A stretch of DNA of 61,300 nt from Acidobacteriota bacterium (GTDB lineage Bacteria > Acidobacteriota > Terriglobia > Terriglobales > Acidobacteriaceae), in contig QIAB01000073.1 in the NCBI GenBank assembly GCA_003225455.1, forward strand, positions 1 through 61,300, given 5' to 3'. This document shows positions 1-61,300 of the stretch, in pieces. The notes beneath the pieces were generated by a model that was not told the origin of the DNA, searched no databases, and worked only from the letters and a program-made list of their open reading frames with translations. Numbering within the stretch: the stretch's first letter is position 1; each line of letters starts with the position of its first letter. A program made the translations under genes and the position numbers.

Positions 1-2
1 TC

Positions 3-716
3 GAACTGACGTCGCTGGCGCATCGCAAGCACTACCGAGCGCAGGAAGGCCTGGAATGCTGGTTACGACTGCGGCTGGATGCGATTCCGGTTTCGAAGGA
101 GCGCTACCAGCGTATGTCCGCGCCGGCTCAGCGGGGGATGATTAAGTCAATTCAGAAAATCATGGCGCCCCTGCCACTAAAAAAATTGGCCAAGGCAGAA
201 CGAAGCCTGGAGAAAGTGGAGAAGCTGATCGAATTATTCAAACCATTTATTCTTCAGAATGAACACGACTTCGTGGCGGACAATATAGACAAGCTGTCAT
301 ATGCGCTGGTTGACGAAGAGAAGCCAGATTTCCGCTACGACACGCGCTCGATTGACTGGTGGGACTACTGGATCAACATCCACATTCCGGCGCTGCGCAA
401 ATGGACGTATCCTTTGATTGAAGGGCGACCGCTAGAGGCGCGACCGGCGCGGAGTTTCGATCTCGGGGCGGCGAACGGAGAAGCTGTGAAAACCGGAACC
501 AACGGAGCCACGTGGCGTGACCGGGTCGACCGGATACATCGGCGCGCATGTCGCCGCCAATTTGCTGGACCAGCATGGGGCCTCTCTCAATGTGCTGGTG
601 CGTGCGCGCGATCCGCAAGATGCGGCACTGAGATTGTGGTGGGCCTGGCAGCTGCACTTGGATTTCCCCCGCTTCTACGAATATTTGCAGACGCGTGTGC
701 GTGTGTTTCCAGGTGA
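3..716 (+). CDS. Fatty acyl-CoA reductase-like protein, C-terminal part (partial at window start)
   Basis: The frame is open from the first bases of the window, so the N-terminus lies outside. The visible part has a basic region and then a segment reading [17 protein letters not shown], which resembles the C-terminal 'sterile' region of alcohol-forming fatty acyl-CoA reductases, enzymes that reduce acyl thioesters with NADPH. Recognisable protein ends near position 510. Beyond that the frame continues to 716 only as an out-of-frame reading of the next gene. The next gene's Rossmann motif begins abruptly in another frame at 517, so a one-base indel near 513-516 may have split a single two-part protein, or this gene may simply overlap its neighbour. 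Function is inferred from family resemblance and from the acyl-CoA synthetase and SDR neighbours. Confidence 0.55.
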
Positions 717-1638
717 TCTGACGGCGCCGCAGTTTGGGTTATCACGCGACGACTATGACCGGCTGATTCATACGACCGATTCGGTGCTGCATTGCGCGGC
801 GTCGCTGAACCGCAAATCGGAAAAAAGCTGCCTGAATGTAAACTTGCGCGGCACGCTGGAAGTGTTATTGCTGGCGCAGAAATCGCATTATTACCACGGA
901 TTGCGACGATTTAGTCTGGTAAGCACGGTTGCGGTCGCGGGCAAGCGTCAGGATGAAGTAGTAACTGAGGATCGGGCGATTGAGTGGGACCGCTCGGATT
1001 ACGACCCTTACGCGCGCACCAAGAAATTTTGCGAGCACATGACGCGGCAGCTGCTGCCCGAGGTTCCGATCACCATTTTTCGGCCCAGCATTGTCCTGGG
1101 CGACAGCCGCTATCCGCAGACGACGCAGTTCGATATGGTGAGGGCTTTCGTATTTCTGGCGGATTTGCCGGCGCTGCCGTTTCGATCGAAAGATAAGATT
1201 GATATTGTGAATGTCGATTTCGTTGCGGATGCGATCGCCGCGCTGCATCAGAAGGAAAATCCGCAGTACGATACGTACCATCTTTCTTCCGGGGCCGATT
1301 CGCAGACATTCCGGCAAGTGACTTCGGCGTTGGCTGCGGCGCAGAACAAACGTGGGCCGATTTTCCTGCATTTTCTGGAGAAACCATTCACCACGGCGGT
1401 GAATTTGCTTTCGAATCGAAAAAGTGACTTGGGATATGGCACCTCGCTGCTGAGAGTATTCATGCCATATCTCACTTGGAATACGGTTTTCGACAACAGC
1501 CGTGTGACAACTGAACTTGGGCGAAAGCCAGTGCCGTTCTCGCAGTACAGTTATCCGTTGTTGCAATTCAGCCGCGAGACGAACTTCACTTACCCATACC
1601 AGGGTTGGCCCGCCAAGGCCGGAGGATCGGCCGCATGA
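517..1638 (+). CDS. SDR / thioester-reductase-like NAD(P)-binding protein
   Basis: This is a 373-residue extended SDR of the NAD_binding_4 (thioester reductase / male-sterility) type. It shows the nucleotide-binding TGSTGYIG at the very N-terminus, a STVAVAG strand and the YxxxK catalytic pair in [12 protein letters not shown], followed by [11 protein letters not shown]. Members of this family reduce acyl thioesters to aldehydes or alcohols. The GTG start at 517 has a GGAG at 504-507 but omits the first Rossmann beta strand, which is odd; an alternative GTG at 486 with GGAG at 477-480 would supply a natural N-terminus but lies in another frame. It overlaps the next gene by ATGA, indicating translational coupling. 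The substrate is unknown; the neighbourhood suggests an acyl chain. Confidence 0.75.
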
Positions 1639-3044
1639 TGGACTTTATCCTAGAGGCATGGGTCAGCAGCAGCATTGAGGCCGCAAAGCTGGGCTGGATG
1701 CTGGGCAAAGGCCAGCGCTGGCAACCGGGCGAGAAACTCAAGCTGCTTTTTGCGGGATACAACGGAACACGAAACATGGGATCTGATGTGCGAGTCTCTG
1801 AAATGCTGCGGCAGATTCGGCATATTCTGGGCGCGGAGCGGGTTGAGTTCAGCGTGATGACGCAAAATTTCCAGCGCACTAGAGGATATTTCGAGAGTGC
1901 GAAGCAGGTTCACCTGCCGGATATTTTCCCTCCTTTTCTTGCCGATGAGGTTCCTAAGCACGATGGGGTGGTCGCATGCGAGGGCTCAATGTTCAAGAGC
2001 AAATTCGCCAATGCGCTGACCACGATGATGATTGGGTCGCTGGGAATCGCCGCCGCGCAGAACAAACTCTCTGTGGGATATGGAGCGGAAGCCGGACAGA
2101 TGGATCCACTGATTGCGAAGATGTGCGGACGATACTGCCGGAACTCGCTCGTGATCACCCGCAATGAGGAATCGCGGACGGTTCTGCGCGAACTCGGGGT
2201 TCCAACCGAACTAGGCACAGACACGGCGTGGACATTTGAGCCTCATCCAGCTGAGTATGGGCGAAAGGCGTTGCGCGAAGTTGGCTGGGATGGCCGAGCA
2301 CCTGTGCTGGTTGTCTGCCCGATTAACCCGTTTGAATGGCCGGTTCGCGCGTCAGTGGCGAAATTTGCGCTGCATGGATTAGCAGGAGCTTACAAAGACA
2401 GTCACTACCGCTCGGTCTACTTCCACAATTCAGGTCCTGAGGCGGATCGCGCACTTGAACATTATCTGACGGCTATCGCGAACGCGGTGCGCGCATTCCG
2501 GCAGCAGCGAAATGTATTTGTAATTCTGGTTGCCACAGAACGGCTGGATGCGCGTCCGGCACGGCGAATTTCCGAAAAGCTCGACGGCGTGCCTGTGCTT
2601 ACGTCTGATGACTACAACATGTACGAGCTGGTGAGCACCCTGCGCGCCTGCCACATGATGGTTTCCTCACGTTATCACGGCATAGTGACCTCGATGCCGG
2701 CGTTGGTGCCGTCGGCCGGGATCACCATGGACGAGCGCATCCGTAATCTGATGCGGGAGCGCGGTCATGATCACCTGCTGATGAATGTCGATGATCCGGA
2801 TTTAGAGCCGCGGCTGCTAGCTGCGATGGATAAACTTTGCCACGAAGGCGAATCAATCGCTGGCGCGATTGGGAAAACCGTGGTTAAGAATTTGAAAGTT
2901 ATGGCGCGAATGGGTGTGTACATCGAAGAGGAAGTGCAGCGGCGGTATCCGGAGTTTCCGACCAGGCGCGGTGAGTGGAGTTGGGAAGATTATTTGCCGC
3001 CGATGGGGGCTGAGCTGCGGGGGTTGATGGAAGCGTACGGATAA
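1635..3044 (+). CDS. Polysaccharide pyruvyl transferase family protein
   Basis: About 469 residues. The N-terminal half has the [11 protein letters not shown] loop typical of polysaccharide pyruvyl transferase proteins, and the C-terminal half has the conserved [11 protein letters not shown] motif that in this GT-B-like fold contacts the donor. Family members add ketal-pyruvyl groups to sugars, but many are uncharacterised. The start was set at 1635 because GGAGG at 1621-1625 sits 9 nt upstream and the ATG overlaps the previous stop as ATGA. A start at 1605 would lie deep in the previous gene. The linkage to acyl-reducing and acyl-activating genes suggests a glycolipid or lipid-linked product, which is inference. 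Confidence 0.7.
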
Positions 3045-3060
3045 TTATGGCATGCAGGAT

Positions 3061-3118
3061 GGACGGGGCATAGCCCCGTCCCCACACAGTGCGATCTAGA
3101 CGGGCGAGGACGCCCGTC
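3061..3118. repeat. Two GC-rich palindromes (dispersed repeat, family A and a relative)
   Basis: Positions 3061-3081 form a perfect 9-bp stem (GGACGGGGC) with an ATA loop. Positions 3099-3118 form GACGGGCG-AGGA-CGCCCGTC, an 8-bp stem with a 4-nt loop. The second sequence recurs, sometimes reversed, at 4812, 8795, 26881 and 27312. No T-tract follows, so a role as intrinsic terminator is possible but not shown. Confidence 0.75.
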
Positions 3119-3148
3119 CTCCAGTTTCTTATGTTCGTCCTCTAACGC

Positions 3149-4798
3149 ATGAGTTTTCTCTACGACATTTTCAGTCAGCTCAAGTCGTTGCCCGATACGC
3201 GCTCACTCCAAGAAATTCGCGAGGGCGAAACCAGCGGCGTCACTGGTCGTGAATTGCTCGAACTGGTCCGCCAGGTGCGAGTGTTTCTTGCAAGCAGGAA
3301 ATTGAAGAAAGGCGACCGCTGTGTTTTGCTGGCGCACAACAGCATTGAATGGGTTGCGATGGATTTGGCCATCCTGGCCGAGGGGCTGATTGTTGTCCCG
3401 TTATACGCTCGGCAAGCGCCTGCAGAACTTGTTGCCATGATGAAGGATTGCTCGCCTTCTGTGATCTGCTGCGGGGATGCTGGGTTGCGGGATGCGATTG
3501 CGCAGGAATGGGCAGAAGCACCGCCGCAATTTCTTTTCGAAGAGATTTTCAGGGGCTCGCGCGACCTTGCGGTAGATCGGCTGCAGGTTGCAGAGTCGGA
3601 TCCCGTCACCATCATCTATACATCGGGAACTTCCGGCGAAGCTAAGGGCGTGGTACTCACCGCTGCCAACGTCAGGCACATGCTCGGCTGTACCTCTGGG
3701 CGGTTAGATCAGCTCATGCGGGGCCACACTAGACAGGATCGCGTATTCCATTATCTTCCGTTTTGTTTTGCCGGATCGTGGATCACGCTGCTTACCTGCC
3801 TTTTGCGAGGCAGCCTGCTTACCTTGAACACTGATCTCAGCAAGCTTGCCAACGACATGCGGAGTGCGGCGCCCGATTATTTCTTAAATGTTCCAGCGCT
3901 ATTGGAGCGCATGCGCAAAGCGGTGGACGAGCAGCTTTGGAAGACTGGCGGGATCGTGCGCACGATTTACTCGAAGGCGAAGGCTTCGTGGGTGCGCAAG
4001 CAGGAAGGCGGAGCGAATCTCTTGGATTCGCTCTGGCTGGGAGTGGCACATGCAGCGGTTTTTCCCACAATTCGCGAGAAGATGATTGGCAGCAATCTGA
4101 AAGCGCTGATTTGTGGATCGGCGCCGCTGAATGTCGAGACCCAGCTTTTCTTCATGATGCTCGGCATTCCCGTGTTGCAAGTTTATGGGCTGACCGAAAC
4201 GACTGCGATCTGTACCATGGATGATCCTGATCGTGTTGAACCGGGGCGCGTGGGGCCGGCAATTATCGGCACCGAGATGAAACTGGGCGAGAACGACGAG
4301 ATTATCGTGCGCGGGCCCAATATTTTTCCTGGTTACTGGAATCGTCCTCAGGATACGGCAAAGGCGCTGCGTGATGGCTGGTTTGATACCGGGGATCAAG
4401 GCGAAGTGAACGCCAACGGGAACTGGAGGATTGTCGGACGAATCAAGAACCTGATCATTCTGGGCTCGGGACACAATATTGCGCCGGAGGCGATTGAAAA
4501 TGAAATCCTGCGAAATTTGCCGGGAGCGCAGCAGGTTGTTTTGGTGGGGAATGGGCGCGGATATCTTTCGGCAATTATTACAGGAGAAATTACGCGGGAG
4601 CGCATGCAGAGAGCGGTAGATGAAGCGAATTCCCGATTGCCGCATTACAAGCAGGTGCGCGCATTTCATATTAGTCGCGAAACGTTTTCGATTGAGAATG
4701 GGTTGCTGACGGCGAATGGGAAGCTGAAGCGGGATGCGATTGCGGCGCGACTTGCGGATGTGATTGAAGATATGTATCGGGTGAAGCAGGCGGTGTGA
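3149..4798 (+). CDS. Long-chain acyl-CoA synthetase / AMP-dependent ligase
   Basis: This is a 549-residue member of the ANL adenylate-forming superfamily, which activates a carboxylic acid with ATP and then forms a thioester with CoA or a carrier protein. The phosphate-binding loop YTSGTSGEAKG is at about residues 157-167, YGLTETTAICT forms the adenine-binding motif, GWFDTGDQGE carries the ribose-binding Asp, and GRIKNLIILGSG forms the hinge, with NGKLKRD near the C-terminus. The length fits a FadD-like fatty acyl-CoA ligase. No strong ribosome site precedes the ATG. It follows a palindrome pair and lies with an SDR and an enoyl-CoA hydratase, so a role in fatty acid activation within this cluster is likely. 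Confidence 0.85.
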   Translation: MSFLYDIFSQLKSLPDTRSLQEIREGETSGVTGRELLELVRQVRVFLASRKLKKGDRCVLLAHNSIEWVAMDLAILAEGLIVVPLYARQAPAELVAMMKDCSPSVICCGDAGLRDAIAQEWAEAPPQFLFEEIFRGSRDLAVDRLQVAESDPVTIIYTSGTSGEAKGVVLTAANVRHMLGCTSGRLDQLMRGHTRQDRVFHYLPFCFAGSWITLLTCLLRGSLLTLNTDLSKLANDMRSAAPDYFLNVPALLERMRKAVDEQLWKTGGIVRTIYSKAKASWVRKQEGGANLLDSLWLGVAHAAVFPTIREKMIGSNLKALICGSAPLNVETQLFFMMLGIPVLQVYGLTETTAICTMDDPDRVEPGRVGPAIIGTEMKLGENDEIIVRGPNIFPGYWNRPQDTAKALRDGWFDTGDQGEVNANGNWRIVGRIKNLIILGSGHNIAPEAIENEILRNLPGAQQVVLVGNGRGYLSAIITGEITRERMQRAVDEANSRLPHYKQVRAFHISRETFSIENGLLTANGKLKRDAIAARLADVIEDMYRVKQAV

Positions 4799-4811
4799 TG
4801 TTAGTTGGGAC

Positions 4812-4860
4812 GGCGGGCGAGGACGCCCGCCAGACAGCCGGCGAAGGCGCCGGCGCTACT
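4812..4860. repeat. Composite palindromic element A-AGACA-B-GCTACT
   Basis: Palindrome A (4812-4831) is GGCGGGCG-AGGA-CGCCCGCC. It is followed by AGACA and palindrome B (4837-4854), GCCGGCG-AAGG-CGCCGGC, then GCTACT. The same order with a GGACA linker recurs, reversed, at 53621-53668 and, with a partial A, at 57321-57358. It fills most of the gap between the ligase and hydratase genes. Confidence 0.8.
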
Positions 4861-4885
4861 GTGAAGAGATCCGGCGCGACGGTTG

Positions 4886-5689
4886 ATGAGCAAATTTAGC
4901 GGACAGGCGGTTTCGTGGGAGGTGAATAGCGGCGTCATTGAGCTGGCGCTGCGTCGCGAGCCTTGCAATGAGATTGGCTCGCTCACGCTCGAGGAGTTAG
5001 AGAAATTTGTTGCGGCACTGGATGGCCTACAGCAAGACGCGCATGCGCTCATCATTTACAGCAGTTTGAAATCTGGATTCTGCGCTGGAGCGGATTTGCG
5101 TGAGCTATATCGTCGTTCGCAGGAAATGGAACGCGCAGCAGCGGCGAAGGGAGTGCGTGATTACTTGGCGCGGATTCATCGCGTAATGAATGCGATTGAC
5201 GCTGCGCCGTTAATTACCATCGCTGCGGTTCATGGGGTCACGTTCGGAGGAGGATTTGAGCTGGCGTTGGTGTGCGATTTGATTATCGCGGACAAAATGG
5301 CGCGGTTTTGTTTCCCGGAGCTGAGATTAGGGTTGATTCCAGGGTTCGGCGGGATTCCGCGATTGAAGCGGGATTTGGGAAACGCAATGGTGCGCGATCT
5401 GTTGCTGACCGGGCGAAGTGTCAATGCAATGAAGGCGCAGCAGATTGGTCTCGTGAGTCAGGTAGTCTCGGAAGGGGCGGTTTTGCGGGCGGCGCGGGCG
5501 ACGGCGGCGCAGCTTGGAAAATTTGATCGGCGCACGGCGATTGCAGCGAAGCAGTTTATCAAGCCAATCCCATATGAAGAATTGCAGCAGGAGATTGATA
5601 TTTTCTGCGAGCTGTTTACGCAACCGGCGGTCGAAGCTGGTTTGCGGAAATTCGTGGAGAGCACGGATGCGCAGCCTTATTTGCCGTGA
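4886..5689 (+). CDS. Enoyl-CoA hydratase/isomerase (crotonase) family protein
   Basis: About 267 residues with the crotonase fold. SGFCAGADLRELY corresponds to the first oxyanion-hole segment and GVTFGGGFELALVCD to the second, followed by FCFPELRLGLIPGFGG. Members hydrate or isomerise enoyl-CoA thioesters. A Glu is present in the ELRLGL segment where hydratases often carry one catalytic Glu. The ATG at 4886 was preferred over the TTG at 4883. It closes the acyl-metabolism run; the next genes are on the other strand. Confidence 0.82.
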   Translation: MSKFSGQAVSWEVNSGVIELALRREPCNEIGSLTLEELEKFVAALDGLQQDAHALIIYSSLKSGFCAGADLRELYRRSQEMERAAAAKGVRDYLARIHRVMNAIDAAPLITIAAVHGVTFGGGFELALVCDLIIADKMARFCFPELRLGLIPGFGGIPRLKRDLGNAMVRDLLLTGRSVNAMKAQQIGLVSQVVSEGAVLRAARATAAQLGKFDRRTAIAAKQFIKPIPYEELQQEIDIFCELFTQPAVEAGLRKFVESTDAQPYLP

Positions 5690-5700
5690 AACGACCCATC

Positions 5701-5776
5701 AACCACAGAGGGCACAGAGGAACACAGAGGAATTATCGTAGTTCCTGCGCTGTGATCCTATGTGCTCTCTGTGGTT
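5701..5776. repeat. Long imperfect inverted repeat (CACAGAGG type)
   Basis: Arms 5701-5720 and 5757-5776 pair over 20 bp with two mismatches. The left arm contains the iterated CACAGAGG unit. The repeat lies between convergent genes and could act as a bidirectional terminator; there is no clear T-tract. Confidence 0.65.
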
Positions 5777-5786
5777 ATCCCCGGAA

Positions 5787-7637
5787 TCAGCGCCTCACGT
5801 TTTGCGCTTCGCTTTCCTCTACGTGCCTGTGGTGCAGCAACTCTACTAATGCTTGATATAAACGAGTGCGCGTTGCGAAGCGCTCGCGAGCGCGGGTGAT
5901 GTAGCGGACGTGGACTTCGACTCCAGCGGCTGTCGGACGCAAATTGATGGCCGGCGCCGCGGAGACGGCCTGCACATCGCGGTATCCGCCCATGGCGAGC
6001 TGCCAATCGTGCTCGGCAGCTTCGGCGTTGGCCTGAGTATCTTTCTCGACTACTTTGTGGATGGCATCAATGATCGGATAAGGATTTTGGTCTGGGGGAA
6101 CCATGATTTCGAGTTCATCCCACAGCCACTGCCCGCTGGTGGAGAAATTGAAGAAGTGGCCTTCGATGGCGTAGCTATTCACGAAGGCAACTTTACGTCC
6201 GGTGGGATGACCGGTGTCGGTCCAGTTGCCGGTTTCGAGCAGCACGGTTCGCAGCAAATTTATTTCCACTACTTCACCGACCACGCCGTTGATCTCAACC
6301 CAATCGCCAACGCGAATTCCGTTGCGTCCCATCAACACGAACCAACCGACGAAGGCCACGATGAAATCTTTCAGAGCGACAGTCAGTCCTGCGCCGGCCA
6401 GGCCGAGGATGGTCGGCATCTGATTAGGGATTCCGAATAACACGAACAGTATTAGCAGTACTCCGACAGCCTGAACGGCAAAGCGAATTACTACGCGGAG
6501 GGTTTTCAGCGTAGTCCACTCGTGTTTCACATCAATGATGAAGTGATCGACGATGCGGCCAGCGATGTAGACGGCCAGCAGAATCAGGGCGATGAGCAAG
6601 AGGGACCAAAGCATGCCGTGCACGGCGGCAAGCTCATGGGACTTTACCAGTTCAATCCAGTTGCCATAAGACTTCGCCAGTTCCTGATGATCCTGGATGC
6701 GCCTACTGAGGTCGGAAAGGTCCTTCTGGTTGACGGAAAGGTGGTGAAGGGACTTAATCGCGCTGCTGGCGGCGGCCGTGGAGCTTGCGTCCGGTGCAGC
6801 TGCCGAGTTGATCTGATTGCTTTGCTCGGAAATCGTCTGCTTGGTTCCGGCTTCCTTGCTGACTTCCCCCTGCAAGGTATCGTGGCTGTGCTGGAGTGTC
6901 TTTTCATTTCGGCTCGCCTCGGCGCGCGCCGAAAGCAACTTCATCACCTTGCCGTGTAGGCTGTGCCAGGCAACGATCTGGGCCGCCAAGTTGCCGGCAA
7001 GGTAATTTGCTTCTGCGTAGTTTCCTATCTGCGGATGATTCAGGTCGTATTGGTGCTCGGCAGCTTCGTGCTGATTGAATTGTCGCTGAATTTTGCTTAA
7101 AGGATCGCTGCTGGAACGCGCCAGGTCTTCGTTGGCGTCATCAAGCTCGTCCTGATCGTATTCGTGTTGAGCGTGCGCCAAGTCGATCTGCTGCTGAAGA
7201 TTGGCTTCACGAGCACCGCTGGCGGAAGGGAGTTGTTTTGTCAGTTGGTCAATCCGGTCCTGGTCGGCTTTGACTCGTGCTTGCGCTTGGCTTGCCCGGG
7301 CATAGAGTTCTTTTGTCTCAGGCTTGGAAGGGGACGAATTTTCCGCCGCGTCGCGCAAGCCACTGGCGAAGGCAAGATCCAATTCGCGATCCGCTACCTT
7401 CATCGCCTGTTCGGCGAGTCGCTGTTCGTCCGGACCAGAAGCAAGTGTGGCCAAGGCCCGAGCGGTTTGAAGGGGATGCTCATCGATAAGCGAAGCCTCA
7501 CCGCCTGGCGACTGTCCGGCGTTGGAGATCGACAGCTCCGGCTCTCGGGTCAGAATGAGCCCGAGGGCGGTCGCCAGGACAAGGCCGAGTAAGCCCAGGG
7601 TTGCCGCCCATTGGTGCGGTTTCATCCTAAGTTGCAT
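5787..7637 (-). CDS. MscS-family mechanosensitive ion channel with long N-terminal coiled-coil region
   Basis: The C-terminal half carries the MscS core: hydrophobic helices, then GLAGAGLTVALKDFIVAF, matching the pore-lining TM3, then the beta domain with VGDWVEINGVVGEVVEI. Upstream is one N-terminal membrane segment (WAATLGLLGLVLATALGLIL) and about 250 residues rich in Gln, Ala and Asp, likely a periplasmic coiled coil. Such channels release solutes on hypo-osmotic shock. The reading frame extends upstream to 7787, but the Met at 7637 gives a plausible basic N-terminus before the first membrane helix. The neighbouring uvrC gene is unrelated in function. Confidence 0.85.
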   Translation of the reverse strand: MQLRMKPHQWAATLGLLGLVLATALGLILTREPELSISNAGQSPGGEASLIDEHPLQTARALATLASGPDEQRLAEQAMKVADRELDLAFASGLRDAAENSSPSKPETKELYARASQAQARVKADQDRIDQLTKQLPSASGAREANLQQQIDLAHAQHEYDQDELDDANEDLARSSSDPLSKIQRQFNQHEAAEHQYDLNHPQIGNYAEANYLAGNLAAQIVAWHSLHGKVMKLLSARAEASRNEKTLQHSHDTLQGEVSKEAGTKQTISEQSNQINSAAAPDASSTAAASSAIKSLHHLSVNQKDLSDLSRRIQDHQELAKSYGNWIELVKSHELAAVHGMLWSLLLIALILLAVYIAGRIVDHFIIDVKHEWTTLKTLRVVIRFAVQAVGVLLILFVLFGIPNQMPTILGLAGAGLTVALKDFIVAFVGWFVLMGRNGIRVGDWVEINGVVGEVVEINLLRTVLLETGNWTDTGHPTGRKVAFVNSYAIEGHFFNFSTSGQWLWDELEIMVPPDQNPYPIIDAIHKVVEKDTQANAEAAEHDWQLAMGGYRDVQAVSAAPAINLRPTAAGVEVHVRYITRARERFATRTRLYQALVELLHHRHVEESEAQNVRR

Positions 7638-7805
7638 ACGGTGAGAGATACTTGACCCATTATAGCGGCGCACGCCGAATGGGTAAGCTCTCGCAAGGGC
7701 CTGCACCGACGCTTCTAGACGTCGAAAAATACGACCCGGTTTCCAAAATCCATTCCGGATCAGCCCTGGCTCGGGCGCAGCCTGCACGGCGCAGTAACGG
7801 ACAAG

Positions 7806-9785
7806 TTATTGTCGAAAGTAGTTCAAAATAGCTTCCGCTTGGCTCCGGGTCACGACTGCTGAAAGCGCGGCGACATCCGCCTGTTTCACGGCCTGCAAAC
7901 TGCCGAAATGCTCGAGCAGCCTGCGCGTGGTGCTCTCGCCTACGCCGGGGATTTCTCGCAGCTCAGTGGAGCGGTCACGCATTTGGCGGCGCTTGCGGTG
8001 GAAGGTTACAGCGAAGCGATGAGCTTCATCACGAATGAGCTGCACCAGATGCAGAACCGGCGAATGATGATCCAGAACGACGGGATCGTCTTCCTGGCCG
8101 CAGACGTAAATGATTTCCTCCCGCTTGGCAATGGCGGCTAAAGGCTGGTTGATAATTTCCAGAGCTTCGAGCGCCTCGGCTGCAGCGTGCAACTGGCCCA
8201 GGCCTCCATCAATCAGCACCAGGCTGGGCATATTTTTCTTTTCGTCGCGCAGACGTTTGTAGCGGCGGGTGACAACCTCGCGCATGGAGGCGAAGTCGTC
8301 CACGCCGTCCACACTGCGGATAATGAACTTGCGGTAATCGGATTTTTTCATCTGGCCGTTTTCCCACACCACCATCGATGCCACTGTTTCTGCGCCCTGA
8401 ATATGGGAGATGTCGAAACACTCGATCCGGCGCGGGAGCTCGGGCAGCCCCAAGGCATCTTGTAATGCTTCCTGAATGGCCTTGGTGTTTGGCTTCATGA
8501 CACGGAAACGCTGGTCGTACGATTGTTTGGCATTATTGCCGGCGAGATCAATCAGGGAACGTTTATCACCGCGCTGCGGGACGAGAATATTCACGCGAGT
8601 GGCGCGGCCGCCACCGGCAGCGAGTTGATCGGAGAGCAGGTCCTCGAGAGCTTCGCGATCTTCGAAATCAACTGGCACGTAGATATTCCGCGGCAGGTAC
8701 GGCTGGCCAATGTAGAGCTGATTGAGAAAGGCGGAAAGGAATTCGCCGGGATGAAAGGAATCATCTCTCGAGCTCACAGGCGAATCGATGGAGTGACGGG
8801 CGTCCTCGCCCGTCCACAATTCGGCACTCGGTCGGGAAACGGCCGAGCTTTGCTCGGCTGGGCGGGTGGGGGCACCCGCCCCTACGTGTTCCGACGTGGG
8901 TTCCAGCTCCGGCAGGTCTTCCCAGAAGAATTCACGGCGATCAAGCACGCGTCCGCCACGCATGTGGAATAGATTTACCGCTAGCATGCCGTTTTCGTAG
9001 TGATAGCCGAAGACGTCGGCATCGTCGCCTTCGACGGCGGCAATGCGCTGCTTTTCCTGAAGCTGTTCGACAGTCGAGATCAGGTCGCGGTATTTGGCTG
9101 CGCGTTCATACTCCTGTGCCTGCGCGGCTTTCTCCATACGTTCGCGTAGCGATCGGGAAAGGTCCGTGGGGCGGCCTTCCAGAAACAGTTTCACATCGCG
9201 CACCGCTTCCTGGTAGGCCTCGGGAGTGGTGAGTCCTTGCACACACGGACCTAAGCATCGCCCGATGTAATACTGCAAGCAGGGGCGCGGGTGAAAGCGA
9301 TTGAGATCCACCTTGCAAGAGGGGATCAAGAAGTGGCGGTGAATCAAGTCCACGATGCGATAAGCCAGATTGGCAGGGAAGTACGGACCGTAGTACGAGC
9401 TGCCGTCTTTCCTTAGGCGGCGAGTGACATAAACACGTGGAAAGCGTTCGCTCAACGTGAGCTTTACGTAAGGATAAGTCTTATCGTCGCGCAACAGGAT
9501 ATTGAAGCGGGGCTTCTTCTGCTTGATGAGGTGATTCTCAAGCGCCAGAGCTTCCTTGTTGTTGGCGACGACGATGTAATCGACATCGACCGCCTCGCGG
9601 ACGAGCGTGCCGGTTTTGGCGTCGACGATACGGCCTTCGTGGAAGTAAGAACTGACCCGGCTGCGCAGGTTCTTGGCCTTGCCGACGTAAATGATGTCGC
9701 CTTCGGCGTTCTTGTAGAGATACACGCCGGCGGACGCAGGAATGGTGCGGATTTTGGCGTGAAGATCCACGGAGTCAGAATCCAT
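7806..9785 (-). CDS. uvrC: Excinuclease ABC subunit C
   Basis: This is the UvrC nuclease of nucleotide excision repair, which incises on both sides of a UvrB-marked lesion. The N-terminal GIY-YIG domain starts at GVYLYK (about residue 20) with IIYVGKAKNLRSRV. A UvrB-interacting UVR motif follows near residues 205-240. The RNase H-like domain contains ECFDISHIQG and VLIDGGLGQL, and a helix-hairpin-helix (IPGVGESTTRRLLEHFG) ends the protein. About 45 extra residues lie between EDLPELEP and HPGEF. They are encoded by three GC palindromes and flanks at 8795-8880 and include APTRPAEQ and WTGEDARHS. The insertion keeps the frame and lies between domains, so activity may be retained. Confidence 0.95.
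   Translation of the reverse strand: MDSDSVDLHAKIRTIPASAGVYLYKNAEGDIIYVGKAKNLRSRVSSYFHEGRIVDAKTGTLVREAVDVDYIVVANNKEALALENHLIKQKKPRFNILLRDDKTYPYVKLTLSERFPRVYVTRRLRKDGSSYYGPYFPANLAYRIVDLIHRHFLIPSCKVDLNRFHPRPCLQYYIGRCLGPCVQGLTTPEAYQEAVRDVKLFLEGRPTDLSRSLRERMEKAAQAQEYERAAKYRDLISTVEQLQEKQRIAAVEGDDADVFGYHYENGMLAVNLFHMRGGRVLDRREFFWEDLPELEPTSEHVGAGAPTRPAEQSSAVSRPSAELWTGEDARHSIDSPVSSRDDSFHPGEFLSAFLNQLYIGQPYLPRNIYVPVDFEDREALEDLLSDQLAAGGGRATRVNILVPQRGDKRSLIDLAGNNAKQSYDQRFRVMKPNTKAIQEALQDALGLPELPRRIECFDISHIQGAETVASMVVWENGQMKKSDYRKFIIRSVDGVDDFASMREVVTRRYKRLRDEKKNMPSLVLIDGGLGQLHAAAEALEALEIINQPLAAIAKREEIIYVCGQEDDPVVLDHHSPVLHLVQLIRDEAHRFAVTFHRKRRQMRDRSTELREIPGVGESTTRRLLEHFGSLQAVKQADVAALSAVVTRSQAEAILNYFRQ
8795..8880. 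repeat. Three palindromes inserted in frame within uvrC
   Basis: 8795-8814 is the perfect 8+4+8 palindrome GACGGGCG-TCCT-CGCCCGTC, the reverse complement of the copy at 3099. 8842-8858 is GCCGAGC-TTT-GCTCGGC. 8861-8880 is an 8-bp stem GGCGGGTG/CACCCGCC apart from its central bases. Together they encode about 30 residues of a region that UvrC proteins normally lack. Confidence 0.8.
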
Positions 9786-9876
9786 TTTATTAGAGATGCC
9801 GATGAGCCCGCAGATTCAGGGCAATATTGCGGTTGCTTGAGAAGGCGGATCCGAATGGCCGAGAATCCTTGTTTAT

Positions 9877-10104
9877 GTGTTACAATGCTTGACTGTGGGT
9901 CATACACTTACAATCCGTATTACAGACGAACTACTTCAGTGGCTAAAAGATCTTTCGCGCCGAACCGGAGTGCCCATGGGGAGAATCATCCGTCAGCAGC
10001 TCGAAAGTGCAAAGAACGGGGGACCACAGCGGTTTCTCCGGCATGCAGGCGCTGTGAGCGGAGCGGTAGATCTGTCGTCACGTAAAGGTTTCAGCCGGGG
10101 ATGA
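9877..10104 (+). CDS. VapB-like antitoxin, ribbon-helix-helix type
   Basis: A protein of up to 75 residues. TLTIRITDELLQWLKDLSRRTG resembles the beta strand and first helix of MetJ/Arc/CopG-type DNA-binding antitoxins, with a second helix in MGRIIRQQLESA. The GTG at 9895 (VGHTLTIRI) is an equally plausible start. It overlaps the following PIN-domain gene by ATGA, the usual arrangement of antitoxin first and toxin second. Such antitoxins bind their partner toxin and repress the shared promoter. Confidence 0.7.
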   Translation: MLQCLTVGHTLTIRITDELLQWLKDLSRRTGVPMGRIIRQQLESAKNGGPQRFLRHAGAVSGAVDLSSRKGFSRG

Positions 10105-10508
10105 AGGCAATCGCAGACACTGGCTTCATTGTTGCGTTCGGTAACCGGCATGATCGCTATCATCCGTGGGCGCTGGGGATTGCTAAGACAATTACCGAGC
10201 CTCTCCTGACCTGCGAAGCCGTGCTGGCAGAATCGGCTTTCCATCTAGGCTCGAGCCCGTTCGTATTGGCGCTGCTTGAAGACGAGATGCTTCGTCTGGC
10301 GTTCGACTGCGGGCGCAATTTGGAACACCTACAGGAGCTGGCTCGCCGCTTCGCAGACCGCAAGCCCGATCTGGCGGATTTGTGCTTAATCCGAATGAGC
10401 GAACTTTTTCCGCGACACGTGGTGCTGACTACGGACGAGGCCGACTTCCACGTTCATCGGCGAAACAGGAGGGACTCCATTCCCATCCTGGCGCCGCCTC
10501 GAATGTAG
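10101..10508 (+). CDS. vapC: PIN-domain ribonuclease toxin (VapC family)
   Basis: 135 residues with the four-acid PIN signature: Asp6 in AIADTGFIVAF, Glu44 in VLAESAF, Asp93 in DLADLCL, and Asp in TTDEADF. PIN toxins cleave RNA, often tRNA or rRNA, using a magnesium-bound acidic pocket. The gene is translationally coupled to the RHH antitoxin upstream (ATGA). The pair is flanked by uvrC and an OmpA gene with no sign of a larger mobile element. Confidence 0.8.
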   Translation: MKAIADTGFIVAFGNRHDRYHPWALGIAKTITEPLLTCEAVLAESAFHLGSSPFVLALLEDEMLRLAFDCGRNLEHLQELARRFADRKPDLADLCLIRMSELFPRHVVLTTDEADFHVHRRNRRDSIPILAPPRM

Positions 10509-10798
10509 GTATTCGATGCGCTACCCGACCGTATAAAATTTCCCCTGTCAAATATCTCCTTTGCTCGATAGTTGCTGGTCCTTGGTGACATGGCGAACTG
10601 CATAATTGCCGTAAACCGCTATAAATCATATGCTTAGGCGGAACCTCCCAGCGATGCTTGCTTGGCATCATCCGTGCTCTGGTACTCAGGCGGGACGCAA
10701 GTAGCCCATCCCCAACTCAGGGATTTGTGAGACCTAGGATGTCGTAAGTTTGGGCAAGTTGAGAATTCGTGAGCTAGAGAGGAAGGAGCTCTCCCAAG
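10509..10798 (+). other. Intergenic leader upstream of the OmpA-like lipoprotein gene
   Basis: About 290 bp without a credible gene. AAGGAG just before 10799 is a good ribosome site for the next gene. I see no recognised riboswitch or clear promoter pair. Confidence 0.4.
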
Positions 10799-11533
10799 AT
10801 GAATCGCACTTCGTTAATTTTTCTGCTGGCGTTGAGCATGGCTGGGGTCGCCTGCTCCAGCAAGAATTATGTCAAGCAGCAAACCACGCCGCTAATCAAT
10901 AAGACCAATGAACTGGACGACCTGACAGCCAAGAACAGCCGCGACATTAAGGACGTGGACGCGCGGGCTCAGGCCGCGATCCAGCAGGTGAATGCCAAGA
11001 CTACTGAGGTTGAGCAGAAGAACCAAGCTGCGGCGCAGCAGGCTTCGCAAGCGCAGGCGCAAGCCGATAATGCCGTACACCGCGTTGACGTGCTGCAAAA
11101 TGCTGTCGCGAACCTGGACAACTATCGTGTGGTCACCGAGACGTCGGTACACTTCGGCTTTGACAAGGACAACCTGACCAAGAAGGCCGAGGAAGCCCTG
11201 GACCAGCTTGCGACTGACGTGCCCAACGCCAAGGGATTCATTATCACGGTGGAAGGCGGCACGGATTCTGTCGGCAGCGCCGAGTACAACTACGGTCTGA
11301 GCGAACGGCGCGCGGATTCCGTCATCCAATACCTGGCTTCGAAGCACAACATCCCGGCCCATAAGATCTATTTGGTCGGGTTGGGAAAAGACAAGCCAGT
11401 TGAGGACAACAAGAGCCGCGAAGGCCGGGCGAAGAATCGCCGCGTTGACGTGCGCTTGATGACGAACACAGCGGAAGGCTCGACGCCCGCACAGCAGCAG
11501 GCTCCGGCTACGGCACCGCCGTCGTCCGAGTAA
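10799..11533 (+). CDS. OmpA/Pal-type outer-membrane lipoprotein
   Basis: 244 residues. The signal peptide ends in the lipobox SMAGVAC, with Cys19 as the lipidated residue. An Ala/Gln-rich coiled coil (about 30-105) follows, then a C-terminal OmpA domain (about 115-225) with HFGFDKDNLT, NYGLSERRADSVIQYL and NRRVDVRLM, the segments that bind peptidoglycan. The protein probably tethers the outer membrane to the cell wall. A consensus AAGGAG precedes the ATG, and a strong intrinsic terminator lies about 40 bp after the stop, so this looks monocistronic. Confidence 0.88.
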   Translation: MNRTSLIFLLALSMAGVACSSKNYVKQQTTPLINKTNELDDLTAKNSRDIKDVDARAQAAIQQVNAKTTEVEQKNQAAAQQASQAQAQADNAVHRVDVLQNAVANLDNYRVVTETSVHFGFDKDNLTKKAEEALDQLATDVPNAKGFIITVEGGTDSVGSAEYNYGLSERRADSVIQYLASKHNIPAHKIYLVGLGKDKPVEDNKSREGRAKNRRVDVRLMTNTAEGSTPAQQQAPATAPPSSE

Positions 11534-11575
11534 GACAACGACTTTACCCTCCTCCCCGGAGGACTTCGCCAACAC

Positions 11576-11605
11576 AGGCTGCCCGTTGTGGGCAGCCTGA
11601 TTTTT
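11576..11605 (+). terminator. Rho-independent terminator after the OmpA-like gene
   Basis: A perfect 9-bp stem AGGCTGCCC (11576-11584) / GGGCAGCCT (11590-11598) with a GTTGT loop is followed by GATTTTTG. Confidence 0.85.
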
Positions 11606-11644
11606 GTGTGCCGAGCTTTTCAAGGATCAGCCTTTTAGACTTCT

Positions 11645-11676
11645 GCTGAAGAAGCCGGCGGGACGCCGGCGCTACT
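11645..11676 (+). repeat. Palindrome B element, copy 1
   Basis: GCTGAAGAA precedes GCCGGCG-GGA-CGCCGGC and then GCTACT. It matches the copy at 11808-11839 in 31 of 32 positions. Confidence 0.75.
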
Positions 11677-11807
11677 CGTGCCGGGCCCCGGAACATGGGT
11701 CCCGGAGTCCGGCAGTCCAGGCTTCTAGGCTCCACTTCCGTTGTGTGAGGAACCCTGGAGACCTGCGCCTGTCGGGGAATAGACGCGGAAGATGTGTAAA
11801 GGAGATC

Positions 11808-11839
11808 GCTGAAGAAGCCGGCGGGACGCCGGCGTTACT
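11808..11839 (+). repeat. Palindrome B element, copy 2
   Basis: A near-identical second copy (31 of 32 positions) of the element at 11645, ending GTTACT. It lies just upstream of the TPR gene. The 130 bp between the copies hold nothing I recognise. Confidence 0.75.
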
Positions 11840-11861
11840 GACTGAGAGTTACAATATTTTC

Positions 11862-12446
11862 ATGCAGCCATGGATTCTTCTTACGCTCCTCTGCACGGGA
11901 TTGATGTGTACGAGCAGTGCGCAGGTTGAGGAGCCACATCCTTCGGATAATCCTCCGACAAAGAAGCAGACGCCCCCGCGATCGGATCGCGATCGCGAAG
12001 CGGGCGAGAGCTCGAGCCGTGACAGCCGCATTGATCTCAGCCCGCCTCGGAGTGATGCCAAAGATCATCCTAACAGCGCCTCGGCGGTGGCGGACATTGA
12101 ACCGGATACGCCACCCGATGATGTGCAGGAGTTTCATCCATGGGATCCGCATAAGGCGATGAAAGACATTGAGGTGGGCGATTTCTATTTCAAGAAGAAG
12201 AATTACCGGGCGGCGCTGAACCGCTACCGCGAAGCTCTGGTTTATAAGCCGAATGACGCGCTGGCGAACTTCCACATGGGAGAGTGCCTCGAAAAGCTGA
12301 AGCAGCCGGAAGAGGCGCGTATTCACTACGAGGAGTATTTGAAGATCTTGCCGCACGGCCCACTTGCACCGGAAGCGGAGAAGGCGCTGCAGAAGCTCAA
12401 AACCGAAAATAACGATCGCAGCGAGACCGCACAGCCCAAGAATTGA
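11862..12446 (+). CDS. Exported tetratricopeptide (TPR) protein
   Basis: 194 residues. The N-terminus (MQPWILLTLLCTGLMCTSSAQ) is a signal peptide. A hydrophilic Pro/Asp/Arg-rich linker runs to about residue 95, and then a TPR pair follows, DFYFKKKNYRAALNRYREAL and NFHMGECLEKLKQPEEA. TPR units mediate protein-protein contacts. The frame is open upstream to 11604, but that part translates the repeat elements and lacks a signal sequence, so ATG 11862 was chosen. The exact role is unknown. Confidence 0.78.
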   Translation: MQPWILLTLLCTGLMCTSSAQVEEPHPSDNPPTKKQTPPRSDRDREAGESSSRDSRIDLSPPRSDAKDHPNSASAVADIEPDTPPDDVQEFHPWDPHKAMKDIEVGDFYFKKKNYRAALNRYREALVYKPNDALANFHMGECLEKLKQPEEARIHYEEYLKILPHGPLAPEAEKALQKLKTENNDRSETAQPKN

Positions 12447-12593
12447 ATTCAGCACTCAGCCGCTGTGCTACGGCAGCGGAACTCGATATAGGTTGCGCTG
12501 GACAGCAGGCGAAGGCCCCTTGCCACGTCGCTGGTCCCTGATCTTAGGTCGGTCCGGCCGTTCGGTCAATCGGGGTGGAAGTTGCAGTTGCTG

Positions 12594-13235
12594 CTAAAAA
12601 GGAGGCGCCGGCTTTATTTCTCCACCCGCATGAAGTCGCCGCTGGTGGCGTTTACGGCTACCCGCAGTTTGGTCGCCATAAATCACATGCCAGATCAGTT
12701 CGTTGGTGGCGCGGCTCCAATCGCAAACGTAGACGATCGGAGTATCTGGATCTTTACTCAGGATTTTGTCGCCGCCGTGCTTTTGCGCCGTCTCGAACGC
12801 TTTGTCGGAATCAATTTTTAGAAATTGCGTGTCAAAGACTTGAGTGGAAGAATTACTCGGGCTGTAGTTATCTTCAGTGCCGGGGTTCATGCCGCGGCTG
12901 GGTGCATCGGGGGCGTCCTCGCCCGACCAGGTGTAAGCCTTCACTGCGCGATGCAGTGCCGATGCGAACGCTCCGCGCCAGACTGCCGATTTGCCGTCTT
13001 TGCCTTTGGAATCGGCGGTGGTCATGGAGTCCAGGCGATAAGGCTGTGCGTCACGTTGCCACCCCCGAGCCGCGATGTAAACCCTTTGGAAAGCGGTGCG
13101 GCCAGTAAGAAGTTCTGGGGCTTTGGGCTGCGGCTTCTCGCTTTGTGGCGGCTTCGTAGGCTCAGACGAGCAGCCTACAGTCGTGATCACAGACAGCAGC
13201 GCCAGGAACAGCATTGCCATGAGTAGCTTTTTCAT
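12594..13235 (-). pseudogene. Exported lipoprotein of unknown function, frameshifted near its C-terminus
   Basis: The N-terminus has a lipoprotein signal with lipobox VITTVGC. No domain is recognised. The open frame ends in a basic tail (SRKRHQRRLHAGG) that looks out of frame. One base away, the same DNA reads KLRVAVNATSGDFMRVEK and stops at 12614-12616, a much more protein-like ending, so a single-base indel near 12675-12685 is likely. Residues around 105 (GEDAPDAPS) are encoded by a family-A palindrome at about 12911-12924 and may be an insertion. It could be a recently broken gene or a sequencing error. Confidence 0.6.
12911..12924. repeat. Family-A palindrome core inside a lipoprotein gene
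   Basis: GGGCG-TCCT-CGCCC is the same core as the copies at 8795 and 27312. Read on the minus strand it encodes GEDAP. Confidence 0.6.
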
Positions 13236-13311
13236 AGCGATTTCCTGAAGATGAAAGTTTGCAACCGGGAATGCCGGGGTTCATTCTACTAGATGTACAT
13301 GAGGCGTCAGC

Positions 13312-13824
13312 ATGGATTCCTGTCTTGAACAGTTGCACGATGCGATTACCACGGCGACGCGGGGCATGACGACGAAAGAGCTGACACGCCGTCCGAAGGG
13401 CAAGTGGAGCTGCGCTGAGATACTGGAGCATCTTTATCTCACTTACACCGGAACGGTAAAAGGATTCGAGCGCTGTTGGGAAGCGGGCAAGCCGCTGGCA
13501 GGTTCGCTGACACTAAAGCAGCGACTAGCCATCGCCCTGGTGGTCGATGCAGGCTATTTTCCCGAAGGCCGGCAAGCGCCGGAGCGCACGCGCCCCAAGG
13601 GAATGCCGGCGGAGAAGGTGGTGGCCGAGGTACGGCAGCAAATTGCTCAAATGGACGAATGGATTGGCAAGTGCGAAGCGCGGTATGGAAGGCGCACGAA
13701 GTTACTCGATCATCCGTTCTTTGGGGCGCTCACAGCGCAGCAGTGGCGAAAATTTCATTGGGTGCACGGGCGGCATCATGTGCAGCAGATTATGAGATTA
13801 CGGGATCAGCAGGTTGCACGGTGA
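13312..13824 (+). CDS. DinB-like / DUF1569-type protein
   Basis: 170 residues, predicted largely helical. The pattern WSCAEILEHLYLTY near the N-terminus and FHWVHGRHHVQQIMRL near the C-terminus matches the spaced metal-binding histidines of DinB four-helix-bundle proteins. Some members are thiol-dependent transferases, but most have no known function. A GAGGCG lies upstream of the ATG. It stands alone, convergent with the coiled-coil gene at 13954. Confidence 0.65.
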   Translation: MDSCLEQLHDAITTATRGMTTKELTRRPKGKWSCAEILEHLYLTYTGTVKGFERCWEAGKPLAGSLTLKQRLAIALVVDAGYFPEGRQAPERTRPKGMPAEKVVAEVRQQIAQMDEWIGKCEARYGRRTKLLDHPFFGALTAQQWRKFHWVHGRHHVQQIMRLRDQQVAR

Positions 13825-13915
13825 TGAAAATGACGGCTGTATTCTCGAGGGGCAGGGATCTTACAGGAATAGCGGTCGGCGAATTCGTTCGAGATTAGGG
13901 ACGGTCCATGCGCTT

Positions 13916-13952
13916 CTTACGCCATCGCTGACGCGAGCGACGGATGCGTAAG
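13916..13952. terminator. Hairpin between convergent genes (possible terminator)
   Basis: CTTACGC at 13916-13922 pairs with GCGTAAG at 13946-13952, with further partial pairing inside (ATCGCT with AGCGA). It sits directly beside the stop of the minus-strand gene and has no T-tract. Confidence 0.35.
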
Positions 13953-13953
13953 C

Positions 13954-14601
13954 CTACTCCCTCATGTTCGCCGGAATTCCCGCCTTGCGAGCCTGTTCTT
14001 TCAAGTCTTCCAGATCCTGCTTGGCCGTGGCCAGTTCTTTTTGTTTATCGGCGATCTGCTGTTTATATTGCGCGTCCTCTTTGTCCCAGGTGCCCTGATT
14101 GCGGAGGCGATTGCCGGCATCGGCGTAGAATGCGGCGGCGCGCAGGTGATATTCGCGTTCCAAGACATCTTGCTCACGCGTGAGCAAATCCACTTTGTGG
14201 CTCTGTTCGGTTATTTTGTCTTTCCACTGCTGGTTTTTGGACTGGCCGTCTTTCGCTTCATCACCGTCTGCAGGTTTTTTCCCGGAGGCGCCGGATTCCG
14301 CTTCAGGTCTTGCTTCTGTTTTCGCTTCTGACTTTGCCTCTGACTTTTCGTCTGGCTCCGATTGGGCCTCACTCGCCTCCTCGGCCGACTTTTCCTTTGG
14401 CTCGGGCGTGGGCTTTCCCACGACGCTGAGCTTGTCAGTCTTTGGCAGGTTGTCATTGTCGAATTTCTTGGGAGTATCTTTTTTGTCTTTGCGGTTGGCA
14501 CGGGCGTAGTCGGCCAATGAGTCGGACTGCGCTCGAGCGAATGTCACGAAGCTGGTCAATAACACGAGTGCAGCAAACGACAAATATGCGACGCGTTTCA
14601 T
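13954..14601 (-). CDS. Exported coiled-coil protein of unknown function
   Basis: 215 residues. A signal peptide ends near FARAQ. A long charged stretch follows (SEAKSEAKTEARPEAE type), and then a C-terminal coiled coil from about residue 125 (EQSHKVDLLTREQDVLEREY and QQIADKQKELATAKQDLEDL). No enzyme motif is seen. It lies downstream of the PAS and prepilin peptidase genes on the same strand and may be co-transcribed with them; a role in pilus or envelope biology is only a guess. Confidence 0.7.
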   Translation of the reverse strand: MKRVAYLSFAALVLLTSFVTFARAQSDSLADYARANRKDKKDTPKKFDNDNLPKTDKLSVVGKPTPEPKEKSAEEASEAQSEPDEKSEAKSEAKTEARPEAESGASGKKPADGDEAKDGQSKNQQWKDKITEQSHKVDLLTREQDVLEREYHLRAAAFYADAGNRLRNQGTWDKEDAQYKQQIADKQKELATAKQDLEDLKEQARKAGIPANMRE

Positions 14602-14628
14602 AGTGGCTCCATTCCTTGCAACAGAAAT

Positions 14629-15480
14629 CTAAACTTGTGCGGCGGCTCTCGCGGCTGTGCCGGCGAGGAATCCGCCGATTCTACGATCAAGACCTGCCGC
14701 TTCAGCGGCGATATCGGCAGCCAACTGGCGCGCCAGTTCCGGATCGCGGCTGGCTGCAAGCTGCTGCGCGTAGCCAGAAATCGTGGTCAACGATGTGCGA
14801 AGTTCAAGCGCCATTTCGGCGGACATCTCTCCTCGCAGCTCGTGTTGGTGGCGAATCTCGGCAAACTCGGTTCGATCATTAATCAGGCATGCCGCGCCGA
14901 GAGCTTCACTGTCTGGTCCGTGCAATGAGCTGACGGTGATATCCAGTTCTCGCTCCTCACCACGGGGCGTGACATATTCAGCTTCCAGGCGGCGATAGGG
15001 CGATTTCTCTTGCAGGGCCGCTTGGATCGCTTCCGCTAATTTGGTCTGCGAGCTTCCAAGCAAATTTGCATCACGAAAAAGTTCGCCAGCGCTCATTCCC
15101 ACCAGCGAGGCGAATCCCAAAATACTTTTAGCTGAGGCATTTGCCTGACGGACAAGCCCGTTCGCAGTAAAGAACATCACGCCGCAGGAGAGATTCGAAA
15201 GCACAGCGGCGCTGATGCTTTCTGAGGTCTTGGCGCGGCGACGCTCCGATTGCCGCATGCTCTGCAGCTCATGTTTTTGTTGCTTGAGTTGCTGGATGAC
15301 GGCGTGGTAGGTATGCAGCGGCAGACTCTCAGACTCGCGCGGTGTATCGAGAGAAAAATCTTCGTCGATCAGGCCTTTGCGCAGGCGGCGCATGGCAATC
15401 AGCCCAACGATAAATGCGAACATCGCTGCAAAGAAAACCGCAGCCATTCGCAGAAAGATAGGATTGGTCAGGAGCTTCAT
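14629..15480 (-). CDS. Membrane-anchored PAS protein with degenerate HisKA motif
   Basis: 283 residues. An N-terminal membrane helix (FLRMAAVFFAAMFAFIVGLIAM) is followed by a coiled coil, a PAS domain (about 95-205, starting ISAAVLSNLSCGVMFF) and a C-terminal helix pair resembling a histidine kinase dimerisation domain. Where kinases read SHELRTPL this protein reads ALELRTSL, so the phospho-accepting His and the Pro are gone, and no ATPase domain follows. It is probably a non-catalytic sensor or scaffold. The start ATG 15480 overlaps the prepilin peptidase stop (ATGA); the extension to 15603 would lie inside that gene. Confidence 0.7.
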   Translation of the reverse strand: MKLLTNPIFLRMAAVFFAAMFAFIVGLIAMRRLRKGLIDEDFSLDTPRESESLPLHTYHAVIQQLKQQKHELQSMRQSERRRAKTSESISAAVLSNLSCGVMFFTANGLVRQANASAKSILGFASLVGMSAGELFRDANLLGSSQTKLAEAIQAALQEKSPYRRLEAEYVTPRGEERELDITVSSLHGPDSEALGAACLINDRTEFAEIRHQHELRGEMSAEMALELRTSLTTISGYAQQLAASRDPELARQLAADIAAEAAGLDRRIGGFLAGTAARAAAQV

Positions 15481-16400
15481 AGCAGCCCCCAATACCAGCG
15501 CAAAAATCGGTTGCCGAAGAAGAACGCGACCATGGCCATACTGCCGAGGAATACGCCGAAGGGCATCTGGTGACGGCGCAAAGCGACGGTGGCCGACTCC
15601 CATGCCCGGCGAAGCGCTTCGCGTGCCGACTCATGTTGCCGAGCCATACGACGACGGGCACGCTTGATCCAGACTGCGAAAACGGTCCAAAGTCCAAAGA
15701 GGGATCCGGCGATCGACGCGGTGAACAGGGTGAAGATTGTCAATTTCATGCCCAGAAAAGCGCCGATCATGGCCATGAGTTTGACATCGCCGAATCCCAT
15801 GCCTTCGACGCCACGAGCCCGAAGATAAATCGCGCCGGCGCCGTAAATAAATGATGCTCCGACCGCGGCTCCCAGAAATGAATCGATAAACGAGAGCAAA
15901 TGTGAGTAGATATCAGAGCTCACTGGAAGCGAAATCAGGCCCGGCAGCAGTTGCGAGGCCAGATCGTTCACCGGCACGATCAAGCTAAATAGAAGTCCCA
16001 CTAACAGACCCGGCAGCGTCATCTTGTCGGGAAGAAGATGGGTTTCCGCATCCGTGAAGATAAGCCCGAGGAGCAGGAATCCGAACACGCAGTATTTCAG
16101 GGTAGCGAGCGTGAGCCCGAAATGCGCATAGCAGGCCACGAACAGCGCGCCCGTCAGAAGCTCCACCATCAGATAGCGAGGCGAGATGCAGGATTTGCAG
16201 TTGCGGCATCGACCCCGAAGAACAAGCCAGCTCAGGACGGGAATGTTGTCATAAAAACGGATCGGCGTCTCACATTCCGGGCAGGCGGAGCCGGGACGCA
16301 CCACCGATAAGTGGCGCGGCAGCCTGTAGATACACACATTCAGGAAGCTGCCGAAAGCCAGCCCAAAGACAAAAATCGCCGATGCTAGAACAGGGTCCAC
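15477..16400 (-). CDS. Prepilin peptidase / N-methyltransferase (type IV pilus, PilD-like)
   Basis: 307 residues, polytopic. It has the N-terminal methylase region with GSFLNVCIYRLPR and the two zinc-type cysteine pairs CPEC and CRNC. The aspartyl protease motifs are FTDAETHLLPD and GMGFGDVKL, which supply the two catalytic Asp residues of the PilD family. The enzyme cleaves the leader from type IV prepilins or type II pseudopilins at the inner membrane and methylates the new N-terminus. The C-terminal extension (RRMARQHESAREALRRAWE) before a last hydrophobic helix is unusual. It is coupled by ATGA to the PAS protein gene. Confidence 0.92.
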   Translation of the reverse strand: MDPVLASAIFVFGLAFGSFLNVCIYRLPRHLSVVRPGSACPECETPIRFYDNIPVLSWLVLRGRCRNCKSCISPRYLMVELLTGALFVACYAHFGLTLATLKYCVFGFLLLGLIFTDAETHLLPDKMTLPGLLVGLLFSLIVPVNDLASQLLPGLISLPVSSDIYSHLLSFIDSFLGAAVGASFIYGAGAIYLRARGVEGMGFGDVKLMAMIGAFLGMKLTIFTLFTASIAGSLFGLWTVFAVWIKRARRRMARQHESAREALRRAWESATVALRRHQMPFGVFLGSMAMVAFFFGNRFLRWYWGLL

Positions 16401-16508
16401 CCGTGCCCTTTATATAAGAGTGCAGATGCCAGTTTGCAGAGATTATAAGTGCATTCCCGGCGTGGAACCTGGGTACTAAAGGCACTGTCCAGGTGGGACT
16501 CGATAACT

Positions 16509-17315
16509 TCAGCTCACGATAATCCCAGCATAACCAACCACCATGTTGCGGTCACCAGAGACATCACCAGAAGTGGCGTATTTGATGAGCTCGGCCTTGG
16601 TTGCGCCCAGGTCGCGGGCGGCGGTGAGCATGGCGACCGTCGGTCCGAAGCCGCACATGCTGATGTGTTCTTTAATAACAACATCGTAGAGTCCGCGCGG
16701 GTTGAGGGCGAGAATCTGGTCGATGGCTTTATGGTCCTTTATGCGGGTGATTTGGTCACTTTCATAATGATTCATGTCACTGGATGCAAGAAGGAGAATC
16801 CGCTCGTGCTGCTTCGAGATGACTTCCGCGATGGCGTTACCAAGACTCTCGAGAGTTTCATAGTGGCCGGTGCCGAGCGCGATCGGAACGAAAGTGACGG
16901 ATGGTTTTAATGCCTGGATAAATGGAAGCTCGACTTCAGCGGCATGTTCGGCGCGATGCGCGTCAGAATCTTCATGGAGTGCGTTGAATTGGTGCTGCAA
17001 ATTCTTCGCAAGTTGCGAATCGATATTTACTTGCCCGAGTGGAGTTTGCCACGCACCGTCGCCCATGATCGCAAGTGGATGGCCCACGCCGGTGTGGTTA
17101 GGGCACATCAGAATACAGCGGGATGTAAGGTCGAGTTTTGCGAAGACTGCGCCGGCAACGTGGCCCGAATACATGTAACCGGCGTGCGGAACCACGCAAC
17201 CAAGCGCCGCGATTGGAGTCTGGCGCGGAGAGAGGTAGGATTGAACGTCGGCGAGCAGAGCTTTGGCATCCCGCGGATAAAAGCGGCCAGCGACCGCTGG
17301 TTGGCGAATGTTCAT
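16509..17315 (-). CDS. MEMO1 / AmmeMemoRadiSam system protein B family
   Basis: About 268 residues. It has the family hallmarks VAGRFYP near the N-terminus, VVPHAGYMYSGHVAG with candidate metal-binding His, and LLASSDMNHYES. The fold resembles class III extradiol dioxygenases, but bacterial members are mostly uncharacterised and often accompany a radical SAM partner, which I do not see here. The ATG at 17315 was chosen; a GTG lies directly before it. It is 50 bp downstream of rsmA on the same strand. Confidence 0.88.
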   Translation of the reverse strand: MNIRQPAVAGRFYPRDAKALLADVQSYLSPRQTPIAALGCVVPHAGYMYSGHVAGAVFAKLDLTSRCILMCPNHTGVGHPLAIMGDGAWQTPLGQVNIDSQLAKNLQHQFNALHEDSDAHRAEHAAEVELPFIQALKPSVTFVPIALGTGHYETLESLGNAIAEVISKQHERILLLASSDMNHYESDQITRIKDHKAIDQILALNPRGLYDVVIKEHISMCGFGPTVAMLTAARDLGATKAELIKYATSGDVSGDRNMVVGYAGIIVS

Positions 17316-17367
17316 CACACATCACTCGCTCTGGCCGGTATGACAGCCCGAAGTCACCTGCAAGCTT

Positions 17368-18231
17368 TCAGCGCGCCGATCCATCTTGCAGCGCACGAAA
17401 CAGGGATGCGCTCTTCTCCAATGACAATGCCTCGGCTCGCACTGTGGGTTTTACCGCAGCCTTTTCCAGGGCGTTGCGCAGAACGTCCGGCGCATACTGC
17501 GATTTGAGATTGTTCCACAGGGTTTTCCGCTTTTGTCCGAATGAAAGTTTCAGGAAATTAATAAACTCTTCTTCACGCACACGGAGATTGTCTAAGCGCG
17601 GAGCAAGCGTCAGCCGAACCACGGTGGAATGCACTTTCGGCGGTGGCGAAAAGGCGCCGGGCGCCAAGGTAAACAAGATCTGCACGCGAGCATAGAGTTG
17701 GGCAGTTGCGGAAAGCAGGCCATAGTCGCGGCTTCCTGGCGCTGCGGCGAGGCGGTCCGCTACTTCTCGCTGCACCATGATCACAATGGTCTGGAAATAC
17801 TGGCGCTGTTCAAACAGCCGCAACAGAATGTCAGAGGTAAGGTAATAGGGAAGATTTCCGACCACGTGGACCGGTTCCGGTTTGAACTCGATGCCGGGCC
17901 GCGTACTGCCCGGTTTCGGACCAAACAAAGTGCTGAAATCAATGGCAAGAATATCGCCTTCAATAATCTCCACACTCGGCCTGAGGGCGAACTTCATGCG
18001 CAATTGAGCTGCCAAGACGCGATCCAGTTCGATGGCGATTAGTCTGCGAGTTCGCGGCGCCAGCAGGGAAGTGATGATCCCTCGTCCCGGCCCGACTTCG
18101 AGGACTGTACCCTGGGAAACATCGCCGAGCGCATCAACAATTCTGCCGGCCGCCGAGTGATCTGCCAAAAAGTGTTGGCCCAATTTGGGTTTACGCGCGC
18201 TGCCCGGAGGTGCTGCGGCAATCTTCGGCAC
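17368..18231 (-). CDS. rsmA: 16S rRNA dimethyladenosine methyltransferase RsmA (KsgA)
   Basis: 287 residues. The class I methyltransferase has KLGQHFLAD at the start, the SAM-binding VLEVGPGRGIIT, GDILAIDF, and the catalytic GNLPYYLTSDIL (NLPY motif). The C-terminal helical domain includes SFGQKRKTLWNNL. The enzyme dimethylates two adjacent adenines near the 3' end of 16S rRNA during 30S maturation. A short insertion (KPGSTRPGIEFKPE) precedes the NLPY motif. It is divergent from glgA. Confidence 0.96.
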   Translation of the reverse strand: MPKIAAAPPGSARKPKLGQHFLADHSAAGRIVDALGDVSQGTVLEVGPGRGIITSLLAPRTRRLIAIELDRVLAAQLRMKFALRPSVEIIEGDILAIDFSTLFGPKPGSTRPGIEFKPEPVHVVGNLPYYLTSDILLRLFEQRQYFQTIVIMVQREVADRLAAAPGSRDYGLLSATAQLYARVQILFTLAPGAFSPPPKVHSTVVRLTLAPRLDNLRVREEEFINFLKLSFGQKRKTLWNNLKSQYAPDVLRNALEKAAVKPTVRAEALSLEKSASLFRALQDGSAR

Positions 18232-18368
18232 ATTGACCCTCTTTCTTCCCGGCGTTTAGACTGACAAGTTGTCCTGCAAACTCATCTGCGGAGCGATGCT
18301 ACCCTGGCACTCATTATGATAGCGTGCGCCGCAGAAACCGGGCGACCAGTTTACAAGGAGCAGTCTTC

Positions 18369-19883
18369 ATGCATATTGCGTTTGCGGCTTCGGAATGCGT
18401 GCCTTTTTCCAAAACCGGTGGGTTGGGCGACGTTGTCGGCGCTCTACCTCGAGCGCTGGCCGAGCTAGGGCATCAGGTCAGCGTTTATGTTCCACGATAT
18501 CGCCAGACCAAACTGAGCGACGCGCAGACGGTGGTACGGAGCATCACGGTACCGTTCGACGATCGCTATCGCTTCTGCTCAGTTGTGTCTGGGGGCAATC
18601 ATTCCGGCGTGCGGTTTTATTTTGTGGAATATCCACCGTTTTTTGATCGCGACGCGCTGTATGGCACTTCGGCGGGCGATTATCCCGACAATGCGGAGCG
18701 GTTCGCTCTCTTCTCACGGGCGGTGCTGGAAGCCTCCAAGATTCTGGGTGTGCCGCATGTGTTTCATTGCCATGATTGGCAGTCGGCTCTGATTCCGATC
18801 TTGTTGCGGACACAGTATGCGGAGGATCCCGCGTTTCGCGATGTAGCGACTGTTTTTACTATCCACAATATGGGTTACCAGGGACTGTTCCCGCCCGACA
18901 CTTTGCCGCTGCTCACGCTTCCGTGGGATTTGTTCACCATCTCCAAGATGGAGTTTTTCGGCAATGTGAACTTTTTGAAGGGAGCGCTGGTTTATTCCGA
19001 CTTCGTTACTACGGTCAGCCGCAAGTACAGCCAGGAAATCCAGACTACTGAATTCGGATTCGGCCTGGAAGGCGTGTTGCGCGACCGCGCCTCTACCGTG
19101 ACTGGAATTTTGAACGGCGTAGATTACGACGAGTGGAGCCCGCAGACGGATAAGTTCATCGCAGCGCATTATTCGCCGCAAGACCTCGGCGGTAAGCTGT
19201 CCTGCAAACGCGATCTGTTGGCGGCATTTGGAGTAACAAACGCCGATCCGCGATTGCCGGTGATTGGCATTGTCTCCCGCTTCGCTGCGCAAAAAGGCTT
19301 CGACTTGATCTCACAAATTATGGATCGACTGGCGCGCGAGGAGATGATCGTTGTCGCCCTTGGCGCGGGCGACAAGCAATATGAAGAAATGTTTGTGCGT
19401 CTGAATAAGCAGTTCCCGCACAAGATTGCTGTAAAAGTTGCATACGATAATGCGGTCGCACACAAGATCGAGGCCGGCAGCGATATGTTTCTGATGCCTT
19501 CGAAATATGAGCCGTGCGGCCTCAATCAAATTTACAGCTTGAAGTACGGAACCGTTCCAATTGTGCGTGCTACCGGCGGTCTGGACGATACGATTGAACC
19601 TTGGGACGCGCGAACTGGACGAGGCACCGGGTTCAAATTTACCGAGTACAGCGGAGAAGCGCTCCTGCGCACCATCAAACAGGCTTTGCAGGCGTTTCAC
19701 GATCAGAATTCCTGGCAGACGCTCATGCGCAATGGGATGAAAAGAGATTTTTCCTGGAATGCTTCGGCGAAAGAATACGTTCGAGTTTACGACCGTGCGC
19801 GGCAGACCAGAGGAGCACTGGTACACGAACCGCCAGAGGAGTTCGCCGGAGTGGCCAGTGTTTCGCATCAACTGGCAAAGTAA
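18369..19883 (+). CDS. glgA: Glycogen synthase (ADP-glucose type, GT5)
   Basis: 504 residues. It has the KTGGLGDV ADP-glucose-binding loop at residues 15-22, HCHDWQSALIP, TVFTIHNMGYQG, and the C-terminal PSKYEPCGLNQIYSLKYGTVPI region typical of bacterial starch/glycogen synthases. It extends alpha-1,4-glucan chains from ADP-glucose. The start was chosen at ATG 18369 because AAGGAG at 18355-18360 precedes it. It is a single gene with the tRNA-Glu 78 bp downstream, and other glycogen genes are not visible. Confidence 0.95.
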   Translation: MHIAFAASECVPFSKTGGLGDVVGALPRALAELGHQVSVYVPRYRQTKLSDAQTVVRSITVPFDDRYRFCSVVSGGNHSGVRFYFVEYPPFFDRDALYGTSAGDYPDNAERFALFSRAVLEASKILGVPHVFHCHDWQSALIPILLRTQYAEDPAFRDVATVFTIHNMGYQGLFPPDTLPLLTLPWDLFTISKMEFFGNVNFLKGALVYSDFVTTVSRKYSQEIQTTEFGFGLEGVLRDRASTVTGILNGVDYDEWSPQTDKFIAAHYSPQDLGGKLSCKRDLLAAFGVTNADPRLPVIGIVSRFAAQKGFDLISQIMDRLAREEMIVVALGAGDKQYEEMFVRLNKQFPHKIAVKVAYDNAVAHKIEAGSDMFLMPSKYEPCGLNQIYSLKYGTVPIVRATGGLDDTIEPWDARTGRGTGFKFTEYSGEALLRTIKQALQAFHDQNSWQTLMRNGMKRDFSWNASAKEYVRVYDRARQTRGALVHEPPEEFAGVASVSHQLAK

Positions 19884-19961
19884 TCTGGCGGCGTAGCGCG
19901 CTTTTTGACTCTCGATTGGGCGGCTGTTACGATCAACTCAGCCGCAGGCGCCCGCCTGATC

Positions 19962-20039
19962 GTCCCCGTCGTCTAGCCTGGCCTAGGACATCGCCCTTTC
20001 ACGGCGGTAACACGGGTTCAAATCCCGTCGGGGACGCCA
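19962..20039 (+). tRNA. tRNA-Glu (anticodon TTC)
   Basis: The acceptor stem GTCCCCG pairs with CGGGGAC at 20029-20035. The anticodon loop CTTTCAC carries TTC, GGTTCAAAT forms the T loop, and CCA is encoded. An integrase fragment follows within 60 bp, so the 3' end may be an old integration site. Confidence 0.95.
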
Positions 20040-20097
20040 ACAAAATAAAGCAGTTCCGCGAAATCGCTTTTTCTCTTCATGATCCAATATGATCCAC

Positions 20098-20369
20098 TTA
20101 GCCGGACTTGGCTTCCGAATCCAAGCCCTTTCTCACCAATTTGACCAAATTCCCTTGAGCCTCGCGTTTCTGTGGCCCCACAGCTTGCATGTAAACATCG
20201 GTCGTGACCTTCAGGCTTGCGTGACGAAGCAACTCTTGCACAACTTTTGGATTCTCTCCATTCGCATGACATCCCGTTCGCGAGGAGTAAGTGACTCGTA
20301 ACGCTCTCGGAACTCCTGCATCTCGGCGCGTTGGGACAGAGCGACCCTGCTGCGTTCCAGGGCTGGCAT
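20098..20369 (-). pseudogene. Scar: FixJ-type regulator fragment joined to tyrosine integrase C-terminus
   Basis: From 20271 down to 20098 the minus strand encodes the end of a phage-type tyrosine recombinase, ENPKVVQELLRHASLKVTTD then VYMQAVGPQKREAQ, including the His of the LLRHAS box, but the catalytic Arg region and N-terminus are missing. Directly upstream, in another frame (20369 to about 20265), the DNA reads RAEMQEFRERYESLTPRERD, the linker and start of the LuxR-type helix-turn-helix of FixJ-family response regulators. Neither part is complete. The position next to tRNA-Glu fits the residue of an excised or decayed island. Confidence 0.75.
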
Positions 20370-20439
20370 CCCGGTGTGAACGTTCCCCAAAATTCTCCCC
20401 GAGACACAACCCTGTCGTGCCCCGCGCTATACTGTTTCT

Positions 20440-21765
20440 ATGCCGGCCGCGCCCTCCAAAACCTTCTACCTCGAAACCTTCGGCTGCCAGATGAACGTCC
20501 ATGACTCGGAGAAAGTCATCGGCACGCTCATCTCTCAGGGCTATCGCCAGGTTTCGACGGTCGAAGATGCCGGCCTGATCCTCTACAACACCTGTTCCAT
20601 CCGCGACAAGGCCGAGCAGAAAGTCTTCCATCGCCTCGCCGACTACAAAAAGCTTCAGGCGCAAGGGAAAAAATTCGCTGTTCTCGGATGCGTCGCCCAG
20701 CAAGAGGGGGAGAAAATTTTCGAGCGCGCGCCGCACGTGTCCATGGTCTGCGGATCAGCTTCATATCGCAATCTGCCGCAGATGCTGGTCCAAATCGAGG
20801 CAGGGAAGCGCGCCACCGGTCTCGACGATCGCGAGACCGACGAGTGCTTCGAAACCGAGTTCACCTCGCGCAGCAACCCGCATCGCGGATACATCACCAT
20901 CATCGAAGGCTGCGACAAATTCTGCGCCTACTGCGTCGTTCCCTTCACCCGCGGCAAAGAGCGCAGCCGCACTTCCGGCTCCGTCCTTGCCGAAGCCCGC
21001 CAGATGGCCGATCTCGGCTACAGCGAAATTCAGCTCCTCGGCCAGAACGTAAATTCCTACAAAGATCCGGCAGGGAAGTGCTCCTTCGCCGAACTCCTCG
21101 CCGCCGTCGCGGAAGTTCCCGGCATCAAGCGCGTGCGTTTCACCACTTCCCATCCCCGCGACTTCGGCCCCGACATCGTCCAAGCCATCGAGTCCGTTCC
21201 CACTCTCTGCGATCACGTCCACTTGCCGGTGCAGAGCGGTTCCACTCGCGTGCTCGATGCCATGCAGCGCCTTTACACGCGCGAGCAGTACCTCGAGCGC
21301 ATTTCATGGATGAAAGCCGCCAAGCGCGAAATCAGCATCACAACCGACATCATCGTCGGCTTCCCCGGCGAGACCGAATCCGAGTTTCAGGAAACCCTTT
21401 CGCTGCTCGATGAAGTCCAATATGACGGAATCTTCGGCTTCAAGTTCTCGCCCCGGCCCAACACACCGGCGCTGAAGCTAGAAGACGCCATCCCGGACGC
21501 AGAGAAAGCTCGCCGGCTGACGGCCCTGCAAGAAAAGCAGCGTGATATCCAAATGCGCAAAAATGCATCCAACTTAGGCAGAGTATTTGAAGTAATGGTT
21601 GAAGGGAAGAACGAAGCCCGCGCCCAGTGGATCGGCCGCACTTCGCAGAACAAAGTCATGAACTTCAAAGCCCCCAACGGCGCCGTTCCCGAGGTAGGCG
21701 TCTATGTCTCAGTGGTTACCACCGCGACTTTTCCCAACAGCCTCGCCGGCGAAATGGTGATATAA
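20440..21765 (+). CDS. miaB: tRNA-2-methylthio-N6-dimethylallyladenosine synthase MiaB
   Basis: 441 residues. It has the N-terminal methylthiotransferase domain with three cluster cysteines (ETFGCQMN, NTCSIRD, LGCVAQ). The radical SAM motif CDKFCAYC is near residue 155, then IQLLGQNVNSY and the C-terminal TRAM domain. It uses two 4Fe-4S clusters and SAM to add a methylthio group to i6A37 of tRNAs reading UNN codons. The length and motif order are standard. It is followed 27 bp later by the DUF151 gene, so the two may be co-transcribed. Confidence 0.96.
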   Translation: MPAAPSKTFYLETFGCQMNVHDSEKVIGTLISQGYRQVSTVEDAGLILYNTCSIRDKAEQKVFHRLADYKKLQAQGKKFAVLGCVAQQEGEKIFERAPHVSMVCGSASYRNLPQMLVQIEAGKRATGLDDRETDECFETEFTSRSNPHRGYITIIEGCDKFCAYCVVPFTRGKERSRTSGSVLAEARQMADLGYSEIQLLGQNVNSYKDPAGKCSFAELLAAVAEVPGIKRVRFTTSHPRDFGPDIVQAIESVPTLCDHVHLPVQSGSTRVLDAMQRLYTREQYLERISWMKAAKREISITTDIIVGFPGETESEFQETLSLLDEVQYDGIFGFKFSPRPNTPALKLEDAIPDAEKARRLTALQEKQRDIQMRKNASNLGRVFEVMVEGKNEARAQWIGRTSQNKVMNFKAPNGAVPEVGVYVSVVTTATFPNSLAGEMVI

Positions 21766-21792
21766 GAACCTATTGACGCACCGGAGTTCACG

Positions 21793-22278
21793 ATGGAAGT
21801 CGAAATGAAAATCCGTGGCCTGTTGATGGACCCAGTGACGAATATGCCCATCGTGATCCTGAAAGATTCGGGCAGCGACACCGTCTTGCCCATCTGGGTC
21901 GGGATTTACGAGGCCAACGCCATTGCCTTAGAGATTGAAAAAGTCAGTACGCCGCGGCCGATGACCCACGATCTCATCAAGAACGTTCTGACCGGGCTGG
22001 ATGCGCAAGTACATAAAGTAGTGGTTACAGAGTTGCGCGAAGACACCTTCTACGCCGTGATTTGGCTGGAGCGGGATGGCCATCCCATCAGCATCGATTC
22101 GCGCCCCTCCGATGCGCTGGCTTTGGCGCTGCGCGTGGATTGCCCAATCTTCGTGGATGATGAAGTATTGAAAAACTCCAAGGTTGCCGCCAACGCCTCC
22201 GACCGCGTCACCACCGACGAGCTGCGCAAGTGGCTCGAAGGGCTGAATGACGAGGACCTGGGACGCTACAAGATGTGA
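21793..22278 (+). CDS. Bifunctional nuclease family (DUF151) protein
   Basis: 161 residues. The DUF151 core is clear: DSGSDTVLPIWVGIYEANAIAL, PMTHDLIKNVL, TFYAVIWLERDG and SIDSRPSDALALALR. Plant and bacterial homologues have been reported as nucleases (BFN family), but the bacterial role is not settled. A short C-terminal tail ends in LNDEDLGRYKM. It is close behind miaB on the same strand. Confidence 0.88.
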   Translation: MEVEMKIRGLLMDPVTNMPIVILKDSGSDTVLPIWVGIYEANAIALEIEKVSTPRPMTHDLIKNVLTGLDAQVHKVVVTELREDTFYAVIWLERDGHPISIDSRPSDALALALRVDCPIFVDDEVLKNSKVAANASDRVTTDELRKWLEGLNDEDLGRYKM

Positions 22279-22425
22279 CCCCGTTCCGCGCGCCCGAGCC
22301 GGGCGTCGGATCCGGGCGTCCGATCCGCAGATGTCATCCTGACCGACGTAACGACCCCAATAAAGCCTCATTGCGATGCCATCCCGAGTCAGGAAAATCC
22401 TTATTGCGATGTCATCCTGGAGGCA

Positions 22426-22453
22426 GGGAATCCTTCGCTCGCGAAGGATTCCC
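22426..22453. repeat. Perfect 12-bp hairpin in a TCATCCTG-type repeat
   Basis: GGGAATCCTTCG pairs with CGAAGGATTCCC around a CTCG loop. It lies in a run of GTCATCCTG/GCCATCCCG units. Confidence 0.75.
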
Positions 22454-22545
22454 AACGAAGGATCTATGCATTTAGCCCTATGAATTCAGCACGTAGCGCC
22501 TGCCTCCGCGTACTTTACATAATACTTGTTATCGGACATTGAATG

Positions 22546-22638
22546 CCTGAGCGCACTCGAAGGGTTGTCGAATGTATCCCCAGCGCAGCCGAGGGATCGG
22601 ACAAAATGCAGATCGCCGGCGCCATAGAATCGCTGCAG
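22546..22638 (+). repeat. 93-bp direct repeat, copy 1
   Basis: Starts CCTGAGCGCACTCGAAGGGT and ends GAATCGCTGCAG. The second copy at 22770-22862 differs at only a few positions. Confidence 0.85.
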
Positions 22639-22648
22639 CTCGCATAGC

Positions 22649-22730
22649 GCCGGCATCCTGCCGGCAAACCGATTAAATCGCTTCAGGTCGCGAGGCATGG
22701 TGGAACGCGTAGCGCCGGCATCCTGCCGGC
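22649..22730. repeat. Two reversed palindrome-B elements
   Basis: 22649-22665 and 22714-22730 both read GCCGGCATCCTGCCGGC, preceded by TAGC and followed by AA. Reversed, this is the B element with its GCTA tail. Confidence 0.75.
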
Positions 22731-22769
22731 AACTGAATCAGCCAAAGACGAGCAAGGGCGAGTCTGAGT

Positions 22770-22862
22770 CCTGAGCGCAGTCGAAGGGTTGTCGAATGTA
22801 TCCCGAGCCCAGCCGAGGGATCTGACAAAATGCAGATCGCCGGCGCCATAGAATCGCTGCAG
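22770..22862 (+). repeat. 93-bp direct repeat, copy 2
   Basis: Near-identical to 22546-22638, ending at the same GAATCGCTGCAG. Confidence 0.85.
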
Positions 22863-22959
22863 AGGCATGGGGAAATAATGCAGAAGCCATCCAATAAGTC
22901 TTGTATAATGAATGTATTGCAAGCATAAAGATTTCGCAAATAAAACCTTGGCGTTTTCG

Positions 22960-22971
22960 CTAGTATACTAG
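22960..22971. promoter_or_regulatory. 12-bp perfect palindrome, candidate GntR operator
   Basis: CTAGTATACTAG lies 25 bp upstream of the regulator's start and contains the GT..AC half-site pattern of GntR-family operators. TATACT inside it could serve as a -10. Autoregulation is inferred from position. Confidence 0.5.
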
Positions 22972-22996
22972 TTGTGTTTTGTTCAAGGAGCTTGAA

Positions 22997-23788
22997 ATGA
23001 GAGCACGGACTTTGCATAGAACTCAGCCAGTCGGAAGTCAGGTCAGAAAGTCAACTCTTGACTCGAACAGCGCGCAAGTACAATCCGACGATTTCCGTTT
23101 TCGTCCTCAGGCCAGCATTAGTCGTTTCGATGTTCTCGGTCGAATTGTTGATCTGATTACTGATCTCAAGCTGCCTCAGGATCAATTTACATCGGAAACA
23201 GAGCTCGCGATGCTTTTGGGCCTGCCAGGCAGAACGCCAAGTGTGCGAGAGGCGTTAGCTTTACTCGCCCGTGATGGGCTCGTACAACCATATCCTCAGC
23301 GCGGCTATTTTGTTCCGCGAATCACTGCGGAGCAGGCAGAGGAAATTCTATTACTTAGACTCTCCATTTCTAAGACGATCATTACCAGACTAACGTCGAG
23401 AGCTTCCTCACCGGAGCTTGTCGTGGCTGAGCAATTGTGTGCCGAGCTCACGTCGCGCGGCACTCAATCATTTTTGAAGAGCGAGACTGCTTACTGGAAT
23501 GAGCTAGCAAGGCGGGGCGGCTTTATTTTCGCCGTGCAAAATATCAACACCTTGGGTGACCAATTGCGCATTTTTCATGCGAACCACCCCCTTCCCGATG
23601 AGATCATCGACGTGACAGCTAGTCAGTACCAACGGGTTTTGCATTACATCACTAACCACAACAGCGAAGGTGCAATCGCAGCGGTGCAGGACAATTTCCA
23701 ATTACGGCGAAACATCCTTAAACGAGCTCCAGTAGCGGCAGCCGATTCGGCCGCATTGCAGAGTGAGCAATTCGCGTCGGCTAGGTAG
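22997..23788 (+). CDS. GntR-family transcriptional regulator
   Basis: 263 residues from ATG 22997, chosen for AAGGAG at 22985-22990. After a basic N-terminal tail comes a winged helix-turn-helix, FTSETELAMLLGLPGRTPSV then REALALLARDGLVQPYPQRG. A helical C-terminal domain (about 110-250) resembles the ligand-binding half of FadR/FCD-like regulators, but the metal-binding His set is not obvious. The 3' end overlaps the convergent amine oxidase gene by 8 bp. It may control that gene and itself through the palindrome at 22960. Base composition here is lower in GC than in neighbouring core genes. Confidence 0.75.
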   Translation: MRARTLHRTQPVGSQVRKSTLDSNSAQVQSDDFRFRPQASISRFDVLGRIVDLITDLKLPQDQFTSETELAMLLGLPGRTPSVREALALLARDGLVQPYPQRGYFVPRITAEQAEEILLLRLSISKTIITRLTSRASSPELVVAEQLCAELTSRGTQSFLKSETAYWNELARRGGFIFAVQNINTLGDQLRIFHANHPLPDEIIDVTASQYQRVLHYITNHNSEGAIAAVQDNFQLRRNILKRAPVAAADSAALQSEQFASAR

Positions 23789-25506
23789 GTAGAGCCAGAA
23801 TATTAAGAACCGTGCCTAAGGCACTCTGGATTGCATTTTGGATCCAGGCATGGCAGATGGCTAGATGCTCGCCAGCGAAAAATACTCGAGGTTCGTTCGA
23901 TTCGAGTGGATGCGGTTCGCAGAGGAAGCGTTGATAGCGCGATTGTTCGCCAGGCCCAAAAAATGCGAATGCTCCATGTCCAGGATTCTCCTGCTCATCC
24001 CACGAGTGATGTACCACGTTCGCATCGTTGATAAAAGTTCGGCACTTTGGATGTACCTTCTCAACGCACGATAGTATGAGTTCCGTTCGTTGTGTGGCGT
24101 CCAACGCTGCAAATCGCCTTGCATTCGCTCCCCACATGTACGCTGCTGTGAACACCGCGGGTTTCTCAGATAAATGTTTCTGCTTCGCAGTTCGCTTAAC
24201 AGCCCGAACGTTGCTCGCAATGTAACCAGCTCGTACATCGGGGTTCGGTGCTGGAGCGCTGTTGTCCGAGGGATACCATATTTGTTTTGGCAAGATCGGT
24301 GTAACTCCCACCCCCAAAAATCCCATCCTCTTCCCAAAAGCGTTCGTTGGACAATACGATCGTTTTGCCGGAGCTCGCGTAGGAGACATTCGTAAGTGCT
24401 TCGTAGACCTGCGCAGCGAGTGGGGGTTCAAAACGAAGCCGCAGAGTGGCACCTGCCGGGGTCGCACAAATAACGTAGTCAAAATCTCGGTGCTCCTCAC
24501 CGCGATCTGTCCGCCAAAACACTCGAACGTTTGACTTACTTTGGACCTCGATGGCCGTTACGGGGCTGTCCAATGCTACGGTAACGCCGGTTTTGGTTAG
24601 AGCGTCCCGGAAACTATCGATCAAACGAACCATGCCCCCGACGATCTCGTCCTTCTTGGGTTCCTTAAGAGCAAGCTCATTGAGAATGAACTGCAAACAG
24701 GACGCTTGGTCAAACCACACCATGCCCGTTCCACGTCCCAGGTATTCGCACGCGTCGGGACCGAAATATCCAAAACCAGAGCGATAGTCACCTCTCGTCA
24801 GTTGTCCTAGCGAAAATTGCTCGAGTACCCTTAGCCCAGGAGGAATTGCAAATTCTTGAAAAATAGATCTGAAATCTGAGACGCTCAACGCGCTCATGTG
24901 GTATCGGATGAACTGCTCCGCCGCGTCCAAGGGCGACAATCCGATACAAGACAGTCCCGGAGGGCGAAGGTTGAATCGATTTTGAAGATTCCGGAACTTC
25001 TCAATTCGTTCCCGTTGTTCGCGAAGGTACAGGTACGCGTCTGAGTTGTGACTTACAAACTCTCTGGTTTCTAAGTTAAATTTCGTGATGTAATGCCAAA
25101 CGCACCCGTGATTGGCCGGAATTCTCATCGCCCCTAGTTCACCGTATGTATCCTTGTCGAAGTGATGGGTGAACATACGTCCGCCAAGCCGCGAAGCCGC
25201 CTCCAGTAATTGCACTGCGAAACCCTTACAAGACAACTCGTATGCGGCAGTAAGGCCCGCGATGCCTCCTCCAATGACGCAGATTTTTTTGGGGACCTTA
25301 GGTGTCTTGGCTGAGTGAAGTTGCTTCTCCGGAAAACTATAGAGTTCGAAAATAATCTCTTTCAGCAACTCGTCTTGAGCCAGATCGTCGGCTGCTCGCC
25401 GAACGTGATCTGCTGTTGCCACGCTCAACAGCTCATCCAAACGGCTTTCCCACCTTTCCGGATTAAGGTCAACATAGTGGTAAGGGCTGAAAGGCTGGAT
25501 GGACAT
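23781..25506 (-). pseudogene. Flavin amine oxidase (L-amino-acid/monoamine oxidase family), frameshifted
   Basis: The first frame (25506 to about 24275) has the FAD-binding KICVIGGGIAGLTAAYELS and ASRLGGRMFTH of flavin amine oxidases and reaches GGGSYTDLAKT. The protein then continues in a second frame, QIWYPSDNSAPAP through to HLAICHAWIQNAIQSAL, which holds the FAD-contacting ARVFFAGEH-type end (PRVFFAGEHLAI). Joined, they make about 575 residues of a normal oxidase. The shift falls near 24270-24280 in an A-rich stretch (CCAAAACAAATATGG). The ATG 25506 has GGAG six bases upstream. It is either an inactivated gene or a one-base sequence error. Substrate is unknown. Confidence 0.8.
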
Positions 25507-25581
25507 AAGTCACTCCGAGTAGTAGGAGTAGCAACGGATTCTAACCTGCACTGTCGTTATGGACCATAGAAAGACATGAAT

Positions 25582-25610
25582 GGTAGTGGGCTAGCTTTTA
25601 GCCCATTACC
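25582..25610. terminator. Hairpin downstream of the unknown membrane-protein gene
   Basis: TGGGCTA (25587-25593) pairs with TAGCCCA (25599-25605), with outer GGTA/TACC pairing. There is no T-tract on either strand. Confidence 0.35.
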
Positions 25611-25759
25611 ACATGAATTGGTGACGTCAAGCTGCTTATGTAAATAGGTTGAGGGTGGGGGTTTTCCATTCCGATTGAATCTCTGGAAGATGGAGTAGAT
25701 GATGCGGTCGACACCTTCGAGAATCGGAAGCTCGCCGCGTGCCACCGCTCCAGTCGCCG

Positions 25760-26551
25760 TCAAGGCGTGATGTAGATTTCCAAGGTATTCGGATTCTTAA
25801 TCCTCTCTCCCGGAATGTTCTTTTTCTCTATTACGTTTTCTTCCCCGAGCGCATGGATGATAGCGTTGGCGAGGTCATCCATGTTGCCGCCGACGGCAAA
25901 ATACAAACCTGAAGGTGGAACGTTACCGTTTTCGGTTACAAGCATGCCAACTCCATGTGCTTCTGCGGTCAGTCCTGCATCACTCAATGCCGACGCGAGC
26001 TTGCTCGCAAACTCCCGTGTTCGTGGCATCGGTTTCACTGCCCAGACGCCGACGCCCTTGCCAGAAAAGAGCCGCAGCCTGTCTGTTATGCCCTGAGACT
26101 GGGTAGCATTGATAACCAGAGGTCTGGGTGGCGGCGTGCCGATGTTGACGGTTCCTGCAGTTATCCCTCCCTGCTGACCGATTGAAACGACGCTGTTTGG
26201 TGAAATATTGACGCCGCCTCCAGGAATCCCCGATCCGATTCCTCGCGGCTCTTCGGAGCCGGAGCTTACTGGTGACTTCGGGGCGTTTGTCTCTTCCGGC
26301 TTCCGAGGTGGTTTCCCACCTCTTTTTCGATGCTCGTGAAGGGCAGACGGGGGAGGTGTGGTTGCAGCCGCGTCAACACCGGTATTTGAAAGTACCGCCG
26401 CGTGTTGCCTCAAGCTAACGCGGTAACCGCGATCTATCATCCAGCCGAGCCCACCAAATATTACTGTGCCTATGAGAGCGAAAACCAGAATGAACAAACG
26501 CGGTGACTCTATGCCGATTGCTTGGTGTACAGTCTTGGCGAATTCGATCAT
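25760..26551 (-). CDS. Unknown protein with one N-terminal membrane helix
   Basis: 263 residues, not recognised. One membrane segment (LFILVFALIGTVIFGGLGWMI, about 19-39) is followed by a Pro/Lys/Glu-rich linker and then a Gly/Asn-rich stretch (GGGVNISPNSVVSIGQQGG). A C-terminal domain of about 110 residues starts at ITDRLRLFSGKGVGVWAVKP and ends in NTLEIYITP. The C-terminal part has alternating strand/helix character and no evident catalytic residues. It lies upstream of the amine oxidase on the same strand, with about 250 bp between them. Confidence 0.6.
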   Translation of the reverse strand: MIEFAKTVHQAIGIESPRLFILVFALIGTVIFGGLGWMIDRGYRVSLRQHAAVLSNTGVDAAATTPPPSALHEHRKRGGKPPRKPEETNAPKSPVSSGSEEPRGIGSGIPGGGVNISPNSVVSIGQQGGITAGTVNIGTPPPRPLVINATQSQGITDRLRLFSGKGVGVWAVKPMPRTREFASKLASALSDAGLTAEAHGVGMLVTENGNVPPSGLYFAVGGNMDDLANAIIHALGEENVIEKKNIPGERIKNPNTLEIYITP

Positions 26552-26880
26552 ACTGCGGCATTTAATGTTATCACCGAAACTCTCGTAGATATCACGTCGA
26601 CTCCTTGTTGGTGTGCACCGAACTACCCCACTATTTCCTTGACCTCACTTCCCTACCTGCGCGATAAGGGATACATAGCTCAAGCGCAATGTTCACGTCT
26701 TTTCATAACTCATTTGTTTCAAAGATTTTACCTGTAACCCTTTTTAATCCAAGATTTTGCGAAAAATTTTCCCCTCTATCCTGCTGATTGCAATAGATCA
26801 CCGGGGGAGGGGTGGAGCACTCATCGTGGCCTCTTATCAATATCGCATTCCTCGCTGTCAGCACATCGGCGAATAAGGTT

Positions 26881-26900
26881 GGCGGGCGAGGGCGCCCGCC
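26881..26900. repeat. Family-A palindrome interrupting a gene
   Basis: GGCGGGCG-AGGG-CGCCCGCC is a perfect 8-bp stem. It sits exactly between the two halves of the Cys/His motif described for the surrounding gene. Confidence 0.8.
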
Positions 26901-27275
26901 CCACATGCGGCTCCCCGGTGCTGCGAAACGGCGAATACTGCTATTTCCACCGCCGCTGGCAGATGACCAGTGTTGACCTGAGCCAGTCCGTTCACCACGT
27001 CACACCTATGTTCGACTTGCCCGTGCTCGAGGACGCCGACTCCATCCAAATCACGCTCGGGCAAATCATGCGCATGATCGTCTGCCGCCAGGTGGACAGC
27101 AAATCCGCCGGCCTGCTGCTCTATGCCCTGCAGATCGCATCGGCCAACCTGCGCCGCACGCACTTTGAGCCATGTTTTAAACAGCATGTCACGGTAGATT
27201 TGCTCCGCGTCCCTGAAAGGATCCTCGGCGACGACGCCTGGTCCGCCTCCGACTTCAAACACACCAACCGTGTCG

Positions 27276-27523
27276 CGCGGACGCCCTCGCCCGCGGAGGA
27301 GTCTTGTGGAGGGCGGGCGTCCTCGCCCGCCGAAGAGTCTTGTGTGGCGCGGACACTCTTGTCCGCGAACGAATCTTTGCCGGACAAAAAATCCCCCGTG
27401 GCCGAATTGCCCACATCCCCCAAAGAAACTCACGTAGCGCGGACGCCCTCGTCCGCGAACGAATCTTTGCCGGAGAAAAAATCTCCTGTGGCAGAACTGC
27501 CCTCGTCCGCGCATGAATCTTCA
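27276..27523 (+). repeat. Coding repeat tract made of dispersed palindromes
   Basis: Palindromes at 27276-27295, 27312-27331, 27348-27367 and 27438-27457 all lie within one reading frame. Superimposed is a 90-bp tandem unit (27344-27433 and 27434-27523) encoding VART..SANESLP(D/E)KKSPVAELP. The 27312 copy is the exact reverse complement of the intergenic copy at 4812, and the 27348 copy matches the intergenic copy at 48304. Confidence 0.8.
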
Positions 27524-27721
27524 CCCACCTCTTCCCTTCCCTCCGATGCCCACCACCTCGAACTACAAAAAGCCGAGCGCGCTATGACCGGCGCTCTAAA
27601 GGGCGATTGGCGCGATCTAAAAACACTCTTTGAGTTCACCGGAGTCTTTCCCTCTAAAGATGATGACGTGCCTACCACAGACCCATGATGGGTCGACAAT
27701 GGATGTCGAAGAAGGAAGATT

Positions 27722-27797
27722 TGGTGGACCTGGTCGGGATCGAACCGACGACCTCTTCCATGCCATGGAAGCGCGCTCCCAGCTGCGCCACAGGCCC
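27722..27797 (-). tRNA. tRNA-Ala (anticodon GGC)
   Basis: Read on the minus strand, acceptor GGGCCTG pairs with CAGGTCC, including the G3-U70 wobble that identifies alanine tRNAs. The anticodon loop ATGGCAT carries GGC, the T loop is GTTCGAT, and CCA is encoded (27722-27724). Confidence 0.95.
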
Positions 27798-27954
27798 ACT
27801 TGAGTGGAAGAAAATCCTGGCTGGACTTCACAATTTTCACCCACCGGAGAGCGATAGTCAAACCCGCGGCCCCGGGTCGCCATCTATTTTTTTGCGGCCC
27901 ATTTTGCGAAAATGCCGAAACTTAGTATTCTGTCTCGGCATTTCTAACACCTCG

Positions 27955-28653
27955 ATGAAAAGAAGCTCTGCGTATCTCCCCTGTCTATTTCTGGCGCTGG
28001 CGTTTGCGCCAGCGACCGCCCAGGTCAACGGCGCCAACCAGCAAGGATCGCAAGCACCGGTGCCGTACGCATCCGTGAGCCAACTCAATGCGCTCCTCGC
28101 GGAACTCGAGCAGGCATCGCAATCGGCGCAGGCTGACTTGGCCAAAATGCGAATCGAAAAGTGGAAAACCGATGGCGGTACCAAGCGCCAGACACAATCG
28201 AACGTCCAATCCCTCGTGCGCAACCTGCAATCGGCGCTGCCTGAGATTATCGGCCAAGTACGGAATTCTCCCGAGAGCCTGACTTCTACGTTCAAGCTCT
28301 ACCGCAATCTGGACGCGGTCTATGACGTCTTCAGGTCGGTCGTCGAATCGGCGGGAGCTTTCGGCCCGAAGGATGAATTTCAATCCCTCGAAAACGACCT
28401 GAGCGCGCTCGAGCGCTCGCGGCGCTCATTCGGCGATCGCATTGAGAATCTGTCAGGCGCGAAAGAAGTTGAACTGAGTCGCCTTCGTACTGCGCTGCAG
28501 AACGCCCAAGCCAATGCGCAGCCGCCGAAGAAAGTTGTCGTCGATGACACAGAACCTCCCAAGAAACCGGTAAAGAAGAAAGCGACGAAGGCGCCTCCTG
28601 CCAAGCCAAACCCGGCGACCACAACGCCCCAGCCACAACCACAGCCGCAATAG
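27955..28653 (+). CDS. Exported coiled-coil protein of unknown function
   Basis: 232 residues. The signal peptide is MKRSSAYLPCLFLALAFAPA, cleaved near TAQ. The mature part is mostly helical (about 40-185), with LNALLAELEQASQSAQADLA and FQSLENDLSALERSRRSFGD. The tail is Lys/Pro/Gln-rich (KKPVKKKATKAPP). No catalytic motif is seen. The frame is open back to 27685, but that region is the tRNA-Ala gene, so ATG 27955 was chosen. It stands alone, upstream of the sigma factor gene. Confidence 0.72.
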   Translation: MKRSSAYLPCLFLALAFAPATAQVNGANQQGSQAPVPYASVSQLNALLAELEQASQSAQADLAKMRIEKWKTDGGTKRQTQSNVQSLVRNLQSALPEIIGQVRNSPESLTSTFKLYRNLDAVYDVFRSVVESAGAFGPKDEFQSLENDLSALERSRRSFGDRIENLSGAKEVELSRLRTALQNAQANAQPPKKVVVDDTEPPKKPVKKKATKAPPAKPNPATTTPQPQPQPQ

Positions 28654-28923
28654 GACCGGCCAACAAAATTCTCGCGCTGCTGCCTTGTAATTGTTTAATC
28701 CTTCAACCATGGTCACAGCTTTCCTCCGTAATCACTTGTGCCCTTTGTGGTTTCCAAACCACGCTGCAATCCAGTGAAAACAGGCGAGTTTCTATGTTCT
28801 GGAACTCGGGATGACTCCACGGGGTCAAATACAGTAGGCCAATCCGGCCTTTGCTATGCGCCACACGGGTTACTTTTCGGACGGGCTTGCAGCGCCGAAA
28901 GAAACTATAATGGGGGTAACGCC

Positions 28924-30315
28924 ATGAGAGTTATGGCGGGAGCAACCACTTTGGGCGATCTTGCAGGTGCGATAGCAATCCGGAGCCAGGAGTCGGCAAT
29001 CGTCGCCGAACTCAAGGCCGGGTCCGAGGACGCCTACGCCTGGTTGATCGGTCAATTTCACCAACCCATTTACAGCCTGGTGTACCGCATCGTCTCTGAT
29101 CCAGCCGATGCCGCCGATACCACACAAGAAGTTTTCCTGAAAGTCTTCCGAGGAATGAAACACTTCCACGGCCAGTCCAGCCTGAAGACTTGGATTTACC
29201 GTATTGCGGTGCATGAAGCTTCAAATCGCCGCCGCTGGTGGTACCGCCATAAGGCGCGCGAGACCTCGATGGAGCCGTCGCTGAACGATCCCAATCCTGG
29301 CGTCTCAGCTCTGGAAGAGGCGCTGGTAGATCAAGCCGACTCGCCTTTCGAAAACGTGGTTCACGAAGAAATCAGGTCGCACGTCGAACAAGAGCTGCGC
29401 AATGTTCCCGAACCCTACCGCACCACAGTAATCCTGCGTGACCTCGAGGAGATGTCGTACGAAGAGATTGCGGAGATCACCGATGTCTCGCTGGGAACGG
29501 TAAAGTCCCGGCTGACGCGCGGAAGGGATGCGCTACGCCAACGATTGACAGCCTATGTCCGCGAAGTCGGCCCACGAATTGGTTTGCAGGCTCCAGAAGA
29601 GGAAGACTCTCCCCCGACAGATTCCCGGGTTTCTACGCGTGGAGGTGATGCCATGACGTGCGCCCAAGCCAAATCTTTGTTCTCGCCTTATTTAGATGGC
29701 GCGGTGACCGGCACCCAGATGCATGCCATTAACCGGCATCTGCAATCCTGTGCTTGGTGCCGGCGCGAATATATTTCTTTGCAGCAGACCCAGCAATTGC
29801 TGGCGAAGATCGGTTCCCGGAAACCTCCAAGAGATTTGGCACTGAAACTTCGGGTTGCTGTTTCCCAGGAAGCGGCGCATTCTCGTCGCCCACTACTCCA
29901 GAACTTTTTTGTCCGCCTGGAAAATGCTCTGAATGCTTTCATGGTACCGGCCACCGCGGGTCTGGCCACGGCGGTGGTGATTTTCATCCTTCTAATGGGT
30001 TTCCTCGCGCCTTTGCAGGCCGACAATCCCGACGTTCCGCTCATGCTCTACACTGCTCCGCAATTGCAGCAGTCGGCTTTCGGTACAGCGCTCGACTCCA
30101 TCAGCGACGATTCGCTGGTAATTGAAGCCTACGTGGACTCAAACGGACGGGTGCAGGATTACCGCATTCTGTCCAATCCCACTGAGGCAAAGACGCTGCT
30201 GCCGCAGGTGAAGAACATGCTCATCTTCACTACTTTCCGTCCTGCGACCTCGATGGGCAGGCCGACCTCTGGCAAAGCAGTACTCTCGTTCTCAAAAATC
30301 AGCGTTCGCGGCTAG
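28924..30315 (+). CDS. ECF sigma factor fused in frame to a zinc-type anti-sigma factor
   Basis: One open frame of 463 codons. Residues 1-243 form an RpoE-like ECF sigma factor: region 2 with DAADTTQEVFLKVFRGMKHF and LKTWIYRIAVHEASNRRRW, and region 4 with EEMSYEEIAEITDVSLGTVK. Residues 244 on form an anti-sigma factor: MTCAQAKSLFSPYLDG, the HxxxCxxC zinc motif HLQSCAWC, a membrane helix (GLATAVVIFILLMGFLA) and a periplasmic TonB-C-like end (IEAYVDSNGRVQDYRIL). An internal ATG at 29653 with GGAGG seven bases upstream could yield the anti-sigma factor alone. Normally these are two genes with a stop between them. ATG 28924 was chosen; the frame extends further upstream. Confidence 0.8.
   Translation: MRVMAGATTLGDLAGAIAIRSQESAIVAELKAGSEDAYAWLIGQFHQPIYSLVYRIVSDPADAADTTQEVFLKVFRGMKHFHGQSSLKTWIYRIAVHEASNRRRWWYRHKARETSMEPSLNDPNPGVSALEEALVDQADSPFENVVHEEIRSHVEQELRNVPEPYRTTVILRDLEEMSYEEIAEITDVSLGTVKSRLTRGRDALRQRLTAYVREVGPRIGLQAPEEEDSPPTDSRVSTRGGDAMTCAQAKSLFSPYLDGAVTGTQMHAINRHLQSCAWCRREYISLQQTQQLLAKIGSRKPPRDLALKLRVAVSQEAAHSRRPLLQNFFVRLENALNAFMVPATAGLATAVVIFILLMGFLAPLQADNPDVPLMLYTAPQLQQSAFGTALDSISDDSLVIEAYVDSNGRVQDYRILSNPTEAKTLLPQVKNMLIFTTFRPATSMGRPTSGKAVLSFSKISVRG
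29641..29655 (+). promoter_or_regulatory. Internal ribosome binding site and start for the anti-sigma part
   Basis: GGAGG at 29641-29645 is followed after 7 nt by ATG 29653, in frame with the upstream sigma factor. It allows separate initiation of the anti-sigma domain. Confidence 0.6.
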
Positions 30316-30471
30316 GCGTGCAAAACAGTTGCCGTCGTGTTCCGCCCACGGTAACTGGTGGCCATCCTCGACCTCCGACTTAAAACTAATGGCAGGTTCC
30401 GTGTCCTGACGTATGAAACGGAAACTCACGTCGTCGGGAAGTCTCCGGGCAAAACCGGAATCCCACGAGAG

Positions 30472-31458
30472 TCAGTTCGCGGGGGCGGATGCGGCGTGCG
30501 TAACCGTGGGAGCCGAGATCGACGCCATGTCAGGTGTTGTCCACTTAGCTTTCCCATTTTCCAGCTGCAAGCGGTTCATGGTTACGTCCAGCTTGCCGTG
30601 TGCGACCTCGACGAGCAGGAAATGATAGTTGATGTTGTTGTCTTTAAATGGGTCTCCCGCGGCACGTGTAATGCGGTAGGCGTGTGCCCCTCCGCCTCCG
30701 CTGACAAAATATGTGACCCCATTGTGTTCGTGGCGCTCGTAGTTATGGACATGGCCGGAGAACACGACGAAGCGGGCGCGCGCAGACCGTTGCCGCTTCT
30801 CCAGCATTTGGCCCAGCTTCTGCTCTTCCGACCGCGCTGAGTGCCCGCCCCCGTACATTTTTTCGTCCGACGAACTGGTATAAGGCGGGTGGTGGAGAAG
30901 AATGAAAACAAACTCGACCTCGGAAGGTATGTTATCGAGCTTGCTCACAAGCCATTCGCCTTGAGTTCCAGACAACTCTGGCAGGGAGCTGTCGAGCACG
31001 AGCAAGAGCGCATTCCCCGCGCGAACGGAGTAGTAGCGACTGTTTTTCAACTCGGGGAAGCGGTGGAAATAGTTGTCGAGCGCGAGCTTCCCACCGCTTA
31101 CATCGTGATTGCCAAGCACCGGGTACACGGGTATATCGTGCTGGTGCCAGATCGCCGTCTCCGCCGCCCACGTTTTCCAGTCATTGCTATCGTCGCCGTG
31201 ATAAACAATATCCCCGCCCACCGAAACGAAGGCAGGGTGTGCATCAGCTATGGCTTGAACGAGTGTATGCCGCACCGTAGCGTTCGAGTCCGTTGTGTCT
31301 GCAGGATTAGTGAAGCGCGTGTCTGCCAGAAATGCAAAACGGAAAGGGATATCTACCTGGGTGGTCAGCTCAACGGACTGGTTCTGAGCGAAGCATATCG
31401 AAACGGCGGACAACAGCAGCACAAATAATGGACGAGATCTGTGAGCAACGGATGACAT
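30472..31458 (-). CDS. Exported calcineurin-like metallophosphoesterase
   Basis: 328 residues. The signal peptide ends near SICFAQ. The metallophosphatase motifs are in order: FAFLADTRF (motif I, where the usual DxH reads D-T-R), VSVGGDIVYHG, VLGNHD, ILLHHPPY and FSGHVHNYER. The layout resembles purple acid phosphatase-like enzymes that act on phosphoesters in the periplasm. The missing His in motif I may affect the first metal site. The start ATG 31458 has AAGGA upstream. It is convergent with the sigma factor gene. Confidence 0.85.
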   Translation of the reverse strand: MSSVAHRSRPLFVLLLSAVSICFAQNQSVELTTQVDIPFRFAFLADTRFTNPADTTDSNATVRHTLVQAIADAHPAFVSVGGDIVYHGDDSNDWKTWAAETAIWHQHDIPVYPVLGNHDVSGGKLALDNYFHRFPELKNSRYYSVRAGNALLLVLDSSLPELSGTQGEWLVSKLDNIPSEVEFVFILLHHPPYTSSSDEKMYGGGHSARSEEQKLGQMLEKRQRSARARFVVFSGHVHNYERHEHNGVTYFVSGGGGAHAYRITRAAGDPFKDNNINYHFLLVEVAHGKLDVTMNRLQLENGKAKWTTPDMASISAPTVTHAASAPAN

Positions 31459-31590
31459 AGGGTCCTTATCCATCTCCGAAAAAAATCCAGCGGCGCATCA
31501 TTATCTTCTTCGTGTCGCAAGTGTACACAACGCAGCTGAAGCTCCCCTTAATCCCGGAGCTGGAATTTGGCGTCAGGCGCCTGCAGCCTC

Positions 31591-34500
31591 CTAGAATCTC
31601 ACGCGGAATGAGAGCTGTAGATTTCGCGGCAGACCCAAACCAGTAGCTGGCTCGACGAAATTGTCGTTATTGACAATTGAAGCTAACCGGAGTGTCAATC
31701 TGGCCGAAGTTGGAGGTTGACAAAATATCGAGATTGCTGGGATCTCCAAGCTGTCTATGATTGAAGATGTTAAAGGCTTCGGCCCTAAACTCGACCGCAA
31801 CTTTCTCGGTAACTTTTGTGCTTTTCTGAAGCGCGATGTCGGCTTCCCAAACATTGGGGGCGCGAACAATCCCGTTCCGAGCATCTCCGAAATGAGTATC
31901 CACGCCGTTTGCGTCAGTCGGGGGCTGCACGAAGGCAGCGATGTTTACCCAATTGTTCGCGTTCAGGTTTGGGGGAACAATCGGCACACCTGGGACAATG
32001 TCAGGCCGCTGGTCCGCTCTCGAATCGCCGAAGGGCACTTGAGCAGGATCCAACCCAATCGTGACAGTCCGAGGATGGCCCGTATGAAACACGCCTAAGC
32101 CAGTCAAGCTCCACCCGCCGACAACTTTGCCAATCGTACCGTCAAGCTGAAGAAAGCTCTTCCCCGGACCGAACGGAAGCTCGTAGGAGCTGGCGATGAC
32201 TAGGTTATGCCGGACATCGAAGGCGCTCGGGCCGTAGTCGCAACGCAAGCAGTTCTTGTCCTCCGGTGCGTTGGCCTCGCCGCCACCGACTGAGCCATCG
32301 TTGCGTGAGTTCGACCACATATATTGCGTGTTCAGCATCCAGCCCTGGGAGAATTTCTTTTGCAACGACAATTGCAGCGCATCAAAGTGGCTGGTGCCAG
32401 CATCGCGCTTGATATCGATTTCGCCGAACTTTGGAAAAGGCCGTGTGCAATTAGGAATAAGATTCGATGGGTCGCTAGGATCAATCCGCACGCTATCGAA
32501 CTGTTCGCATTGGTTGATGAAGTTCCGCGCAAACAGGCGAACGCCATGCGTGCCTAAATATCCCGCCTGGAAAGTGAACTCTTTAGGCAGAAGCTGTTGC
32601 ACCGACAAGCCCCAATCTTCAACGTATAAATCACGGCGATGCCTGGCAAGGGCGCGAGGAGAAAGGAACTGGTCCGCAGCAAACGTTGTCGGATCAACTG
32701 GGTACGCCAAGCCTGGAACATCGGAACTCGTCACGTTGATTCTGGTCGTGTCACTTTCCAGTGCTGCGTTCAAGTCATCGTTCTGTCCGGCCCCGTGATA
32801 AATGCCGAACCCGGCGCGGACGACGGTTTTATCGTGAAGTGCGGTTGGCGCCCAGGAGATGCCTACGCGCGGATCAAAGTTCCTGTAGTTCGGGAAGTAC
32901 GCGGGAGATCCTTTAGGACAAATATTCGGTACAGGGGTGTTCGTGCCCGGCAAAACGCCTCCTGAACAGGTCGGGTCAAAAATGGTCATTCGATCATGGG
33001 CTTCTGCGATTACGGAATAGTATTCCCAGCGGATGCCCAGGTTCAGCGTGATGTTCGGTCTGAGTTTCCATTCGTCTTGAAAGTACGGCAACACGAATGT
33101 GTGCCTCAAACCATGGCAACACCAACTCGCCCGGAAAAAAATGGAACTGACCTGGTCGTTGATGAGCCCTGCGTTAATGGACCCATCCGGGGAGGAGAAG
33201 GTGTAATTGTTGTCAGCAGTTATTCCCTGGTTCAGGCGAACGCGCCTGATTTCGATGCCCGTCTTGAAAGTATGGCGCCCATGCGTCAGCGACAGGTTGT
33301 CGATCCACCCCAAGCTGGTGCCTACTTCGTTATCCGTATTGTTATTGAAGAGCTCCGTGAATTGCCCCGAGTCAAGGGTTACATCGTAGGGGAGAATGCT
33401 CGCCTGGGGATTGTGGAAGGGAGCACGATTTACTCCGAACTTAAACTCGTTGAACAGCGTCGGCGAAAAACTGTGCGCGAGAGCTAACATGTAGTTCGCC
33501 GGATGGGTGATGACCTGTTGGGTATCGAGGAGGGCATTCGGCGCTCCCAGAGGTGCTTTACTGAAGGAAACATCCCGCTGCGCACGCGCGTAGAAAGTCG
33601 TACTCGGTGAAATCTGATGGTCCAGCCGGACCAGGAAACTGTCCTCGTTAACCACATTTGGCGCTTCGTGGAGGAATTCGTCAACACAGGGATCAGACGT
33701 CGGATCGTTGCACACGCCGAAATTTGTGTTCCCTTTCGGGTACGCTGCAATAATTGGAGCCAATTGAGGCGACTTGGCAAGCACCGCAGCGCGAAGCGGC
33801 GCGCTTGGAACAAATCCGGCCTGAGTGAAATCTTCGAGCTGCCTTAGGCCCTCATAATTGAGAAAGAAGAAGGTCTTGTTTCTCTTTATTGGTCCTCCAA
33901 GCGAAAATCCGTATTGATTCATACGGAAGGGTGGCCGCACCGGATTCCCGGAGGGATCGAAATCAATGAATGAACGCGCGTCCAGCACATTGTTGCGGAA
34001 ATACTCATAAACACTGCCGTGATATTCGTTGGTTCCGCTCTTGGTTTCAATGTTGACCTGGCCACCGGCGCCGGCCCCATACTCCGCGGTGTACAAAGAA
34101 GAGCTGACGCGGTATTCGGAAACGGCATCTTCGGAGATCTGCAGGCGCGTTGTCGACTTCTGCGCTTGCTCCTGTATGCCTGTGGCGTCCACGCCATCGA
34201 TCATGTAATTGTTGTCATCGCGGCCGCGTCCGGCAAAGCGGATGGTGCGTTGATCCCCGCCGCCGTCGTCAATGGCGCCAGGAGCTAGAACCAGCAGGGT
34301 CGCCCAATTCCGGCCGTTGATAGGAATCTCTCTGATTTGCTGCTCGTTAATGACCCCGGAAACTTCTGGTGACGTTTGCTCTAACGGCTGAGAAGCCTCT
34401 ACGTGAACGTTCTCGCCCGGGACGCTCACTCTCAATTCGGCATTTAGTACCCGAGTCAGGCCCACTTCAAGCAAGACGTTCTGGAAGCTGACCCCCCGAA

Positions 34501-34788
34501 CCCCTCATGCGCGATGCTCACGGCATATGTGCCGACGCCCAGACCCGGAAGGACATACACGCCCTTTGAGTTTGTCTGCGTCTCGCTCCTCAGGCCCGTG
34601 GCAATCTCTACTGCCTGAACTTGCGCCTGCTGGATCACGGCTCCAGTTGCGTCAGTAACCGTGCCGGTGAGGGCAGCGCGATCAATCTGTGCGACGCAGA
34701 CGATAGCGGTAACGGCGATTATGGAGAAGAGCCAAGAAATTCGCTCCAACAAACGAGCAAGTGTTGTGGCTGAATGCCTTCCCTGCAT
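31591..34788 (-). pseudogene. TonB-dependent receptor, Oar-like, with two frameshifts
   Basis: The N-terminal piece (34788 to about 34490) has a signal peptide and a carboxypeptidase-regulatory-like domain (LTGTVTDATGAVIQQAQVQA) up to AHEGFG. The main frame (to 31667) carries the plug (INGRNWATLLVLAPGA, YMIDGVDATG) and most of a beta barrel, with VNIETKSGTNEYHGSVYEYF and FDVRHNLVIASSYELPFGPG. The C-terminal strand GLPRNLQLSFRVRF, ending in Phe as barrels do, lies in a third frame down to 31591. The first shift sits in a run of six C (34492-34497), the second near 31690. Intact, it would be an outer-membrane receptor of about 1,060 residues. Damage, slippage or sequence error are all possible. 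Confidence 0.82.
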
Positions 34789-35309
34789 AGATCCTCCTGG
34801 GCGGCTTGCGGTCGGAAGGTGGTGAACGGGTTTGTAGGCTTCGTTTGGGTACTGGGAAATTGGCCTGATTTTAGGCCGGGCGCATTACAGTGAAGTTAAA
34901 TGCTGGTTAATAGATTGTTAATGGAGGTCACGCGGACTCAGCACTCAAGGGGCGGAAGAACAGTTCTCACACACAGGTGGTGGTTTAGTGTGAGGGTAAT
35001 GATGAAAAGCCGGGACACACGAAAGATATCTTTGCGTGCTTTGCGAGACCTTTGTGAGCTTTGCGGTAAAAGCTCTTTACCGCAAAGGCCGCGGAGCATG
35101 CGCCAAGGGCGCAAAGTAGCCCACTACCCACACACACTCTCAAGACTCGAGATGCTTAGCGAGCGCTATAATCTCTGGGCATTGGTAAGTAGCGTAAATT
35201 CAGAGCCAGACTATGCACGTTCCTCAGCCCTGCTTCCGTTGACCACTTGCCAGGAACACCTTAAACTTAAGGCAGTCTGCAATTCTCACCCATCCTGCGG
35301 GAGGTTTCC
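34789..35309. other. Intergenic region between the TonB receptor and TPR genes
   Basis: About 520 bp. A small hairpin GGCCTGATTTTAGGCC (near 34862) lies on the receptor side. The TTTACCGCAAAG repeat occupies about 35030-35120. No gene was supported. Confidence 0.5.
35059..35087. repeat. TTTACCGCAAAG inverted repeat
   Basis: CTTTGCGGTAAA (35059-35070) and TTTACCGCAAAG (35076-35087) form a perfect 12-bp stem with loop AGCTC. Degenerate GCAAAG units flank it. A single arm with similar flanks recurs at 49284. Confidence 0.8.
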
Positions 35310-36977
35310 CTGAGTCGCAGTTTTCGACGCGTGCTCATTGCGGCGATGTTCGCCCTGGCGGCGGACCTATGTTTAGCCCAGGACCAGGGCCAGGCGGCGC
35401 CCGATTCCGGCCAGTCACAACCGGCCACCGAACAGCCGCAGCCTCAGGATCAGTCGCCGTCAACTCCGGAGACGCAAGAGGCGCCAAAACAGCCGCAGAC
35501 CGTCCCACAGCCGAAGCCCACGGCTCCTGCCGCGCCTTCAAACCAGCCAAGCGTTCAGCTAGACACCAGCGAGACACTGTTCACGGTTTTAACTGCCATG
35601 AACGTGTGCGGATACGATGACGAACTGGGGCCTTCCGATCCTCTGCGCGAGCAGATTCGCGGCGAAGTCTCGCAAGCCGTCCAGCAATCCGAACAGGCAA
35701 AAGAAACCTCTACCGCGATGTGTCTGCTGTACGATCAGCATCGCCAGCCGGATGCTTCCAAGACCCTTGCCCAGTATGTCTCGCTTGCTCTCTATCTGAA
35801 TGCCCCGCCGGCTTTAACTCCGAAAGTCAAAGATGCGGACCTGCCGCCCGATGCCGCGCGGCTCACAGGAGCGCTTCCGCTGATCCAGCGTTTTTACGAA
35901 AAGGCAGCTTTGCACGAGATCTGGCAGCGCCATCGCCTGGCGTACTCCGCTCTGACTGCCCGCTACCACGAGCCGCTGCATAAGATGCTGTTCGACACTG
36001 AGGTTTATCTCAAGTTTCCATCTGCTGTTTATCTGGGACGCCAGTTCACCGTCTACATCGATGCCATGGGCGCTCCCGGCCAGACCAACGCGCGTAATTA
36101 CGCCTCTGACTATTATGTTGTAGTCTCTCCAGGTAAAAACTCTTCGCTTAAAGTGGAGCAAATTCGCCATACCTATCTGCACTACCTGCTCGATCCTCTG
36201 GCGCTGAAATATCCGGCTACGATGAAGCGCCTGGAGCCGCTGCTCGCATCGGTAAAGAGCGCGCCCATGGATGAGAGCTTTAAAGGTGATGTATCTTTGC
36301 TGGTCACGGAATGTTTTATTCGGGGGATCGAAGCCCGGCTTACGGGTTCGACTAAAACTCCTGAGGCGGAGCGCCAACAGGCAGTCGAGAATTCCATGCA
36401 GCAAGGATTTATTCTGACGCGCTACTTTTATGACGCTTTGCTGCAATTCGAGAAAGATCCGGCTGGCCTGCGCAACGCGTACGGCGATTTGGTGAGCAAC
36501 ATTGATCTGGGCAAAGAACAGAGGCGCACGCGCCAGATTCAGTTCGCCAGCACTGCTGATCCTGAGCTTTTACACTTATCGCGTCCTGTGGGAGGCAAGC
36601 TGCTCATCGCCGCCGAACAACGGCTTTCGGCTGGTGATACAGCTAGCGCGCAAAAATTAGCCCAGCAGGCGCTACAAGAGAACATTGAGGATCAAGGCCG
36701 CGCGTTGTTTATCCTTGCGCAAGTGGCAACCATGAATCGCGATATGCAGGGCGCGCGCAGTTATTTCCAACGCGCTCTCGAGGTCGCGCAAGAGCCTAAA
36801 GTTGTGGCGTGGTCACATATTTATCTCGGAAGGATTTTCGATTTGCAGGAAGACCGCGAGGCGGCGCTGGGTCATTATCGTGCCGCGCTCAATGCTGGCG
36901 CAGCGCTGCCTGAGGCTAAGGCCGCCGCTGAGCGCGGAATTCAACAACCTTATGAACCCCCCAGCCGTCCACAATAG
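35310..36977 (+). CDS. Exported protein with C-terminal TPR repeats, unknown function
   Basis: About 555 residues. A CTG at 35310, five bases after GGGAGG, gives a natural signal peptide (SRSFRRVLIAAMFALAAD). The nearest conventional start, GTG 35331, would lack the basic n-region. A Gln/Pro-rich linker (to about 75) precedes a globular domain containing FLHYLLDPLALKYP-like and YFYDALLQFEKDP segments. TPRs follow, LFILAQVATMNRDMQGARSY and HIYLGRIFDLQEDREAALGH. No enzyme motif is seen. It lies 50 bp ahead of another exported TPR gene. Confidence 0.75.
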   Translation: MSRSFRRVLIAAMFALAADLCLAQDQGQAAPDSGQSQPATEQPQPQDQSPSTPETQEAPKQPQTVPQPKPTAPAAPSNQPSVQLDTSETLFTVLTAMNVCGYDDELGPSDPLREQIRGEVSQAVQQSEQAKETSTAMCLLYDQHRQPDASKTLAQYVSLALYLNAPPALTPKVKDADLPPDAARLTGALPLIQRFYEKAALHEIWQRHRLAYSALTARYHEPLHKMLFDTEVYLKFPSAVYLGRQFTVYIDAMGAPGQTNARNYASDYYVVVSPGKNSSLKVEQIRHTYLHYLLDPLALKYPATMKRLEPLLASVKSAPMDESFKGDVSLLVTECFIRGIEARLTGSTKTPEAERQQAVENSMQQGFILTRYFYDALLQFEKDPAGLRNAYGDLVSNIDLGKEQRRTRQIQFASTADPELLHLSRPVGGKLLIAAEQRLSAGDTASAQKLAQQALQENIEDQGRALFILAQVATMNRDMQGARSYFQRALEVAQEPKVVAWSHIYLGRIFDLQEDREAALGHYRAALNAGAALPEAKAAAERGIQQPYEPPSRPQ

Positions 36978-37027
36978 TGTTGGGCTGCCCAGGGATTTCT
37001 GACTACAGTCGTAACCAAGGAGACAGC

Positions 37028-37954
37028 ATGAAGCGAGCAGCGATGCTAGTCATGATGCTGGTATTGGTCGCCTTCCTCTATGCCCAGCAGCAGACGCCGG
37101 CCACGCAGAATCAGCCGGCAGGACAACAAGGATCGGCTCCGCAGGGCACGCAACCGGCAGCGGCACAGCAAGGCGCAGCGGCCCAGCCAGCTCAGCCCCA
37201 GGGGAAACGCCCGCCGCAGGCGAAGACCCAGCCAGAGTTTGACGCCTACAAAGCGGCTATGGCCAACGCCAACGATGCCGCCGCACTAGAAAAATCGGCT
37301 GACGATTTCGCTGCCAAATTTCCGGACAGCGAACTGCGCCCCATCCTGTACCGCACGGCGATGCATAGCTACCAAACCGCCAACAACGCCGACAAAATGC
37401 TGGAAATGGGACGCAAGGTGCTGAAGTTTGATCCAGATGATCCTGAGGCGCTGGTCGGTGTGGCCCAGGTTTTGGCGGAGCGCACGCGCGACACCGATCT
37501 CGATAAGGATCAGCGTTTGGACGAAGCCACGAAGCTCGCGCAGCACTCGCTGGAAACGGTCGATACCGACATAGCAATTCCCGCCGGAACGCCGCAGGAC
37601 AAGGTTGATGCCTACAAGTCTTTTCTGCGTTCGTCTGCGTACGCGATCATTGGCACGATTCAGTTTAATCGAGACAAATTTGCCGATGCGGAGAGTTCCC
37701 TGCGCAAATCCATTGACGCCGATCCCAAGAATCCAGATCCTGTCGCGATTTTCCGCTTGGCGGTTGCCCTCGACAAACAGGACAAGATTCCGGAAGCGTT
37801 GAAGTACGCTGAACAGGCAGTTTCGCTCACGAAGGAGGGCACTGCGGTCGGCACCGCTGCCCGCAACGAGCGCGATCGCCTGGTTCAGTTAAATCGTGGA
37901 GCTGCTCCAGGCGCCAAGCCTCCGGCCAGCGCGCAGAATCCAACTCCACACTAA
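37028..37954 (+). CDS. Exported TPR protein of unknown function
   Basis: 308 residues. ATG 37028 has AAGGAG at 37018-37023. The signal peptide MKRAAMLVMMLVLVAFLYAQ is followed by a Gln/Ala/Pro-rich stretch. A helical-repeat domain (about 75-285) includes FPDSELRPILYRTAMHSYQ, DPEALVGVAQVLAERTRDTD and VAIFRLAVALDKQDKIPEAL. Likely periplasmic and involved in protein contacts. It immediately precedes rnc (24 bp), so it may head the rnc-lepB operon. Confidence 0.75.
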   Translation: MKRAAMLVMMLVLVAFLYAQQQTPATQNQPAGQQGSAPQGTQPAAAQQGAAAQPAQPQGKRPPQAKTQPEFDAYKAAMANANDAAALEKSADDFAAKFPDSELRPILYRTAMHSYQTANNADKMLEMGRKVLKFDPDDPEALVGVAQVLAERTRDTDLDKDQRLDEATKLAQHSLETVDTDIAIPAGTPQDKVDAYKSFLRSSAYAIIGTIQFNRDKFADAESSLRKSIDADPKNPDPVAIFRLAVALDKQDKIPEALKYAEQAVSLTKEGTAVGTAARNERDRLVQLNRGAAPGAKPPASAQNPTPH

Positions 37955-37978
37955 GCCGCAGTCTTTGCTCCTGCAAAC

Positions 37979-38761
37979 ATGAAGTCAGCTGAAATTACGG
38001 CGTTGGAAGATGTTCTGGGCCATCGCTTTGCTCGGCCCGAGCTGCTGGAACAAGCGCTCACGCACAGTTCCCAGGCACGTGAGCCGGAAGCGGCTCAGGC
38101 TCCCGCCCGCGTCTCCGACAACGAGCAACTGGAATTTCTAGGGGACGCGGTGCTGGGCTTTGTGACCACCCAGGAGTTGTTCCATCGTTTTCCCCATTTC
38201 CGCGAGGGAGAACTGTCAAAACTTCGTGCACACCTGGTCAGCGAGAAACATCTAATCCTGGTAGCGCAGGCCTTGGCGCTCGGAACCTATCTGCGTCTCG
38301 GCCGTGGAGAGGAAAAGAGTGGGGGTCGTAGCAAGACCGCGCTTCTTGTTGACGCCCTCGAAGCGGTGTTGGCTGCGCTGTATCTCGACGGAGGATTAGA
38401 AACGGCTCGGCCATTTGTTTTGGCCCACATCGTCGCTCCGGAGCTCGAGCGCATTGCTTCCAACGGCAGCGTGCTCCCGGTGAACGATTACAAATCGGCG
38501 CTCCAGGAGAAACTACAAGCGACGGGGCGTCCGCAGCCGAAGTATGTGCTCGTAAAGGAGCGCGGGCCGGAGCACAGCAAAACATTTACAGTTGAGGCGC
38601 GCTTGCAATCGCCTGAATCCAAACCCGAGTTCGTGGGCCGCGCCGAAGGTTCTACGAAGAAGAACGCGGAACAGGATGCCGCCCGCCAGGTGCTCGAATA
38701 TCTGGCGTTGCACCCTATGCCTGCCAATGGCGAGCCCAGGCGTGCTCGTAGCCGGTCATGA
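37979..38761 (+). CDS. rnc: Ribonuclease III
   Basis: 260 residues. It has the RNase III signature NEQLEFLGDAVLG near residue 47, with the second acidic cluster in LLVDALEAVLAALYLD, and a C-terminal double-stranded RNA-binding domain (YKSALQEKLQATG through STKKNAEQDAARQVLEYL). It cleaves double-stranded RNA, including rRNA precursors. The stop overlaps the start of the first lepB gene (ATGA), a coupling of rnc and signal peptidase that is common in bacteria. Confidence 0.95.
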   Translation: MKSAEITALEDVLGHRFARPELLEQALTHSSQAREPEAAQAPARVSDNEQLEFLGDAVLGFVTTQELFHRFPHFREGELSKLRAHLVSEKHLILVAQALALGTYLRLGRGEEKSGGRSKTALLVDALEAVLAALYLDGGLETARPFVLAHIVAPELERIASNGSVLPVNDYKSALQEKLQATGRPQPKYVLVKERGPEHSKTFTVEARLQSPESKPEFVGRAEGSTKKNAEQDAARQVLEYLALHPMPANGEPRRARSRS

Positions 38762-39501
38762 GTGTAGAAAAACATCAGCCCGATTGGACGAGTTCCCTGC
38801 AATCTTTGCTGGCGACCGTAGTGATCGCGGTATTCGTCATTACTTTCGTCGTGCAGGCGTTCCAGATCCCTTCCGAATCTATGGAGAACACCCTTCTGAT
38901 CGGCGACTACCTGCTGGTCGACAAGCTGCGCTTTGGCGGCAACAGCATCTCCGATCATTTTCTTCCTTACCGCAAGGTGCATCGAGGCGACATCATCGTT
39001 TTTCGCTATCCGGTAAATCCATCGCAGCATTTCGTGAAGCGGGTCGTGGGAATTCCCGGAGACCACGTTCGCCTGATCAACCGGCAAGTGTATGTTAACG
39101 GGGCCCCGCTCCAGGAGCCATATGTCCGCTACAGTTCGCGCGTGCACGATGCCTTCCGGGATGAGTTTCCCCGCCTGAATATACCCGTGCCCGGCCTTGA
39201 AGGCGGGTGGTGGCTGCAAATGAAGAAATTGGTTGACGACGATGCGCTGATCGTTCCCGAAGGATCTTACTTTGTCATGGGAGACAATCGCGATGAGAGC
39301 CTCGACAGCCGTTATTGGGGATTCGTGCCACGCGAAAATATCATCGGACGCCCGCTGCTCATCTACTGGTCATTGCGCAGCGCCGATCCGGAATGGCCGA
39401 GTGCGCCCACCCCAAGTGATAAACTTTTTCATTTCGCCTATGCTGTGACCCACTTGTTTCAGATCACCCGCTGGGATCGCACGTTTCGAGTCGTCAACTG
39501 A
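38758..39501 (+). CDS. lepB: Signal peptidase I, first copy
   Basis: 247 residues. It has one N-terminal membrane anchor (LLATVVIAVFVITFVVQAF). The catalytic Ser41 is in IPSESMENTLLIGD and the catalytic Lys94 in HFVKRVVGIPGD, followed by FVMGDNRDESLDSRYWGFV. It removes signal peptides from secreted proteins at the outer face of the inner membrane. It is translationally coupled to rnc and followed 18 bp later by a second signal peptidase. Confidence 0.95.
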   Translation: MSVEKHQPDWTSSLQSLLATVVIAVFVITFVVQAFQIPSESMENTLLIGDYLLVDKLRFGGNSISDHFLPYRKVHRGDIIVFRYPVNPSQHFVKRVVGIPGDHVRLINRQVYVNGAPLQEPYVRYSSRVHDAFRDEFPRLNIPVPGLEGGWWLQMKKLVDDDALIVPEGSYFVMGDNRDESLDSRYWGFVPRENIIGRPLLIYWSLRSADPEWPSAPTPSDKLFHFAYAVTHLFQITRWDRTFRVVN

Positions 39502-39519
39502 ACCATTAGGAAGGCTCTG

Positions 39520-40284
39520 GTGGCTAAGAAAGTAAGCAAGCAGGAAGAAAAGCCGCGCGAAACCACCGTGGAGTTTCTCGCTTCCCTGGCGGCGGTGCTG
39601 GTGACCGGTCTGTTCATCATCACGTTCGTGGTACAGGCTTTCGAGATTCCCTCCAGTTCAATGGAGAACACCCTCCTCATCGGCGATCACGTATTCGTGA
39701 ATCGTGTACAGTTTGCCCCACGCTCCAACTGGGTTGGGCCGCTACTGCCGTATGGTCAAATTCATCATGGCGACATCGTAGTTTTCCTTTCTCCGGCGCA
39801 GCCCGGGCTGTATATCGTGAAGCGGATCATCGGAATTCCCGGTGATCGCATTCACCTGCGGGATGGCGCGGTCTATCGTAATGGCGAAAAGCTGGATGAA
39901 CCGTATGTCATTCATAGCAGCGGCGAGTACAATCCTTATCGCGATAACTTTCCCGCCGTGCCGCCATCCGATTTCAACAATGTCAGCGCAGCGTGGCAGC
40001 TGACGCTGCCGCAGCACATCCAAGGGGACGATTTGGTCATTCCGCCGGACAATTACTTCGGAATGGGCGACAACCGCGACGTCAGTCTCGACAGCCGTTT
40101 CTGGGGCTTCATCCCCAAGGAAAATGTCATCGGTCGCCCCATGTTCGTGTACTGGTCATTCGAAACGCCTCCCAACCAGTATCAGCACACGGCAGTGAGC
40201 GAGCGACTGGGCTTCCTGGCGCATGTGGTCATTCACTTCTTCGACGAGACTCGCTGGCGGCGAACTTTGAGGATAGTGCGGTGA
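39520..40284 (+). CDS. lepB: Signal peptidase I, second copy
   Basis: 254 residues from GTG 39520, with AGGAAGG upstream. It has a membrane anchor, Ser47 in IPSSSMENTLLIGD, Lys101 in YIVKRIIGIPGD, and FGMGDNRDVSLDSRFWGFI. Both catalytic residues are present, so both copies should be active; they clearly arose by tandem duplication but have diverged in the beta-rich insert. The end overlaps the AsmA-like gene start (GTGA). Confidence 0.95.
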   Translation: MAKKVSKQEEKPRETTVEFLASLAAVLVTGLFIITFVVQAFEIPSSSMENTLLIGDHVFVNRVQFAPRSNWVGPLLPYGQIHHGDIVVFLSPAQPGLYIVKRIIGIPGDRIHLRDGAVYRNGEKLDEPYVIHSSGEYNPYRDNFPAVPPSDFNNVSAAWQLTLPQHIQGDDLVIPPDNYFGMGDNRDVSLDSRFWGFIPKENVIGRPMFVYWSFETPPNQYQHTAVSERLGFLAHVVIHFFDETRWRRTLRIVR

Positions 40285-42809
40285 AACTTCCTCGTTCAAG
40301 ACGGTGGGCACTGTTTGTAGTGTTTTTAATATTGGGGCTATTTTTCATCCGACCCGGCGTTCAAAGCCTGCGCGCGAGGATTGTGCGCTCTATCAGCCTC
40401 GCCATTGGTCGCCAAGTTGAGGTCTCGCATGTGAGCCTGCGCCTGCTGCCCCAGCCTGGATTTGATCTCGAAAATTTTGTGGTGCACGATGACCCCTCGT
40501 TTAGCGCCGAACCCCTTCTCCGCGCAGGCGACGTAGCCGCGTCGCTTCGCCTAGTTCCACTGCTGCGCGGAAAATTGGAGATCGCCCGCCTCAGCCTGTC
40601 CGAACCCAGCCTCAACCTTGTGCACAGGTCGGATGGCCGCTGGAATCTCGAAGATCTTGTCGAACGCGCGGAGAGAGTACCCATTGCTCCGACCGGCAAA
40701 GCTGGAACTGAGCTTCGTCCTGGCTTCCCGTATATCGAAGCTGACCACGGCCGAGTTAATTTCAAATTCGGCCAGGAAAAAAAGTCTTACGCACTGACTG
40801 ACGCTGACTTCGCCCTTTGGCAGGATTCCGACAACGTCTGGAGCGTGCGCCTGAAAGCGCAGCCCATGCGCACCGATTTCAATCTGACCGATACCGGCGT
40901 GTTCAAACTGAGCGGATCATGGTACCGGGCTTCCAGCCTCCGCCAAACGCCGCTTCAGTTCAGCTTGCAATGGGATCACGCCCAGCTAGGGCAAGCCTCT
41001 AAGCTCGCTTACGGCAACGACAAAGGATGGCGCGGCAGTTTAGCCGTCGCGCTCGTCCTCACCGGCACGCCTGCGGCTCTAAATATCAATACCACCTTTT
41101 CCGTGCAGGACTTTCGCCGTTATGACATACCCGGTGGCAACTCTCTCCGTTTGGCGGCGCATTGCGCCGGCCGCTACAGCTCTGTCGACCAGGCAATCTC
41201 GGATCTCAACTGCCAGGCGCCAGTGGCGAGTGGGCTGGTAACTCTCCGCGGCAGCATTGCCGCTCTCACGGGCAATCGTAGCTACGACCTCGCTCTAGCC
41301 GCGCAGGACATACCTATGCAGTCGCTGCTGGCATTCGCGCGTCATGCGAAAAAAGATCTTCCCGACGATCTTGTCGCCCGCGGCATGCTGGATGGCAGCC
41401 TGTCGTTGCGCCGCCCCCCAGCATCAGATCGGCCCATTTGGACAGGTGAAGGCGAGACACTGGGATTTTCCCTTACATCTGAAGTCAGCAAGACTCGGCT
41501 TGAACTGGACCGGGTTCCCTTGTCGATTGCCTCAGAAGACAATCTGTCAACCGACCATAATTTGCGGCGCCCCGTACCGCCAACGAAAATTCCCCCCGAG
41601 CCGCGCTTGGAGATCGGCCCATTCAACGTGGCCTTGGGCAGACCGGCTCCCGCTACAGTGCGCGGCTGGATTTCGCGCTCCGGTTATGGTTTGACTCTCG
41701 CGGGAGATTCGCAGGTGCGCACCCTGTTCCAGTTAGCGCGAACACTCGGCCTGCCGACGGCGCAGCCCCGCGCCGACGGATTCGCCAAAGTCGATCTCCA
41801 GGTCGCAGGGATGTGGTCGAGCTTTGCAAGCCCAAGGTTTACCGGCAAAGCGCAGTTACATTCAGTTCGCGCTGGATTACGCGGATTAAATGAACCGCTG
41901 GAGATTACCAATGCAAATGTGGTCTTTGGGCCTGATCAGATCAACGTACAGGGCCTGACCGCATCCCTGGCCGGCAGCACATGGCGCGGATCAGTTAATT
42001 TGCCGCGGCCCTGCGCTTCAGCCGACACATGCCCCGTACAGTTTGATATTCACACAGACCTGCTTTCCGCATCTCGTCTTGCGGAATTGGTAAATCCTCA
42101 GTTGCGCCGCAAGCCCTGGTACCGCTTTCTCTACTCTTCGCCGCCTGGGGAAAACTTTTTCGCCGCTCTCCAGGCCACCGGAAAGCTCACCGCAAATACG
42201 GCGTTCATCCAGCACTTGGTTGCTGATCGTGTTTCTACCGATGTTGAACTTGACCGCGGCGTGCTGCATCTTACTGCTTTGCGTGCCGAGGTGCTCGGTG
42301 GTACACACATTGGTGATTGGAGCGGGGATTTTACCGTCGAGCCTCCCTTATATCGCGGAATAGGCACTGTGCACCGAGTTTCGCTGGCACAGCTTGCCGC
42401 TCTAATGAACGATGATTGGATCGCCGGCACAGCCAATGCGACATATCAGATAAAGGCCTCCGGCCTGAACGGTCCGGAGTTGTTTTCTTCAGCAACAGGA
42501 ACAGTGGAGCTTGATGCGCACGATGGCCTGCTTCCCCATGTCGCACTTGCGGCCAATAGCGAACCCTTACACATCAATCGCTTTCAGGGCCGATTCATTC
42601 TCCGCGACAGCAGCCTGGAAATTCAGCAGGGCAAACTGGAGACTCCGGGCAGCATCTATCAAGTAAGTGGCAACGCATCTCTGAGCCGCACTCTGGACAT
42701 AAACCTGATACGCGATGGCGCCCGTGGCTTCAAAATTGACGGCACATTGGCCGAGCCTCACGTCGAACCTGCCGCAGCTCCGGAGACCCAAGCCGCTCTG
42801 AAGCCATGA
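40281..42809 (+). CDS. AsmA-family protein
   Basis: About 842 residues starting at GTG 40281. One N-terminal membrane helix (ALFVVFLILGLFFIRPG) is followed by the AsmA N-domain with VSLRLLPQPGFDLENFVVHD and VPLLRGKLEIARLSLSEPSL, and by long beta-strand-rich repeats to the end (SLEIQQGKLETPGSIYQVSG). AsmA-like proteins span the periplasm and are linked to lipid transport or outer-membrane assembly. It is coupled to lepB upstream and to the next exported-protein gene by ATGA. Confidence 0.85.
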   Translation: MKLPRSRRWALFVVFLILGLFFIRPGVQSLRARIVRSISLAIGRQVEVSHVSLRLLPQPGFDLENFVVHDDPSFSAEPLLRAGDVAASLRLVPLLRGKLEIARLSLSEPSLNLVHRSDGRWNLEDLVERAERVPIAPTGKAGTELRPGFPYIEADHGRVNFKFGQEKKSYALTDADFALWQDSDNVWSVRLKAQPMRTDFNLTDTGVFKLSGSWYRASSLRQTPLQFSLQWDHAQLGQASKLAYGNDKGWRGSLAVALVLTGTPAALNINTTFSVQDFRRYDIPGGNSLRLAAHCAGRYSSVDQAISDLNCQAPVASGLVTLRGSIAALTGNRSYDLALAAQDIPMQSLLAFARHAKKDLPDDLVARGMLDGSLSLRRPPASDRPIWTGEGETLGFSLTSEVSKTRLELDRVPLSIASEDNLSTDHNLRRPVPPTKIPPEPRLEIGPFNVALGRPAPATVRGWISRSGYGLTLAGDSQVRTLFQLARTLGLPTAQPRADGFAKVDLQVAGMWSSFASPRFTGKAQLHSVRAGLRGLNEPLEITNANVVFGPDQINVQGLTASLAGSTWRGSVNLPRPCASADTCPVQFDIHTDLLSASRLAELVNPQLRRKPWYRFLYSSPPGENFFAALQATGKLTANTAFIQHLVADRVSTDVELDRGVLHLTALRAEVLGGTHIGDWSGDFTVEPPLYRGIGTVHRVSLAQLAALMNDDWIAGTANATYQIKASGLNGPELFSSATGTVELDAHDGLLPHVALAANSEPLHINRFQGRFILRDSSLEIQQGKLETPGSIYQVSGNASLSRTLDINLIRDGARGFKIDGTLAEPHVEPAAAPETQAALKP

Positions 42810-43396
42810 GGAAAGTCCCAGCGCTTTTGCTGATTTCTCTGCTGATTGTTACTTTCACCGAAATCACCGCTCCCCAAAGTAGGCCCTTGCCAAGCTCAGC
42901 TGTCGCCAGCATGGATCGCAAGTTGCAGCGCATCGAAACGAACGGCGCTTCTGCGCACCCGGATCAAACTCCGACTGAGTTCACCGAAGAAGAAGTCAAT
43001 TCCTATATTGCTTCGGGAAGAGTTCAGCTGCCATCGGGCGTGCAGTCGGTCAAGTTCCAAGGAGAGCCAGGAGTGGTTATCGCGAACACCCGCGTCGATT
43101 TCGATCAGCTCAAATCGGGGAGGAACTCCTCCAATCCCCTGCTAGGTATCTTCACAGGAATTCACGATGTCGTTGTTCAGGCGCACGCAAAGGGGGGCGG
43201 AGGTCAGGGGGTCGTGAATGTCGATACAGTCTCGCTGGACGGAGTTGAGATTCCCCGCTTCGCGCTGCAATTGTTTGCAGAAAAATATCTCCGGCCTAAG
43301 TATCCGAACATTGGGCTTGATTCCCGCTTTGCCCTGCCAGTCCGGATCGATACCGCAACCGTAGGCCAGCACAAGCTGACAATCACACAGAAATAA
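42806..43396 (+). CDS. Exported protein of unknown function (operon end)
   Basis: 196 residues. The N-terminal signal sequence is RKVPALLLISLLIVTFTE. The mature part contains EFTEEEVNSYIASGRVQLP, GEPGVVIANTRVDFDQLK and DGVEIPRFALQLFAEKYL, giving an alternating beta/helix pattern without known catalytic residues. The start overlaps the AsmA-like gene (ATGA), so it likely works with it in the envelope. Not recognised beyond that. Confidence 0.7.
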   Translation: MRKVPALLLISLLIVTFTEITAPQSRPLPSSAVASMDRKLQRIETNGASAHPDQTPTEFTEEEVNSYIASGRVQLPSGVQSVKFQGEPGVVIANTRVDFDQLKSGRNSSNPLLGIFTGIHDVVVQAHAKGGGGQGVVNVDTVSLDGVEIPRFALQLFAEKYLRPKYPNIGLDSRFALPVRIDTATVGQHKLTITQK

Positions 43397-43417
43397 CGTG
43401 GACAGAAGTTTCGGATA

Positions 43418-43446
43418 TTGCTCGAGGCTCATCAATTATATATAAT
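43418..43446 (+). promoter_or_regulatory. Sigma-70 type promoter of the MazEF-like pair
   Basis: TTGCTC at 43418-43423 is followed after 17 bp by a perfect TATAAT at 43441-43446, giving a leader of about 30 nt before ATG 43483. The -10 overlaps the first operator repeat. Confidence 0.6.
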
Positions 43447-43475
43447 CATATGCAATCTATTATATATAATCATAT
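43435..43475. promoter_or_regulatory. Two 17-bp direct repeats, likely antitoxin operator
   Basis: ATTATATATAATCATAT occurs at 43435-43451 and again, unchanged, at 43459-43475, a 24-bp period. Each copy contains the 12-bp palindrome ATTATATATAAT. The tract is very AT-rich against GC-rich surroundings and covers the promoter, as expected for autoregulation by the antitoxin. Confidence 0.7.
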
Positions 43476-43482
43476 ATAATAT

Positions 43483-43722
43483 ATGAGGATTCCTAAGACA
43501 GTTACGATGGATGAATCCGTCCTCGCTGCTGTTGAGCGCACAAAAGGCGAGCGTTCCACGAGCGACCGCGTTAACGAACTGCTCAAGCTCGGCTTAGAAC
43601 AAGAACAGCGCGAGGCGCTTGAGCAAGAGGCGGCTCGCTTCTACGCGGTAGCCAACCAATCGGACAGGACAGAAGAACGTGCCTTTCAACAAGCTTCCGT
43701 GCGCAGAATGAGAAGAGAGTAG
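43483..43722 (+). CDS. Ribbon-helix-helix antitoxin of a MazF-type pair
   Basis: 79 residues. KTVTMDESVLAAVERTKGE and STSDRVNELLKLGLEQEQRE match the strand-helix-helix layout of short DNA-binding antitoxins; the C-terminal part is acidic/basic and probably disordered until it binds toxin. There is no clear ribosome site because the upstream DNA is operator. An internal ATG at 43507 is an alternative start. The toxin gene begins 3 bp after its stop. Confidence 0.72.
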   Translation: MRIPKTVTMDESVLAAVERTKGERSTSDRVNELLKLGLEQEQREALEQEAARFYAVANQSDRTEERAFQQASVRRMRRE

Positions 43723-43725
43723 CCG

Positions 43726-44067
43726 ATGAGGACAGCGCCTGGGGCATGGTTTCCGAGGCGTGGCGAAGTGTGCCGCGTTCAACTCGACAAAGACCGCCCG
43801 GCGCTGGTCATCTCGAGTGATGTACTGAATCGTCATTCCCTCGATGTGTGTATTGTCCCCATCACGTCCGTGGAACATCGCAAATTTGCGCTAAGGGTCC
43901 TGCTGGCTACTGGCGAAGGCGGACTACATCGCCCGTCATGGGCCAAATGCGATCAGGTCACCACGATCGAGCGGAGAGAGCTGAAATACCCACCGTTGGG
44001 ACGTCTGTCCACCACCACACTCGCAAAGGTTGAGGCAGCGATCAAGCTTGCTCTCGATCTCATGTAG
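43726..44067 (+). CDS. mazF: MazF/PemK-family endoribonuclease toxin
   Basis: 113 residues. It has the PemK/MazF fold signature PRRGEVCRVQLDKDRPALVI near the N-terminus, CIVPITSVEHRKFALRV, and SWAKCDQVTTIERREL, where MazF toxins carry conserved residues for RNA binding. Such enzymes cleave mRNA or rRNA at specific single-stranded sequences. It is paired with the antitoxin directly upstream and convergent with the amidohydrolase gene 7 bp away. Confidence 0.85.
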   Translation: MRTAPGAWFPRRGEVCRVQLDKDRPALVISSDVLNRHSLDVCIVPITSVEHRKFALRVLLATGEGGLHRPSWAKCDQVTTIERRELKYPPLGRLSTTTLAKVEAAIKLALDLM

Positions 44068-44074
44068 CGCGCCA

Positions 44075-45772
44075 TTACGGCACATATCCCGCACCGCGCA
44101 ACACTTTTCCCGGCAATGCTCCCGTCATCTTTGCTTCGTCGATTACTGGCACTCCATTGACCAGCACGTATTGCATTCCCTCCGACAACTGATTGGGATT
44201 TTCAAACGTCGCCAAGTCACGAACTGTTGCTGAATCGAAAATCGTTATGTCAGCCCACATGCCTGCCTTCAACACGCCGCGGTCAGCCAGACGCATCCGT
44301 TGTGCCGGCAATGCTGACATCTTCCGAATCGCATCTTCCAAGGTCAGCTTCTTTTCTTCCCGCACATATTTCAGGAGAATGCGCGGAAACGTGCCATAAG
44401 CACGCGGATGCGGATGTTCCTGCCCCAGTATCCCTTCTGTCGACGTTCCGGAAGAATCATTATCGATAGAAACCCAGGGCTGCTGCAGGGCCAGGGCGAC
44501 GTCCGGCTCAGACATTCCAAAGACTGCGACGTTGGTGAACGCATTGTCTTCGATCAGCAAATCACAGAGCGCGTCAATCGGATCTTTATTCCAGAGCTTC
44601 GCCACTTCTGCCAGCGTTTTGCCCTGGAGCGGGAGTAGTTTGGGATTTTGCACAACGCCGATCAAAACCGCCTCCGGGCCGGGAATTTCCTGCCACTCGT
44701 TGTCCCAATCTTTCGACGGCGTCATCATGTCTTTGCGGATGCGGGCGCGAGTTGCCGGGTCTTTCAGCCGCTCAACCAGTTTGGCATCGCCGCCATCGTG
44801 CGCCCACGGCGGAATGAATGCGGAAAAGCTATTGAACCACGCGGGGTAAGCGTAAGTATCGGCGGTAACGTCCATGCCCTCGGCGCGCGCCGCATTGATC
44901 TTGGCGACGACTTCTGGCATGCGCCCCCAGTTCTGTTTTCCCGCGACCTTGATATGCCAGATTTCGACAGGAATATGAGCTTCGCGCCCAATCCGCAGGG
45001 CTTCATCGATGGCCGTCAATATTGAATCGCTTTCGTTGCGCATGTGCGTGGCATAGATGCCGCCAAACTTCGAGGCTTCGCTTGCCAATGCGATGATTTC
45101 TTCGGTCTTCGCATAAGGCGCAGGCGCGTACTCCAGCGCAGTCGAAACGCCGACAGCGCCATCGTGCATGGCATCGCGCACCAGTTGGTTCATTTGCTCG
45201 AGTTGCTCTGGCGTCGGTTGCTTATCATCGTCGCCCAACACCATACGGCGCACCTGGGTCGCGCCAACGTAGCTGGCCAGATTGATGCCCATCCCCTGTT
45301 TCTCCAGCCGGGCGAAGTATTGCCGCAGCGTTCGCCAGTCAGGCGTGACATGGTAATGAGCGTAGCTGGGCCGGTCATTTTGAATGATGCTGTCATTCAG
45401 CGGCGCCGCCGATCCGCCCTCACCAGTAATTTCCGTAGTGATGCCCTGGTAGATCTTCGACGGCAACCGCGGGTCCACCAGAATTGTGGTCTCGGATTGT
45501 CCCAGCATATCGATGAATCCGGGAGCCACCACCATTCCGCGAGCATCGATGGTGCGCTTCCGTGCCGCGTTGCTCAGATTGCCAATCGTTGCGATCTTTC
45601 CATTGCTGATTCCGATGTCTCCCGAATACCACGGTGACCCGGTGCCGTCGATGATGTGACCGTTTGTGATGACCAGGTCAAAGGACGGCCCCGCCTGGGA
45701 AAACACCAAGCTGCATGTCAAGAAACTGACAAGAGCAATCGCTGCGAATGAAACAGTCAAGCGTCCGTTCAC
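44075..45772 (-). CDS. Exported amidohydrolase, N-acyl-D-amino-acid deacylase-like
   Basis: 565 residues. The signal peptide ends near LVFSQAG. The amidohydrolase body shows DLVITNGHIIDGTGSPWYSG, a TIM-barrel region with GIYATHMRNESDSIL and VEIWHIKVAGKQNWGRM, and the C-terminal DRGVLKAGMWADITIFD. The first metal site, normally GFIDxHxH, reads GFIDMLGQSE, so both histidines are replaced, which would leave a mononuclear centre or a changed chemistry. The nearest known enzymes release D-amino acids from N-acyl or peptide forms. It lies next to an amino acid permease on the same strand. Confidence 0.82.
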   Translation of the reverse strand: MNGRLTVSFAAIALVSFLTCSLVFSQAGPSFDLVITNGHIIDGTGSPWYSGDIGISNGKIATIGNLSNAARKRTIDARGMVVAPGFIDMLGQSETTILVDPRLPSKIYQGITTEITGEGGSAAPLNDSIIQNDRPSYAHYHVTPDWRTLRQYFARLEKQGMGINLASYVGATQVRRMVLGDDDKQPTPEQLEQMNQLVRDAMHDGAVGVSTALEYAPAPYAKTEEIIALASEASKFGGIYATHMRNESDSILTAIDEALRIGREAHIPVEIWHIKVAGKQNWGRMPEVVAKINAARAEGMDVTADTYAYPAWFNSFSAFIPPWAHDGGDAKLVERLKDPATRARIRKDMMTPSKDWDNEWQEIPGPEAVLIGVVQNPKLLPLQGKTLAEVAKLWNKDPIDALCDLLIEDNAFTNVAVFGMSEPDVALALQQPWVSIDNDSSGTSTEGILGQEHPHPRAYGTFPRILLKYVREEKKLTLEDAIRKMSALPAQRMRLADRGVLKAGMWADITIFDSATVRDLATFENPNQLSEGMQYVLVNGVPVIDEAKMTGALPGKVLRGAGYVP

Positions 45773-45790
45773 TTTTCGGCCTCCCTTGGA

Positions 45791-47131
45791 TTACTGTGCA
45801 GAAGCGGCTGAAAGCGCTCGCTCCCGCCAGCCCAGACCCGCTCCAATCAATCCCCAAATTGCCAATGCCAGCCACTGGTATTTATTGAAGTGTCCGGGAA
45901 TTGCCGGCACAATCTTCATCAGAATCATGCACACGCAAACTGCCACTCCCACCGCCGCAACCAACCTTTCACGCGCTGCTGGAGCCATGCGGTAATACGC
46001 AGCACACGCTGCCAGCCACCCAGCCGCTGAAGCGACAGAACCAACTTCTGAAATTGGCACGAGGATGGCGTCGCCGATAAACATGCATGCTGCCGTTGCA
46101 ATGCCGACGCAAACCACCGCAACAGAGGGGGTTTGATTTCGTGCATGCACTACCGCAACCCTGCGATCCACCAGCCCGCGACGCCCCATGGCAAAAAGCA
46201 AACGGCTCGCCGCCACCAGATTTCCGTTGAATACTTTGAACAGAGAGAGAAATGCCGCGGCCAGTATGACCCGAACAATCCAATGCGAGCCGATGGCACG
46301 TTCAAAGGCCACGGCGGTCATGAACCTCTCACCAGTCAGGTTTTTCCAAGGCGCGGCGTACGCCACTGCCGCAACTATTACTGTGTAAAACAGAATTCCG
46401 ACCAGAATCGCCATCCAGATAGCCGTAAAAAAGCCTTGTCCGCGAAAATTCGGGCTGCGTTCCTCTGCCGCCTTGCCGACCGACTCATAGCCAGTCATGA
46501 AATAAGGAACAATTTGCATGACGAGCAGCACCGAGACGAAACCGCTATGCGTAAACAATGGAGGAAAATTTGCCGCCGATCCTTTGCTGGCTCCGAACGC
46601 GACAAACACAGCAAACAGCGCGAGCGTCCCAAACGTAGTCCAGTTCTGAAAGCTGGTGCTTAAGCGGATGCCGCGATAGTTCAGCACAGTCAGTAGCGCC
46701 GTCAGCCCAAGTCCAATAACCACATGCGGCAAATACACCGGCCGGCCCGCGATCCGATACAGCTCGAGCGAATCAAGTGAAGGGAAAATGTAGCCAGCAA
46801 TCTTACCGATAGCCACCGCTTCATACGGGCAAACGATGAAGTAAGAAAGAACCATCATCCATCCTGTAGCGAAGCTGACATTTCGCGGGAAAACTTTGGC
46901 GGTGTATGCGACCTCGCCTGCAGCGTCGGGCATTGCCATCACGAGCTGTCCATAGACGTAGCCGATGGGAAGCAGTAACGCGCCGCCGATGGCGAAACCC
47001 AGAACCGCACCCAAAGAACCCCCGCGCAGCAGCCAGTCGTCCATGACGACTAGCCACCCCACGCCCACCATCGTGCCCCAACCGAGGGTGAAGTAATCCA
47101 CCACGCGCAGCTTGCGGGCAAGCTCAGTCAT
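45791..47131 (-). CDS. APC-superfamily amino acid permease
   Basis: 446 residues with about 12 membrane helices. The first helix holds the unwound Gly-rich motif (FTLGWGTMVGVGWLVVMDDWL), followed by MAMPDAAGEVAYTAKVFPRN and an internal PYFMTGYESVGKAAEERSPN, as in the APC/AGT transporters that import amino acids by proton or sodium symport. It is 18 bp upstream of the exported amidohydrolase on the same strand, suggesting that products released outside are taken up by this carrier. Confidence 0.85.
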   Translation of the reverse strand: MTELARKLRVVDYFTLGWGTMVGVGWLVVMDDWLLRGGSLGAVLGFAIGGALLLPIGYVYGQLVMAMPDAAGEVAYTAKVFPRNVSFATGWMMVLSYFIVCPYEAVAIGKIAGYIFPSLDSLELYRIAGRPVYLPHVVIGLGLTALLTVLNYRGIRLSTSFQNWTTFGTLALFAVFVAFGASKGSAANFPPLFTHSGFVSVLLVMQIVPYFMTGYESVGKAAEERSPNFRGQGFFTAIWMAILVGILFYTVIVAAVAYAAPWKNLTGERFMTAVAFERAIGSHWIVRVILAAAFLSLFKVFNGNLVAASRLLFAMGRRGLVDRRVAVVHARNQTPSVAVVCVGIATAACMFIGDAILVPISEVGSVASAAGWLAACAAYYRMAPAARERLVAAVGVAVCVCMILMKIVPAIPGHFNKYQWLALAIWGLIGAGLGWRERALSAASAQ

Positions 47132-47177
47132 GGGTTGATTTCAAGTCGATAGTCACTCATGTCACCAGCTTTGAAAG

Positions 47178-47197
47178 GGCATAGCTTCAGCTATGCC
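47178..47197. repeat. GGCATAGCT palindrome
   Basis: GGCATAGCT-TC-AGCTATGCC is a 9-bp perfect stem with a 2-nt loop, in the gap between the permease and the agmatinase remnant. The other 220 bp of that gap show nothing recognisable. Confidence 0.6.
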
Positions 47198-47373
47198 GAA
47201 GTATTGCGCGGGATATATCGCGTCGAGCGGCGACAGCCGCGTGGACGCCGATGTTGCTCGCAAACCCTTAGTCAAGAGGATGCGGGAAAACTCGGAAAAG
47301 CAGATTCCTCGCAATTTTGTCCCGAAGCCGAATTCTTCTGCAATCTGTTGAGTCCTGACCATTCCAGCGGCGC

Positions 47374-48269
47374 TCAAAACAGGCACAACAACTCAAACAG
47401 CAAATTCGCCGCCAGCAACGACGTAATCTCCCCGTTGTCATAGGGCGGTGAAACTTCTACCAGATCACATCCCACCAGCTTCAGCCCTTTGAGGCTGCGC
47501 ACCAGGTCAAGAATCTGCGCGCTCGAAAGCCCTCCTACCTGCGGCGTGCCCGTCCCTGGCGCAAAGGCAGGGTCCACCACATCAATGTCCAAAGTGACGT
47601 ACGTGGGACGATTGCGAAATTTCTTCAGCTGCCGCTTTACCAGATCCACACCGCTGCAATGAAATTCCTCCGACGTGATGATCTGAATTTTGTGCTCGTG
47701 AGCAAAATCGAAATCCGCATCCGAGTACACCTGGCCGCGCAGTCCGACTTGTAACGCGAGTCCCGGCTCAATCAATCCTTCTTCAACCGCATACTTCACC
47801 GGAGTACCGTGCGAATGTGGGGCTGCCAAAGTAACCACCCCAGGTGTCACCGTGCGCATCAAGCTGAATAAACGCAACTGGGCCGAAGTATTTGTGAATG
47901 GCCCGCAAGATCGGCAGCAGGATGGAGTGATCTCCACCAACGCACACTGACCGCGCGCCGGCGCGAAGAACGTCGCTTAGTTGCTCGGTGATTCGGCGGT
48001 ATGTGTCTTCGATCGAAAGCGGGTTGATGGAAAGATCGCCAAAATCCGCGATCCGCCATTTCTCAAACGGATTGACCTTCAGCACCGGATTCCAGGGCCG
48101 GATCATCGCCGACTGCACGCGAATGTTGCGCGGGCATGAGCGCCACATCGAGTTCCTCGGCTCGCGGAATATGCGGTAGGCGCATGAACGTCGGCACGCC
48201 AGAAAACCGCGGATAGACCAGTGCGTCCACCGGCATGGGATGAGGCTTAGAACGCTTTCTTGTTTTCAT
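47374..48269 (-). pseudogene. speB: Agmatinase/arginase family gene, deleted and frameshifted
   Basis: Family motifs are spread over three frames: an N-terminal piece (VYPRFSGVPTFMRLP, PRAEELDVAL), then GARSVCVGGDHSILLPIL and FIQLDAHGDTW in a second frame, then HSHGTPVKYAVEEGLI and TLDIDVVDPAFAPGTG in a third. These are the manganese-binding motifs of ureohydrolases. After DVAL the expected GIPFD...RPGARFGP segment is absent, so about 18 codons are deleted, and a second shift lies near 47815. The product cannot be a working enzyme. Intact relatives hydrolyse agmatine or arginine-like guanidino compounds to urea. Confidence 0.82.
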
Positions 48270-48298
48270 ACAGTGGCGCGGCATTATAAAGCATCAGA

Positions 48299-48323
48299 TG
48301 TGGCGCGGACACTCTTGTCCGCG
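48299..48323. repeat. Family-C palindrome, intergenic copy
   Basis: CGCGGACA-CTCT-TGTCCGCG at 48304-48323, with TGTGG before it. The same 25 bp occurs inside the coding repeat tract near 27343-27367. Confidence 0.8.
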
Positions 48324-48436
48324 TAGAGCCAAGGGGCTACGTACGCTCATTGGCGAAAAACAGTGTCTGCCTCACCCCGCGCAGCTCAACCAGCCGAATA
48401 TGCTATGTTCTAGTTCACGTTAACCAAGAGGCGAAG

Positions 48437-49252
48437 ATGCCCCGGTACGAATATCGCATTCTGAACCCGACACCCGCGGCGGAAAAAACATTCCTGGCAT
48501 GGATTGATCGCCTCGATCAGGAGTTCACAAATCGCGACCCCGAACACCGCAGCAGTATCGTCCGTGACGCTCTTCACGAACTCTACCTCGGACGCCCTTA
48601 TGTAGCCCCGAATCCCGCGACTGGATTGGCCGAGCAAGCGCTGGTGCACTCCTTCGATCCGCGCAACGCCACCCTCGAACCGGAATATTACGGGGACGTA
48701 GACGCCGCAAAATATGCCGAGCGCAAGCCGCTCATCTGGTTTTGGATGATGTATGACCGCTCGCCCGTCGGATTGAATCACTGGCTGGGCTATCGTGTGC
48801 GCGCCATGCTCGCCCGCCACATCTTCAAACACTGCGGCAAAAACGTGAAGATCTTCCACGGCGTGGAAGTCTCATTCGGCTACAACCTGACAGTCGAAGA
48901 CAATTGCGTCATTCACAAATACGTTTTCCTCGATGACCGTGGCGAGATCATCATTCACGAAGGCTCGTCCATTTCTGACTACGCCAACGTCTATTCCCAT
49001 GCTCACGATTTGAACGATGGCATGATCGTCAGCAATCACAAGACCGAAATCGGCCCAAAGGCTCGTGTCACCTATCACGGGACCGTGCTGAGTGGAGTAA
49101 GAATAGGCGAGCACGGAATGGTAGGATCACTCGGCGTGGCCGCGAAGGATGTCCCACCGTTCAACATCGTAGCCGGTATTCCCGCCAAGACGATTAAGGT
49201 GAAATCGATTGCACCCGAGGAAGTAAAGAAGGCCGCGGAAAAAAGCTCGTGA
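48437..49252 (+). CDS. Hexapeptide-repeat acyl/acetyltransferase
   Basis: 271 residues from ATG 48437, preceded by GAGGCGAAG. After an N-terminal helical region (KTFLAWIDRLDQEF, WFWMMYDRSPVGLNHWLGYR) comes a left-handed beta-helix typical of maltose O-acetyltransferase-like enzymes: FHGVEVSFGYNLTVEDNCVI, GEIIIHEGSSISDYANVYSH and KARVTYHGTVLSGVRIGEHG. The trimeric enzymes transfer acetyl or acyl groups from CoA to sugars. The acceptor is unknown. The frame runs back to 48350 but without a ribosome site. Confidence 0.82.
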   Translation: MPRYEYRILNPTPAAEKTFLAWIDRLDQEFTNRDPEHRSSIVRDALHELYLGRPYVAPNPATGLAEQALVHSFDPRNATLEPEYYGDVDAAKYAERKPLIWFWMMYDRSPVGLNHWLGYRVRAMLARHIFKHCGKNVKIFHGVEVSFGYNLTVEDNCVIHKYVFLDDRGEIIIHEGSSISDYANVYSHAHDLNDGMIVSNHKTEIGPKARVTYHGTVLSGVRIGEHGMVGSLGVAAKDVPPFNIVAGIPAKTIKVKSIAPEEVKKAAEKSS

Positions 49253-49283
49253 AATGTCACCCACACTTTTGCGATTAGAAAGA

Positions 49284-49326
49284 TTTACCGCAAAGGGCGC
49301 GGAGGTTTCGCAAAGCACGCAAAGAG
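49284..49326. repeat. TTTACCGCAAAG repeat, second location
   Basis: TTTACCGCAAAG at 49284-49295 is followed by GGCGCGGAGG and GCAAAG units, like the flank of the hairpin at 35059-35120. Confidence 0.65.
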
Positions 49327-49389
49327 ACACCATAAGGCCAATCCGCTCTGAATCTGCGCCCCGCATGTTAGTATCGAACTCATCCCTGC

Positions 49390-50091
49390 ATGACCTTGCA
49401 GCATGTTGACATTCTGTTTCAATTGATCGTCTTCCTGTTCGCCATCAGCGTGCACGAATCGGCGCACGCCTGGATGGCAAACCGCTGCGGTGACCCGACT
49501 GCGCGCATGCTCGGCCGCATTACATTAAATCCCATCAAGCACATCGATCCGTTCGGGACGATTCTGCTGCCCCTTGTTGCCCTGTTTACTGGCATTCCGG
49601 TGCTTGGGTGGGCGAAGCCCACTCCGGTTGATCCGCGCAATTTTCGCAATCCGGTGCGCGATGACATTCTTACTTCAGTTGTAGGTCCCATCAGCAACTT
49701 CCTGGTGGTTTGCATCGCGGTGTTCGGTCTCGCGGCCATCGCGTTTACTTCGCAACTTGGAAGGGCAATCGTCCACTTAATCCCGCTGGTGTACCCCAAC
49801 CGATTAGAGGCGCTAGCATCTCAGACAAATTCTGTGCTCATGCCGCTGAGCCTTTTTGTGTACGACTTGATGGTGATCAATATCGTGCTCGGGGTTTTCA
49901 ATCTCATCCCGGTTCCTCCGCTCGATGGAAGCCATGTTCTGCGTCATTTCTTGCCGGACCCCGTGCGCCGCGCTTATGACATGATGGGATGGATAGGACT
50001 GGTGATCCTGGTGTATTTCGGCGGCGGTCTGCTGGGAAAGCTGATTTTCCCTGTGCTCAACGCCTTCGATAAGATCCTTCTAAAGTTCTAA
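49390..50091 (+). CDS. Site-2 protease family (M50) membrane metalloprotease
   Basis: 233 residues, polytopic. The zinc motif HESAH is in FAISVHESAHAWMANRCGD and the third ligand region in NLIPVPPLDGSHVLR; GRITLNPIKHIDPFGTILLP is typical of the compact, PDZ-less S2P subgroup. These enzymes cleave within membrane segments. Its stop overlaps the start of trpS by one base (TAATG), so it probably heads the trpS-scpA-scpB-rluB run. Confidence 0.88.
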   Translation: MTLQHVDILFQLIVFLFAISVHESAHAWMANRCGDPTARMLGRITLNPIKHIDPFGTILLPLVALFTGIPVLGWAKPTPVDPRNFRNPVRDDILTSVVGPISNFLVVCIAVFGLAAIAFTSQLGRAIVHLIPLVYPNRLEALASQTNSVLMPLSLFVYDLMVINIVLGVFNLIPVPPLDGSHVLRHFLPDPVRRAYDMMGWIGLVILVYFGGGLLGKLIFPVLNAFDKILLKF

Positions 50092-51143
50092 TGCCGCCAC
50101 GCTCCAATCAACGCAAGCGCGTGCTCAGTGGAATGCGCGCCACGGGCAAGCTCCACCTGGGAAATTTTGTCGGCGCTCTCGACAACTGGGTTCGCATGCA
50201 GGATCAGTACGAGTGCTTTTTCTTTATCGCCGACTGGCACGCTCTGACCACCGATTACGCCGACACGTCCGAAGTCAAGGCCAACTCGCTTGATGTCCTG
50301 CTGGACTGGCTTGCGGCTGGGCTCGATCCGGAGCGCTGCACCATGTTCATCCAGTCGCACGTGCCTCAGCACGCGGAATTGCATTTGCTCTTCTCCATGA
50401 TTACGCCGCTTGGCTGGCTGGAGCGCGTTCCCACGTACAAAGAACAGCGGGACAACATCACGGAAAAAGATCTCGGCACTTACGGCTTTCTTGGATATCC
50501 GGTACTCCAGGCTGCGGATATTCTGATGTACAAGGGAGATTTCGTTCCTGTCGGCGAAGACCAGGTTCCGCACGTCGAGTTGACGCGTGAAATCGCGCGC
50601 CGCTTCAACATGTTCTATAGCGGCAAGCGTTCTTACGTGTTTCCCGAGCCCCAGCCGCTCTTGACTCCTGCCGCCAAACTCCCTGGAACCGACGGTCGCA
50701 AAATGTCGAAGTCGTACAACAACACCATTATGCTCACCGACCCCGAGCCGGTGGTCCGGCAAAAGCTCAAGACCATGGTGACCGATCCCGCTCGCGTGCG
50801 GCGGACGGACCCGGGCAATCCCGACGTGTGTCCAGTTGGCGATTTGCACAAGATCTTCAGCGATCGCCCAACCATCGCCAAAGTCGACGTTGGCTGCCGG
50901 TCGGCAGGCATCGGATGTATCGAGTGCAAGAGCTGGGCGGCTGACGCCCTGGTTAATGTTCTGAATCCCATGCAGGAGCGCAGGAAAAAATACGAGGACA
51001 ATCCACGCTTGGCTTGGGATATTCTGGAGGCAGGCTCATCGCGCGCCCGCAAGATTGCCAGTGCGACTATGGATGAAGTGCGCGACGCGATGGGAATGTC
51101 TTTGGACTATCCGCCGCTGGGAAATGCGCGTGGTGCCAAGTGA
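50091..51143 (+). CDS. trpS: Tryptophanyl-tRNA synthetase
   Basis: 350 residues, class I synthetase. The ATP-binding signature appears as KLHLGNFVGAL (HIGH-like HLGN), YPVLQAADIL contacts the substrate, and GRKMSKSYNN is the KMSKS loop. An unusual CRSAGIGCIECK cluster lies near residue 270. It charges tRNA-Trp with tryptophan. It starts one base inside the stop of the M50 gene and is followed 6 bp later by scpA. Confidence 0.95.
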   Translation: MPPRSNQRKRVLSGMRATGKLHLGNFVGALDNWVRMQDQYECFFFIADWHALTTDYADTSEVKANSLDVLLDWLAAGLDPERCTMFIQSHVPQHAELHLLFSMITPLGWLERVPTYKEQRDNITEKDLGTYGFLGYPVLQAADILMYKGDFVPVGEDQVPHVELTREIARRFNMFYSGKRSYVFPEPQPLLTPAAKLPGTDGRKMSKSYNNTIMLTDPEPVVRQKLKTMVTDPARVRRTDPGNPDVCPVGDLHKIFSDRPTIAKVDVGCRSAGIGCIECKSWAADALVNVLNPMQERRKKYEDNPRLAWDILEAGSSRARKIASATMDEVRDAMGMSLDYPPLGNARGAK

Positions 51144-51149
51144 GATGAG

Positions 51150-52031
51150 ATGGCTCAGGAATTAAAAACCACATCAGAAACCTCGGTGCCGGCTCAGCCG
51201 GTCCTCGGTCAATTGCCCCAAACCGAGCAGAAGAAGCCCGAGCAAAAGAAAAAAGCAGAGAGCGATTTCCCGTTTGCGGTGACTGTCGGTGACGTTTACG
51301 AAGGCCCGCTCGACCTTTTGCTCGACCTGATTCGCAAGCAGGATATCGATATCTACGACATCCCGATTGCCCGAATCACGGCTCAGTATTTGGCATATGT
51401 CGAAAAACTTCGAGAGCTGGACGTGAACGTCGCTGCCGACTTTATTTATATGGCCGCGGTACTCATTCACGTTAAGTCGAAGATGCTGCTGCCGCGCGAT
51501 CCGGATGCTCCAGCGGCCGAAGACGATCCTCGATCCGAACTGGTCAATCGCCTGCTTGAGCACGAAAAATTCAAATCGGCAGCACAAATGCTCCTGCAAA
51601 AGCAGCAGATCGAAGATGCGGTGCGCCACAATCCCGCAATTAAAGAATTCATGGATGCGGAAGGCACCGATCCCGAAATTGCGGCCGACGTCATCGATCT
51701 GGTCAAGACGTTTCAGCAGATTCTTGACCGCGCTCGCTCCAGACCGCTAATCCAGGTGGATGAAGAAGCTGTCACCGTAGGGCAGATGATCGAATACCTC
51801 CAGCGGCGGCTTGCTCTGGAAGATCGCCCTCTCCGCCTGAAGCAGATTTTGCGCAACGTGAATTCACGCCAGGCGCTGGTGTGCATGTTTCTCGCGCTGC
51901 TCGAATTGGTGCGGCTCCAGGCAATCCAATTGCGCCAGGACCGCCTCTTCGGCGAGATTCTCCTGCGCAAGCATGTAGGTTTTGAAGCCGTTATGGCCGA
52001 ACAAGCTGCAGTACGCGACGATTGGAGATGA
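51150..52031 (+). CDS. scpA: Segregation and condensation protein A (ScpA, kleisin)
   Basis: 293 residues. A hydrophilic N-terminal tail (about 1-45) precedes the kleisin domain: FEGPLDLLLDLI-like YEGPLDLLLDLIRKQDIDIY, VAADFIYMAAVLIHVKSKML, and a C-terminal winged helix with QALVCMFLALLELVRLQAIQ. ScpA bridges SMC heads in the condensin complex with ScpB. It sits in the trpS-scpA-scpB-rluB gene run. Confidence 0.94.
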   Translation: MAQELKTTSETSVPAQPVLGQLPQTEQKKPEQKKKAESDFPFAVTVGDVYEGPLDLLLDLIRKQDIDIYDIPIARITAQYLAYVEKLRELDVNVAADFIYMAAVLIHVKSKMLLPRDPDAPAAEDDPRSELVNRLLEHEKFKSAAQMLLQKQQIEDAVRHNPAIKEFMDAEGTDPEIAADVIDLVKTFQQILDRARSRPLIQVDEEAVTVGQMIEYLQRRLALEDRPLRLKQILRNVNSRQALVCMFLALLELVRLQAIQLRQDRLFGEILLRKHVGFEAVMAEQAAVRDDWR

Positions 52032-52035
52032 TTAG

Positions 52036-52111
52036 TAGTGGTTAGTGATTAGTTGCTCGATGAGGGAAATTAAAATAAGGGCGGCTACTGACCACTATCC
52101 ACTAACCACTA
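52036..52111. repeat. Inverted/direct repeat CACTAACCACTA between scpA and scpB
   Basis: TAGTGGTTAGTG (52036-52047) and CACTAACCACTA (52100-52111) are perfect 12-bp arms. The right side also carries the direct repeat CCACTATCCACT. The tract ends at the scpB start. Confidence 0.7.
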
Positions 52112-52121
52112 TCCACTTTTT

Positions 52122-52841
52122 ATGAGCCTCAAACCCAAACTCGAAGCCATCATCTATGCAGCGGAAACTCCGATCACTTTAGATCAAATCATTCAACTGC
52201 TGAAAGATTCGCTCGTTGCGGAGGGAGCTGCCGACGATGCGGACGTACGCACCCGAGTTCGCACCGCCTTGGACGAACTTGTCGCCAGTTACAGCGCCGC
52301 CGAGCACGGTATCGAAATTCGCCAGGTTGCCGGTGGATATCGCATGTCCACGAAGCCCGAGCAGCACGATGTAGTCCGCGCTTTCGCCAAGAGCCTCAAG
52401 CCTCCTATTCGGCTTTCTCTTCCTGCGCTTGAAACTCTCGCCGTCATCGCGTACAAGCAGCCGGTTACCGTTCCTGAGATCAGCGAAATTCGCGGCGTGG
52501 ATTCGAGCGGCGTGATCGCGACTCTTCTCGAACGAAAGCTGATTACCACCGCCGGACGCAAGGCAGTTGTCGGCAGGCCAATTCTCTACAAGACCACAAA
52601 AGAATTCCTGCTGCGCTTCGGATTGAAGGATGTGGGCGAACTGCCCAGCATGGAGGAGTTCGAGAAGCTGGTGGCAGAATCGTTCCAGAGCGATCTCGTG
52701 CCCGTTGAGGAAACACCTCTGCCTGCCGAGCCAGAGACGACGACCCCGGCAGATTCTGAGCCGCAAGCTATTTCGCGCGAGCATGATCGTGAATTGGCAA
52801 CAGCGGAGCGGGGCAACGCTCCCGAAGATCCCGCGGCCTAG
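52122..52841 (+). CDS. scpB: Segregation and condensation protein B (ScpB)
   Basis: 239 residues. Two winged-helix domains: PKLEAIIYAAETPITLDQII and LPALETLAVIAYKQPVTVPE, then GVDSSGVIATLLERKLI and VGRPILYKTTKEFLLRFGLK. The C-terminal 50 residues are acidic and probably unstructured. ScpB dimers bind ScpA in the SMC condensin that organises and segregates the chromosome. Confidence 0.94.
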   Translation: MSLKPKLEAIIYAAETPITLDQIIQLLKDSLVAEGAADDADVRTRVRTALDELVASYSAAEHGIEIRQVAGGYRMSTKPEQHDVVRAFAKSLKPPIRLSLPALETLAVIAYKQPVTVPEISEIRGVDSSGVIATLLERKLITTAGRKAVVGRPILYKTTKEFLLRFGLKDVGELPSMEEFEKLVAESFQSDLVPVEETPLPAEPETTTPADSEPQAISREHDRELATAERGNAPEDPAA

Positions 52842-52888
52842 ATCGTCAGCGCGAACACCGACCCGTGCCTCTTACATCGTGGGACCGC

Positions 52889-53623
52889 ATGCCAGCTGAA
52901 CGCCTGCAAAAAATCATCGCTGCCGCGGGAATCGCATCTCGCCGCAAAGCTGAAGAATTAATCAGTCACGGTCAGGTCTCCGTAAATGGACAAATTGTTA
53001 CGGAGCTCGGCAGCAAAGCCGATCCTGAGCGGGATCACATACGCGTAAACGGCAAGCTTCTGCGCGGAGCTGAGCGCCACGTCTATCTCCTCATGAACAA
53101 GCCCAAAGGATACGTCACAACCGTAAGCGATCCCGAAGGCCGGCCCACGGTGATGGATCTTCTCCGTGGCGCAAGTGCGCGAGTCTATCCTGTGGGACGC
53201 CTCGATTACGCGAGCGAAGGCCTGCTCTTGCTCACGAACGATGGCGAATTGGCGAATCGCCTGATGAAGGCTGCGTCTCACGTACCGAAGACGTACTTGG
53301 TGAAGGTAGCCGGAGCGCCCTCCGCTGACGCACTTGCCAGGCTGCGTGAAGGCCTTTACATTCCGGCAAAAACCGGCAAGCGAGTGAAAACGGCGCCCGC
53401 GAAGATTCGTGTCATCCGGGAAGCAGATAATCCGTGGTATGAAGTCACTCTAATTGAGGGCCGCAATCGGCAAATCAGGCACATGTTCGAAGAAATCGGC
53501 CATCACGTAGAGAAAATCAAGCGCGTGCGTTATGGCCCGCTTCAGTTGGATGTTCATCCCGGCGAATTCCGCCGCCTCACGCCACAGGAAGTGGCGCGAT
53601 TGAAATCCGCCGCTAAACAGTAG
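52889..53623 (+). CDS. rluB: Pseudouridine synthase, RsuA/RluB family
   Basis: 244 residues. An N-terminal S4 RNA-binding domain (ERLQKIIAAAGIASRRKAEE) is followed by the RsuA/RluB/E/F catalytic motif GRLDYASEGLLLLTNDG containing the nucleophilic Asp, and EGRNRQIRHMFEEIGH. It makes pseudouridine in rRNA; the scpAB neighbourhood is typical of RluB. ATG 52889 was preferred to the in-frame GTG 52865. Its TAG stop lies at the edge of a palindromic element. Confidence 0.9.
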   Translation: MPAERLQKIIAAAGIASRRKAEELISHGQVSVNGQIVTELGSKADPERDHIRVNGKLLRGAERHVYLLMNKPKGYVTTVSDPEGRPTVMDLLRGASARVYPVGRLDYASEGLLLLTNDGELANRLMKAASHVPKTYLVKVAGAPSADALARLREGLYIPAKTGKRVKTAPAKIRVIREADNPWYEVTLIEGRNRQIRHMFEEIGHHVEKIKRVRYGPLQLDVHPGEFRRLTPQEVARLKSAAKQ

Positions 53624-53668
53624 CGCCGGCGTCCCCGCCGGCTGTCCAGGCGGGCGTCTCGCCCGCCG
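53621..53668. repeat. Composite palindromic element, reverse orientation
   Basis: Read on the minus strand: GGCGGGCG-AGA-CGCCCGCC, then TGGACA, then GCCGGCG-GGGA-CGCCGGC and GCTA. This is the same module as 4812-4860. The TAG stop of rluB forms its edge. Confidence 0.8.
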
Positions 53669-53681
53669 AACCTGCAAAAAA

Positions 53682-54704
53682 CTACGAATTCCCCATCATC
53701 GGCAGCCGCGCCGCGCCGTACAATCCCGCATCGCTTCCCAAAAGCGCGCGCGTAATGATGGTCTTCGTCGGGCCTCCCGGCTCCACTTGCGCTGAAGCTC
53801 CATGTCCGTCTGTCAGCAAAGCTGGCGCCGTTGCTGCATACACCATCGAACGTTGCCGCAGTTCCTCAAAGATGAACGGCGAGAACGCTTCCCAGGCGCT
53901 CGAAACACCTCCGCCGACCACATACATGGGAAGGTTGAGCGCGTTCACCAAATCGGCAATGCCGATTCCCAAAGCCCGGCCCACGCGTCCAAAAATTTTC
54001 CGCGCTTCCTCCTCTCCTTGAATCGCCAGGTTGTAAACCGCTTTAGCGCTGAACTCCGAATCGGAACTGGCGGCGCGCGCCAATGCTCCGCCTCGCCCAC
54101 CTGTCATCGCTTCTCGAGCCATTCTCACCACTGCGGTCGCAGAGGCGTACTGTTCAAGGCAGCCGCGATTTCCGCACGGGCATGGCACACCTTCCGCTTC
54201 CACCGTGATATGCCCAAACTCGCCTGCCATACCGGTCATGCCATGAAAAATGCGGCCAGCAAGCACAATGCCGCCGCCGACGCCGGTGCCCAGCGTGAGC
54301 ATAGCCATATCTTCGACGTCCCGTGCTGCTCCCAGCCATTTTTCGCCGAGGGCAGCGGCGTTGGCATCGTTCTCCAAAATCACCCGCGTGCCTAAGCGCT
54401 CTTCGATTTCGGCACGCACGTTCGTGTTTGCCCAGCCCGGCAAATTTGGCGACTCGCGCAACATTCCGGTCTTAATGTCAATGATCCCCGGCACGCCAAT
54501 GCCCATCCCTTGCAGTGCGCCGGCGTGCCCGTGCTTGGCTGCGAGCTGCTGGATGGCGCCGGTCATCTCGTGGATCACATGATCCTTGCCTCGCACCACT
54601 TTTGTGCCCAGCGTGATTTTTTCCAGCAACTGTCCGTGTTCATCCACCGCGGCGATCCGCAGATTCGTCCCGCCGAGGTCAACTCCAATGGAAAAATTGC
54701 TCAT
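53682..54704 (-). CDS. ROK-family glucokinase
   Basis: 340 residues. The ATP-binding IGVDLGGTNLRIAAVD is at the N-terminus, GIGVPGIID and ILENDANAAALGE (catalytic Asp) follow, LTLGTGVGGGIV is the second phosphate loop, and the ROK zinc motif is CPCGNRGCLEQYAS. The most likely activity is phosphorylation of glucose or a related hexose with ATP; no DNA-binding domain is present, so it is not a repressor. It stands alone between a palindromic element and a short spacer before mutM. Confidence 0.88.
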   Translation of the reverse strand: MSNFSIGVDLGGTNLRIAAVDEHGQLLEKITLGTKVVRGKDHVIHEMTGAIQQLAAKHGHAGALQGMGIGVPGIIDIKTGMLRESPNLPGWANTNVRAEIEERLGTRVILENDANAAALGEKWLGAARDVEDMAMLTLGTGVGGGIVLAGRIFHGMTGMAGEFGHITVEAEGVPCPCGNRGCLEQYASATAVVRMAREAMTGGRGGALARAASSDSEFSAKAVYNLAIQGEEEARKIFGRVGRALGIGIADLVNALNLPMYVVGGGVSSAWEAFSPFIFEELRQRSMVYAATAPALLTDGHGASAQVEPGGPTKTIITRALLGSDAGLYGAARLPMMGNS

Positions 54705-54821
54705 AACGGAAGGCTTGAGGGTACCATCTCGGATTTCCGATTTCCAATTGCCGATCTACGATTGAACACTTTTCGGCTACCTTCAAAAATCGGGCAATCG
54801 ATACCTTGAAAATCAGAAACT

Positions 54822-55679
54822 CTACTTCTGGCACTTCGGGCAGTAATGGCTGCTGCGTCCGGCGATGACAACGCGTTTTATGTAAGTTTTGCACACCAGG
54901 CAGGGTTCGCCTTCGCGACCATAAACTCTGTGTTGCAATTGAAAAAATCCTTCTTCGCCATCAGCATCTACATAGTCAGAGACAGAAGAGCCGCCAAGCT
55001 CGATAGCCTCCGTGAGAACTTCACGCACGGCAAGATACAAACGCCGAAGATCTTCCCGGCTGAGCGAAGCTGCCCGCCACCGAGGCCGAATTCTTGCCCG
55101 AAACAGCGATTCGTCCGCATAGATGTTTCCCACGCCGCTCAGCAATTTTTGATTCAACAGCGCACTCTTAATCGGTGTCTTGCGCCCGCGAAACAACCCA
55201 ACAAATCGTTCCAACTCGACCTGCAGCGGCTCCGATCCGGGCGCTTCGAACCCCCGTGCCACGCTCAACCGCCCGAACCGCCGAGGATCAACGAACCGCA
55301 GTTCCCTTCCTGAAGCCAACTTAACGATCGCGTGCGTGTGCTTCTCGATTTCATCCTCAGGTTTGCAAACCAGCATGCGCCCCGTCATCCCCAGATGAAC
55401 AATCCACTGCCCGCCCGTTTGTATGGGGCGGGCGCCCGTCAGCTTTCTTTTGGAACCGGCCCGTCCAGGAGCGCCATCGACTTCTAGATCAAACACAATG
55501 TGTTTCCCAACCCTGCGCACCGTAGCAATCCGCCTGGCCTCCAACGTTGCCACGATCTCTTGCGGCAATGACTTCAGCGGCTCCGGCTTCGATCCCAGCC
55601 ACACCGAGTCAATCACGTCTCCGGCTACACTCTTGTGCAGACCACGCGCGATAGTCTCAACTTCCGGAAGTTCAGGCAC
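54822..55679 (-). CDS. mutM: Formamidopyrimidine-DNA glycosylase
   Basis: 285 residues. It starts PELPEVETIARGL with the catalytic Pro2 and Glu3. QWIVHLGMTGRM and RFVDPRRFGRL follow, then the helix-two-turn-helix region (LLNQKLLSGVGNIYADE), and a zinc finger with CLVC and CPKC ends the protein. It excises 8-oxoguanine and Fapy lesions. An extra stretch of about 25 residues between FDLE and GGQW contains KLTGARPIQT, encoded by a GC palindrome at 55429-55438, so this is another in-frame insertion. Confidence 0.94.
   Translation of the reverse strand: MPELPEVETIARGLHKSVAGDVIDSVWLGSKPEPLKSLPQEIVATLEARRIATVRRVGKHIVFDLEVDGAPGRAGSKRKLTGARPIQTGGQWIVHLGMTGRMLVCKPEDEIEKHTHAIVKLASGRELRFVDPRRFGRLSVARGFEAPGSEPLQVELERFVGLFRGRKTPIKSALLNQKLLSGVGNIYADESLFRARIRPRWRAASLSREDLRRLYLAVREVLTEAIELGGSSVSDYVDADGEEGFFQLQHRVYGREGEPCLVCKTYIKRVVIAGRSSHYCPKCQK
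55429..55438. repeat. Palindrome core inside mutM
   Basis: CGGGCGCCCG is a perfect palindrome, extended on either side by partial family-A sequence (GGGG...GTC). It encodes part of a mutM insertion. Confidence 0.55.
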
Positions 55680-55818
55680 GAAACCAGTCTACAGTCGCCG
55701 ATCATCTGTCGTCAGCCGCTAAAACCAGCAGCTTCCGATCAGCGCAGGAGTGGTTAAAGCCGATCGCAGTCGAGCGACTCCGCGTCGTTACAATGACAAT
55801 CACTGTAGGGATGGCGGG

Positions 55819-56391
55819 CTAGGCTTGCGTTTCGTTGGAAACCAGGTCGAGAAATGCGCGGTGCACGCGCGTGTCGTCAGAAAGCTCTGGATGAAAAGTC
55901 GCTGCCATGATCTTCCCCTGCCGCACGACGACAGGATCCTTATCTTTGCCTTCCGTGGCTAGGACTTCGACTTCTCGACCGACGCGCTCGATCTTGGGCG
56001 CGCGAATGAAGACCATCTCTGTCGGGGAGCCAGCGAAAACACCTTCGCGGATGGAGCTGTCAACTTGGCGGCCGTAGGCGTTGCGTCTGATGACGATGTC
56101 TAGAGCGCCCAACCCTGCCTGCTGGGGATTTTCTACGTCGGTGGCCAACAGAATTGCGCCGGCGCAGGTTCCGAACGTCGGCTTCACGCGGACGAATTGT
56201 TTGAGTTTTTCGAATCCCGCTTCGCCGAGGAGCTTTAGGAAAGTACTGGATTCGCCGCCGGGGATGATCAGTCCGTCGATTTCGTCCAATTGCTCGGGCT
56301 TTTTGACGAGCACAACTTCGGCGCCCAGCTCTTCGAGCCGTTTGCGGTGTGCGTCGAAATCGCCTTGCAAGGCTAGGACACCAATTCTCAT
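55819..56391 (-). CDS. pdxT: Pyridoxal 5'-phosphate synthase glutaminase subunit PdxT
   Basis: 190 residues from ATG 56391. It has RIGVLALQGDFDAH at the start, LIIPGGESSTFLKLL, the nucleophilic Cys in FGTCAGAILLA, and the His/Glu pair in FHPEL. PdxT releases ammonia from glutamine and channels it to PdxS for vitamin B6 synthesis; pdxS is not in view. The frame extends to 56439 through the repetitive TTGGTCGTTGGTCG DNA, which is unlikely to be coding. Confidence 0.93.
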   Translation of the reverse strand: MRIGVLALQGDFDAHRKRLEELGAEVVLVKKPEQLDEIDGLIIPGGESSTFLKLLGEAGFEKLKQFVRVKPTFGTCAGAILLATDVENPQQAGLGALDIVIRRNAYGRQVDSSIREGVFAGSPTEMVFIRAPKIERVGREVEVLATEGKDKDPVVVRQGKIMAATFHPELSDDTRVHRAFLDLVSNETQA

Positions 56392-56398
56392 AATCGCC

Positions 56399-56424
56399 GT
56401 TGGTCGTTGGTCGTAGGTCGCTGA
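56399..56424. repeat. GTTGGTCGT short tandem repeat
   Basis: TTGGTCGTTGGTCGTAGGTCG lies just upstream of pdxT. A related iterated tract (GATTTCCGATTTCCAATTG) lies upstream of the ROK gene near 54730. Confidence 0.5.
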
Positions 56425-56580
56425 CAGATCGGTTGTCACCCAATTTGATTTTAATCTATGAGAGGCAACAAATGAGGGTCAAAAGCCCCCCTACTTTCGC
56501 CAAGAAAACTAAAGAGGATGGTACCCGGCTTCGACTAGGACCCTGCCGTATCATGAATTAGCTCGGAGACGGGAGCGACC

Positions 56581-56781
56581 ATGCGAATCCTGAACATTGT
56601 GTGCGGAGTTGCGGTCCTACTCACTACGCTGCATCTCGGACGTGGAGTGCATCACTTTTTAGGCATGGCATCCCACGAGGGCCTTCACAGCCCCGCTCTT
56701 TGGGCGGGCACAGCTACGGCCTTCGTGGTGTGGATCTTTTCGTTTGTCGGAGGTTGTTTACTTCTGAGCCGGGGCCGGTGA
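56581..56781 (+). CDS. Small two-helix membrane protein
   Basis: 66 residues. There are two predicted membrane segments ([19 protein letters not shown] and [18 protein letters not shown]), with His-rich text between them ([17 protein letters not shown]). GGGAG precedes the ATG. Nothing is known of its function. It is divergent from pdxT and convergent with the broken paralogue at 56831. Confidence 0.6.
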
Positions 56782-56830
56782 CGAATACTGGAATCTTTCC
56801 TGCGGTGAGGTCGCTTCCCGGAATGCGAGC

Positions 56831-57211
56831 CTACGCACTCGCCGCCGATACCGGCTCTCCTGCCCGCTTTGCCGGAGCCAGCACGATCAGCGGTACTCCG
56901 ATCACAATGAGGATAGCCACCCCCGCAAGGTGTCCGCGTTCGCTCGCATCCCGCAATGCCATGATCGCCATAACCGCGGCGTGGGCAAAGCTCGACTATG
57001 CGGCGAAGGCGATCAGGCTGCGGTGAGCCGACGGGTTCCGCACCGCTAGCAACAAAAGAGTCCCGAGGACGAAATATAGGCTGAGCATCATCGCGTCGGT
57101 GTACCCGGACTGATCCCGGTTCCATAAAATCGACGTCACTGGATAAATCCCAGCCGTAAACAGCAATCCCACCACCACCAACACAACCTTCAGCGCCCGC
57201 TCTCGCCACAC
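56831..57211 (-). pseudogene. Small four-helix membrane protein, nonsense copy
   Basis: It is paralogous to the intact gene at 57527-57889. It shares a GGAGGGCA(A/C)-type ribosome site and start (RERALKVVLV), and NPSAHRSLIAF. At 56996-56998 the codon matching Trp (TGG) in the intact copy (FTAWSSFAHGG) is TAG. Beyond it the frame stays open and similar (SSFAHAAVMAIMALRDASER, then VIGVPLIVLAPAKR) to a stop at 56831. A single point mutation therefore appears to have broken it. Confidence 0.82.
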
Positions 57212-57320
57212 GTTGCCCTCCTGCCAAATAACGAAAACCCGCAAACGACGTTTCTTCGGAAATCTTAGGGACGGCAAGAAGCCGAAGTCAGCTATCTGAA
57301 AAGGCGCGCCTCTTTTGAAA

Positions 57321-57358
57321 GTAGCGCCGCCGTCCCGGCGGCTGTCCGGCGGGTGTCA
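57321..57358. repeat. Composite palindromic element with partial A, reverse orientation
   Basis: On the minus strand it reads CACCCGCC, GGACA, GCCGCCG-GGA-CGGCGGC, GCTAC: half of A, the linker and a variant B. Confidence 0.7.
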
Positions 57359-57526
57359 CAGCGGCCAAGAGGAAGCGGACCATCTCTCATTTGCCTAAAT
57401 CGACGCGGACGGCGCTAGGAAAGCAAGCCGCGAAAGTCGCTAAGCAGAAGCATCGTAGCTCGAAATGACTACGTCCCACCCTCCGCGCCTCGCTGGCTTT
57501 GCGAGACATGGGACTGCCGCGCAACC

Positions 57527-57889
57527 CTACGCCGCCGCTGCCGATACTCGCTCTCCTTTTGCCGGAGCCAGCACAATCAGAGCTATTCCGATAATAAAGA
57601 GCACAACCACGCCCACTAGTTCTCCGCGTTCGATCAGTTTTCGATATGCCTGCACGGCCATCACTCCGCCGTGAGCAAAACTCGACCATGCAGTGAAGGC
57701 GATCAGACTGCGGTGCGCCGACGGGTTCCGTGCCGCTAGCAGCAAGAAAATCCCGAGCGTGACGTAGAGGCTGAGCAGCATCGCCACCGCCGGCTCCCGC
57801 GAGAAAAACACCATCAACGGATAAACTCCCGCCGTAAACAACAATCCCACCAGCACCAATACAACCTTTAACGCCCGTTCTCGAAGCAT
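57527..57889 (-). CDS. Small four-helix membrane protein, intact copy
   Basis: 120 residues with about four membrane segments (VVLVLVGLLFTAGVYPLMVF, MLLSLYVTLGIFLLLAA, WSSFAHGGVMAVQAY, GVVVLFIIGIALIVLA). The pattern resembles a small uncharacterised family (DUF6632-like; my recall, not checked). GGAGGG lies just before the ATG. It is the intact partner of the nonsense copy at 56831, probably a tandem duplication. Confidence 0.68.
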   Translation of the reverse strand: MLRERALKVVLVLVGLLFTAGVYPLMVFFSREPAVAMLLSLYVTLGIFLLLAARNPSAHRSLIAFTAWSSFAHGGVMAVQAYRKLIERGELVGVVVLFIIGIALIVLAPAKGERVSAAAA

Positions 57890-57964
57890 CGTGCCCTCCT
57901 GCTAAATCACGTGACGTGGAGCCGCCATGTACGTCGGAATCTTAGGGATGCGAAGAGGTAGAAG

Positions 57965-58205
57965 TCAACGGAGGCAGCGGGCCGAACAGCTGCCTTCTGG
58001 CCACCGCTCGGCTTCCTGCTCGATCGCCTGACTTACCTCAGCGATCTGGGGTGTCAACTGGTCCAATAGCTGCAGCAGATCCCGTCGCCGTCGCGCCGTC
58101 CACGGCGCCAGCGCCAACCGTTCCAAGTGCTCCCGTCCTTGCCGGCTCCACAGTCGGTGCTGGCGTTGCCGTTGAGGTTGACACTCTGAAGTCCACTCGG
58201 GCCGG
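57965..58205 (-). pseudogene. IS110-family transposase fragment
   Basis: The minus strand encodes RLWSRQGREHLERLALAPWT and then RRDLLQLLDQLTPQIAEVSQ, resembling the middle of IS110/IS1111 transposases. The N-terminal DEDD catalytic part and the C-terminal Transposase_20 region are missing. It is a decayed remnant. Confidence 0.6.
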
Positions 58206-58352
58206 GTGGGGACAATGATAAAGTCTGGCAGAAACAGGGTGAATGCCGCGATGGGTCCACCCTGATGAAACCAGGCGGAAGCGGCAATAGGTGGGAGGAA
58301 TTTCGGTATCGATCTACGAAGGGAAACAAACTTACGGGTGCCCGAAAACTTG
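58206..58352. other. Intergenic sequence beside the IS110 remnant
   Basis: No gene and no clear repeat were seen. It may hold further transposon debris. Confidence 0.3.
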
Positions 58353-59216
58353 TTAACTATTCACGTCGGGAACTTCTTCGTCATATTCCAATGTGGGATC
58401 TAATTCATAGTTCTTAAGCCGGAAAAGCTGAAGTGCAAGCTTTGCGACGAAGCCGCAGTTGTTGATCAAATAACGTTTCCAGAGCCGCGAAGGCTCTTGA
58501 CATAAACGGTGCAGCCACTGGAGGCCTGATAGTTTAATCCAAGAGGGCGCGTCCTTGATTCTGCCGGTATGGATGTCAAAAGCCGCACCTACGCCGATCA
58601 TCAGTGTCGAGTTCAGCCGATGAAGGTACTTCCACATAAAGCGCTCTTGCCGGGGGGTACTCAAGCCTACCCAGATAATGTCCGGCTTTGATAGCGAGAC
58701 TTGGCGGATTAGGCTAGCCTCCTCTGCGCAGGACAAGTCGCGAAAAGGGGGAACATACGTTCCCACAACTTCAATTCCTGGGAAAGCTTGAGCCAGAACT
58801 CCGCGCAACTGCTCGGCCACGCCAGGTTTCCCTCCGTAGAGAAAATGAGTGTAGCCGCGAGCTGGTGACCGGCGGCAAACCTCCAGCATAAGATCGGGAC
58901 CAAATACCCGGCGCATGTAGTAGTGACCTTGCAGCTTTCCGACCCAGACGGTGGGCATGCCATCCGGGGTCACCAGAAAAGCGCGATTCAGAATGCTGCG
59001 AAACTCTGGGCTACGCTGCGCTTCCATCACGCCGTGAACGCCAGTGACGCAAACGTATCCCTTGCGCCCTGCAATAATCGCGGCTTCGATTGTGCCAGCA
59101 GCCTGGAGAAGGTCGAGGGCGTGAACGCCAACGCCTAGAACATTGGCGCGCGCAGGACTAAACGACCGCGCTTCGAGTTTTGCCGGCAGATATTCGACTA
59201 GCTTTGCGGAGCTCAC
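58353..59216 (-). CDS. WecG/TagA/CpsF-family glycosyltransferase
   Basis: 287 residues, GT26. VLGVGVHALDLLQA is at the start, then VCVTGVHGVMEAQRSPEFRS and the conserved TPDGMPTVWVGKLQG. FLYGGKPGVAEQL and IIWVGLSTPRQERFMWKY follow, the latter containing the invariant P-x-Q-E segment. Such enzymes add N-acetylmannosamine-type sugars to lipid-linked intermediates. It overlaps the epimerase gene by 59 bp and belongs to an exopolysaccharide cluster. Confidence 0.9.
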   Translation of the reverse strand: MSSAKLVEYLPAKLEARSFSPARANVLGVGVHALDLLQAAGTIEAAIIAGRKGYVCVTGVHGVMEAQRSPEFRSILNRAFLVTPDGMPTVWVGKLQGHYYMRRVFGPDLMLEVCRRSPARGYTHFLYGGKPGVAEQLRGVLAQAFPGIEVVGTYVPPFRDLSCAEEASLIRQVSLSKPDIIWVGLSTPRQERFMWKYLHRLNSTLMIGVGAAFDIHTGRIKDAPSWIKLSGLQWLHRLCQEPSRLWKRYLINNCGFVAKLALQLFRLKNYELDPTLEYDEEVPDVNS

Positions 59217-60165
59217 CTTCGATCCATTTGTAAGTAATTTCGAGACCTGCTTCGAGAGGAATGGACGGTTCCCAACCTAACACCTTCTTGATCCGCGTAT
59301 TGTCGCTGTTTCGGCCGCGCACACCTTGAGGTTTGCTCAAGTCATGCCGCTTGACCAGCTGCTTGCCTGCTATGCTGCAAACGATATTCACCAATTGATT
59401 AATCGTGACAAGCCGGTTGGTACCGAGATTCAGGGGCTGCTCGTAATCAGATTCCATCAACCGCAGCAAGCCTTCCACACAGTCATCAATGTACATAAAC
59501 GAGCGGGTCTGCTCGCCATCACCCCAAACCTCGATGGCTTCTCCATCGCCTGCAAGTGCGACCTTGCGTGAGATTGCCGCGGGCGCTTTTTCCTTGCCAC
59601 CTTCGAAAACTCCGAGCGGCCCGTAAACATTATGAAAGCGCACCGTACGGGTCTCAAAGCCATAGTCGCGCCTGTAGTAGCGGCAAAGTTCCTCTGTGAA
59701 CAGCTTCTCCCAGCCATAGCCGGGCTCTGGGTCTGCAGGATAGGCATCTTCTTCGCACAATGGAGTTACGTCGGCGCACCTTTGCTTGTTTTGACCATAC
59801 ACACACGCGGAAGACGAGAACAGAAGCCGGCCGACTCCGTTCAAGCGGCTGGCTTCCAGCATATGCGCGTTGATCAGGATGTTATTGCGGGCGATGTCAG
59901 CGTGAAAGGCGGTGATGTAACCAATGCCCCCCATATCGGCGGCCAGGTTGTAGACCTCATCGATACCGCCGCGAGTGGCCTGCAAACAGTTATCCCAGCG
60001 GCGGAGATCGAGAATTTCAAATTCATCCGCCTTGCTGGATTCATATTCCGGATACTTGATATCAACGCCGCGGACGAAACAGCCTTGAGCTTTTAGGCGG
60101 TTCACAAGGGCATGTCCGATAAAACCACCCGCACCGGTGACTAATACACGTGTGTTAAGTCTCAT
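59158..60165 (-). CDS. NAD-dependent epimerase, GDP-mannose 3,5-epimerase-like
   Basis: 335 residues from ATG 60165 with GGAAGGGGG upstream. It is an extended SDR with VLVTGAGGFIGHAL, the YxxxK pair in GYGWEKLFTEE, and RFHNVYGPLG. NLAADMGGIGYI closely resembles the corresponding stretch of GDP-D-mannose 3',5'-epimerases, which makes that activity likely though not proven. It would supply an activated sugar for the neighbouring glycosyltransferases. Confidence 0.85.
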   Translation of the reverse strand: MRLNTRVLVTGAGGFIGHALVNRLKAQGCFVRGVDIKYPEYESSKADEFEILDLRRWDNCLQATRGGIDEVYNLAADMGGIGYITAFHADIARNNILINAHMLEASRLNGVGRLLFSSSACVYGQNKQRCADVTPLCEEDAYPADPEPGYGWEKLFTEELCRYYRRDYGFETRTVRFHNVYGPLGVFEGGKEKAPAAISRKVALAGDGEAIEVWGDGEQTRSFMYIDDCVEGLLRLMESDYEQPLNLGTNRLVTINQLVNIVCSIAGKQLVKRHDLSKPQGVRGRNSDNTRIKKVLGWEPSIPLEAGLEITYKWIEGELRKASRISAGKTRSAVV

Positions 60166-60206
60166 TGTCCCCCTTCCCGCGTAAGTACTAAGTGAAGCAA
60201 ACACGG

Positions 60207-61300
60207 TCAATTAGTGATGGGGTTATTCTGATGAATGCCGGTAGCATGTAGCACGGGAGCCCGCTGCAGACGAGACCCTTCAAGGGCATACTGATAAATT
60301 TCCATTAGCCGTTGGTAGTTGCGGTCGGCAGTATATTTTGCCTCGAATTCATCGCGCGCGGCTCGAGACATTTGTTCCACCTGCACCGGATGAGTAAACA
60401 TCCACTCGACCGCCTCGGCCAGAGCCTGGGAGTTGCCGGGAGGAAATAGCAGTCCGGTGCGGCCATGGTCAATGAGTTCTGCCATCGAGCCAAGCCGGCT
60501 TGCTATGACAGGTAGGCCCTTGGCAAATGCTTCCACGATCACGCGAGGGAAGCATTCGTAGCATTCTGACGGAAGCACGAGAAAGCTGGCGGATTGCATC
60601 AGGTTCAGTACCGTCTGCTGATTCTGGGCTCCGAGAATTTCGATATCCACATGGCTCGGTGGCTTCAGTAATTGCGGCGAGGATGGGCCATTCCCCACGA
60701 TTTTCAGCTTGTACCGCCGGCCAATCTGATTCCACGCCGAAACCAACGTAGCAATGCCTTTTTCCGGCGCAATCCGGCCCACAAACAGAGCGAACCCATT
60801 TGCACGTCGGTCATTGCCTGGGTCCGGAAACACGAAATTTGGCTTTACGAAAATATGATGAGCAGGCAGCCCGCCCGAAACCAGCTTTTCGCGAGAGAAA
60901 TTTGTCATCGCAATGTAGATGTCCACACTGGAGTCCCAAGTGCCCAAAGCCCGGTGTACCGATAGCATGGAAGCCAGAACAGCAGATCCTGCATGGCTCC
61001 CGCGATAACATGCGTGCATCACTGCGGGCCACGGCACAGCCTTGCCCAAGCACAGCTCACAAGGCTTCCCTTCTCGAAATAACAATGCATTCGCACAGAT
61101 TAAGCGGAAGTTGTGCAGAGTCTGTACAACCGGCGTTTCTGCTTCGCGGCACGCATAATACACAGATGGTGAAAGCAGTGGGCAAAAGTTATGCACGTGC
61201 ACGACGTCAGGCCGAAAGGAATTGAGTTCGTGCTTTACACGCACCTTGGCTTTGCAGGAGTAGGTGGTGTCCAGAGCAGCCTTAACGCTACCGCGAAAAC
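60207..61300 (-). CDS. GT4-family glycosyltransferase (5' end outside window)
   Basis: The frame is open through the window edge (AALDTTYSCKAKVRVKHELN before the first internal start), so the N-terminus lies beyond 61300. RPDVVHVHNFCPLLSPSVYYAC is typical of Wzx-linked GT4 enzymes. The donor-binding half has FALFVGRIAPEKGIATLVSA, then VLPSECYECFPRVIVEAFAK with the EX7E pattern, and LGSMAELIDHGRTGLLF. It transfers a sugar from a nucleotide donor, probably in exopolysaccharide assembly. Confidence 0.9.
   Translation of the reverse strand, partial: FRGSVKAALDTTYSCKAKVRVKHELNSFRPDVVHVHNFCPLLSPSVYYACREAETPVVQTLHNFRLICANALLFREGKPCELCLGKAVPWPAVMHACYRGSHAGSAVLASMLSVHRALGTWDSSVDIYIAMTNFSREKLVSGGLPAHHIFVKPNFVFPDPGNDRRANGFALFVGRIAPEKGIATLVSAWNQIGRRYKLKIVGNGPSSPQLLKPPSHVDIEILGAQNQQTVLNLMQSASFLVLPSECYECFPRVIVEAFAKGLPVIASRLGSMAELIDHGRTGLLFPPGNSQALAEAVEWMFTHPVQVEQMSRAARDEFEAKYTADRNYQRLMEIYQYALEGSRLQRAPVLHATGIHQNNPITN

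Follow-up and report, generated by a model that had tools for sequence, protein, structure and literature searches.

Short hairpin repeats of the REP type lie in frame within a variable UvrC loop and in many conserved genes of an Acidobacteriota genome

Palindromic DNA in the uvrC reading frame

How does palindromic DNA come to lie inside the intact reading frame of a conserved repair gene? The question is raised by uvrC in the window, by which we mean the whole 61,300-nucleotide stretch of Acidobacteriota DNA that was analyzed. A first-pass annotation had claimed that about 45 extra residues between EDLPELEP and HPGEF of the encoded protein are made of palindromes; we count 48 residues between these motifs and find three perfect palindromes in the loop. 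Its description of three consecutive palindromes needs amendment in one respect: all three are indeed perfect, but positions 8842-8888 form a single two-hairpin unit rather than two palindromes. The features concerned are the following.

7806-9785, minus strand: uvrC, excinuclease ABC subunit C, 659 aa, intact ORF (Pfam and NCBIfam)
8742-8918, minus strand: hypervariable UvrC loop of 59 aa, from DLPE... to ...HPGE (coding sequence and structure prediction)
8860-8881, in the uvrC loop: perfect palindrome, 9-bp stem, 4-nt loop
8842-8858, in the uvrC loop: perfect palindrome, 7-bp stem, 3-nt loop
8795-8814, in the uvrC loop: perfect palindrome, 8-bp stem, 4-nt loop
8842-8888, minus strand: class A REP with tag CACGTAG (8882-8888), hairpin 1 (8860-8881) and hairpin 2 (8842-8858), reading HVGAGAPTRPAEQSSA (genome-wide R1 match C174:8842-8888)
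8787-8814, plus strand: class B REP, inverted relative to uvrC, with GATGGAG (8787-8793), one extra t and a hairpin (8795-8814); the uvrC strand gives TGEDARHSI
3099-3122, minus strand: second class B copy of the window, with hairpin 3099-3118 and GGAG tag 3119-3122 (sequence match; described as intergenic in the first-pass annotation)

On the coding strand the loop reads CACGTAG, the 9-bp hairpin, an A, the 7-bp hairpin, a spacer, GACGGGCGaggaCGCCCGTC and actCCATC; on its own strand the class B unit reads GATGGAG(t)GACGGGCGTCCTCGCCCGTC. Reverse-complemented, the hairpin at 8795-8814 is identical to 3099-3118, just as had been noted before. The uvrC ORF passes the NCBIfam model PRK14669 (1115.8 against a cut-off of 1108), and the GIY-YIG, UVR, and RNase H plus HhH domains are all present in its product (Pfam). 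Three such palindromes were obtained in none of 2000 first-order Markov resamplings of the loop, and the whole window holds 24 palindromes with stems of at least 8 (against 4 to 10 in five resamplings). General repeat finding on the loop DNA alone listed no inverted repeats, although the palindromes are present there. A known RNA family can be ruled out as the identity of the repeats, since Rfam at the gathering threshold gives two tRNAs and nothing else in the whole window.

Structure prediction, proposed in the first-pass annotation as a check, places the insert in a low-confidence coil. In the AlphaFold run (on an alignment of 37 sequences including the query), residues 296-341 have a pLDDT of about 27-34 and, within the first RNase H-like domain, follow strand 279-288 and precede helix 346-358, with flanks at about 75-90. 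The whole UvrC model is modest (mean pLDDT 57.7, pTM 0.32), and because of this the low values of the insert are only suggestive of a disordered loop. A sequence search found no PDB chain over residues 105-435 of UvrC.

Repeat classes A and B and the RAYT transposases

The two units differ in size: class A spans 47 nt with two hairpins and class B about 28 nt. We built a covariance model of class A (R1) from 21 uvrC-loop copies of different genomes; these were retained from 29 candidates on the coding strand only, after eight without a tag or proper stems were excluded by eye. In the window's own genome (a 4.99-Mb draft of 195 contigs with an estimated contamination of 4.51%) R1 gives at least 122 matches at E<=0.01, with 150 of 3940 candidates scored. 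Their tags are mostly GTGG (46 of 105) or GTAG (44 of 105). Inverted pairs of class A (A and A') occur in the Dus, ABC transporter and TGT genes, and also in three uvrC loops (L078, L095, L099). The class B hairpin pattern, GACGGGCGNNNNCGCCCGTC, is found at 24 places in the genome (none for the pattern read backwards). Eight of these fall within class A units; among the other 16, the GGAG tag accompanies 12 (with one extra base in the window copy) and is missing from four.

The stems of class A covary. Over the 21 aligned copies 92.6% of cells are paired and 35 cells are changed on both sides, and the covariation score was reached by none of 500 shuffles. It might be argued that this reflects one ancient, clade-wide insertion with stems kept by compensatory mutation as a functional mRNA or DNA hairpin (for instance for translation pausing in UvrC), the more so as 27 of the 31 class A matches in uvrC loops have the coding orientation and the 21 aligned copies have one common reading frame. 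Nonetheless, four stem variants that recur in uvrC loops of other lineages co-exist as subfamilies in this one genome (GGACAGCCG 19, GGACGGGCG 12, GGGCGGGTG 10 and GGGCGGACG 4), and differing source copies explain the covariation. Compensatory evolution in situ is rejected as its main cause on these grounds; the covariation is attributed to independent insertion of different subfamilies, or to conversion. Together with the scattered presence on the tree and the frame use in other genes (both described below), this makes a single ancient insertion very unlikely.

The genome contains 11 Y1_Tnp matches, two of which are RAYTs associated with hairpins of interest. The first RAYT (L143 2658-3149, minus strand) scores 81.6 against a cut-off of 80 for NF047646 (REP-associated tyrosine transposase). 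At its 3' end the ORF runs into a class A match. An inverted unit of the same construction (CGTAG, then a 9-bp and a 7-bp hairpin) is situated upstream and is absent from the listed R1 matches. Because this RAYT lies between inverted class A-type units, we identify the repeats as REP elements. The repeats show the hallmarks that PMC3733652 gives for GTAG-type REPs: the tag, the hairpin, the number of copies, the inverted pairs and the link to a RAYT.

The second RAYT (L144 3917-4465, minus strand) scores 93.9 against the same cut-off of 80. A class B hairpin lies upstream of its first ATG; the link is one of nearness only, and another hairpin class is closer. Hairpins of the form GCGCGGGCG...CGCCCGCGC, with GTGTGG / CCCACAC ends, surround this gene (L144 3826-3846, 3893-3913 and 4425-4445), and this class rather than class B may be its true partner repeat. 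At the other nine Y1_Tnp loci no class A or B hairpin is among the hairpins listed; three of them (L046, L047, L054) have no hairpins at the threshold used and the others have other hairpins. Judged from these gene neighborhoods, a RAYT is probably the mover of the class A and B repeats.

Several other hairpins were seen in the window. CGCGGAC...GTCCGCG hairpins at 27348-27367, 27438-27457 and 48304-48323 have GTGTGG, ACGTAG or ATGTGG in front of them and, in two of the three cases, GAACGAA behind them; they probably form a further REP family. Palindromes of the form GGCGGGCG...CGCCCGCC, which are stem variants related to class B, occur at 4812-4831, 26881-26900, 27312-27331 and 53649-53667. 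A long palindrome with a 13-bp stem, GGGAATCCTTCGCTCGCGAAGGATTCCC, lies at 22426-22453.

Host genes and the changing occupants of the UvrC loop

The repeats are not peculiar to uvrC, which is rejected as the sole host: at least 28 of the 105 class A matches examined lie in conserved genes, 22 in number, with Pfam domains around or flanking the copy. For this count 108 of the 122 R1 matches (33 bits and up) were taken, three of which fell outside the fetched loci; there is some overlap between matches. Thirty ORFs were put to Pfam, seven of which (L155, L164, L182, L189, L196, L218, L231) were set aside as unclear cases; UvrC was added from the Pfam result given above. The figure of 28 is a lower bound, as it comes from the longer covering ORFs, and copies were assigned to genes manually using the Pfam domain limits. 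The weakest case is Dus, where both elements lie beyond the aligned part of the profile. The class A hosts are as follows.

Two copies each: UbiD, Dus, ABC transporter, MnmG, TGT, LipB
One copy: Ser/Thr kinase, UvrC, SelA, S9 peptidase, MetH, CarB-like protein, amidohydrolase
One copy, within the DEAD domain: RecG
One copy: ValRS, class II ribonucleotide reductase, AIRS-domain protein, aromatic amino-acid lyase
One copy: radical-SAM methylthiotransferase-like protein, Lhr, GHMP kinase, LpxB

The earlier statement that the elements enter essential-type genes can be upheld as far as in-frame sites in 22 conserved genes are concerned, but "essential-type" is a loose term for uvrC, which is conserved, yet usually dispensable for growth. 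Likewise, "direct evidence" of tolerance as linkers was put too strongly: the extra loop does lie in intact frames, and it is from these frames that tolerance is deduced.

Frame use among the in-gene copies is uneven. One of the six frames is used by 17 of the 28, yielding HVGTAALGRPxERSS-like peptides; another, giving ELRSAGRxRAPVPT, is used by seven, and other frames by four. Since every frame of a class A consensus is free of stops when its tag is GTGG, this preference more likely reflects the peptide made. Copies elsewhere favor the same frame as those in UvrC, which counts against the single ancient insertion considered above.

RecG and TGT were compared in relatives (25 loci each, one RecG fragment being short of the loop). 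Class A is present in RecG of G000 and G009, and class A pairs in TGT of G000, G009 and G022; most others have shorter loops. For RecG, TGT and UvrC alike, the orthologues of relatives include short-loop versions without class A, and the common denominator of the three sites seems to be a permissive loop. In G000 the adjacent genes selA and recG each have a class A insertion of their own, 1.4 kb apart (C103:20186-20232 and C103:21606-21652). Some TGT loops (L263, L264, L269) contain peptides resembling the products of short direct repeats, e.g. PTTDHRPLTTDH; such repeats are perhaps another source of in-frame insertions.

For UvrC itself we analyzed 104 loci, chosen for holding uvrC, of which 99 remained for the tree and the palindrome count after removal of five duplicates of named loci. 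Going by the names on the closest UvrC records, the window probably stems from an uncultured acidobacterium of the Terriglobia / Ca. Sulfotelmatobacter neighborhood. The loop ranges from 13 to 124 aa in the clade. The first-pass annotation had considered the insert absent from usual UvrC proteins, which is true for the repeats, but the loop itself varies naturally. In all 104 loci the loop is spanned by a single open frame that continues for 100 aa or more in both directions; this is partly built in by picking the best stop-to-stop ORF, and the presence of both sides was checked separately. Each of the other five frames meets a stop within the loop in 44 to 76 of the 104 loci. Loops contain 55 palindromes in 12,975 nt (against a mean of 6.9 and a maximum of 12 in 30 resamplings), a higher density than in the rest of uvrC (105 in 183,268 nt). 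With R1, 35 of the 38 matches in 95 uvrC loci fall in loops, which make up 12,723 of 574,412 bases, an enrichment to be read with the training of R1 on loop copies in mind; four of the 35 are weakly detected class B hairpins.

At least one of five repeat classes occupies the loop in 55 of the 99 rows. Classes B to E were assigned by eye, and the three additional ones are recognized as follows.

Class C: GTGTGGG...GGGTCTCYGACCC...CCCACAC
Class D: ends TTGTCATCCTGAG...CTCAGGATGACAA, with peptide CHPERSEG
Class E: GAGACGTTGCaaGCAACGTCTCTAC

Class D is carried by loops L082, L084, L091, L093, L094, L101, L102, L112 and L113 and is translated as CHPERSEG...SARKERGPQDDK. Its ends give 117 matches in one related genome and are present in all eight genomes tested (own genome included), whatever class fills their uvrC. 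Class A was found in all seven related genomes tested, with 2 to 22 strong copies each. As related genomes hold both A and D ends whichever class is in uvrC, the loop occupant is, on this sequence evidence, one draw from a larger stock of repeats.

The classes were then mapped on a UvrC tree made without the loop columns. The fewest changes needed, with the mean of 200 label shuffles, are as follows.

Class A, 27 rows: 22 changes (shuffle mean 24.0)
Class B, 11 rows: 11 changes (shuffle mean 10.6)
Class C, 5 rows: 4 changes (shuffle mean 4.9)
Class D, 12 rows: 12 changes (shuffle mean 11.5)
Class E, 5 rows: 4 changes (shuffle mean 4.9)

The classes are distributed nearly at random on the tree. 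Neighboring rows differ (D in L102 against A in L104; B in L107 against C in L109), and L057 has class A whereas its near neighbor L114 has an empty loop of 15 aa. The counts lump gain and loss, and errors in the tree may have raised them. As this is a quick single-gene tree with limited support (24 of its 96 inner branches reach 95), the scatter shows fast turnover of loop occupants rather than exact counts. An insert conserved in distant UvrC proteins, a prospect raised in the first-pass annotation, is not what we observe, the class differing even between close relatives; sister rows of different class and the empty loops further speak against an ancient clade-wide insertion.

The same pattern bears on whether the elements spread with uvrC alleles by homologous recombination between species, instead of by new insertions. 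The repeat classes are common to soil relatives and sister rows differ, as such exchange might produce, but the loop sequence beside the elements changes along with the class, and class A copies of their own exist in all seven related genomes tested. We regard this route as unlikely. An assembly or binning artefact, to which the draft state and estimated contamination of the genome might point, is extremely unlikely because these classes fill this loop in 55 of the 99 sequences, including 51 named records from several projects (almost all with the label MAG), and the frame is open through the loop in every locus.

A further possibility is that the UvrC loop is actively targeted or positively selected, with insertions altering UvrC activity, for example towards a mutator state; Di Nocera et al. 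2013 (PMC3733652) speculate that REP tagging alters repair genes. Five repeat classes at one loop, strongly enriched relative to flanking DNA, agree with this idea, as does the fact that RecG and Lhr carry insertions too. However, the 22 host genes are for the most part unrelated to repair, and TGT and RecG loops are also occupied in relatives; moreover, enrichment in the loop is expected anyway if insertions elsewhere in the gene are lethal. Targeting or selection of this kind is accordingly rated as quite improbable. There is also an outside chance that, in this acidobacterial family, UvrC above all, but also RecG and TGT, offer loops that act as standing docking sites for different selfish repeats swapped among close relatives, either targeted or selected.

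Origin of the insert, known systems and meaning

Summarizing, short, mobile-looking hairpin repeats sit in frame in one floppy UvrC loop and in many conserved genes. As these hairpin repeats were inserted without breaking the reading frame, they are probably selfish DNA translated as a spare protein loop. We consider it highly probable that REP hairpins were copied into a surface loop of UvrC, translated as unstructured spacer, moved by RAYTs and retained by selection in permissive loops. On this account, the GTAG-tagged two-hairpin class A and the inverted, GGAG-tagged single-hairpin class B would have been copied into the loop, and both would be translated as unstructured spacer. The genome's own RAYT (HUH/Y1) transposases would probably move the repeats by acting on DNA in single-stranded form. 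Selection would purge insertions that disrupt the frame or fall in folded regions, and survivors would be those in permissive loops and in a frame giving a mild soluble peptide, followed by divergence, loss and replacement. The insert would be neutral for UvrC.

The kind of phenomenon is already known, since both intragenic REPs (PMC3733652) and Rickettsia palindromic elements (RPEs) have been reported in frame. According to PMC3733652, REPs lie within genes in several species, with many of them in repair genes, among these excinuclease subunits, and in-frame copies occur in uvr, rec and tRNA-modification genes, with UvrABCD proteins named as hosts; its authors propose flexible linkers or loops for them. 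Acidobacteria appear there as having transposases with unrelated terminal repeats (TIRYTs). Our repeats share with the GTAG-tagged REPs of that source a GTAG-like unpaired tag, GC-rich hairpins, inverted pairs, an adjacent RAYT and some in-frame copies. They differ from those described there in that class A is a 47-nt two-hairpin unit of fixed layout, and in having at least 22 host genes in one genome (the supplementary gene lists of that paper may include uvrC). That source mentions a single instance of a shared site, recB in two Xanthomonas species, whereas here one loop is filled by several classes across a family.

RPEs (Ogata 2000, 2002) are likewise palindromic repeats translated in frame within conserved protein genes (PMC2229807, PMC10969869), and for gmk the RPE-bearing product was reported to be made and active with a changed substrate affinity (PMC2229807). 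In contrast to RPEs, described as single long palindromes of about 105-150 bp in Rickettsia, we find REP units of 28-47 nt in Acidobacteriota accompanied by RAYTs: they behave like RPEs but are not members of that family. Class D has MITE-like inverted ends, in which it resembles bacterial MITEs such as ERIC and Correia/NEMIS (PMC2229807). In the open-licence literature we found no publication on a REP in frame in uvrC, on the peptide CHPERSEG, or on Sulfotelmatobacter repeats with a transposase. What appears to be new is that Acidobacteriota possess a GTAG-type REP with two hairpins, that one genome has at least 22 host genes for it and that five classes reuse one loop across a family.

The findings give recurring peptides in proteins of this group (HVGTAALGRPxERSS, TGEDAR and CHPERSEG) a likely origin in repeats. 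They also amount to a natural insertion experiment, with dozens of lineages, one loop, several classes and empty relatives to compare, through which the speculation, already in print, that repair proteins are changed by REP insertion becomes directly testable. If it were true that the loops are docking sites, a repair nuclease would bear a rapidly changing repeat-derived segment that is more than tolerated. Overall, our results suggest that conserved genes of a major soil phylum can routinely gain new protein sequence from REP/RAYT repeats, elements that are mostly regarded as extragenic.
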